Under the pieces are notes generated by a model that saw nothing but the letters and a program-made list of their open reading frames with translations, was not told the DNA's origin and searched no databases. Below are positions 1 to 32,135 of a DNA stretch of 32,135 bases, piece after piece. Every line of letters begins with the position of its first letter. Position 1 is the first letter of the stretch. The position numbers were made by a program, and so were the translations under genes. This DNA is from Fusobacterium sp. IOR10 (GTDB lineage: Bacteria; Fusobacteriota; Fusobacteriia; Fusobacteriales; Fusobacteriaceae): positions 64,001 through 96,135 of the forward strand of contig NZ_WJWY01000005.1 in the NCBI RefSeq assembly GCF_010367435.1. The letters are read 5' to 3'.

Positions 1-85
1 GTGACAGTTGAATTTCATAAGACCTTCTTGTTACATTAATAAGATCATCTAGTGTTAATTTATCTTCCCCTATTATTAATTTCAT
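1..85 (-). CDS. hutH: Aromatic amino acid (probably histidine) ammonia-lyase, N-terminal fragment
   Basis: The gene starts at 85 and runs off the left edge, so only 28 residues are visible, beginning MKLIIGEDKLTLDDLINVTR. The pattern of a short beta strand followed by LTLDDLxxVxR is typical of the N-terminus of the histidine/phenylalanine ammonia-lyase family. These enzymes remove ammonia from histidine to give urocanate, using a self-formed MIO cofactor in the cytoplasm. The catalytic Ala-Ser-Gly lies outside the window, so the substrate cannot be confirmed. A strong ribosome-binding site (AGGAGGGG on the minus strand, 91-98) precedes the start. An overlapping ATG at 89 is in a different frame and is rejected. 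The permease gene ends 29 bases upstream on the same strand, which suggests an uptake-plus-degradation operon. The family call is fairly likely; histidine specificity is inferred. Confidence 0.6.
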   Translation of the reverse strand, partial: MKLIIGEDKLTLDDLINVTRRSYEIQLS

Positions 86-114
86 ACATCCCCCTCCTGA
101 AAATTTCTATATTA

Positions 115-1419
115 TTAAAAAATTAATGCTCCTATCATTCCTGCTATAAACAAAGGGATATTGTAATGTAAGAATGTTGGTACACATGTATCCCAAATAT
201 GTTGGTGTTGTCCATCTACATTTAATCCTGATGTTGGTCCAAGTGTTGAATCTGATGCTGGAGAACCTGCATCTCCCAAAGCTCCTGCAGTTGCAATTAA
301 TACTATTATTGCACCTGGTGAAAAACCTAATTTTAAAGCTAAAGGACAGTATATAACTGCTAAAATTGGAATTGTTCCAAAGGAACTTCCTATTCCCATT
401 GTTACAAATAATCCAACAAGTAACATTATAAAGGCCCCTGCAACTTTACTAGTTCCTATTATTGCCACTACACTTTCAACTAGTTGTGGAATAGCATTTG
501 TTTCCCTAATAACATTTCCATAACCTGCTGCAACTAACATTACAAAGGCAATAAGTCCCATTATTAAAACTCCACCATTTAGTAAATCATCAATGTCTCC
601 CCATTTAATAGCTTTAAATGCAACCATTATCCCAAGGGCAACTATTGCTCCAAGGGGTAGAGACCCTGTTGTTAATTGAACTACAAAGGCAACAATTGCC
701 CCAACCAATGTTACCCAATGTTTTGTTTCCATTTTTTCTGGAATATTATTTTGTTCTTCAAAACCCTTTAAAGGTAAATCCTTATACTCTCTAGGTTTTC
801 TATATGAAAAGAATATTGCTGTTAATAATCCTATGAACATTGCAATTCCAAGTATCCAGTTAGCTCTCCAAACTTGCCCTAAAGTAACTGTATACCCATT
901 TGCATTAATTTGATCCTTTATTATTGTTTGAAATATAAGTCCAAAACCAACTGGTAAAACTATATATGGAGTTTTTAATCCAAAGGTTAGAGCACAGGCC
1001 ATTCCCCTTCTATCTAATTTTAATTTATTCATTAGTTTTAATAATGGTGGAATTAAAATTGGTATAAAGGCAATGTGTACTGGAATTAAATTTTGTGAAA
1101 AACAAGTTATAAATGCTATTAAAAGCAATAGAACGAATTTTCTTCCACTTACAACCTTGGCAATTTTTTTAGACATCATCCCAGCTAATCCTGTTTGATT
1201 TATTGCCACAGCTAAAGTACCTAACAAAACATAACTAAGTGCTGTCTCTGAATTTCCACCCATTCCTGAAATTAGAAATCCCATTGTTGCTGAAACTCCC
1301 AATCCTGACATTACCCCTGCTACTAAAGCTGCTAATATCATTGATATTATTACATTTAGCCTTAGCAAACAAAGAATACTCATTAAAACAACTGAAACTA
1401 CCACTGGATTAAATAACAT
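115..1419 (-). CDS. Na+/H+ antiporter family permease, possible histidine/amino acid transporter
   Basis: This 434-residue protein is strongly hydrophobic, with about 11-12 membrane segments. The N-terminal half has LGTLAVAINQTG, and near residues 388-412 it has SDSTLGPTSGLN followed by DGQHQHIWDTCVPTF. This signature is typical of the NhaC-like Na+/H+ antiporter family that includes B. subtilis YuiF; members are often annotated as histidine permeases. It should act in the inner membrane as a cation-coupled carrier. The start at 1419 is supported by AGGGGG at 1425-1430; the ATG at 1423 is out of frame. It lies directly upstream of the ammonia-lyase (29-base gap), so uptake of that enzyme's substrate is a reasonable inference. 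Family assignment is strong; substrate is inferred from context only. Confidence 0.75.
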   Translation of the reverse strand: MLFNPVVVSVVLMSILCLLRLNVIISMILAALVAGVMSGLGVSATMGFLISGMGGNSETALSYVLLGTLAVAINQTGLAGMMSKKIAKVVSGRKFVLLLLIAFITCFSQNLIPVHIAFIPILIPPLLKLMNKLKLDRRGMACALTFGLKTPYIVLPVGFGLIFQTIIKDQINANGYTVTLGQVWRANWILGIAMFIGLLTAIFFSYRKPREYKDLPLKGFEEQNNIPEKMETKHWVTLVGAIVAFVVQLTTGSLPLGAIVALGIMVAFKAIKWGDIDDLLNGGVLIMGLIAFVMLVAAGYGNVIRETNAIPQLVESVVAIIGTSKVAGAFIMLLVGLFVTMGIGSSFGTIPILAVIYCPLALKLGFSPGAIIVLIATAGALGDAGSPASDSTLGPTSGLNVDGQHQHIWDTCVPTFLHYNIPLFIAGMIGALIF

Positions 1420-1437
1420 ACATACCCCCTTTTATTT

Positions 1438-1502
1438 TTAAAATGACTTTAAAAAATAGTGAAAAAAAATTAACTTTCATTGAATTATTAAAGTCATTTT
1501 AA
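1438..1502. promoter_or_regulatory. Paired 15-bp inverted repeat in a divergent control region
   Basis: TTAAAATGACTTTAA (1438-1452) and its exact reverse complement (1488-1502) lie between the permease and ROK genes, with centres 50 bp apart. Each copy is itself a partial palindrome (TTAAA-N5-TTTAA), so both could be operator sites for a dimeric repressor; alternatively the pair could fold into a hairpin in the permease leader. The divergent ROK repressor is the obvious candidate ligand, but that is inference. Confidence 0.5.
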
Positions 1503-1588
1503 TTTCTTCCTACGAATCAAGGATAACTTTTTTATTATCATAAATCAAATACAATAAATATATCTCACACATTTATTTTTTAAATACT

Positions 1589-1617
1589 TTGTGCAAATAT
1601 AACTTTTGTACAATAAT
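1589..1617 (+). promoter_or_regulatory. Candidate promoter of the ROK regulator gene
   Basis: TTGTGC (1589-1594) and AATAAT (1612-1617) are separated by 17 bp and lie 42 bases before the chosen start codon. The 8-bp palindrome TTGTACAA (1606-1613) overlaps the -10 element and could be an autoregulatory site. The -35 match is only partial. Confidence 0.4.
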
Positions 1618-1659
1618 ACATTTTATGTTACTATTAATACAAAGAAAGGGGGAATATGT

Positions 1660-2793
1660 ATGTATCAGAAAAAGGCACATGAGACTAATGAAAACAATGT
1701 TTTTAGATATATTTTTTATTCTAATTGTGAATTTGTCATTAAGGATGTTTCAGAAAATTTAAACATTAGCTTTCCCACTGTTAAAAAAATAATTGATAAT
1801 TTTCTAAAAAAAGAAATGCTATTTAATCAAAAAAAAATTGGAACTGGTGTTGGGAGAAAAGCTGTGGAATATTCTTTCAATGATTTTTTTTGCTACTCAA
1901 TTGGAGTAAGAATAAAAAAACATATGGCTAGTATTATATTAATAAATGCAAAGGGAAAAATAATTTGTGAAAAGACTTCAGCTTTTTCACATTTGGATAA
2001 AATACAAGGGGAGCTTTTAAATTTAATTAAAGATTTCATAAACAGTCTTTCTAAAAATATCAAGGATAAATTAGTTGGTGTTGGTATTTCAGTTCCTGGT
2101 ATTGTTAACAGAGAAAATGAATTTATAGAATTTAGCTCTAAAAATAAAGTACATCTTTCCTTTATTGAAGAAATAAAATCAGAACTTAATCTTCCAGTAT
2201 TTATGGAAAATGAATCTAATTTAGCATCTATAGGAGAGGGGTTTCTTTCTAAATATTCCAAATGTTCCCTTTTTACAGTTCTTACAATTAATGACTATGT
2301 GGGAATAAGTAACTTCCAACAGCAAAATTCAAGTAAGGGCTTTAATTTTAAAGCAGGAAGATTACATCATATGATTATTGAAACAAATGGAAGAACTTGT
2401 GAATGTGGTGCAAAGGGATGCTGGGGAGCTTATATTTCAAATAAAAGTCTAATCTCAGATTTTAAAAGGATTTTTCCTGAAATTTCAACCTTTGAAAATA
2501 TATTTTCTGAAAAATATTTAAACAGTGAAAAAGGAAAAAAAATCTTAGATAATTACATTAAATATTTAGCTATTGGAATAAAAAATATATTGTTTTTTTC
2601 AAATCCTGAGAAATTAATTATTTCAGGGAAAATTTGTTTTTACAAGGATATTATTAAAGAAAAACTCATAGAAGAAATATACAAGGATCATATATTTTAT
2701 AGGGGAAAGGAAACTATAGTTTTTTCAGATTTTAATGATGATTCTATAATTATAGGAGCTGCTATGTTCCCTATTGTAGATAGTTTATTTTAA
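1660..2793 (+). CDS. ROK-family transcriptional repressor (kinase residues lost)
   Basis: The 377-residue protein has an N-terminal winged helix-turn-helix (about residues 17-62, with ISFPTVKKIIDNFL) followed by a ROK fold. The fold is shown by VGVGISVPGIV (about 139-149) and the zinc-binding CECGAKGC motif (cysteines about 247, 249 and 254). The residues a ROK sugar kinase needs are missing: the DxGGT phosphate loop reads VRIKKHM, the catalytic Asp in the NDxN motif is Glu (NESN), and the ExGH motif is GRLHHM. It is therefore a NagC/XylR-type regulator rather than a kinase. I chose the ATG at 1660 because AAAGGGGG (1645-1652) lies seven bases upstream; a longer frame from TTG 1606 has no such site. 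It is divergent from the permease/ammonia-lyase operon and may control it. The effector is unknown. Confidence 0.8.
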   Translation: MYQKKAHETNENNVFRYIFYSNCEFVIKDVSENLNISFPTVKKIIDNFLKKEMLFNQKKIGTGVGRKAVEYSFNDFFCYSIGVRIKKHMASIILINAKGKIICEKTSAFSHLDKIQGELLNLIKDFINSLSKNIKDKLVGVGISVPGIVNRENEFIEFSSKNKVHLSFIEEIKSELNLPVFMENESNLASIGEGFLSKYSKCSLFTVLTINDYVGISNFQQQNSSKGFNFKAGRLHHMIIETNGRTCECGAKGCWGAYISNKSLISDFKRIFPEISTFENIFSEKYLNSEKGKKILDNYIKYLAIGIKNILFFSNPEKLIISGKICFYKDIIKEKLIEEIYKDHIFYRGKETIVFSDFNDDSIIIGAAMFPIVDSLF

Positions 2794-2854
2794 ATATTGA
2801 AATTTCTATTATTTCAAGTTATAATATTCTATACATTTTAATTAGGAGAATTTT

Positions 2855-3625
2855 ATGGAAAACTTAAAAAATAAAACTTTAGAAAAAAATGTTCCTGCAA
2901 TAGAAAAAGCTGATAAAATTTTCACTTACCTTTATCATAACGAAAAAGCCAACCAAGTAACTATTTCAAGAGAATTGAACTTATCGAAAGCTACTGTTAA
3001 CCGCCTTCTTTTTGTTCTTGTTAAACTAGAATATTTAAACTTAAATAATAGTTTTTATTCTTTAGGAAATAAATTTTCAATTTTTTCAAATAAAAATAAT
3101 AAATATAATATTATAATGAATATTACCTATCCATATTTAGAAGAACTTTCTTTAAAATTTAAAGAAACATTTAAATTAAGCGTCTTAGACGAAAATATTG
3201 TAAGATGCATAGCTAGTGTTGAAAGTAGTGATTATATTAAAGTCCCTGTATCAAATAAGGCTATTTTCCCACTTCATGCAGGAGCAGCTAGTAAACTACT
3301 TATTTCTCAATTAAGTGATAACAAATTAAATAACTTACTTGAAAAAAATCTTCCTAAATATACTGAAAATACCATCACAGACAGAGAAACTTTAAAAAAA
3401 GAACTGTTAAAAATAAACTTTAAAAAAATTGCTTTTGATAATATGGAACATTCAGAAAAGATAAAAGCTATTGCTACTCCTATTTTAAATGAAAACAATC
3501 AAATTATAGCTGCTATTAGTTGCCCTTGTTTTCCTGAAGATTTGACTACAGAAAAAATAGAAATTATTTCTAAAAGTATGTGCTATATTTGTGATGAAAT
3601 ATCTAAAAAATTAAAATATTTTTAA
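2855..3625 (+). CDS. IclR-family transcriptional regulator
   Basis: This 256-residue protein has an N-terminal winged helix-turn-helix (about residues 14-70, including VTISRELNLSKATVNRLL) and a C-terminal effector-binding domain. The latter includes the FPLHAGAASKLL segment around residue 140 and a conserved AIATPILNENNQIIAAIS strand near 205-222. IclR proteins are homodimeric regulators that often sense small acids such as KDG, glyoxylate or aromatic acids. A ribosome-binding site (TAGGAGA) precedes the start. It follows the ROK gene by 61 bases on the same strand and converges on kduD with only six bases between stop codons. That position next to the keto-deoxyuronate genes makes it a candidate KdgR-like regulator. 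However, a second IclR gene at 8403 is better placed, so the target is uncertain. Confidence 0.82.
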   Translation: MENLKNKTLEKNVPAIEKADKIFTYLYHNEKANQVTISRELNLSKATVNRLLFVLVKLEYLNLNNSFYSLGNKFSIFSNKNNKYNIIMNITYPYLEELSLKFKETFKLSVLDENIVRCIASVESSDYIKVPVSNKAIFPLHAGAASKLLISQLSDNKLNNLLEKNLPKYTENTITDRETLKKELLKINFKKIAFDNMEHSEKIKAIATPILNENNQIIAAISCPCFPEDLTTEKIEIISKSMCYICDEISKKLKYF

Positions 3626-3631
3626 TGAAAC

Positions 3632-4405
3632 CTATCTAACCAACCAACCACCATCAACTGCTAAAATATGACCATTGATATAATCTGAAGCTCTACTTCC
3701 TAAGAAAACTATTGTTCCCATTAAATCAAATGGATCTGCCCATCTTTCTGCAGGTATTCTTCCTAATATTTCTGCATTTCTTTCTTTATCTGCTCTTATT
3801 GGAGCTGTATTAGCTGTTTTTATATATCCTGGAGCAATGGCATTTATTTGAATGTTTTTTGATGCTAATTCATTTGCAAAAGCCTTTGTTAATCCAGCTA
3901 CTCCATGTTTACTTGCTGTATAGGGCGGAACGAACTTCCCACCTTGGAAAGAAAGCATTGAAGCTATATTTATTATTTTACCACTTTTTTGTTCTACCAT
4001 TATTTTAGCTACATCTTGGCTCATATAATAAACAGAATTTAAATTAATGTTCATTACAGCTTCCCAATCAGAATCTTTATATTCTAACAATGGAGCTCTT
4101 TTTATTGTTCCTGCATTGTTTACCAATATATCAATCTTTCCGTATACTCTCATACATTCTTTTACACTTTCTGAAATCTCATTTCTTTTTGTTAAATCTG
4201 CTTGATAAAAAGATACTTTTTGTCCAGCTGATTCTACTATTTTTTTTGTTTCTTCCCATTCTCTATCATAAGTCACTACAAATAGATCTGCTCCTGCTTT
4301 AGCAAAAGCTTCAACATATCCTAAACCTAATCCTGTATTGCCACCTGTAACTATAGCAATCTTTCCTTTTAAAGAAAAGAAATCCATTGAAAATTTACTT
4401 AACAT
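3632..4405 (-). CDS. kduD: 2-dehydro-3-deoxy-D-gluconate 5-dehydrogenase (KduD, SDR family)
   Basis: The 257-residue protein is a classical short-chain dehydrogenase. It has the TGGNTGLG nucleotide-binding motif at residues 20-27, NNAG at 96-99, and catalytic Ser149 (NIAS) with Tyr162 and Lys166 (YTASK). KduD reversibly converts 3-deoxy-D-glycero-2,5-hexodiulosonate to 2-keto-3-deoxygluconate with NAD(P)H in the cytoplasm. SDR specificity is hard to read from sequence, but the N-terminus (FSLKGKIAIVTGG) and C-terminus (GHILAVDGGWLVR) are KduD-like, and kduI lies immediately upstream (28-base gap). AGGAGG at 4412-4417 supports the start. It is the last gene of the minus-strand operon. No clear terminator is seen before the convergent IclR gene, so transcripts may run into each other. 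Confidence 0.88.
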   Translation of the reverse strand: MLSKFSMDFFSLKGKIAIVTGGNTGLGLGYVEAFAKAGADLFVVTYDREWEETKKIVESAGQKVSFYQADLTKRNEISESVKECMRVYGKIDILVNNAGTIKRAPLLEYKDSDWEAVMNINLNSVYYMSQDVAKIMVEQKSGKIINIASMLSFQGGKFVPPYTASKHGVAGLTKAFANELASKNIQINAIAPGYIKTANTAPIRADKERNAEILGRIPAERWADPFDLMGTIVFLGSRASDYINGHILAVDGGWLVR

Positions 4406-4433
4406 TTGTTGCCTCCTAAAATATATTCTTTTT

Positions 4434-5264
4434 TTATTTAATATCTTCCATTTTTACATGATCCATATCAGTAAATGTTTGATTTTCTCCTACCATTCCC
4501 CATATAAATGTATAACCTGCAGTTCCAACTCCTGAATGTATTGACCAAGAAGGAGAAATTATAGCTTCCTCACTTTTCATTACCACATGTCTTGTTTCTG
4601 AAGGTTCACCCATTAAATGGAAAACTCTTGCATCCTCATTCATATCAAAATATAAATAAACTTCCATTCTTCTATCATGAGTATGACAAGGCATACTATT
4701 CCATACAGATCCATCTTCCAAAATAGTCATTCCCATAACAAGTTGGCATGACTTACATACATCTGGATGAATATACTGATTTATTGTTCTTTTATTAGAA
4801 GTTTCTATACTTCCTAATTTTACTTTTTTAGCATCTTCCAATCCTATTCTTACTGTTGGATATTTAAAATGAGCTGGAGCTGAATTTAAATAAAATTTAG
4901 CTGGATTTTTTGGATCTTTTGATTTAAATGAAACTTTTTCTATTCCTAATCCAACATATAACGCATCTTTATTATTTATTTCAAATGTTTCTCCATTTAA
5001 TATTACAACTCCATCTCCACCAATATTTATAATCCCTAACTCTCTTCTTTCTAAGAAAAAATCACTTCCTAATTCTTTACTACCGATTAACTTTAAAGTT
5101 TCTGTTGTTGGACATACTCCTCCAACGATTATTCTATCAAAATGAGAATAAACTAATTTTAATTTGTTAGGTTTAAAAAGTTCTTGAATTAAATATTCCT
5201 CTCTCAACCTATTAGTATCATATTTTTTTGCATCTTTGTTACTTGAAGCATAACGTATTTCCAT
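4434..5264 (-). CDS. kduI: 5-dehydro-4-deoxy-D-glucuronate isomerase
   Basis: This 276-residue protein matches the KduI cupin family along its full length. The zinc ligands are all present: His194 and His196 (CHTHDRRME), Glu201 and His243 (SIHSG), in the same spacing as the E. coli enzyme. The YASSNKDAKKYDTNRLREEY start is also typical. KduI isomerises 4-deoxy-L-threo-5-hexosulose uronate, released from unsaturated uronides, to 3-deoxy-D-glycero-2,5-hexodiulosonate, the substrate of KduD. GGAGG lies five bases before the ATG. The region covering the ribosome-binding site and first eight codons is duplicated upstream (5307-5340), so ribosomes leaving dctM meet a decoy start first. The gene is intact and lies between dctM and kduD. 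Confidence 0.93.
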   Translation of the reverse strand: MEIRYASSNKDAKKYDTNRLREEYLIQELFKPNKLKLVYSHFDRIIVGGVCPTTETLKLIGSKELGSDFFLERRELGIINIGGDGVVILNGETFEINNKDALYVGLGIEKVSFKSKDPKNPAKFYLNSAPAHFKYPTVRIGLEDAKKVKLGSIETSNKRTINQYIHPDVCKSCQLVMGMTILEDGSVWNSMPCHTHDRRMEVYLYFDMNEDARVFHLMGEPSETRHVVMKSEEAIISPSWSIHSGVGTAGYTFIWGMVGENQTFTDMDHVKMEDIK

Positions 5265-5340
5265 TTTTCCCTCCTATATTTGCTGCCATTATTTCAGTCA
5301 TAACAAACTTGAAGCATAACGTATTTCCATTTTTCCCTCC
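5241..5340 (-). repeat. 34-bp direct repeat duplicating the kduI start region
   Basis: Bases 5241-5274 and 5307-5340 are identical over 34 positions with a 66-bp period. Each copy contains, on the minus strand, the kduI ribosome-binding site (GGAGGG), the ATG and eight codons (MEIRYASS). The 32-base segment between them (5275-5306) has no obvious origin. It looks like a recent duplication with filler sequence. Confidence 0.9.
5298..5330 (-). CDS. 10-codon leader mini-ORF copied from the kduI start
   Basis: The upstream copy of the kduI start encodes MEIRYASSLL followed by TGA (5300-5298). It has the same strong GGAGGG site as kduI, and that site begins about ten bases after the dctM stop. 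Translation is therefore likely if the region is transcribed. Whether it regulates kduI by coupling or by ribosome diversion, or is simply a by-product of duplication, cannot be told from sequence. Confidence 0.45.
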   Translation of the reverse strand: MEIRYASSLL

Positions 5341-5349
5341 ATTAATTTT

Positions 5350-6653
5350 TTATTTTATTAGTCCAAATGTTCTTGGTAAAAACAATGAAACTTCCGGAAC
5401 AAAAACAACTAACATAAGTATCATTATTACTACTATAAAGAATGGCAATAGCCATTTAAAAACTTCCTCAATTGTCACATCTCCAACCTTACACCCTGTA
5501 AATAATATTGGTCCAACTGGTGGAGTTATTGTCCCTACGCAAAGATTGAAAACTAGCATTATACCAAAATGTACTGGACTCATTCCAAATTGTTCCACTA
5601 TTGGTAAAAATATTGGTGTAAATATCAATACTGCTGGAGTAGGATCCATAAATGTTCCTATTATTAATAATAATAAATTCATAATTAATAGTATTATTAT
5701 TCTGTTATCAGTAATACCCAATAATAAATCTGCTATTTTTTGAGGAATATTGGCAAAGGACATTACCCAAGACATTATTGAAGATACACCTATCATAAAA
5801 ATTACTATTGATGTCATTTTAGCTGAATTTAAAAATATTTTAGGTAACTCGCTCACTCTCATTTCTCTATATATAAAAGAAAGAACTAGCGAGTAAACTA
5901 CAGCTATCGCTGATCCTTCAGTTGCTGTAAAAACTCCCTCTAATATACCACCGATTACTATTACTATTAACATTAAACTTGGAACTGCATTTAATATTAT
6001 TTTGAAGGCTTCTTTTAAACTAACTTTTTTTCTGATTTATATTTTAATTTCTTAGCCATTATTCCAGAGATTATCATTACCCCTAAACCCCACAATATCC
6101 CTGGAATATATCCTGCTATAAAAAGAGCTGATATTGACACACTTCCTGCTACAGTTGAATAAACTATTAAAGTGTTACTAGGAGGAATAAGCATTCCAGT
6201 TGGAGCAGAACATATATTTACTGCAGAACTAAATCTTTTATCATATCCTTCTTTTTCTTCTAACGGAGCCATTGTTCCCCCAACTGCTGCTGCTGCAACT
6301 CCAGAACCACTTATAGCACCAAAAAGCATATTGGCAACTATATTAGCTTGAGCCAATGGACCATAAAATTTCCCACCAACTAATTTAGCACATTTTATTA
6401 ATCTAATTGCTATACCACCTCTATTCATAATATTCCCAGCTAGAATAAAAAATGGAATTGCAATTAAAGAAAATGAATTTGTACCTATAAAAAGTCTTTG
6501 AGATGCTGTTGTCATTGTTCCAGAAAATGGAAGAATAAAAAACATTGACAATGTTGATGATACCCCTATACTAACACTTATTGGTACACCTACCCCTAAG
6601 AGAAATACCAACGATACAAATATAATTATTCCTATCTGTAATCCTAAATCCAT
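5350..6653 (-). pseudogene. dctM: TRAP transporter large permease DctM, split by a frameshift
   Basis: Two adjacent frames together make one complete DctM. The N-terminal part (6653 to a TAA at 6015) carries IPFFILAGNIMNRGG and the FGAISGSGVAAAAVGG motif. The C-terminal part (ending at 5350) carries GVFTATEGSAIAVVYSL, GTFMDPTPAVLIFTPIFLPI and TPPVGPILFTG. Joining them at 6024 by a -1 shift gives 434 residues, the usual length for the family, with no lost or doubled segment. DctM is the multi-helix membrane subunit that moves the acid substrate with Na+ in TRAP transporters. AAGGGG precedes the start, and dctQ ends two bases upstream. The break is a 7-A run where 8 would keep frame. It may be a real mutation, a sequencing error, or programmed frameshifting. 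Without shifting, the transporter would be non-functional. Confidence 0.85.
6015..6034 (-). other. dctM frameshift site: A_AAA_AAG slippery heptamer before a stop
   Basis: On the minus strand the zero-frame codons are GAA AAA AAG TTA GTT TAA. The heptamer A_AAA_AAG (6030-6024) is in the register needed for -1 ribosomal slippage, and slippage there enters exactly the frame of the C-terminal half (GTT AGT TTA...). The zero-frame stop lies two codons later. I see no strong downstream hairpin (only a weak GAA/TTC stem) and no clear upstream Shine-Dalgarno-like stimulator. Confidence 0.7.
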
Positions 6654-6655
6654 AC

Positions 6656-7138
6656 CTACCCCTTATCTTTCTTACTTAAAAATAAAATTTTTCTTATATT
6701 ATATACACTATAAAATATTACAAATAGTCCACTTATTGGAATTGCAGAATAAATTATTCCAATTGGAATTTGTAAAGCTGCATCAACTTGATTCATTTGA
6801 GTTAATGAAGAATAATATCCTCCATAAACCATAACTGTAAATGTAAATATCATAATTATAATTTCTTGAAATATATCTATTTTATTTTTCAACCATTTTG
6901 GTGACTTGTCCCTTAAAAAAGATATTTGCATATGCTCTCTTTTCCCAAAAACATATGCAGAGCCATATAACACTAACCATACAAAAAGATATTGAGATAT
7001 TTGTTCTGTATAGGCATTTGGCTTATTAAATATATATCTAATAAAAACTTGCCAAGTGACTAATATTGTCATAAGACCCATAATAGCAATACAGTACATT
7101 TCTATTATTTTATCAAGAATATACTTTGTTTTTTCCAT
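6656..7138 (-). CDS. dctQ: TRAP transporter small permease DctQ
   Basis: This 160-residue protein has four predicted membrane segments (about residues 12-32, 48-65, 90-110 and 128-150). It also carries the DctQ-type motif TWQVFIRYIFNKPNAYTEQ followed by LFVWLVLYGSAYVFGKREHM. DctQ is the small membrane subunit that pairs with DctM in TRAP transporters. AAGGGG lies about six bases before the ATG. The gene sits between dctP and dctM with gaps of 17 and 2 bases, so it is translationally close-coupled. Its reading frame is intact, in contrast to dctM. Confidence 0.88.
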   Translation of the reverse strand: MEKTKYILDKIIEMYCIAIMGLMTILVTWQVFIRYIFNKPNAYTEQISQYLFVWLVLYGSAYVFGKREHMQISFLRDKSPKWLKNKIDIFQEIIIMIFTFTVMVYGGYYSSLTQMNQVDAALQIPIGIIYSAIPISGLFVIFYSVYNIRKILFLSKKDKG

Positions 7139-7155
7139 ATTTTACCCCTTATTTT

Positions 7156-8151
7156 TTAGTTTGCTAACTCTCTTACTTTTTTATATATACTTCTTGTCAC
7201 ATCTGAATGATTTTTAACAGTTTCTTGTAGTGGTTCTATATTTTTTTGAAATGGTTTTATATCTATATTTACAAATGTAGCTCCATTCTCAATGGCAATT
7301 TCTTTAGCTTTTTCAACATTTTTATTCCATGCTAAAAATTCTTTTTCTATAGTTTCATACATTAATCTATCAAAAATTTTCCTATTTTCTTGAGACATTC
7401 CATTATATAGTTTTTCATTAATTACAATTAAATCTGGAATCATTAAATGATTTGTATAAGAGAAATACGGAGCAACTTCATAGTGTTTTAAATCTGAATA
7501 AGTAACTTCATTATTTTCTCCTCCTTCAATAACTCCTTGTTGAATAGCAGTATAAACCTCTCCTTGACCCATTGGAGTTCCAACACCACCCATTAAATCT
7601 ATCATTTTTTTCATTGTATCAGATTGCATTACTCTAATTTTATATCCACTTAAATCTTCTGGTTTCATAATTGGTTTATCAGTATAAACACATCTAGATC
7701 CAGCTGTAAAAGCACCTATAACTTCAAATCCATTTTTAGAAACTGATTTAAACAAAGGATCCAATATACCAGATAAAAACACCTTTTTTTGATGGTCTAA
7801 GCTGTCATATAAGTATGGTAATCCTATAACTGCAAAATCTTGGTTAAAATTTTCTACAACTGGATTTCCAACTAAAGCCATTTGAATAACGCCACTTTGA
7901 ACAAGTTCTAAAGTTGCCCTTTGATCCCCTAACAATCCATTTGGAGAAATTTCCAATTTGTAAGCTCCGTTTGTTTCTTTTTCTAATCTATCACTAAATT
8001 CCCTCATTGCTTTATATTGAGGATGATTTTCAGATTGATTAAAGGCAACTTTAAGTACTTTAGTTTTAACTTTTTCCTTCTCACCTTTTTCTGAACACCC
8101 TGCAACAATACCCATTAATGATAAAATTCCTATAAGTAATATTTTTTTCAT
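7156..8151 (-). CDS. dctP: TRAP transporter substrate-binding lipoprotein DctP
   Basis: From the ATG at 8151 the protein is 331 residues and begins MKKILLIGILSLMGIVAGC, a lipoprotein signal with lipobox VAGC and Cys19. The frame stays open further upstream, but GGGGGG just before 8151 fixes this start. The mature part is a DctP solute receptor, with LSGYKIRVMQSDTMKKMIDLMG carrying the Arg that normally binds the substrate carboxylate, followed by GQGEVYTAIQQGVIEGGENN. It should bind an organic acid outside the inner membrane and deliver it to DctQM. Context (kduI, kduD, eda, kdgK) suggests a uronate or 5-keto-4-deoxyuronate as ligand; this is inferred. It is the first gene of its operon, and the promoter and palindromic operator lie immediately upstream. 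Confidence 0.9.
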   Translation of the reverse strand: MKKILLIGILSLMGIVAGCSEKGEKEKVKTKVLKVAFNQSENHPQYKAMREFSDRLEKETNGAYKLEISPNGLLGDQRATLELVQSGVIQMALVGNPVVENFNQDFAVIGLPYLYDSLDHQKKVFLSGILDPLFKSVSKNGFEVIGAFTAGSRCVYTDKPIMKPEDLSGYKIRVMQSDTMKKMIDLMGGVGTPMGQGEVYTAIQQGVIEGGENNEVTYSDLKHYEVAPYFSYTNHLMIPDLIVINEKLYNGMSQENRKIFDRLMYETIEKEFLAWNKNVEKAKEIAIENGATFVNIDIKPFQKNIEPLQETVKNHSDVTRSIYKKVRELAN

Positions 8152-8175
8152 AACTCCCCCCTTATTTTGTTTGTT

Positions 8176-8242
8176 CGTATTTACGTTTAGCGTACGCTTA
8201 TAAGTGCAATACAAATATACTCTTTTTTTTAAAATAAGTCAA
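8176..8242 (-). promoter_or_regulatory. dctPQM-kduID promoter with downstream palindromic operator
   Basis: On the minus strand TTGACT (8242-8237) and TATATT (8219-8214) are spaced by 17 bp, a near-consensus sigma70 promoter. Just past the expected transcription start are a perfect 10-bp palindrome AGCGTACGCT (8189-8198) and a second inverted repeat CGTA-TT-TACG (8176-8185). That position suits a repressor that blocks elongation or promoter clearance. The divergent IclR regulator at 8403 is the likely ligand (inference). Confidence 0.72.
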
Positions 8243-8325
8243 ACTTTTTTTGTTTTTTCAAACTAAATAATAAACAATTAACACTATAACCATACACTTA
8301 TTCACTATATAGATAAAAAATTATA

Positions 8326-8354
8326 TTGAGTGATGTTATTATTTTTATTAATAT
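8326..8354 (+). promoter_or_regulatory. Candidate promoter of the divergent IclR gene
   Basis: TTGAGT (8326-8331) and TAATAT (8349-8354) are 17 bp apart. Downstream, CTAAAAT (from about 8356) and ATTTTAG form an inverted repeat before the ribosome-binding site, possibly an autoregulatory site. Both promoter boxes match the consensus only moderately. Confidence 0.4.
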
Positions 8355-8402
8355 GCTAAAATAAATTAGTATAACCATTTTAGATAAAAGGAGAAAATTC
8401 AT

Positions 8403-9173
8403 ATGAAAACTTTACATAAACCAACTTCAAGAGTTATTTCAATTTTAAATTTAATCTCTGAACATCCTCAAAAATTTAGCTTATCTAATATTTCCAAAAT
8501 GCTAAATATACCTAAAAGTACAATTTCTCCAATTTTAAAAACTTTGATAGAATTAGAAATTATAAAGCAACATCCTTATTTTTTAACATATTCAATTGGA
8601 GTTTCTGCTTTCCAAATTGGACAAAAATATTTAGAAAATATTACTGGTATTGATTTAATTAAATCACATATGGTTTCTGTTGTTAAAGAATGTAACGAGA
8701 TATGTCAACTTGGAATTTGCCACAATAACGAAGTTGTCTACATTACAAAGGTTGACTGTGAACAGCCTGTTAAACTAATGTCTAGTATAGGAAAATCTCT
8801 TCCTCTATACTGTACAGCTTTAGGGAGAGTATTTTTAACATCTTTTTCCCATGAAGAAATTAGAACTTTATATAAAAATGGAATAAAACCCTTAACAGAA
8901 AATACTGTTAACGATGTTGAAAAACTTTTAAAAATTGTTGATAATGACTCAAAAAGAGGCTATAGCGAAGAGATAGGAGAAGTAACTTCTGATGCTAGAT
9001 GTATTGCCTTCCCTCTAAAAATTAATAATAATATTTTAGCAGCAATTGGAATTAGTCTCCCTATCTTTAGATCAGATGAAAATATCATGGAAAGCATTAA
9101 AGAATCTCTTAGAAAACATTCTAAATTAATTTCACTAGAACTAGAAAATTTGGATATTAAATCTTTAGTTTAA
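8403..9173 (+). CDS. IclR-family regulator, likely KdgR-like repressor of the uronate genes
   Basis: This 256-residue protein has a winged helix-turn-helix (about residues 9-65, with SLSNISKMLNIPKSTISPIL) and an IclR effector domain. The domain contains VKLMSSIGKSLPLYCTALGR around residues 120-139 and a conserved SEEIGEVTSDARCIAFPL segment near 180-200. Such proteins are dimers or tetramers that release DNA, or change activity, on binding a pathway metabolite; KdgR of enterobacteria is an IclR member that senses KDG. The gene lies between the divergent dctPQM-kduID operon and the downstream eda-kdgK operon, the ideal place for a pathway regulator. AAAGGAG precedes the ATG, and a strong terminator follows 73 bases after the stop. 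The KdgR role is inferred from context, not from specific residues. Confidence 0.82.
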   Translation: MKTLHKPTSRVISILNLISEHPQKFSLSNISKMLNIPKSTISPILKTLIELEIIKQHPYFLTYSIGVSAFQIGQKYLENITGIDLIKSHMVSVVKECNEICQLGICHNNEVVYITKVDCEQPVKLMSSIGKSLPLYCTALGRVFLTSFSHEEIRTLYKNGIKPLTENTVNDVEKLLKIVDNDSKRGYSEEIGEVTSDARCIAFPLKINNNILAAIGISLPIFRSDENIMESIKESLRKHSKLISLELENLDIKSLV

Positions 9174-9246
9174 ATACACTTTTTTTTTTAAATTTTACCC
9201 TGGTTTATTTGTTTCATCTATTATACCTGTGAAAAATAATTTTTTA

Positions 9247-9290
9247 CAAGGTTATAGTTTCACTTATGAAACTATAACCTTGTTTTATTC
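9247..9290 (+). terminator. Rho-independent terminator after the IclR gene
   Basis: A perfect 16-bp stem (9247-9262 with 9267-9282) closes a CTTA tetraloop and is followed by TTTTATTCTTG. It separates the regulator from the eda promoter, which begins almost at once (9291). Confidence 0.88.
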
Positions 9291-9319
9291 TTGTTTATCT
9301 TTTTATTATAGGTTATAAA
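9291..9319 (+). promoter_or_regulatory. Promoter of eda-kdgK
   Basis: TTGTTT (9291-9296) and TATAAA (9314-9319) are separated by 17 bp, directly after the upstream terminator and 32 bases before the eda start codon. No clear palindrome overlaps it. Confidence 0.6.
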
Positions 9320-9351
9320 TATATAAACAAATAAATTATGAGGTGAAATAG

Positions 9352-9987
9352 ATGTTAAAAAAACATGAAACTATTAACAAAATTATAGATACTGGTATTG
9401 TAGCTGTTATTAGAGGGGAAAGTATTGAAGAGGGAATTAGAATATCAAAAGCTTGTATAGATGGAGGAATTCTAGCTGTAGAAATTACTTACACTGTTCC
9501 TGGAGCTACCGAAATTATAAAAACATTAACCCAAACTTTCCCAGAGGATCAATTAATTATAGGAGCTGGAACAATTCTTGATGCCATCACAGCAAGAATA
9601 GCCATTCTTGCCGGAGCTAAATATATTGTTTCTCCTTCTTTTGATGAAGAAACTGCTAAATTATGTAATACTTATCAAATTCCATATATGCCTGGTTGTA
9701 TGACTATCAACGAAATGACAAAAGCAATACAATATGGTTCTGATATTATTAAATTGTTCCCTGGAAGTGCCTTTGGTCCTTCTATTATAAAATCTATAAA
9801 AGCTCCTTTACCACAAATAAATATTATGCCCACTGGTGGAATTGACTTAAAGAATATTGATAAATGGTTTAATAATGGAGTTACTGCAGTTGGAGTAGGT
9901 GGGAAACTTGCCTCTGGTACCAGTGAATCTATTACAGAAACTGCTAAATTATTTATAAATAAAATAAAAGAAATTAGAAAAAAATAA
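9352..9987 (+). CDS. eda: 2-dehydro-3-deoxy-phosphogluconate (KDPG/KHG) aldolase
   Basis: This 211-residue protein fits the Eda class I aldolase family in length and motifs. It has GIVAVIRG at the N-terminus, catalytic Glu44 (VEITYTVPG), GAGTILDA, the Schiff-base Lys134 in IIKLFPGSAFGP, and the phosphate-binding MPTGGI. It splits KDPG to pyruvate and glyceraldehyde-3-phosphate in the cytoplasm, the final step of the keto-deoxyuronate route encoded in this region. GAGGTGA precedes the ATG. kdgK follows after 14 bases with its own ribosome-binding site, so both are expressed from the promoter at 9291. The order aldolase-kinase beside the kduID operon is typical of uronate loci. Confidence 0.93.
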   Translation: MLKKHETINKIIDTGIVAVIRGESIEEGIRISKACIDGGILAVEITYTVPGATEIIKTLTQTFPEDQLIIGAGTILDAITARIAILAGAKYIVSPSFDEETAKLCNTYQIPYMPGCMTINEMTKAIQYGSDIIKLFPGSAFGPSIIKSIKAPLPQINIMPTGGIDLKNIDKWFNNGVTAVGVGGKLASGTSESITETAKLFINKIKEIRKK

Positions 9988-10001
9988 AAAAGGAGAATAT
10001 T

Positions 10002-11033
10002 ATGTTTGATTTTAAAAATAGAAAATTTGATGTTATATCTTGTGGAGAAGTAATTATGAGACTTTCTCCACAAGAGGGTAAACTTCTTTCACAAGAAGGA
10101 AAATTAAATAGATATCTTGGTGGAGCAGAACTTAATGTTCTATCTGGAATTTCAAACCTTGGGTGTTCTACTTCATTTATTTCTAAAATACCTAGCCATG
10201 ATTTAGGAATATATGCAGAAAAATCTATGAATATAAATGGTGTAAACTCTGACTATCTTGTATACGATAACACTAAAAATTCTCGACTTGCTATTTATTA
10301 CTATGAATATGGATCATCACCTAGAAAACCTAATGTTGTTTATGATAGACATAACTCCTCTTTTCAGTTCCTCGACATAAAAGAAATTGATAATAATGTT
10401 TATAACCAAACAAAAATTTTTCATATAAGTGGAATTTCCCTTGGATTATGTGAAAACTCTAAAAAACTAACTAAAGATTTAATAAAAAAATTTAAAGAAT
10501 CAGGAGCTTTAATATCATTTGACATAAATTTTAGAAGAAATCTTTGGGCAAGTGAAGAAAATGCAAAGGAAGAAATTTTAAAAATTATTCCATATATTGA
10601 TATACTTTTTGCCTCTGAAGAAACTCTTAGAAAAATGTTTGGACAAGTTGGTACAATGAAAAAAATAATGAAAAATTTTTCTAAAGAATATAATATACCT
10701 TTAATTATATCTAGCCAAAGAACTATTAATTCTCCGAAATCTCATAATTTTACTTCTACTATATATAGTGAAAAAAATAATGAATATTATTTTGAAGCTC
10801 CCTACAATAATATAGATGTAATTGATAGAATTGGAAGTGGAGATGCTTTTGTTTCTGGAATACTATTTGGACTTATAAAATATAACAACATTCAAAAATC
10901 ATTGAAATTTGGAAATGCTCTAGGTTCTTTAAAGAATACAGTGTTTGGAGATTCTTCTTGTTTCTCATTAAAGCTTGTGGAAAATATAATAAATGACCAT
11001 GAAAATGGTTCTGACTGTGAAATGAATAGATAG
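10002..11033 (+). CDS. kdgK: 2-dehydro-3-deoxygluconate kinase (PfkB family)
   Basis: This 343-residue protein is a ribokinase/PfkB-family sugar kinase. It has the N-terminal GGAELNVLSGISNLG motif (about 40-54), SFDINFRRNLW (about 172-182, typical of KdgK-type enzymes) and the C-terminal DRIGSGDAF motif with catalytic Asp281. KdgK phosphorylates 2-keto-3-deoxygluconate with ATP to KDPG, the substrate of the adjacent Eda. The length is slightly above the usual 310-340. AAAAGGAGA lies just upstream. Specificity within PfkB kinases is mainly given by context, which here is strong: kduI, kduD and eda are all present. No hairpin terminator follows, although the region after the stop is rich in T runs. 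Confidence 0.88.
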   Translation: MFDFKNRKFDVISCGEVIMRLSPQEGKLLSQEGKLNRYLGGAELNVLSGISNLGCSTSFISKIPSHDLGIYAEKSMNINGVNSDYLVYDNTKNSRLAIYYYEYGSSPRKPNVVYDRHNSSFQFLDIKEIDNNVYNQTKIFHISGISLGLCENSKKLTKDLIKKFKESGALISFDINFRRNLWASEENAKEEILKIIPYIDILFASEETLRKMFGQVGTMKKIMKNFSKEYNIPLIISSQRTINSPKSHNFTSTIYSEKNNEYYFEAPYNNIDVIDRIGSGDAFVSGILFGLIKYNNIQKSLKFGNALGSLKNTVFGDSSCFSLKLVENIINDHENGSDCEMNR

Positions 11034-11161
11034 TTTATTTTTAAAAATTTTAAACTTTTTTTAAACTTTTTACGTCTTATATAACTCCCATTTTTAGAGA
11101 CTTCCATATATTTTCGTTAACTACAATCAAACAAAAAGCACTATATCCCACCACAAGTTAA

Positions 11162-11190
11162 TTGACAAGGTTATAAAAAGGGAGTATACT
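11162..11190 (+). promoter_or_regulatory. Near-consensus promoter of the porin gene
   Basis: TTGACA (11162-11167) and TATACT (11185-11190) are 17 bp apart. This is the closest match to the sigma70 consensus in the uronate locus and suggests strong expression. TTATAAACGC at 11195-11204, at the expected start of transcription, weakly resembles the TTATAAGCG half-site at the dctP operator. Confidence 0.8.
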
Positions 11191-11251
11191 CAAATTATAA
11201 ACGCTTTGTTGTTAAATTGTTTGTTTTTAATTTTCAAAAGGGGGAATTATT

Positions 11252-12351
11252 ATGAAAAAATTAACACTTTTATTTGTTGCTTTAGTAGCTGCATCTGCAG
11301 CTTATGCTAAAGAAGTTATGCTATAGAAATGGCACCAAAATTAAAGGTTGAATCTATGGGGGCCTTTGTAGATTACTATAACTTAGATGCTGATGTTGAC
11401 GCTACCACTAATAATAATTATTATCAGTTAATGGCAACAAGAATAGCTGCACCCAGCACTAGTGAAACTGAAAATATACTTGACAGTGATTTAGACAGAG
11501 TGGAATATGGAATTACAACTAGATTATCCTATGGACCTGAATGGACTTTTAATATATTAGCAACTTCCACTTCTATTGACGGGCTTGGAGACGTATTAGA
11601 AGATATTGATGGACCTTCTGGAATTACAAATGATTTTTCTTCTTATTCTTCTAAACTTCAAGTTGAAGCTTGGAGACATTATGACAATTATTCAATTGGA
11701 GCAAAATGGGCCCATGGTAATAATTTAAATGACTTTGAATTCTTTACTACATTGGTAGGAGATGCTTGGAGACAAGATGTATTCTCATTAAGAGGTAACT
11801 ACCACTATCCTCTAATGGATGGAGTTCTATGTGGTTGGGCAGATTTAAAATACGGTATTATTAATGATACACTTACATCTTTGGAATTATCAGTAGAAGG
11901 TGCAGAAAGCGATCCTGAATACTATGAAATTGAAGGTATGCCATTAGCATATAAATACGGTCCAGTTACTTTTGGATACTATATGAAATACAGAGAATTT
12001 ACTAATTTCTATGATACTGAAATGACAGAACAACAACTTAGATTATCAGCTAATCTATATCAAAATGAAAAAATGTCTGTTTATGGTGAATATAGATATG
12101 GTTTAAAAATGGAAGTTAAAGGAGACTTAGCAGAAAGCTACTTTGATGATGATAAAGTTCTTAGTTCTGGAGACAGACAACAATTTGTCCTTGGAGCAAA
12201 TTATTTACTTAGTGAAAATTTAATATTAAATGGTGAAATATCTTATCAAATTCTAAAATATGATGTGGATCTTGTTGATGATGATTATACTAGTTTAGAT
12301 GGAGACTTTAAAGAAACTAAAGTTGGAGTTGCCCTAACTTACTTATTCTAA
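11252..12351 (+). pseudogene. Outer-membrane beta-barrel porin, interrupted by a 1-base frameshift after the signal peptide
   Basis: Translation from the ATG at 11252 (AAGGGGG upstream) gives a clear signal peptide, MKKLTLLFVALVAASAAYA, then KEVML and a TAG at 11324-11326. A second frame, open from 11311, continues without stops as an acidic, aromatic-rich protein with alternating strands ending in VGVALTYLF, a typical beta-barrel C-terminus with terminal Phe. Adding one G near 11320 (ATGCTA to ATGGCTA) joins the two as KEVMAIEMAPKLKV and gives 366 residues, matching the layout of fusobacterial porins. The ATG at 11329 has no ribosome-binding site and would lack export, so it is unlikely to be a real start. 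The position behind eda-kdgK and the strong promoter suggest a porin for uronates or oligo-uronides; this is inferred. It may be a true pseudogene or a sequence error. Confidence 0.8.
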
Positions 12352-12369
12352 ATATAAATTAAATACAAA

Positions 12370-12402
12370 AAATAGGCAGGTACTGTACGTACCTGCCTAT
12401 TT
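12370..12402. terminator. Bidirectional terminator between convergent genes
   Basis: A perfect 14-bp stem (12370-12383 with 12389-12402) encloses the loop TGTAC. On the minus strand the stem runs into TATTTTTTG, a good U-tract, so it ends the opine-dehydrogenase transcript. On the plus strand the arm ends TATTTCAATT, a weaker tract, for the porin transcript. Confidence 0.88.
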
Positions 12403-12415
12403 CAATTAAAGTTTA

Positions 12416-13474
12416 TTACATTTGTAATTCTTCCACACCTAATCTTTCTAAAGTTCTTCCTACTTTTCTATACTCTTTTCCCATAAAAGTATTGGCTAAA
12501 TCAATTAAACTAGTTGTTATTGGTGTTTCTATTTTTAAAAGTTTTCCTATACTCTCCATTAGCACAAGTCCCTCTGGAACATCCTCTGTTATAAACCTAG
12601 AATTTGGTATATTAGGTCCATCAGGGGAAGAATTATTAGCATATTTTACGAATATTTCTTTAGAATCAATATTTAAGTCTTCTGAATTTCTAAAACAACA
12701 AGCATCTAAATATGATATAGGTGCAAAATTCATTTTAGATAAAATATCCTTTTTTTCTTGATCTAGCCCTTCCACTAACTTCCATACAGTTGGGGTAAAC
12801 ACCTCTCTATACATTGAATACTCTCCCTTTGAATATTCTATTCTAGGGATGGACATAAGTCCTCCTATTGTATGAACTATTAAGTTTGGATTATGCAAGG
12901 CTGTTTCTATAATATTTTCTCTACAGAAATAATTGTAACCGAAGCCTTTTAATTGTTCTGATATTTTTTCAGTTCTATCACTTGGAAAAACTGCTATTGG
13001 ATTTCTAACATTTTCAAATAAAACACGTACAACTCCTGGGGAAACTATTCTACAATCAATTGTTGAACTTTCACATTCTACAAAGGTACATTTATTAAAA
13101 TTTTCTCCCATGTATTTTTTAAATAAATATGTTGATAAATACCCTGGTAACATCATTATTGTTTGATCCTTTAAAAATGGAACTAACTTCTTTATTAGTT
13201 CTTCGTGATATATTGTTTGAATAGTTATAATAATAATATCCACATCTTTAATTCCCGCTTCAATATCCTTTGTTACTAAATTAATTAGGGCTATTTTTTC
13301 TTTTCCAGTTTCTGTTATCATTTTTATTTCTCTTGTTTTTAAAATTTTACTAAAGTTTTCATTGTGTATTGGATTTCCTGAAGTTTTAACAAGGTTAACC
13401 TTGTTTCCCTTAAGTGTTAAGTCTGCTGCCAATGTGTTTCCTACGTTTCCTGTTCCTAAAATAGCTATGTTCAT
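12416..13474 (-). CDS. Opine/octopine dehydrogenase-like NAD(P) oxidoreductase
   Basis: The 352-residue protein begins MNIAILGTGNVGNTLAADL, a Rossmann nucleotide-binding motif (GTGNVG). In its C-terminal half it has ALHNPNLIVHTIGGLM (from about residue 193), matching the conserved HNP motif of the octopine/nopaline dehydrogenase C-terminal domain. This family reductively condenses amino acids with keto acids, or the reverse, in the cytoplasm; substrate cannot be predicted here. I chose ATG 13474 because AAGGAG lies about seven bases upstream; the in-frame ATG at 13498 would put that site inside the gene. It is second in an operon with the AAA15-type ATPase, whose stop is 24 bases upstream. 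The pairing is unusual and gives no obvious shared pathway. A 2-dehydropantoate reductase-like function is a less likely alternative. Confidence 0.72.
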   Translation of the reverse strand: MNIAILGTGNVGNTLAADLTLKGNKVNLVKTSGNPIHNENFSKILKTREIKMITETGKEKIALINLVTKDIEAGIKDVDIIIITIQTIYHEELIKKLVPFLKDQTIMMLPGYLSTYLFKKYMGENFNKCTFVECESSTIDCRIVSPGVVRVLFENVRNPIAVFPSDRTEKISEQLKGFGYNYFCRENIIETALHNPNLIVHTIGGLMSIPRIEYSKGEYSMYREVFTPTVWKLVEGLDQEKKDILSKMNFAPISYLDACCFRNSEDLNIDSKEIFVKYANNSSPDGPNIPNSRFITEDVPEGLVLMESIGKLLKIETPITTSLIDLANTFMGKEYRKVGRTLERLGVEELQM

Positions 13475-13498
13475 AATTATTACTCCTTTTGGTTTCAT

Positions 13499-14776
13499 TT
13501 AATAAAAGAAAGATTCTAAAGAGTTGTTACTGAAACTAGGAACTCGGCTATATTTACCATTAATATAATTTTTTCTAATATTTTCATCCTTTCTAATTCC
13601 CTTAATACTTCCTAGAGAATAGAGTGTTGACATAAATTCTGTTTCCCTTGTTCTTTCTAAAAACCATATCTGATCTTTTCTTAAAATATTAAAATTCAGC
13701 AAATTAATATCCTGAGTTGAAAAAATTATTTGAGCTCCCTTACTATTGATTTTCCTATTTAAAAACAAGCTAAGTATCTTTTCCCCTATAATTGGGTATA
13801 ATGTAGTTTCTAATTCATCTAATAATAAAACACCTCCATCTTTTAAAATTTTTATTATTGGGATCAAAATTTTAACTATTTTTTGAACCCCGTGGGACTC
13901 CTCTACAAAATCTAATGTCATTCCATTGGAATAAACAGTTTTTAGTTTAAGTAAGTTACTTTCCTTTTGCTTCATATATATTTTTAGTTCCCTTGGGATA
14001 TCTAGAGAAAGTTCCTCTAATAATATTTTATTTTTTTCTCCCTTGGAAACAATATCAACTATTCCAGGATTTATTTCTTCAAATATTCCTAAAAATAGAT
14101 TTTTAATTTCTTTATTGTTTTCTATTAACTTAGCAGGTGAAGAAAGATCCTCAAGTTGGCTTCCCCTGTTTCCATTTGTGCATAGGTTCTTTTTAAAAAA
14201 CATATAGGGACCTATTACCCTAGATATATCTGTCCACTGGGCAAGCACAGAAAAAAACAATCTGTTCTTTAAACATTTTCCCTCTATTGAAGAAAATAAT
14301 CCCTTTTTTTCCTTGCTGTACTCATATTCATACTTATTTTTTTCAACGCTAAAGGTTCTATGAAAAATTTTAGCCTGTCTTCCCTTTGGTGATTCATAAA
14401 GGTATTCTGTTAAAACTCTTTCCTTGTTTAACTTTAAATAATATAAATATTTAATTCCTGAAGATAAAAATACAATTTTAAAAGTTGTTGCCTTATCTCC
14501 TAGTAACTTAAATGGAAGTAAAGGAAATTCATCTCCCACCTGAAAGGTAGCTGAAGTTATTATTAGCTTCTTCAACATATTTATTGACTTTATTAGATTA
14601 GTTTTTCCTGAGGCATTTGCCCCGTACAGAACAGCTACTGGAGAAAGATTTAACTTCCCATTGATTTCTATTAAATTTCCCCTTAATCCTTTTTCCTTTG
14701 TGCTCTCCATGGAAAACTCAACTTTCTTCCCAAAGGAATATAAATTTTCCACACTAAAATAATTTAACTGATCCAC
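13499..14776 (-). CDS. AAA15/OLD-like ATP-binding protein
   Basis: From a GTG start at 14776 the protein is 425 residues and begins with LNYFSVENLYSFGKKVEF, the usual N-terminus of AAA15/AAA21 ATPases. Walker A is LYGANASGKTNLI, near residue 50. The Walker B region is GGVLLLDELETTL, near 322, followed by an SxQD switch (FSTQDINLLN). These SMC/ABC-like ATPases often work with nucleases or toxins in phage defence (OLD, RloC or PARIS-like), but no partner nuclease is next to it and no nuclease domain is visible. I prefer GTG 14776 because AAGGAG lies six bases upstream. An in-frame ATG at 14812 would sit exactly at the predicted transcription start and have no ribosome-binding site. It is cotranscribed with the downstream oxidoreductase. 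Function is unknown beyond ATP binding. Confidence 0.75.
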   Translation of the reverse strand: MDQLNYFSVENLYSFGKKVEFSMESTKEKGLRGNLIEINGKLNLSPVAVLYGANASGKTNLIKSINMLKKLIITSATFQVGDEFPLLPFKLLGDKATTFKIVFLSSGIKYLYYLKLNKERVLTEYLYESPKGRQAKIFHRTFSVEKNKYEYEYSKEKKGLFSSIEGKCLKNRLFFSVLAQWTDISRVIGPYMFFKKNLCTNGNRGSQLEDLSSPAKLIENNKEIKNLFLGIFEEINPGIVDIVSKGEKNKILLEELSLDIPRELKIYMKQKESNLLKLKTVYSNGMTLDFVEESHGVQKIVKILIPIIKILKDGGVLLLDELETTLYPIIGEKILSLFLNRKINSKGAQIIFSTQDINLLNFNILRKDQIWFLERTRETEFMSTLYSLGSIKGIRKDENIRKNYINGKYSRVPSFSNNSLESFFY

Positions 14777-14818
14777 AACCCTCTCCTTTTTTTGTTTTAA
14801 TATATCATCCATCGCTCT

Positions 14819-14847
14819 ATTATAACATTTAAATAAAAAAAAGTAAA
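14819..14847 (-). promoter_or_regulatory. Promoter of the AAA15 ATPase operon
   Basis: TTTACT (14847-14842) and a perfect TATAAT (14824-14819) are 17 bp apart on the minus strand. Transcription should begin at about 14812, which gives a 36-base leader to GTG 14776, or a leaderless message if the ATG at 14812 were used. Confidence 0.68.
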
Positions 14848-14941
14848 ATTAACAAGCAATCTTACCTTTTTTACTTATCATATTTAACATATTTTTCTCA
14901 AATTTAATGTTTAAATTTATGATTTTATATTTTTAAATAAG

Positions 14942-14981
14942 GTATAAAATAAAAAGATTCCCCTAGTCTACCAGGGGAATC
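14942..14981 (-). terminator. Terminator of the trimeric autotransporter gene
   Basis: A 9-bp stem, GATTCCCCT with AGGGGAATC (14956-14964 and 14973-14981), has an 8-base loop. On the minus strand it is followed by TTTTTATTTTAT, about 20 bases after the stop codon at 15001. Confidence 0.88.
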
Positions 14982-15000
14982 AATATTACTTAATTTTATT

Positions 15001-16200
15001 TTAATTTCCTAATTTAAATTTGTAAACTGCACCAACTCCAGCTGCATAATCATTTCCAGATCCTGTAGTTAAAGAATATTTAGCATTTACATTTAAATTT
15101 TCTGTAGGTGCATAAGCAACCCCAACTGCTACTGCTTGACTATTTCCATAGTATCCAGTACCAACACCAAAGGCCATTTCTCCCTCTTCAACATTTTTAA
15201 AGTCTATTGCATCCATTGCTGCAAGTAAAGACATTCCTTGATTTAATTTTTCATCAAGATTATTAAGTTGATTTCCTAGAGAAGTTATACCTGATGCATT
15301 TGTTGCTACACCTGTTGTATTTGCTCCTATTGCTGTATCTTGAACTGCATCTGCTGCTATTCTGTCATTTGTTTCTGTTGTTATTGCTGTTGCATTTGTT
15401 GCTATTGCTCCTGTATTTGTTGATATATTAGTTTGATTTGTTGCTATTGCTGTGCCATTGGCTGCTACACCTGATGTATTTGCTGCTATACCTGTTGTAT
15501 TAGTTGCTATGTCTGTTGCATTATTTCCTATATCTGTTGTATTATTTGCTATGTCTGTTGCATTATTTCCTATATCTGTTGTATTATTTCCTATATCTGC
15601 TGCATTATTTCCTATATCTGCTGTATTATTTCCTATATCTGTTGTATTATTTGCTATGTCTGTTGCATTAGTTCCTATATCTGTTGCATTATTTGCTATG
15701 TCTGTTGCATTATTTCCTATATCTGTTGTATTAGTTCCTATGTCTGCTGCATTATTTCCTATATCTGTTGTATTATTTGCTATGTCTGTTGCATTAGTTC
15801 CTATATCTGTTGTATTAGTTCCTATATCTGTTGTATTAGTTCCTATATTTGTTGAATTTGTTGTAATTAATCCTGTGTTTGCTGTTATTAATCCTGTGTT
15901 TGCTGTTATTAATCCAGTATTTGCTGTTATTTCAGCTGTATTTGCTGTTATTAACCCAGTTTCTGCTGTTATTGCCGCTGTATTTGCATTGATTGCTGCT
16001 CCATTAGCGTTTATATCCACTGCTACTTCAGCAGCTACATCTATTAATCCTGTAACTCCAGTATAATCTGCATCAGTTACTCCAGCACCAAAAGCTGCTG
16101 TTCCTATTATCAAAAAGGAAACAACTGCACTTAGAGTTAATTTAACTCTACCCTTCAAAGAACTTTTTAATAATTTTTCCGTATTTCTTAAATCATTCAT
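15001..16200 (-). CDS. YadA-type trimeric autotransporter adhesin with heptad-repeat stalk
   Basis: From ATG 16200 the protein is 399 residues. An extended signal peptide (residues 1-39, basic N-region then LTLSAVVSFLIIGTAAFGA) directs export. Residues 63-279 are an uninterrupted stalk of 31 seven-residue repeats of the type IGNNTTD. Residues 312-399 form a YadA-like anchor, with a coiled-coil linker (LNNLDEKLNQGMSLLAAMDA) and four membrane strands (MAFGVGTGYYG to AAGVGAVYKFKLGN). Three chains should form a 12-strand barrel in the outer membrane with the stalk outside. There is almost no head domain, so any binding activity must lie in the stalk. The start is chosen because TGGAGATGA lies upstream; an in-frame ATG 15 bases earlier overlaps that site. 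Terminator and promoters flank it, so it is transcribed alone. The general type resembles fusobacterial adhesins such as CbpF, but orthology is not claimed. Confidence 0.88.
   Translation of the reverse strand: MNDLRNTEKLLKSSLKGRVKLTLSAVVSFLIIGTAAFGAGVTDADYTGVTGLIDVAAEVAVDINANGAAINANTAAITAETGLITANTAEITANTGLITANTGLITANTGLITTNSTNIGTNTTDIGTNTTDIGTNATDIANNTTDIGNNAADIGTNTTDIGNNATDIANNATDIGTNATDIANNTTDIGNNTADIGNNAADIGNNTTDIGNNATDIANNTTDIGNNATDIATNTTGIAANTSGVAANGTAIATNQTNISTNTGAIATNATAITTETNDRIAADAVQDTAIGANTTGVATNASGITSLGNQLNNLDEKLNQGMSLLAAMDAIDFKNVEEGEMAFGVGTGYYGNSQAVAVGVAYAPTENLNVNAKYSLTTGSGNDYAAGVGAVYKFKLGN
15364..16014 (-). repeat. 31 x 21-bp coding repeats (heptad array)
   Basis: The stalk is coded by in-frame 21-bp units without interruption. 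Consensus per unit is I-(G/A/T)-(N/T/A)-N-(T/A)-(T/A/G)-(D/L); 29 of 31 have Asn at the fourth position and two (ITAETGL and ITTETND) have Glu. The central units (about 15490-15850) are nearly identical in DNA, so slipped-strand changes in copy number are expected. Confidence 0.9.
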
Positions 16201-16255
16201 AAAAATCATCTCCATTTAATTTATTTAATCTATACAAATATTAACGATAATAAAT

Positions 16256-16285
16256 TGTATAGGTTATATGCTTATTAATTGTCAC
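16256..16285 (-). promoter_or_regulatory. Possible proximal promoter of the autotransporter gene
   Basis: GTGACA (16285-16280) and TATACA (16261-16256), with 18-bp spacing, lie downstream of the hairpin at 16299-16340. This would let the adhesin be transcribed independently of that terminator. Both elements are imperfect matches. Confidence 0.35.
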
Positions 16286-16296
16286 TGATATTTATA

Positions 16297-16367
16297 TACA
16301 AAAAGCCAGCTACACTTATTTCAGTATAACTGGCCCTTTGGCACTGAGGTATTATTTTTTATTTCAT
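16297..16367 (-). ncRNA. Candidate ~70-nt small RNA or 5' leader attenuator
   Basis: A good promoter (16402-16374) starts transcription at about 16367, and the strong hairpin ends it near 16297, with no open reading frame between. The RNA can also form a competing hairpin: TCAGT (16347-16343) with ACTGA (16325-16321), plus GCC with GGC, which would disrupt the terminator stem. It matches no riboswitch class I recognise. Confidence 0.4.
16299..16340 (-). terminator. Strong hairpin terminator or attenuator upstream of the autotransporter
   Basis: On the minus strand GCCAGTTATACT pairs with AGTGTAGCTGGC (16334-16323 and 16316-16305; 12 bp with two G-U pairs; loop of 6). The pairing can extend through the flanking AAAGG and TTTTT tracts, giving a U-tract at the 3' side. 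It can terminate the VWA/ATPase operon, or short transcripts from the promoter at 16374-16402. Confidence 0.8.
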
Positions 16368-16373
16368 AACCTA

Positions 16374-16402
16374 ATCATACCCCACGATTGTTAATAAGTC
16401 AA
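16374..16402 (-). promoter_or_regulatory. Promoter upstream of the hairpin
   Basis: TTGACT (16402-16397) and TATGAT (16379-16374) are spaced by 17 bp, beginning nine bases after the stop codon of the small gene at 16411. It drives either the candidate small RNA or, by read-through, the autotransporter gene with a leader of about 165 bases. Confidence 0.68.
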
Positions 16403-16410
16403 ATTATTTT

Positions 16411-16707
16411 TTATCTCTTTAAACAGTTGAAATTGTTATCTTCTAAGATTAAATAGATCTTTTCTAAAACTTCAGAATTTAATTCATTAAAGGCTAGAGC
16501 CCCTTCCTCTATGAAGATATTTTCAGCAAATTTTCTTGTTAATTCACATTTGAAAAGTTCAACAACTATTTTCTCTAAACTTTCCTTATCTGCACATTCT
16601 TTAAATAATTCCATATTAAATACTACATTTTTTTTAAGTCTCTTATTTTCAAGTTCTGTTTCCATAGCTATTCTTTCTTTACTATTTAAAAATCCACCAG
16701 AAACCAT
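16411..16707 (-). CDS. Small protein of unknown function, third gene of the MoxR/VWA operon
   Basis: This frame of 98 residues is mostly charged and predicted helical (for example VVFNMELFKECADKESLEKI). It has no membrane segment, signal peptide or known motif. It lies 18 bases after the VWA gene on the same strand and before the terminator, so it should be the last gene of that operon. The start is uncertain: AAGGA lies 13 bases before ATG 16707, which is rather far, and a second in-frame ATG (METELENKRL, at about 16662) is possible. The location suggests a partner or regulator of the ATPase-VWA pair, but there is no direct evidence. Not recognised. Confidence 0.6.
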   Translation of the reverse strand: MVSGGFLNSKERIAMETELENKRLKKNVVFNMELFKECADKESLEKIVVELFKCELTRKFAENIFIEEGALAFNELNSEVLEKIYLILEDNNFNCLKR

Positions 16708-16725
16708 ATCTTCTCACTTTCCTTC

Positions 16726-18366
16726 CTATATTCTTACAACTTCATCACTAAAACCATCTTCACTATAATTTCCAGGTACTGTGATAACTGTGTAAATATT
16801 AAACTGTAAAGCTTCCTTCTTGCTTTGTATATATTCCTTACAATCTTCATCTATAACACAAGCTCCATCAGAAACCATAAATATATCTGCCTTTTTATAC
16901 TTACCTGATTCTTCTAATATTTCAATACTTCTTTTTAAAGGTTCTTCAAAATCTGTGCTCACTCCAAATCCCTCATTTAAAAATTTCAAGGTTTTCTTTA
17001 TGTCATCTCCACATTTATGTTCCTTTTCCTTTACTTCCCCTTTTCCACCAAATATTAATATATAAAGGTTTCTATTTTCTTCCTTTAAATAATCTATAGT
17101 GGCTAGGGCCAAAGCCTTTGCCTTTCTCATACTTTTCCCAAACATACTTCCAGAAGTATCAAGAAGCATTATAACTGGTCCATTTTCTATTTTTGGAGAT
17201 TTTTTTCTTTTTTCATCATCCCCTGAAATTTCATAGCTTAACAAACTTTTTTCAAAATATTTAGCGTAAAATAAATATTCCAAATCCTCATCCACTAAGT
17301 TAACAACTTCATTTGGAAGAACCCTTGTAATATTATCATTTTTTTCTATTCCATATACCTCGTCATTTAAGTCATAAACCTTAACTTTTTCAAGGGTATT
17401 TGTTGTCTCTTCCTTACTTATAAATTCTCTTCCTAGTTTTTCTATCATATTTTTTAATTCTTCATTGTGCTTCATTTCATATACAACAGCTTCTAAATTC
17501 AAAAGGTTAAGTCTTTTAGAATCATTTGAACTAAAGCTTGTTCCTAGATCTTCCCCTACCTCTTGAAGCTCATCATATTCCTCTTCTATCATATCAAAGG
17601 AAGCTAGTATTGAATCTGCCTTTATTAGCACAACTTCAGGAATGGATTCATCTCTAATTTCATTTAAGTAAGACATTATAACTTCCCTTTGTATTCTAAT
17701 ACTTTGAAGGGTGTTTTCATTTAATTGCATATTGGAATATTCCTTTAAATCCAAGTTTATATTTGGTTCAGGAATCATTTTGAACTTATTTTTATAGTCC
17801 CAAAGCAGCCATTTAGTCACTCCTAATTTGTCCCTTGCCTCTTTTCTTAAATTATTTAAAAATATATCTTCCTTTTCAATTAAATATTCATTTTTTATTA
17901 CAAATTCCCTGTATACCTCTTCATCTTCATATTCAATAACAACATTATATTTCAAAGGCACATCCATTAAATTAATTTTTTTATCTCCACTACTATCCAC
18001 ATAGGCTAAAACTTTTTGTACAAATTCATGGGAATTTTTAAAATTATAGTTATATAGGTCAATATCAAAAATATGTTTTTCAGCACCTTTGGCTAGATTA
18101 TCACTTCCAATAACCCCATCCCTGTTAGCTGACATGTATATTCTCATATCCTTTTCATCTAATATATCATCATATTCAAAGGAAAGAATTTGGGACTTTG
18201 TTTTATTTTTATAGTGCAAAAGTATTATATTATTTTTAGTACCTATAACTCCAGAGCCTATACACTGTCCATATTTTTCAAAATATACTATACTCCCTGG
18301 AATAGGAAGAACTTTTTCTCTAAAATCCACATCTATATATTCTCTTATTTTATCAAAGGGAGTCAT
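16726..18366 (-). CDS. VWA-domain protein, partner of MoxR ATPase (ViaA-like)
   Basis: From ATG 18366 the protein is 546 residues. The last ~150 residues form a von Willebrand A domain with the full metal-ion site: DTSGS (about 403-407), the Thr in GVSTDFEEP and the Asp in VSDGA. The N-terminal ~390 residues are acidic and helical with no known domain; a stretch near residues 245-265 (EEEYDELQEVGEDLG) could be a coiled coil. It follows the MoxR-type ATPase by eight bases, the arrangement of E. coli ravA-viaA. There the VWA protein binds the ATPase and acts with it on membrane or respiratory targets. AGGTG five bases upstream supports 18366; an in-frame ATG at 18384 overlaps the ATPase gene and lacks a site. 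ViaA orthology is likely but unproven, and the protein is longer than E. coli ViaA. Confidence 0.78.
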   Translation of the reverse strand: MTPFDKIREYIDVDFREKVLPIPGSIVYFEKYGQCIGSGVIGTKNNIILLHYKNKTKSQILSFEYDDILDEKDMRIYMSANRDGVIGSDNLAKGAEKHIFDIDLYNYNFKNSHEFVQKVLAYVDSSGDKKINLMDVPLKYNVVIEYEDEEVYREFVIKNEYLIEKEDIFLNNLRKEARDKLGVTKWLLWDYKNKFKMIPEPNINLDLKEYSNMQLNENTLQSIRIQREVIMSYLNEIRDESIPEVVLIKADSILASFDMIEEEYDELQEVGEDLGTSFSSNDSKRLNLLNLEAVVYEMKHNEELKNMIEKLGREFISKEETTNTLEKVKVYDLNDEVYGIEKNDNITRVLPNEVVNLVDEDLEYLFYAKYFEKSLLSYEISGDDEKRKKSPKIENGPVIMLLDTSGSMFGKSMRKAKALALATIDYLKEENRNLYILIFGGKGEVKEKEHKCGDDIKKTLKFLNEGFGVSTDFEEPLKRSIEILEESGKYKKADIFMVSDGACVIDEDCKEYIQSKKEALQFNIYTVITVPGNYSEDGFSDEVVRI

Positions 18367-18374
18367 ACTATCAC

Positions 18375-19439
18375 CTACAGCCATATGTTATTTTTTAATA
18401 TTTCAAATTGATCTTTTTTAGTTATTGGAATTTTCAATATTTCATCACTTTGAATTCCCAATTTTTCCCATATTTCATTTGATATTTCTTTTCTATAATT
18501 TGTTTTTTCCACAGTGTCAATATCTATTTTCCCAACAATTGCATTTATTTTTTCAATTAATACTTCCTTGTCCCTAGGATCATTCCACAACATATGTATT
18601 AATATGTACATGTCACTTACATCAACTGATAATCTGTCATTTGTATAAGCTGATACCTTTAATATTTTCACCATTTTTTTCAGTCTTCTATCAGATATTT
18701 TTAAACTTTCAAGCTCATCTTCATTATTGTTTATTTCTTTTCTTATGTCTCCAATTGCAACTAATATTTCCCTTGGAATGTATACTTTTTTTATTTCTTC
18801 TTTAATTGAAGTAAGTACATTAACATCTATTTTCAAATCAATTGGAACTTGAAAATTTTCACTGTCTGATTCTAATAAAGATATAATATCAGTGTCTTCC
18901 ACATAGTCCACATACATTCTTATTAAGAATCTATCATATAGAGCTGAAAGTTGAGATTCTTCTAGGGGCAATTCATTTGAAGCTCCTATTAAAAAAGCAA
19001 GGGGGGTTTTTATTTTCCTATTTCCATTATGAAATATTTTTTCATTTAATATTGTAAGAAGGGAATTTAATATTGAAGAGTTAGCCTTGAATATTGAAGA
19101 GTTAGCCTTGAATATTTCATCTAAAAAGGCTACCTTGGAACTTGGTAAATATCCTTGAATCTTCCTTATATAATTACCCTTTTTTAAATCCTCTATTGAT
19201 AGGGGCCCAAATATTTCCTCAGGAGTTGAAAATTTTGTTAATAAATATTCAAAATAGTCCTCTTCCTTTAAAATTTTAGACATTCTTCTTCCCACTTCAC
19301 TTTTGGCAGTTCCTGGTGGTCCAATAAGGATTATGTTCTCCCCTGCTAACATAGTTAGTAGAGATATTTTAAGCACCTCTTCCTTTCCAACTAAACCTTT
19401 ATTTAATACCTGTAATAAGTTTTTTAATTTTTCTTTCAT
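18375..19439 (-). CDS. MoxR-family AAA+ ATPase (RavA-like) with internal 7-residue duplication
   Basis: From ATG 19439 (GGAGG five bases upstream) the protein is 354 residues. It has Walker A GPPGTAKS (about 40-47), Walker B VAFLDE (about 103-108), sensor-1 Asn in GASNE (about 155), and an arginine-finger-region motif SALYDRFLIR. MoxR ATPases form hexamers that act as chaperone-like machines with VWA proteins; the next gene encodes such a protein. Immediately after Walker B, the usual FKANSxILNSLL helix is present with FKANSSI repeated twice in tandem, coded by a perfect 21-bp DNA duplication (19071-19112). This adds two helical turns to a highly conserved segment and may impair ATP hydrolysis or oligomer contacts. 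The rest of the frame is intact. An in-frame ATG at 19451 precedes the ribosome-binding site and is rejected. Confidence 0.86.
   Translation of the reverse strand: MKEKLKNLLQVLNKGLVGKEEVLKISLLTMLAGENIILIGPPGTAKSEVGRRMSKILKEEDYFEYLLTKFSTPEEIFGPLSIEDLKKGNYIRKIQGYLPSSKVAFLDEIFKANSSIFKANSSILNSLLTILNEKIFHNGNRKIKTPLAFLIGASNELPLEESQLSALYDRFLIRMYVDYVEDTDIISLLESDSENFQVPIDLKIDVNVLTSIKEEIKKVYIPREILVAIGDIRKEINNNEDELESLKISDRRLKKMVKILKVSAYTNDRLSVDVSDMYILIHMLWNDPRDKEVLIEKINAIVGKIDIDTVEKTNYRKEISNEIWEKLGIQSDEILKIPITKKDQFEILKNNIWL
19071..19112 (-). repeat. Perfect 21-bp tandem duplication inside the MoxR ATPase gene
   Basis: Bases 19071-19091 and 19092-19112 are identical and adjacent, and they keep the frame. 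The duplicated residues FKANSSI lie directly after the Walker B acidic pair. The complete identity implies a recent event or an assembly artefact. Confidence 0.95.
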
Positions 19440-19466
19440 TTCATCCTCCATTCTTTTATACTGCCT

Positions 19467-19495
19467 ATTATCTCACATATATTATTTTTTGTAAA
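19467..19495 (-). promoter_or_regulatory. Promoter of the MoxR/VWA operon
   Basis: TTTACA (19495-19490) and GATAAT (19472-19467) are 17 bp apart on the minus strand, about 28 bases before the start codon at 19439. It is divergent from the MATE promoter; the two -35 elements lie about 15 bp apart. Confidence 0.65.
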
Positions 19496-19509
19496 CATTA
19501 CAAATAAGT

Positions 19510-19539
19510 ATTGACTTATAAGTCAATTTTAAGTATACT
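19510..19539 (+). promoter_or_regulatory. MATE promoter overlapped by an 18-bp palindromic operator
   Basis: TTGACT (19511-19516) and TATACT (19534-19539) are 17 bp apart. The -35 box is part of the perfect palindrome ATTGACTTATAAGTCAAT (19510-19527), so a bound dimer would block RNA polymerase. The form resembles MarR-type sites at efflux genes, but no MarR gene is adjacent. It also lies close to the divergent MoxR promoter and could affect both. Confidence 0.75.
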
Positions 19540-19586
19540 AATTTAGGTATAATGAGATATAATAAATAGAAGCTAAGGAGAGATAA

Positions 19587-20936
19587 ATGGATTACAATTT
19601 CACAGAAGGAAGCATTTCAAAAAAATTAATTAGGTTCACACTGCCAATACTTGCAACTTTAATTTTACAAATTTTATATGGAGCTGTGGATTTACTTATA
19701 GTTGGTAACTTTGCCTCACCTGGAGATGTGTCTGCTGTAAGTACTGGAGCACAGTTTATGTCAGCTTTTATTAATCTAATAGCTGGTTTAGCCACAGGTA
19801 CAACTATTTTAATTGCTCACAAAATAGGTGCTAAGGAAAATAAAGACATAGGAAAAATAATAGGAGCTGGAATTTATATATTTATGATAATAGGTGTACT
19901 TTTAACACTTATTATTGGTTTAAATGGAGATTTTTTTGCGTCATTAATTAACGCACCACCTGAAGCCTTTCATAAAACCTCAAGCTATATTTCAACTTTA
20001 GGTTATGGATCTTGTTTCCTTGTGGCATATAATATTTTAGGTTCAATATTTAGAGGGCTTGGAGATTCTAAAACACCACTGTATACTGTTATTCTTGCAA
20101 CTATTATAAATATTGTTCTAGATTTAATCTTTGTTAGAAACTCTCATATGGGAGCATTTGGAGCTGCCCTTGCCACTGTAATTGCTCAATTTGCATCTGT
20201 AGTTTTTTCTTTAATTATTATTGTAAGAATGAAAAGAAACTTTAAATTTTCAATGGGTTATATATGCTACAACAAAAAATATACAAAGTCCACAATTACA
20301 ATAGGACTTCCTGTTGCAGTTAATGCATTTTTAGTTTCCCTATCCTTTACTTTTATACTAGGAATAGTTAATAGATTTGGTGTAATTGTATCAGCTGGTG
20401 TTGGTGTAACTGAAAGACTTATAGGATTTTTAATGCTGGTACCCCTTGCCTTTGGTCAAACAATGGCTACCTTTGTAGCTCAAAATGTTGGAGCAAGAAA
20501 ACATGAAAGAGCTAAAAAGGGGCTGATAACTGCCATATATATTTCCATGGTTGCAGCTTTTTCCATGATAATTGTTTCCCTATTATTTGGAAAGGAAATG
20601 CTAGGTGTATTCTCTAAAAATGAAGAAATACTTGTACCTGCCTTTGAATATTTAAAATCATATTGTTTTGATATATTCTTCACTGTATTCCTATTTACTT
20701 CAATTGGATACTTTAATGGTTATGGGAAAACTAAATTTACAATGATATCAGGTTTAATGGGAGCTCTGCTTGTTAGAATTCCCCTTTCATATTTATTTTC
20801 AACAGTTTCCCCAGTTTCAATATTTTTAATTGGTCTTGGAACACCTATAGGAACTTTATTTCAACTTATACTTAGTTTCTTCTACTACAAACATCTTCAA
20901 AAAAGCATCGGGAAAAAGCAAACCTTTACACTATAA
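19587..20936 (+). CDS. MATE-family multidrug/Na+ efflux transporter
   Basis: This 449-residue protein is very hydrophobic with about 12 membrane segments in two homologous halves, typical of MATE transporters in length and layout. It has an N-terminal EGSISKKLIRFTLPIL helix, then VDLLIVGNF (about 35-43) and GLATGTTILIAHKIGAKE (about 67-84) in the first half, with the matching PLAFGQTMATFVAQNVGARK (about 285-304) in the second. MATE proteins export cationic drugs or metabolites across the inner membrane in exchange for Na+ or H+. AAGGAGAG precedes the ATG. The gene is transcribed alone from a promoter covered by a perfect palindrome, so it is probably repressor-controlled and induced by a ligand. 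Substrate is unknown. No terminator hairpin is evident after the stop. Confidence 0.9.
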   Translation: MDYNFTEGSISKKLIRFTLPILATLILQILYGAVDLLIVGNFASPGDVSAVSTGAQFMSAFINLIAGLATGTTILIAHKIGAKENKDIGKIIGAGIYIFMIIGVLLTLIIGLNGDFFASLINAPPEAFHKTSSYISTLGYGSCFLVAYNILGSIFRGLGDSKTPLYTVILATIINIVLDLIFVRNSHMGAFGAALATVIAQFASVVFSLIIIVRMKRNFKFSMGYICYNKKYTKSTITIGLPVAVNAFLVSLSFTFILGIVNRFGVIVSAGVGVTERLIGFLMLVPLAFGQTMATFVAQNVGARKHERAKKGLITAIYISMVAAFSMIIVSLLFGKEMLGVFSKNEEILVPAFEYLKSYCFDIFFTVFLFTSIGYFNGYGKTKFTMISGLMGALLVRIPLSYLFSTVSPVSIFLIGLGTPIGTLFQLILSFFYYKHLQKSIGKKQTFTL

Positions 20937-21304
20937 ATAAGCTAAACTTAAGAAAATGTAATAATTTAACTACTAAACAATATTATTATCTTTTGAATTT
21001 AGCAAAAATATATAGAATAATTATGAGATAAAGCATCATATCCTTTCTTTTAGTGTTACAACTTAATTGTAAGGGATTTTGCATTTGTCTCATTTTTTTT
21101 TGCAAAAGGTTTATTTTATTGTATAGAGAAAAGCAGAAAAATATATCCATTCATTATTTTAAAAAATATTTTTTCTAGAATCATTATATATTTTATTTCT
21201 TTAAAAGTCAGAAATCCTTTGATTTATATACAATAATGTTGTATAATAAAACTCGCTCCAAAATAGTAAAGATTACAAATTGTACAACATAAAACAAGGG
21301 GGGA
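20937..21304. other. 368-bp intergenic region before the giant adhesin
   Basis: AT-rich non-coding DNA with no frame of note. TTTTGCA (21077-21083) and TGCAAAA (21101-21107) form a weak stem and are not a convincing terminator. The supported content is the promoter at 21219-21247, the inverted repeat across it (21228-21244) and a TTGTACAA palindrome at 21280-21287 in the leader. Confidence 0.6.
21219..21247 (+). promoter_or_regulatory. Promoter of the giant adhesin gene
   Basis: TTGATT (21219-21224) and a perfect TATAAT (21242-21247) are 17 bp apart, giving a leader of about 50 bases. ATACAA-TAATG-TTGTAT (21228-21244) is an inverted repeat that covers the spacer and part of the -10 box, a plausible operator. 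Confidence 0.75.
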
Positions 21305-24300
21305 ATGGTTATCAATACAAAAATCAGTAAAAGGTTAGTAAAAAAAATTCTTAGTTTAGGTTTATTTTTATTGGTTGGCTTAAATATTTTTGCTACTAAT
21401 GGTGTTGCTACTTTAAATAGAAGTACTAAAACAACTAATTATGTGAATGGGAATTATGTGGAATATACTTTAGAACTGAAAAATACCACGAGCACAAAGC
21501 AAGAAAATTTAACTTTAAAGGACACTTTTTTTAATTCAAGTGGAATAGAAGATATTTCAATTGAAGTGTTGGAAAGTAAAGGTGAAGGAACTTCAATAGA
21601 TGTATCAGGGGCATTAACTGAGGGAAGTGATTTGGAAATTTCAGGAATTACATTAGGGTATACTCCAGAAGTTACAGATGATAGGTCTGTTACAACAGCT
21701 GAAGAAAATGGATATATAAAATTAAAAATAAAAGGAAAGATAAAAGATGCCTTTACAGATAATATAGTAAGTTATGGAGAATTATCAAATGATTCAGGTG
21801 TATTATATAAAACAGCTGATTCAACGTTGACTCCAGCATCTTCAAATGTATCTATCACAAAATCAACAACAAATATAGGTAACTATTTACCAGGTGATGA
21901 AATAGAATATAATATCACTGTAACTAATAGTGGTGAAGGATATGCCTATGGATATAATTTATTAGATGATTTAAGTGAAGTAAAGACAGCATTAGCAAAT
22001 GATAGTACAGGTTCTATAGCTGATTCAAGTGATATAACTTCAGGAAGTGCATTTGATTCAGGAACTATTACCCTTGTTAGCAAAGGCAGCAATTCAGGAT
22101 CTAAGTATACAGTTGGAACTTCTCAAAATTCATTAAGTTTAGACGATAATATATATATAGCTCCAGGGGAAAGCTTAACTTATAACATTAAAAGAACAAC
22201 AAATAAATCTGCCATTGGTGAAATAGAAAATGTTGCAACTATTAGCAATGGAACAGATACTAAAACAAGTGAAACAATTAAAGTATCTCCAGAAGAGTTA
22301 AATACTTCAGATGTAACTATAGAAAAAACAGTTGCAGTAACTGAGTACGAACCAGGGCAAGATGTTACTTATACAATTACAGTAAAAAATAATGATAGTG
22401 ATAAATTTGTAAATAACTATAATATTACAGATAATATAAGTGATATTTTAACTACTCAAGCTGATGGAACAAATGGACAGGCTTTTAGTAGTTGGACTTT
22501 AAATGTAGTGTCTCCAACAACTTCAAATGATGGAACAAAGGTTGGAACTGCAATTTCAGGAACATCAACAACAAGTGATATAGATATAAATGTTGATATG
22601 GCTCCAGGGGAAGAAATAACATATGAGTTAGTAGCTAAAGTTTCAGATACTTCAGTTGGAACAATTTTAGATAATAGCGCCTCAAATAATGTTGTTGAAA
22701 GTGGAAATGGAATAAAATCTAAATCTCCAAATGTATCTATAACAAAAACAACAACAAATAAAGAAAAATATTTACCAGGTAATGAAATAGAATATAACAT
22801 CACTGTAACTAATAGTGGTGAAGGATATGCCTATGGATATAATTTATTAGATGATTTAAGTGCAGTAAACACAACATTAGCAAATGATAGTACAGGTTCT
22901 ATAGCTGATTCAAGTGATATAACTTCAGGAAGTGCATTTGATTCAGGAACTATTACCCTTATTAGCAAAGGCAGCAATTCAGGATCTAAGTATACAGTTG
23001 GAAATTCTCAAAGTTCATTAAGTTTAGATGATAATATATATATAGCTCCAGGGGAAAGCTTAACTTATAATATTAAAGGAATAACAAATAAATCTGCCAT
23101 TGGTGAAATAGAAAATGTTGCAACTATTAGCAATGGAACAGATGATAAAACAAGCGAAACAATTAAAGTATCTCCAGAAGAGTTAAATACTTCAGATGTA
23201 ACTATAGAAAAAACAGTTTCAGTAACTGAGTACGAACCAGGGCAAGATGTTACTTATACAATTACAGTAAAAAATAATGATAGTGATAAATTTGTAAATA
23301 ACTATAATATTACAGATAATATAAGTGATATTTTAACTACCCAAGCTGATGGAACACAAGGCCCAGCTTTTAGTAGTTGGACTTTAAATGTGGTATCTCC
23401 AACAAGTTCAAATGATGGAACAAAGGTTGGAACTACAATTTCAGGAACATCAACAACAAGTGATATAGATATAAATGTTGATATGGCTCCAGGGGAAGAA
23501 ATAACATATGAGTTAGTAGCTAAAGTTTCAGATACTTCAGTTGGAACAATTTTAGATGGTAGCGCATCAGATAATGTTGTTGAAAGTGGAAATGGAATAA
23601 AGTCTTATCCATCTCAACTAGCTATAAGTAAAACAGTTAATGAAACAGAATATAGTCCAAATTCTATATTAACTTATCAAATAATCATTGAAAATAAAGG
23701 AAATGGTTATGATACAGATGTAAAAGTTAAAGATTTATTAAGCAGTATTATGGATGAAGAAGGAAATGGCTCAAATAATGCATTTAAATCTTGGTCAATA
23801 ACTTCAGAATTTGAATCTTTAGATGCTGCCACTGGAGGAACTCCAAGTGGAGATTCTGGAATAACTTCAGAATCATTAGTAGACACAGATTTAGATGTTA
23901 TAGCTCAAATAGGAGCAAGAACTAAGTTAGTTTATACAATAAAAGCTACTGTTAGTGGAACAGTTTTTGGAAAAATAGTAAATACAGCTAGTATTGATGA
24001 TAAGCTTTACTCAGACAAAGGATGTTTTCCAATAGATCCAGATATAACTACCACACTTACAAGTGATTATCCAAGTTATCCTAAATCAACTGATGATTTA
24101 TCAAATTCATTTGATATAACTTATACATTAACAGTTTCAAATGATGAAAATGCAGGATTTGCTAAGGATGTTCAAATAACAGATCTATTAAGTGACATCT
24201 CAACTACAGCTTTAAATGGAGATGAAATATCAAATTTATTTGAAAGTTTTAATATAATAGCTACTACTTCAGATGATGATACTAAAATAACTAGTGGTGG

Positions 24301-27300
24301 GACCTATACCTCAGGTATTAATGACACTGTAGATATTACAGCAGGAGGTAATGTTAAATATACTATTACAGCAAAGGTAAAAAGAGACCCAAGCAATAAT
24401 ATAATTCCATATGAAGAGATAGTAAATACTGCAACAGTAACTCCAAAGGATAAAGATGGAAATGATATGTCTACTATAAATTTATCTTCTACAACAAGTA
24501 AAGAACTTCCAGCTTTAAAAATAACAAAGTCCACTTCAAATATGACTTATTTGCCAGGTGGAGAAATCACATATTTTTTAACAATTGAAAATACTGGGGA
24601 AGGTTATGCCAATAATGCTATTGTATCAGACACATTATCAACTAACTTTAGTTCATGGACTATAAAAAAAATAGTTCCTGATACTTTTATTGGAACTAAT
24701 GCAGATGTTAATGGTGACGTTTTAGATAATAATGATATAAGTGCAACAGCTGATATAGCTCCAGGAGAAACTGTTCAATACAAAATAGTAGGAATAGCAA
24801 AGTCTGACCTTACAAATAATTTTATTTTAAATGTGGGAACAGTGGAAGATACTCAAAGGGGGAACCTTTATGAATCTTCAGTTAAATTAATGGAAATTAC
24901 AGATTTAGGATTCTATATTACAAAGGAAGCAGAGGAATATTCCTATGCTCCAGGGGGAGAAATAAATTATACAGTTACACTTTATAATACAACATCTGAA
25001 GTTCTTAATTTTGGAGATTTAGACTATAAATTTATAGATAAATTTTCTGAAATTGATACTAATTTAGCAAATGATAAAGGTGGAACAACAACAGATACAA
25101 CAGGGTCTCCTTTTAAAAAGTTATTTGTTTCAGTAAATGATGGAACTGAAGTAGAAATAACAGATGTTAATTCAGATTATGAGGATGAACCAACTTTATC
25201 ACCAGGAGTAGTTGAATCAGGGAACTTAATTACACCTAAAGCATATACTTATAAATTTAGAGGAGTGTTAAAGGATAATATACTTTCAGATGAAATAAAA
25301 AATGAAGCAGTTGTGGAAGATTCAAGTGGGGCAGAGATGGTAATTGCTTCACATGAAATAGATGGAAGTAACAGTGGCTCTTACACAAGAAAAGTAAGTG
25401 AATCTAAGTATACACCAGGTGATGAAATAACATACACATTTATAGCTACGGGAGTTGATGGGTATTTAAACGATTATCATGTAAATGAAGATATAAAAAA
25501 TATTCAAGTTGAATTATTAGATGGAACTACAGGAAATCCATTTTCAACAGGTACTGGAGACCCACAATTTACAGTAAAAAGATATATAAATGATGTTTTA
25601 GATGATGATCCTAATTCCAGTGGAACTGTAACTAGTTCAGTGTCAGATAATGAAAATATAGATCAAATTATAGATGTATCTCCAGAGGATATTGTTAGAT
25701 ATGAAGCTACAGGTGTTATAAGGCAGGATATAGCTGGAACAATTAATTTTAACGGCTTAGTAACAGAACCCTATAGACATAACTTAGTGACAACAACAAC
25801 AGTTGAAGAAGGAGATTATGTAGCAGGGGAAGAAATAACTCTAAAAACAACAATAGGAAATAATAGTAATGGTAATGCATCAAATATTTCTATAAAAGAT
25901 ATTATTTCTGATTTAAAAGTTGATTTATCAAATGGAACAACAGGAGATTTATTTCCAGATGGTTGGACAATAACAACAGAAACATTAGGAGATAATGGAG
26001 ATCTTATAGAGGTTGGTACCTATTTAGATTCAAATGACCTTAGCACTGAAATTTGTATTCCTGTTAATTCTACTTTAATCTATAAAATTACAGGGGTGGT
26101 AAATGAATTGGCAGTGGGAACGGCTATTAATAAGGTAATTGTTGATGGAGATACAGTTTCTACAGATATAAGTAGTTTATCAGATAACCTAACTGTTACT
26201 AAAGAAATTGATTCATATTATAAAAGTGATAAAATAACAACAGTAACAGGGGGATATGTTCCAGATGGTTGGATAAAATATAAAATTTCTATAAATAATA
26301 TAGGAAGTGGAATAGCAAATGACATAGTTATTTCAGATGCCCTGTCAAATATAAAAACAACAGCATATAAGGATGATGGAACTACTGAAGAAATAGCTGC
26401 TTTTTCAGAATGGGAAATTTTAAGTTATGAAAAAACAGGAAATGAAAATCAATCTGTTATTAATTTAAATAGTGGAACTGAAGCCCTAGGTAGTACTTCT
26501 TTAGAATGGGAAATGGATATTCCTTCTAAAGGTAGTATAGCTGTATATGTTTTGGCCCATGTAAGTGAAGGGGCTATAGGGGATATTAAAAATACAGTAA
26601 CAGTTGACGGAAAAGATTACAGTTCAGAAACTTCAGAATCTTTAGAAGGAAAAGCTGTATTAACTAAAAAAGCTTATGAATCTGATGGGGTTACTGCTAA
26701 AAGTAAATATGCTCCAGGGGATACTGTTATTTATAAAGTTTCAGTTGAAAATACAGGAGACGGAATAATCTCTGGAACAATCAAAGATGAAATAAGTAAA
26801 ATAACATCTTCTATTGAAGAGGATGGTACCAATGGAACAACTCCAGAAGGATTTAGTTTCAGTAATTTTACAGTAACAGCTAGCAAAAGCAACAGTGGTA
26901 CAGATAATATAACAAAAATAGGAAGTTTTGAGTCAGAATTAACTAAAACAGATGTTGATATAAATGATGTATTAATAATTGCTCCAGGAGCAACAGTTAC
27001 ATTTGAAATAAAAGGTACAATAAAAGCTAATGTAATTGGGAATGTTAAAAATACAGCAGAATTTGAAAATGAATCTAAAAGTGTAACATTAAAAGAAAAA
27101 TCATCAAATATATCTGTTGAAAAAAAGGTTATAAAGGTAGGAGATACAAGTATTTCAGATGGGACAGATCCTATCAATTATAATCCAGGGGATACAATTG
27201 AATATTTAATAACAATTACAAACACAGGATATGGACATAAAAACAATTTAAGATTAACAGAAAATATTGATGAAATTACTTCTGAAATAGCTGGTAGTGA

Positions 27301-30300
27301 GAGTACATCAACAGCCTTTGAAAGTTATACCTTTGAGATTTTAGATTCTGGGGATAGTTATATTAGAAAATACGGATTAATAACAGTAATGGATATGGCT
27401 CCAGGAAAAGAAAATGATCCAGAGGTAGTAACAATAAAAGTGACAGGAAAATTAAAAGATAATGTTATTGGGGAAATAGCTGAAAATATAGTAACTTATA
27501 ATAACACAACAGCAGAAAGTGAAAAATTAGAACCTTATGATCCTAAAATAACATATTATAAATCATTTACTGATTCTTCAAAAAATGAAATTTCAGAAAA
27601 AGAATATTTTTCTCCAGAAGAAACACTTTATTATAAACTTGTAGTGGAAAATACAGGGGATGGATATGCTAATGATTTAAAGATAATCGATAAAATTTAT
27701 GATTTAGCAACAAGCTATAATGATAAAGCCTTTGAAGATGGAGAGGTAACAGTTACTACAAAAATTTATAATGGAACTTCCATAACAAATGGAACTGATG
27801 ATGGTAAAACTTATATTATGGGTGATATTTCAGGATCTTCTTTAATAAATTCAACAGTGGATATAGCTCCTAATTCAACTGTAGAGTTTTATATTTCTGG
27901 AAAAACAACAGCCTATGCTTTAGGTACTATTACAAATAAAGTTACAGTTACAGGGGATGGTAATCCAACTATTGAAACAGGGAAAACTGATAATGTAACA
28001 ACAGAATCAAAGCCATCAAATATAGTTGGTGATAAAATAGCAGGAATAGATTCAAGTGTTAGTGATGTTTCTTATACTCCAGATGGAGATATTTCTTATA
28101 AATTGACATTTGATAATACAGGTGAAGGACCTGGAATTGTCTATATTGAAGATATAGTTTCTAATATAAAAGTTGCAGGGCCAGGAGGAAATGAGGTAGA
28201 TGCTTTCCAATCAGGATATAAATTTGTTTTAAAAACTGAAAGCGGAACTGTATATTATCCATCTGATTCAACAAGTGCAATATCTTCATCTAAGACAATA
28301 AGTGGAGATTTAGATACAAGTATAAAATTAGGAGGAAATTCTTCATGTTCCTTTATTTTAACAGGTAAAGCTAGTATACAGGCAGTTGAAGCTATAAAAA
28401 ATACAGCAACTTATAAAATAAATTCTGAAACAGCAACAGGAACAAATATATCAGCTACAATAAATCCAACTCCAGGAGAAGTGGAAATTACAAATACAGC
28501 AGATGTAGCTAATTACACTCCAGGAGAGCAAGTAACTTACACTTTGACAATTAAAAATACTGGAGATGGATATGCACAAAATGTAAATGTTGAAGATTTA
28601 TTAAGTACTATGACAGGTGAAACATCAGGAGGTGGAGATGGTTTAGTCTTCAATTCTATAGATAATGTAATTGTAACTCATGGAACTAACAGTGCATCTA
28701 TAGGAACAGGAACTACAACCAATGGATATGAAGGGGATTTTGATATAGCTCCAGGAGAAAGTATAGTAATAAAATTAACAGGAACTGTAAATGATAATAT
28801 ACTTGGAGAAATAAAAAATGATCCAATAGTAACATATGATGGAAATCCATTAAAAGCTCCAGTGATTTTAGAAACAGTTCTTCCTGAGTTGGATATAGTA
28901 ACTAAAATATCAATAGATGGAAGTAGTTATTCACAAAATCCAACTAACTATATACCAGGTGAAAAATTATATTATGAAGTAACACTATCAAATATAGGTG
29001 AAGGTTGGGATGATAATGTAAATTTAACAAATGTAATTAATGAAATTACAGCTCTATCTTCAGATGGAACTTCACAATTAGTATTTGATGAAAGCACTAT
29101 AATTATTGCTTTAGAATCTGGGGATAATGTAACATTTGATTCAAGTGCTCATAATCTAGATGCAACTATGGACATTGCTCCAGGTGAAAATATTATTTTC
29201 AAAATAGAAGGAGTTGTTAATGATAATATCATTGGAGAAATTAAGCTTGATTCTAAATATAAAGATTCAAATGGTACAACTTCTAGTAAAACTTCAAATG
29301 AAGTTTTAGCCACACAAAAAAATGAAGAGTTATCTGTAAAAGAAAGGATTAAAAATCCAGATACAGGGATATTTGATTTAGATGAGTCAAGTTATATACC
29401 AGGGGAAGATGTGGTATTTAAAATATTTATAGAGAACTCTGAAGATACATTTGCTCAAAATATAGATATAAATAACTATTTAAAATCTATGAAAGTAGAA
29501 CTAGCAGATGGAAGTGATGGAGTTGCCTTTAGCAGTTGGACAATAGAAGAGTCTGATACTCCAACTAATGAAAATAGTTTAATAACTAATACAATAGAGT
29601 CAGGAAATAATTTAAATTCAACAGGAAATCTTGCTCCAAAGGATAAGTATTCATTTATAGTTACAGCAAAGGTAAATGAAAATGCAGTTGGAGAAATAGA
29701 AAACAGATCAACTTATACTTTAAATAGTGGAAGTGAAAATTATAGTAATACAATTAAATTTACTCCAGAGGAAAATGTAATAGAAATAACAAAAACAGCA
29801 GATTCTACAACTTACTATCCAAATGGAGAAATGGTATATAATGTAGTTATAGAAAATACAGGAAATTCAATTATTAATGATATAAGTTTTGAAGATGATG
29901 TTAATAAAGAACAAGTATTATTAGCAGATGGAAATAATGGCGACCAATTTGACAGTACAACTGTAACAGGTGAAGTTGTTGCAGGAGACACAACTTTAAC
30001 AGGAAGTGTTCCAACTATTTCAGTGGATAATACAACAGGAAAAGTTACTTCAGATACCCTCTTTGATATTAAAGCAGGTGAAAAGATAACTTTCCAAATA
30101 AAAGTAACTGTAAATGAAAATGTCGTTGGGCAAATAAAAAATACAGCAAACTACACACTAAATGGTACAACAACAGATAGTAATGAAATAATTACAGAAC
30201 CAGAGGACAATAAAATAGAAATAACAAAAACAGCAGAATCTACAACTTATTATCCAAATGGAGAAATGGTCTATAATGTAGTTATAGAAAATACAGGAAA

Positions 30301-32135
30301 TTCAATTATTAATGATATAAGTTTTGTAGATGATGTTAATAAAGAACAAGTATTATTAGCAGATGGAAATAATGGAGATCCATTTAATAGTGCAATTGTA
30401 ACTGGTGAAGTTGTTACAGGAGACACAACTTTAACAGGAAGTAATCCAACTATTTCAGCAGATAATACAACAGGAAAAGTTACTTCAACTACCTTTGATA
30501 TTAAGAAAGGTGAGAAAATAACTTTCCAAATAAAAGTAACTGTAAATGAAAATGTCGTTGGGCAAATAAAAAATACAGCAAACTACACGCTAGATGGTAC
30601 AACAACAGATAGTAATGAAATAATTACAGAACCAGAAGCAAATTCAATAGAAATAACAAAAACAGCAGAATCTACAACTTATTATCCAAATGGAGAAATG
30701 GTCTATAATGTAGTTATAGAAAATACAGGAAATTCAATTATTAATGATATAAGTTTTGTAGATGATGTTAATAAAGAACAAGTATTATTAGCAGATGGAA
30801 ATAATGGAGATCCATTTGATAATTCAACTGTAACAGGTGAAGTTGTTACAGGAGACACAACTTTAACAGGAAGTAATCCAACTATTTCAACAAATACAAC
30901 AGGAAAAATTACTTCAACTACCTTTGATATTAAGAAAGGTGAGAAAATAACTTTCCAAATAAAAGGAACTGTAAATGAAAATGTTGTGGGAGATATAAAA
31001 AATACAGCAAACTACACGCTAGATGGTGCAACAACAGATAGTAATGAAGTAACAACTGATCCAGAGGATAATAAAATAGAAATAACAAAAACAGCAGAAT
31101 CTGCAACTTACTATCCAAATGGTGAAATGGTCTATAATGTAGTAATCGAAAACACAGGAAATTCAATTATTAATGATATAAGTTTTGAAGATGATGTTAA
31201 TAAAGAACAAGTTTTATTAGCAGATGGAAATAATGGAGATCCATTTGATAGTTCAACTGTAACAGGTGAAGTTGTTACAGGAGACACAACTTTAACAGGA
31301 AGTAATCCAACTATTTCAGCAGATAATACAACAGGAAAAGTTACTTCAACTACCTTTGATATTAAGAAAGGTGAGAAAATAACTTTCCAAATAAAAGGAA
31401 CTGTAAATGAAAATGTCGTTGGGCAAATAAAAAATACAGCAAACTACACGCTAGATGGTACAACAACAGATAGTAATGAAATAATTACAGAACCAGAAGC
31501 AAATTCAATAGAAATAACAAAAACAGCAGAATCTACAACTTATTATCCAAATGGAGAAATGGTCTATAATGTAGTTATAGAAAATACAGGAAATTCAATT
31601 ATTAATGATATAAGTTTTGAAGATGATGTTAATAAAGAACAAGTTTTATTAGCAGATGGAACTGATGGAGATCCATTTGATAGTTCAACTGTAACAGGTG
31701 AAGTTGTTTCAGGAGAAACAACTATAACAACAACTCATCCAAATGTTTCAGTAAATGCAATAGGAAAAGTTACTTCAACTACCTTTGATATTAAAAAAGG
31801 TGAGAAAATAACTTTCCAAATAAAAGGAACTGTAAATGAAAATGTCGTTGGGCAAATAAAAAATACAGCAAACTACACGCTAGATGGTACAACAACAGAT
31901 AGTAATGAAATAATTACAGAACCAGAAGCAAATTCAATAGAAATAACAAAAACAGCAGAATCTACAACTTATTATCCAAATGGAGAAATGGTCTATAATG
32001 TAGTTATAGAAAATACAGGAAATTCAATTATTAATGATATAAGTTTTGAAGATGATGTTAATAAAGAACAAGTATTATTAGCAGATGGAACTGATGGAGA
32101 TCCATTTGATAGTACAACTGTAACAGGTGAAGTTG
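21305..32135 (+). CDS. Giant secreted DUF11-repeat surface protein, 3' end outside the window
   Basis: The frame stays open from ATG 21305 to the window edge: at least 3,610 residues with no stop. A signal peptide is likely (KRLVKKILSLGLFLLVGLNIFA). The rest is about 25 modules of 135-150 residues, each with a start like VSITKTTTNxxxYLPGxEIEY, then ITVTNSGEGYA, an acidic DLLSxI turn, a central APGE motif, and an end such as GEIENVATI. This is the pattern of DUF11-type immunoglobulin-like repeats found in very long bacterial surface proteins. Near-identical modules lie at both ends of the visible part, with about 14 diverged modules between. No catalytic motif is seen. As the cell is Gram-negative, anchoring is expected in the missing C-terminus. 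The start is not certain: GGGGGG (21298-21303) lies only one base before the ATG, closer than usual. Adhesion or cell-cell contact is an inference. Confidence 0.85.
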   Translation, partial: MVINTKISKRLVKKILSLGLFLLVGLNIFATNGVATLNRSTKTTNYVNGNYVEYTLELKNTTSTKQENLTLKDTFFNSSGIEDISIEVLESKGEGTSIDVSGALTEGSDLEISGITLGYTPEVTDDRSVTTAEENGYIKLKIKGKIKDAFTDNIVSYGELSNDSGVLYKTADSTLTPASSNVSITKSTTNIGNYLPGDEIEYNITVTNSGEGYAYGYNLLDDLSEVKTALANDSTGSIADSSDITSGSAFDSGTITLVSKGSNSGSKYTVGTSQNSLSLDDNIYIAPGESLTYNIKRTTNKSAIGEIENVATISNGTDTKTSETIKVSPEELNTSDVTIEKTVAVTEYEPGQDVTYTITVKNNDSDKFVNNYNITDNISDILTTQADGTNGQAFSSWTLNVVSPTTSNDGTKVGTAISGTSTTSDIDINVDMAPGEEITYELVAKVSDTSVGTILDNSASNNVVESGNGIKSKSPNVSITKTTTNKEKYLPGNEIEYNITVTNSGEGYAYGYNLLDDLSAVNTTLANDSTGSIADSSDITSGSAFDSGTITLISKGSNSGSKYTVGNSQSSLSLDDNIYIAPGESLTYNIKGITNKSAIGEIENVATISNGTDDKTSETIKVSPEELNTSDVTIEKTVSVTEYEPGQDVTYTITVKNNDSDKFVNNYNITDNISDILTTQADGTQGPAFSSWTLNVVSPTSSNDGTKVGTTISGTSTTSDIDINVDMAPGEEITYELVAKVSDTSVGTILDGSASDNVVESGNGIKSYPSQLAISKTVNETEYSPNSILTYQIIIENKGNGYDTDVKVKDLLSSIMDEEGNGSNNAFKSWSITSEFESLDAATGGTPSGDSGITSESLVDTDLDVIAQIGARTKLVYTIKATVSGTVFGKIVNTASIDDKLYSDKGCFPIDPDITTTLTSDYPSYPKSTDDLSNSFDITYTLTVSNDENAGFAKDVQITDLLSDISTTALNGDEISNLFESFNIIATTSDDDTKITSGGTYTSGINDTVDITAGGNVKYTITAKVKRDPSNNIIPYEEIVNTATVTPKDKDGNDMSTINLSSTTSKELPALKITKSTSNMTYLPGGEITYFLTIENTGEGYANNAIVSDTLSTNFSSWTIKKIVPDTFIGTNADVNGDVLDNNDISATADIAPGETVQYKIVGIAKSDLTNNFILNVGTVEDTQRGNLYESSVKLMEITDLGFYITKEAEEYSYAPGGEINYTVTLYNTTSEVLNFGDLDYKFIDKFSEIDTNLANDKGGTTTDTTGSPFKKLFVSVNDGTEVEITDVNSDYEDEPTLSPGVVESGNLITPKAYTYKFRGVLKDNILSDEIKNEAVVEDSSGAEMVIASHEIDGSNSGSYTRKVSESKYTPGDEITYTFIATGVDGYLNDYHVNEDIKNIQVELLDGTTGNPFSTGTGDPQFTVKRYINDVLDDDPNSSGTVTSSVSDNENIDQIIDVSPEDIVRYEATGVIRQDIAGTINFNGLVTEPYRHNLVTTTTVEEGDYVAGEEITLKTTIGNNSNGNASNISIKDIISDLKVDLSNGTTGDLFPDGWTITTETLGDNGDLIEVGTYLDSNDLSTEICIPVNSTLIYKITGVVNELAVGTAINKVIVDGDTVSTDISSLSDNLTVTKEIDSYYKSDKITTVTGGYVPDGWIKYKISINNIGSGIANDIVISDALSNIKTTAYKDDGTTEEIAAFSEWEILSYEKTGNENQSVINLNSGTEALGSTSLEWEMDIPSKGSIAVYVLAHVSEGAIGDIKNTVTVDGKDYSSETSESLEGKAVLTKKAYESDGVTAKSKYAPGDTVIYKVSVENTGDGIISGTIKDEISKITSSIEEDGTNGTTPEGFSFSNFTVTASKSNSGTDNITKIGSFESELTKTDVDINDVLIIAPGATVTFEIKGTIKANVIGNVKNTAEFENESKSVTLKEKSSNISVEKKVIKVGDTSISDGTDPINYNPGDTIEYLITITNTGYGHKNNLRLTENIDEITSEIAGSESTSTAFESYTFEILDSGDSYIRKYGLITVMDMAPGKENDPEVVTIKVTGKLKDNVIGEIAENIVTYNNTTAESEKLEPYDPKITYYKSFTDSSKNEISEKEYFSPEETLYYKLVVENTGDGYANDLKIIDKIYDLATSYNDKAFEDGEVTVTTKIYNGTSITNGTDDGKTYIMGDISGSSLINSTVDIAPNSTVEFYISGKTTAYALGTITNKVTVTGDGNPTIETGKTDNVTTESKPSNIVGDKIAGIDSSVSDVSYTPDGDISYKLTFDNTGEGPGIVYIEDIVSNIKVAGPGGNEVDAFQSGYKFVLKTESGTVYYPSDSTSAISSSKTISGDLDTSIKLGGNSSCSFILTGKASIQAVEAIKNTATYKINSETATGTNISATINPTPGEVEITNTADVANYTPGEQVTYTLTIKNTGDGYAQNVNVEDLLSTMTGETSGGGDGLVFNSIDNVIVTHGTNSASIGTGTTTNGYEGDFDIAPGESIVIKLTGTVNDNILGEIKNDPIVTYDGNPLKAPVILETVLPELDIVTKISIDGSSYSQNPTNYIPGEKLYYEVTLSNIGEGWDDNVNLTNVINEITALSSDGTSQLVFDESTIIIALESGDNVTFDSSAHNLDATMDIAPGENIIFKIEGVVNDNIIGEIKLDSKYKDSNGTTSSKTSNEVLATQKNEELSVKERIKNPDTGIFDLDESSYIPGEDVVFKIFIENSEDTFAQNIDINNYLKSMKVELADGSDGVAFSSWTIEESDTPTNENSLITNTIESGNNLNSTGNLAPKDKYSFIVTAKVNENAVGEIENRSTYTLNSGSENYSNTIKFTPEENVIEITKTADSTTYYPNGEMVYNVVIENTGNSIINDISFEDDVNKEQVLLADGNNGDQFDSTTVTGEVVAGDTTLTGSVPTISVDNTTGKVTSDTLFDIKAGEKITFQIKVTVNENVVGQIKNTANYTLNGTTTDSNEIITEPEDNKIEITKTAESTTYYPNGEMVYNVVIENTGNSIINDISFVDDVNKEQVLLADGNNGDPFNSAIVTGEVVTGDTTLTGSNPTISADNTTGKVTSTTFDIKKGEKITFQIKVTVNENVVGQIKNTANYTLDGTTTDSNEIITEPEANSIEITKTAESTTYYPNGEMVYNVVIENTGNSIINDISFVDDVNKEQVLLADGNNGDPFDNSTVTGEVVTGDTTLTGSNPTISTNTTGKITSTTFDIKKGEKITFQIKGTVNENVVGDIKNTANYTLDGATTDSNEVTTDPEDNKIEITKTAESATYYPNGEMVYNVVIENTGNSIINDISFEDDVNKEQVLLADGNNGDPFDSSTVTGEVVTGDTTLTGSNPTISADNTTGKVTSTTFDIKKGEKITFQIKGTVNENVVGQIKNTANYTLDGTTTDSNEIITEPEANSIEITKTAESTTYYPNGEMVYNVVIENTGNSIINDISFEDDVNKEQVLLADGTDGDPFDSSTVTGEVVSGETTITTTHPNVSVNAIGKVTSTTFDIKKGEKITFQIKGTVNENVVGQIKNTANYTLDGTTTDSNEIITEPEANSIEITKTAESTTYYPNGEMVYNVVIENTGNSIINDISFEDDVNKEQVLLADGTDGDPFDSTTVTGEV
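21845..23614 (+). repeat. 885-bp tandem duplication in the giant adhesin
   Basis: Bases 21845-22729 are repeated at 22730-23614 with a constant 885-bp offset (295 residues) and few differences. Each copy holds two unlike modules: one beginning VSITK with SGEGYAYGYNLLDD, the other beginning VTIEKTV with NDSDKFVNNYNITDN. The duplication is in frame. Confidence 0.92.
29780..32135 (+). repeat. Array of ~432-bp near-identical repeats, continuing past the window
   Basis: Six copies begin at 29780, 30215, 30647, 31076, 31508 and 31937 (the last truncated by the edge), with steps of 435, 432, 429, 432 and 429 bp. Each encodes 143-145 residues starting IEITKTA, with YYPNGEMVYNVVIENTGNS, an acidic loop LLADGxxGDPF and KITFQIKxTVNENVVG. 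The steps differ by whole codons, so the frame is kept. Confidence 0.95.

Follow-up and report, generated by a model that had tools for sequence, protein, structure and literature searches.

The open reading frame that begins at position 21305 of the window (the whole stretch of 32,135 nucleotides of Fusobacterium sp. IOR10 DNA analysed here) is probably the 5′ four-fifths of a gene for a Sec-exported adhesive fibre of at least 4,514 residues, and the barrel protein encoded next to the end of this gene probably provides both the passage of the fibre through the outer membrane and its anchor. We infer that the fibre lies outside the cell, leaves through the barrel and acts in adhesion. As judged from comparison of gene sequences across genomes, fibre and barrel form a conserved unit.

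A sequence-only reading of the window had described more than 10.8 kb of a single open frame. This was confirmed, as no stop occurs in the 3,610 codons of 21305..32134 on the plus strand and the frame is still open at the window end. The chance of such a stop-free run, computed with the base composition of the ORF itself, is about 1e-150. The window corresponds to C5:64001-96135 and contig C5 has a length of 96,135 bases, so that it is the assembly that interrupts the frame. The features of this region are as follows.

21219..21247, plus strand: weak sigma-70-like promoter candidate, TTGATT-17-TATAAT
21305..32135, plus strand: 5′ part of the giant fibre gene of DUF11/Ig modules, 3,610 codons or more, truncated where the contig ends
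21305..21394, plus strand: Sec signal peptide MVINTKISKRLVKKILSLGLFLLVGLNIFA, read from the translation
21416..21796, plus strand: divergent N-terminal Ig-like module, residues 38-164, presumed distal end (module analysis)
21845..22729, plus strand: two-module unit 1, 295 residues (181-475) (module analysis)
22730..23614, plus strand: two-module unit 2, 295 residues (476-770), 92% identical to unit 1 (271/295)
23624..29743, plus strand: 14 diverged DUF11 modules, residues 774-2813 (module analysis)
29786..32134, plus strand: homogeneous array with modules of 143-145 residues (2828-3610), of which five are complete and the sixth is cut
32009..32135, plus strand: 127-nt assembly junction, the same sequence as the final 127 nt of contig C20; both C5 and C20 lead to contig C50

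This layout agrees closely with the earlier description. The announced signal peptide is present in the translation, the roughly 25 Ig-like modules proved to be 24 complete modules and a partial one (29 modules when the gene is joined to its continuation on C50), and the diverged modules number 14, as estimated. Both 295-residue units were found, although "near-identical" is slightly strong for an identity of 92%. The homogeneous array was borne out by the steps measured from residue 2828 (145, 144, 143, 144 and 143 residues) and by TRF, which reported 5.5 copies of 429 nt with a 93% match. The dedicated promoter that had been proposed was unsupported: the candidate listed above exists, but six promoter-like sites were found in the region before the fibre gene against 4.1 ± 2.0 expected, an excess that is not significant.

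Upon comparison with family profiles, the fibre matched Pfam DUF11 (PF01345) in 13 stretches (E 1.4e-58, 196.6 bits for a cut-off of 24.6), TIGR01451 in 20 stretches (6.5e-70, 231 bits for a cut-off of 24) and the isopeptide-forming domain TIGR04226 in eight stretches (51.8 bits for a cut-off of 30). At least 14 of the 29 modules have both a Lys in the first strand and an Asn in the last, positioned for putative internal Lys-Asn isopeptide bonds. No catalytic domain was found with the Pfam and NCBIfam profiles, in line with the earlier reading, and Pfam profiles revealed no lectin or other domain in residues 38-164. The composition of the fibre (T 13%, S 10%, three Cys) can be called adhesin-like. 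The structure prediction of modules that had been recommended was run on a two-module piece and gave a model with a pLDDT of 92, whose best PDB matches were PrgB Ig domains, antigen I/II C-domains and integrin ectodomains; the antigen I/II matches include SspB, with two isopeptide bonds.

Elsewhere in the window, positions 15001-16215 of the minus strand encode a 404-residue trimeric-autotransporter-like protein with many ITANT/IGTNTTD repeats, opposite which the ORF 15452-16066 is probably spurious. Upstream of the fibre region, adjacent MoxR-like AAA ATPase and VWA-domain-like genes were recognized by eye at 16726-19451, also on the minus strand.

The continuation of the fibre gene and the gene next to it are found on contig C50.

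L011:3488-6202, minus strand: 3′ part of the fibre gene on C50, 904 codons
L011:1-3486, minus strand: barrel gene on C50

The in-frame join of C5 and C50 yields at least 3,610 + 904 = 4,514 residues, to which C50 contributes four modules and a C-tail domain of about 260 residues that follows the last module and carries the motif GVRLIVLDGVVVETDEFGRYHVPD. The early stop or frameshift beyond the window, which would have spoken against a giant protein, is absent from this inferred continuation. The barrel gene starts 1 base after the fibre stop codon and its product, of 1,161 residues, comprises a signal peptide, a pair of Ig-like domains and, C-terminally, a beta-rich region whose last residues are GWFINIVGVF. 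How the fibre is exported and anchored, which had not been evident from the visible part, can now be addressed because C50 supplies both a conserved C-tail domain and a dedicated outer-membrane barrel gene. The three kinds of C-terminus that had been suggested were not recovered: the fibre protein P0003 contains no PF00691 (relatives do have an OmpA domain), no autotransporter domain (PF03797) is present in P0001, P0003 or the barrel P0002, and no type IX sorting domain was found in P0003 with Pfam and NCBIfam.

The IOR10 barrel matched no Pfam or NCBIfam family, and 18 fusobacterial members gave only scattered weak profile matches, some of them to outer-membrane barrels such as OmpA. Sequence searches of the PDB with the barrel profile, the module profile and the C-tail returned no usable match. 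The barrel was modelled on a Photobacterium profundum relative, 46% identical to the IOR10 barrel, for which a pLDDT of 76 and a pTM of 0.72 were obtained, the model showing about 40 strands downstream of its two Ig-like domains; as a single mid-confidence model of a relative, it is unreliable in the details of pore, gating and strand count. With this model, Foldseek returned distant matches, mostly to outer-membrane barrels (MtrB, SprA, SlpA, FimD, LptD), the PDB matches having TM values below 0.2 by query, and a viral fold library gave generic matches only.

A fibre-barrel pair is recognized by a C-tail domain and a barrel gene that are adjacent or fused, as they are in IOR10 with their 1-base gap and in 76 of 80 GTDB loci. 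Among 98 Fusobacteriota genomes, the barrel was present in 26 and the C-tail in 25, and both occurred together in 24 (Fisher p about 2e-19, kinship being ignored). The exceptions, two genomes with the barrel only and one with the C-tail only, are all weak or cut matches. A search of GTDB genomes with a single barrel sequence gave no match; with a barrel alignment, which was required, at least 565 stretches encoding relatives were found. In the best 80 of these at least 565 loci, 71 barrel genes are adjacent to a C-tail gene, mostly with an overlap of 4 nt, five are fused to it and four lie at contig ends.

In three Fusobacteriota genomes, fibre and barrel are one protein of 5,263, 5,264 or 5,295 residues, in which the barrel part has no signal peptide of its own, and shorter forms in a single frame, of about 1,900 residues, were seen as well. 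The finding of genes that are separate in one genome and joined in another classically points to a physical or functional partnership of fibre and barrel. Two genomes have the reversed order, barrel first and then fibre, with fibres of 7,675 and 10,047 residues. The longer of these is a 30-kb frame on the reverse strand of G024:C15 (L169, L170), in a fusobacterial genome of 2.3 Mb, directly downstream of the barrel gene and with the C-tail domain at its end. The other, at G034:C6:35440-58464 (L171, L172) in the genus of IOR10, contains a GEVED domain within its first 1,000 residues. At L072:13700-14050 (genome G005), a gene that in the close relative G010 encodes fibre and barrel together is split at the junction; the separated barrel part has no signal peptide, so that it may be inactive or reflect a sequencing error. 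In Vibrio jasicida, two fibre-barrel units stand in tandem on one contig (NZ_BAOG01000082.1; L092, L098).

Barrel relatives of 25-28% identity on large plasmids of Alphaproteobacteria (H5-H7, H9, H11, H14, H15) are labelled 'TonB-dependent receptor', a label that looks unfounded. In annotated plasmid records, barrel copies bear this name, 'OmpA family protein' or 'hypothetical protein', and the plasmid records of Vibrio campbellii and Sinorhizobium meliloti offered no usable annotation for the pair.

The domains that accompany the fibre in relatives bear on its topology. L-type lectin domains (PF18483) were found at the fibre N-terminus in two relatives, with E values of 1.5e-34 and 6.1e-41.

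L078:10384-11130 and L079:6193-6795: N-terminal L-type lectin domains in two fusobacterial relatives, one of them in the genus of IOR10

In six examined relatives (L077, L112, L115, L116, L145, L168), an OmpA domain (PF00691) follows the C-tail. One of the two lectin lineages also has OmpA, L077 being closely related to L078, which bears the lectin; the two domains were seen in different relatives, and the IOR10 fibre has neither. Lectin tips act outside the cell and OmpA domains bind peptidoglycan in the periplasm. With lectins at the N-terminus and OmpA at the C-terminus, the chain would have to cross the outer membrane near the C-tail, which is the site of the barrel. This analysis of relatives implies a topology in which the tip is outside, the root in the periplasm and the barrel the passage, and a crossing at the C-tail would fit the autotransporter-like order of the fused forms. 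In all, the earlier interpretation is partly supported: its long, non-catalytic surface-contact fibre of Ig modules is well supported by the module fold, the matches to adhesin domains and the lectin tips of relatives.

The following mechanism may be proposed. Both proteins would be exported by Sec and the barrel would insert in the outer membrane. The fibre would then leave through the barrel, while its C-tail would remain there and plug or hold it. Some 29 rigid Ig/DUF11 modules would form a thin rod of roughly 100 nm, stiffened by isopeptide bonds, and the distal N-terminal tip would bind a surface or another cell. In relatives with OmpA after the C-tail, the root would be tied to peptidoglycan, and in fused relatives the barrel would be the C-terminus of the fibre itself.

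Two other arrangements of fibre and barrel are weaker than export through the barrel. An unlikely one, which nevertheless deserves consideration, is that the barrel anchors only: the giant chain would be exported by a general pathway and its C-tail would dock at the barrel afterwards. Indeed, neither POTRA nor any other known signature of an exporter was found in the barrel, which also matches no family, and its structural matches include the non-secretory MtrB and SlpA. However, in the fused members the fibre precedes the barrel within one chain, as the passenger does in an autotransporter, and relatives carry N-terminal lectins of external type or C-terminal OmpA domains of periplasmic type. 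Furthermore, neither ShlB (PF03865) nor SprA_N was found in the IOR10 genome, although both searches lacked a positive control and so prove no absence.

It is improbable that the fibre remains in the periplasm or beneath the outer membrane and serves as a structural link between peptidoglycan and barrel. The C-terminal OmpA domains of relatives and a signal that consists of a Sec peptide only are in agreement with such a linker, but some 29 rigid modules far exceed the width of the periplasm, and both the N-terminal lectins of relatives and the adhesin-like composition and fold of the fibre argue against it.

That the window gene continues on C50 is indicated by exact overlaps of 127 nt in the assembly. 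This contig, of 6,204 bp, begins within the fibre array, its first 127 nt being identical to window 31704-31830, and its far end overlaps both C26 and C17 by exactly 127 nt. These constant overlaps indicate an assembly graph with k = 127, in which two copies have been collapsed into the single contig C50, reached by two paths and left by two. The stretch common to both copies ends at the barrel stop codon, and a genome-wide search revealed no further copy of the barrel or the C-tail in Fusobacterium sp. IOR10. Because the assembly lacks the joining node, the connection of C5 to C50 is one that we infer; array copies may be missing there, and the array may be longer than counted. The second entry comes from C20, where another giant fibre gene (L010:26-10496) is 60% identical to the C5 fibre over most of its length. 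Its frame shifts near codon 203, which may be a sign of decay or else a sequence error. The 3′ portion of this second locus, together with the barrel, seems to be identical to that of the C5 copy, which suggests recent gene conversion or recombination. That the C5 gene is unconnected to C50, the 127-nt overlap reflecting a common array only and the gene having another 3′ end or none, is very improbable: the joining node is missing and two fibre loci compete for a single C50, but C50 has the two exits expected of a collapsed two-copy contig, the genome holds no other barrel or C-tail, and the reading frame is preserved over the join.

In a tree of 38 barrels, all eight Vibrionaceae members (Vibrio, Aliivibrio, Photobacterium) nest inside Fusobacteriota, next to the IOR10 barrel and two of group g14, with a support of 100/99, and the same was seen in a larger tree. 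Monophyly of the Fusobacteriota barrels was rejected (AU p = 3.3e-5). The Vibrio loci hold the whole unit; in V. campbellii, a 3,771-residue fibre of 24 modules is followed, 68 bases downstream, by a 1,171-residue barrel. The natural reading of this nesting and of the whole-unit loci is a transfer between phyla, most simply from Fusobacteriota to Vibrionaceae, a direction that depends on the root being placed among other phyla.

We tentatively put forward an undescribed route of export and anchoring, in which an exceptionally wide barrel family would thread giant Ig fibres of up to about 10,000 residues, occur in split and fused forms and have moved between Fusobacteriota and Vibrionaceae as a unit. 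Should the barrel prove to export the fibre, this would be a new secretion route. To our knowledge, the crossing of the outer membrane by giant Ig-repeat fibres of diderms has been solved for few systems only. The dedicated barrel accompanies the fibre in hundreds of genomes of several phyla, including culturable Vibrio and Photobacterium, and has no family entry; the current database labels of its copies would need correction. A literature search, with most subscription journals outside its coverage, found no paper on the pair of C-tail fibre and barrel. Ig modules and giant adhesive rods are already known, whereas no description of the barrel family, of its split and fused forms or of its spread seems to exist in the literature searched.

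The IOR10 fibre resembles the repeat surface proteins defined by DUF11 and TIGR01451, which are likewise large and repetitive, and its module matches are strong; DUF11 describes the module alone, however, and the fibre adds a C-tail and a barrel partner. The Ig domains of streptococcal antigen I/II (SspB/SpaP/BspA) and of PrgB are closest to the predicted module fold, and the TIGR04226 match and Lys/Asn placement are shared with isopeptide-stabilised adhesins (antigen I/II, RrgB D2). In contrast to the streptococcal adhesins, the fibre belongs to a diderm and has no LPXTG anchor, and its isopeptide bonds are predicted. LapA and SiiE are also giant adhesive rods of Ig repeats, SiiE having 53 Ig domains and 595 kDa (PMC5466336); these type I-secreted proteins have a T1SS signal and an ABC transporter, whereas the IOR10 fibre carries a Sec signal at its N-terminus and is encoded beside the gene of a barrel. 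Within the fibre-barrel system itself, IOR10 falls outside the OmpA-anchored subgroup, as no PF00691 follows its C-tail.

With type V systems, the pair shares an N-terminal passenger, a C-terminal or separate barrel, a single operon and Sec signal peptides. Barrels of type V systems consist of 12 to 16 strands. The present barrel, by contrast, has a region of about 860 residues in which about 40 strands are predicted, and it lacks both POTRA and a family match. It differs from classical autotransporters (type Va, PF03797), the fused relatives having a different barrel, and from two-partner secretion (type Vb), since P0002 has no Pfam match and so no Omp85/POTRA ShlB match. Finally, SprA, the type IX translocon, is a very large outer-membrane barrel and a Foldseek match to the barrel model; the two differ in that their TM is below 0.2 and that the presumed substrate of the fibre-associated barrel is encoded next door.
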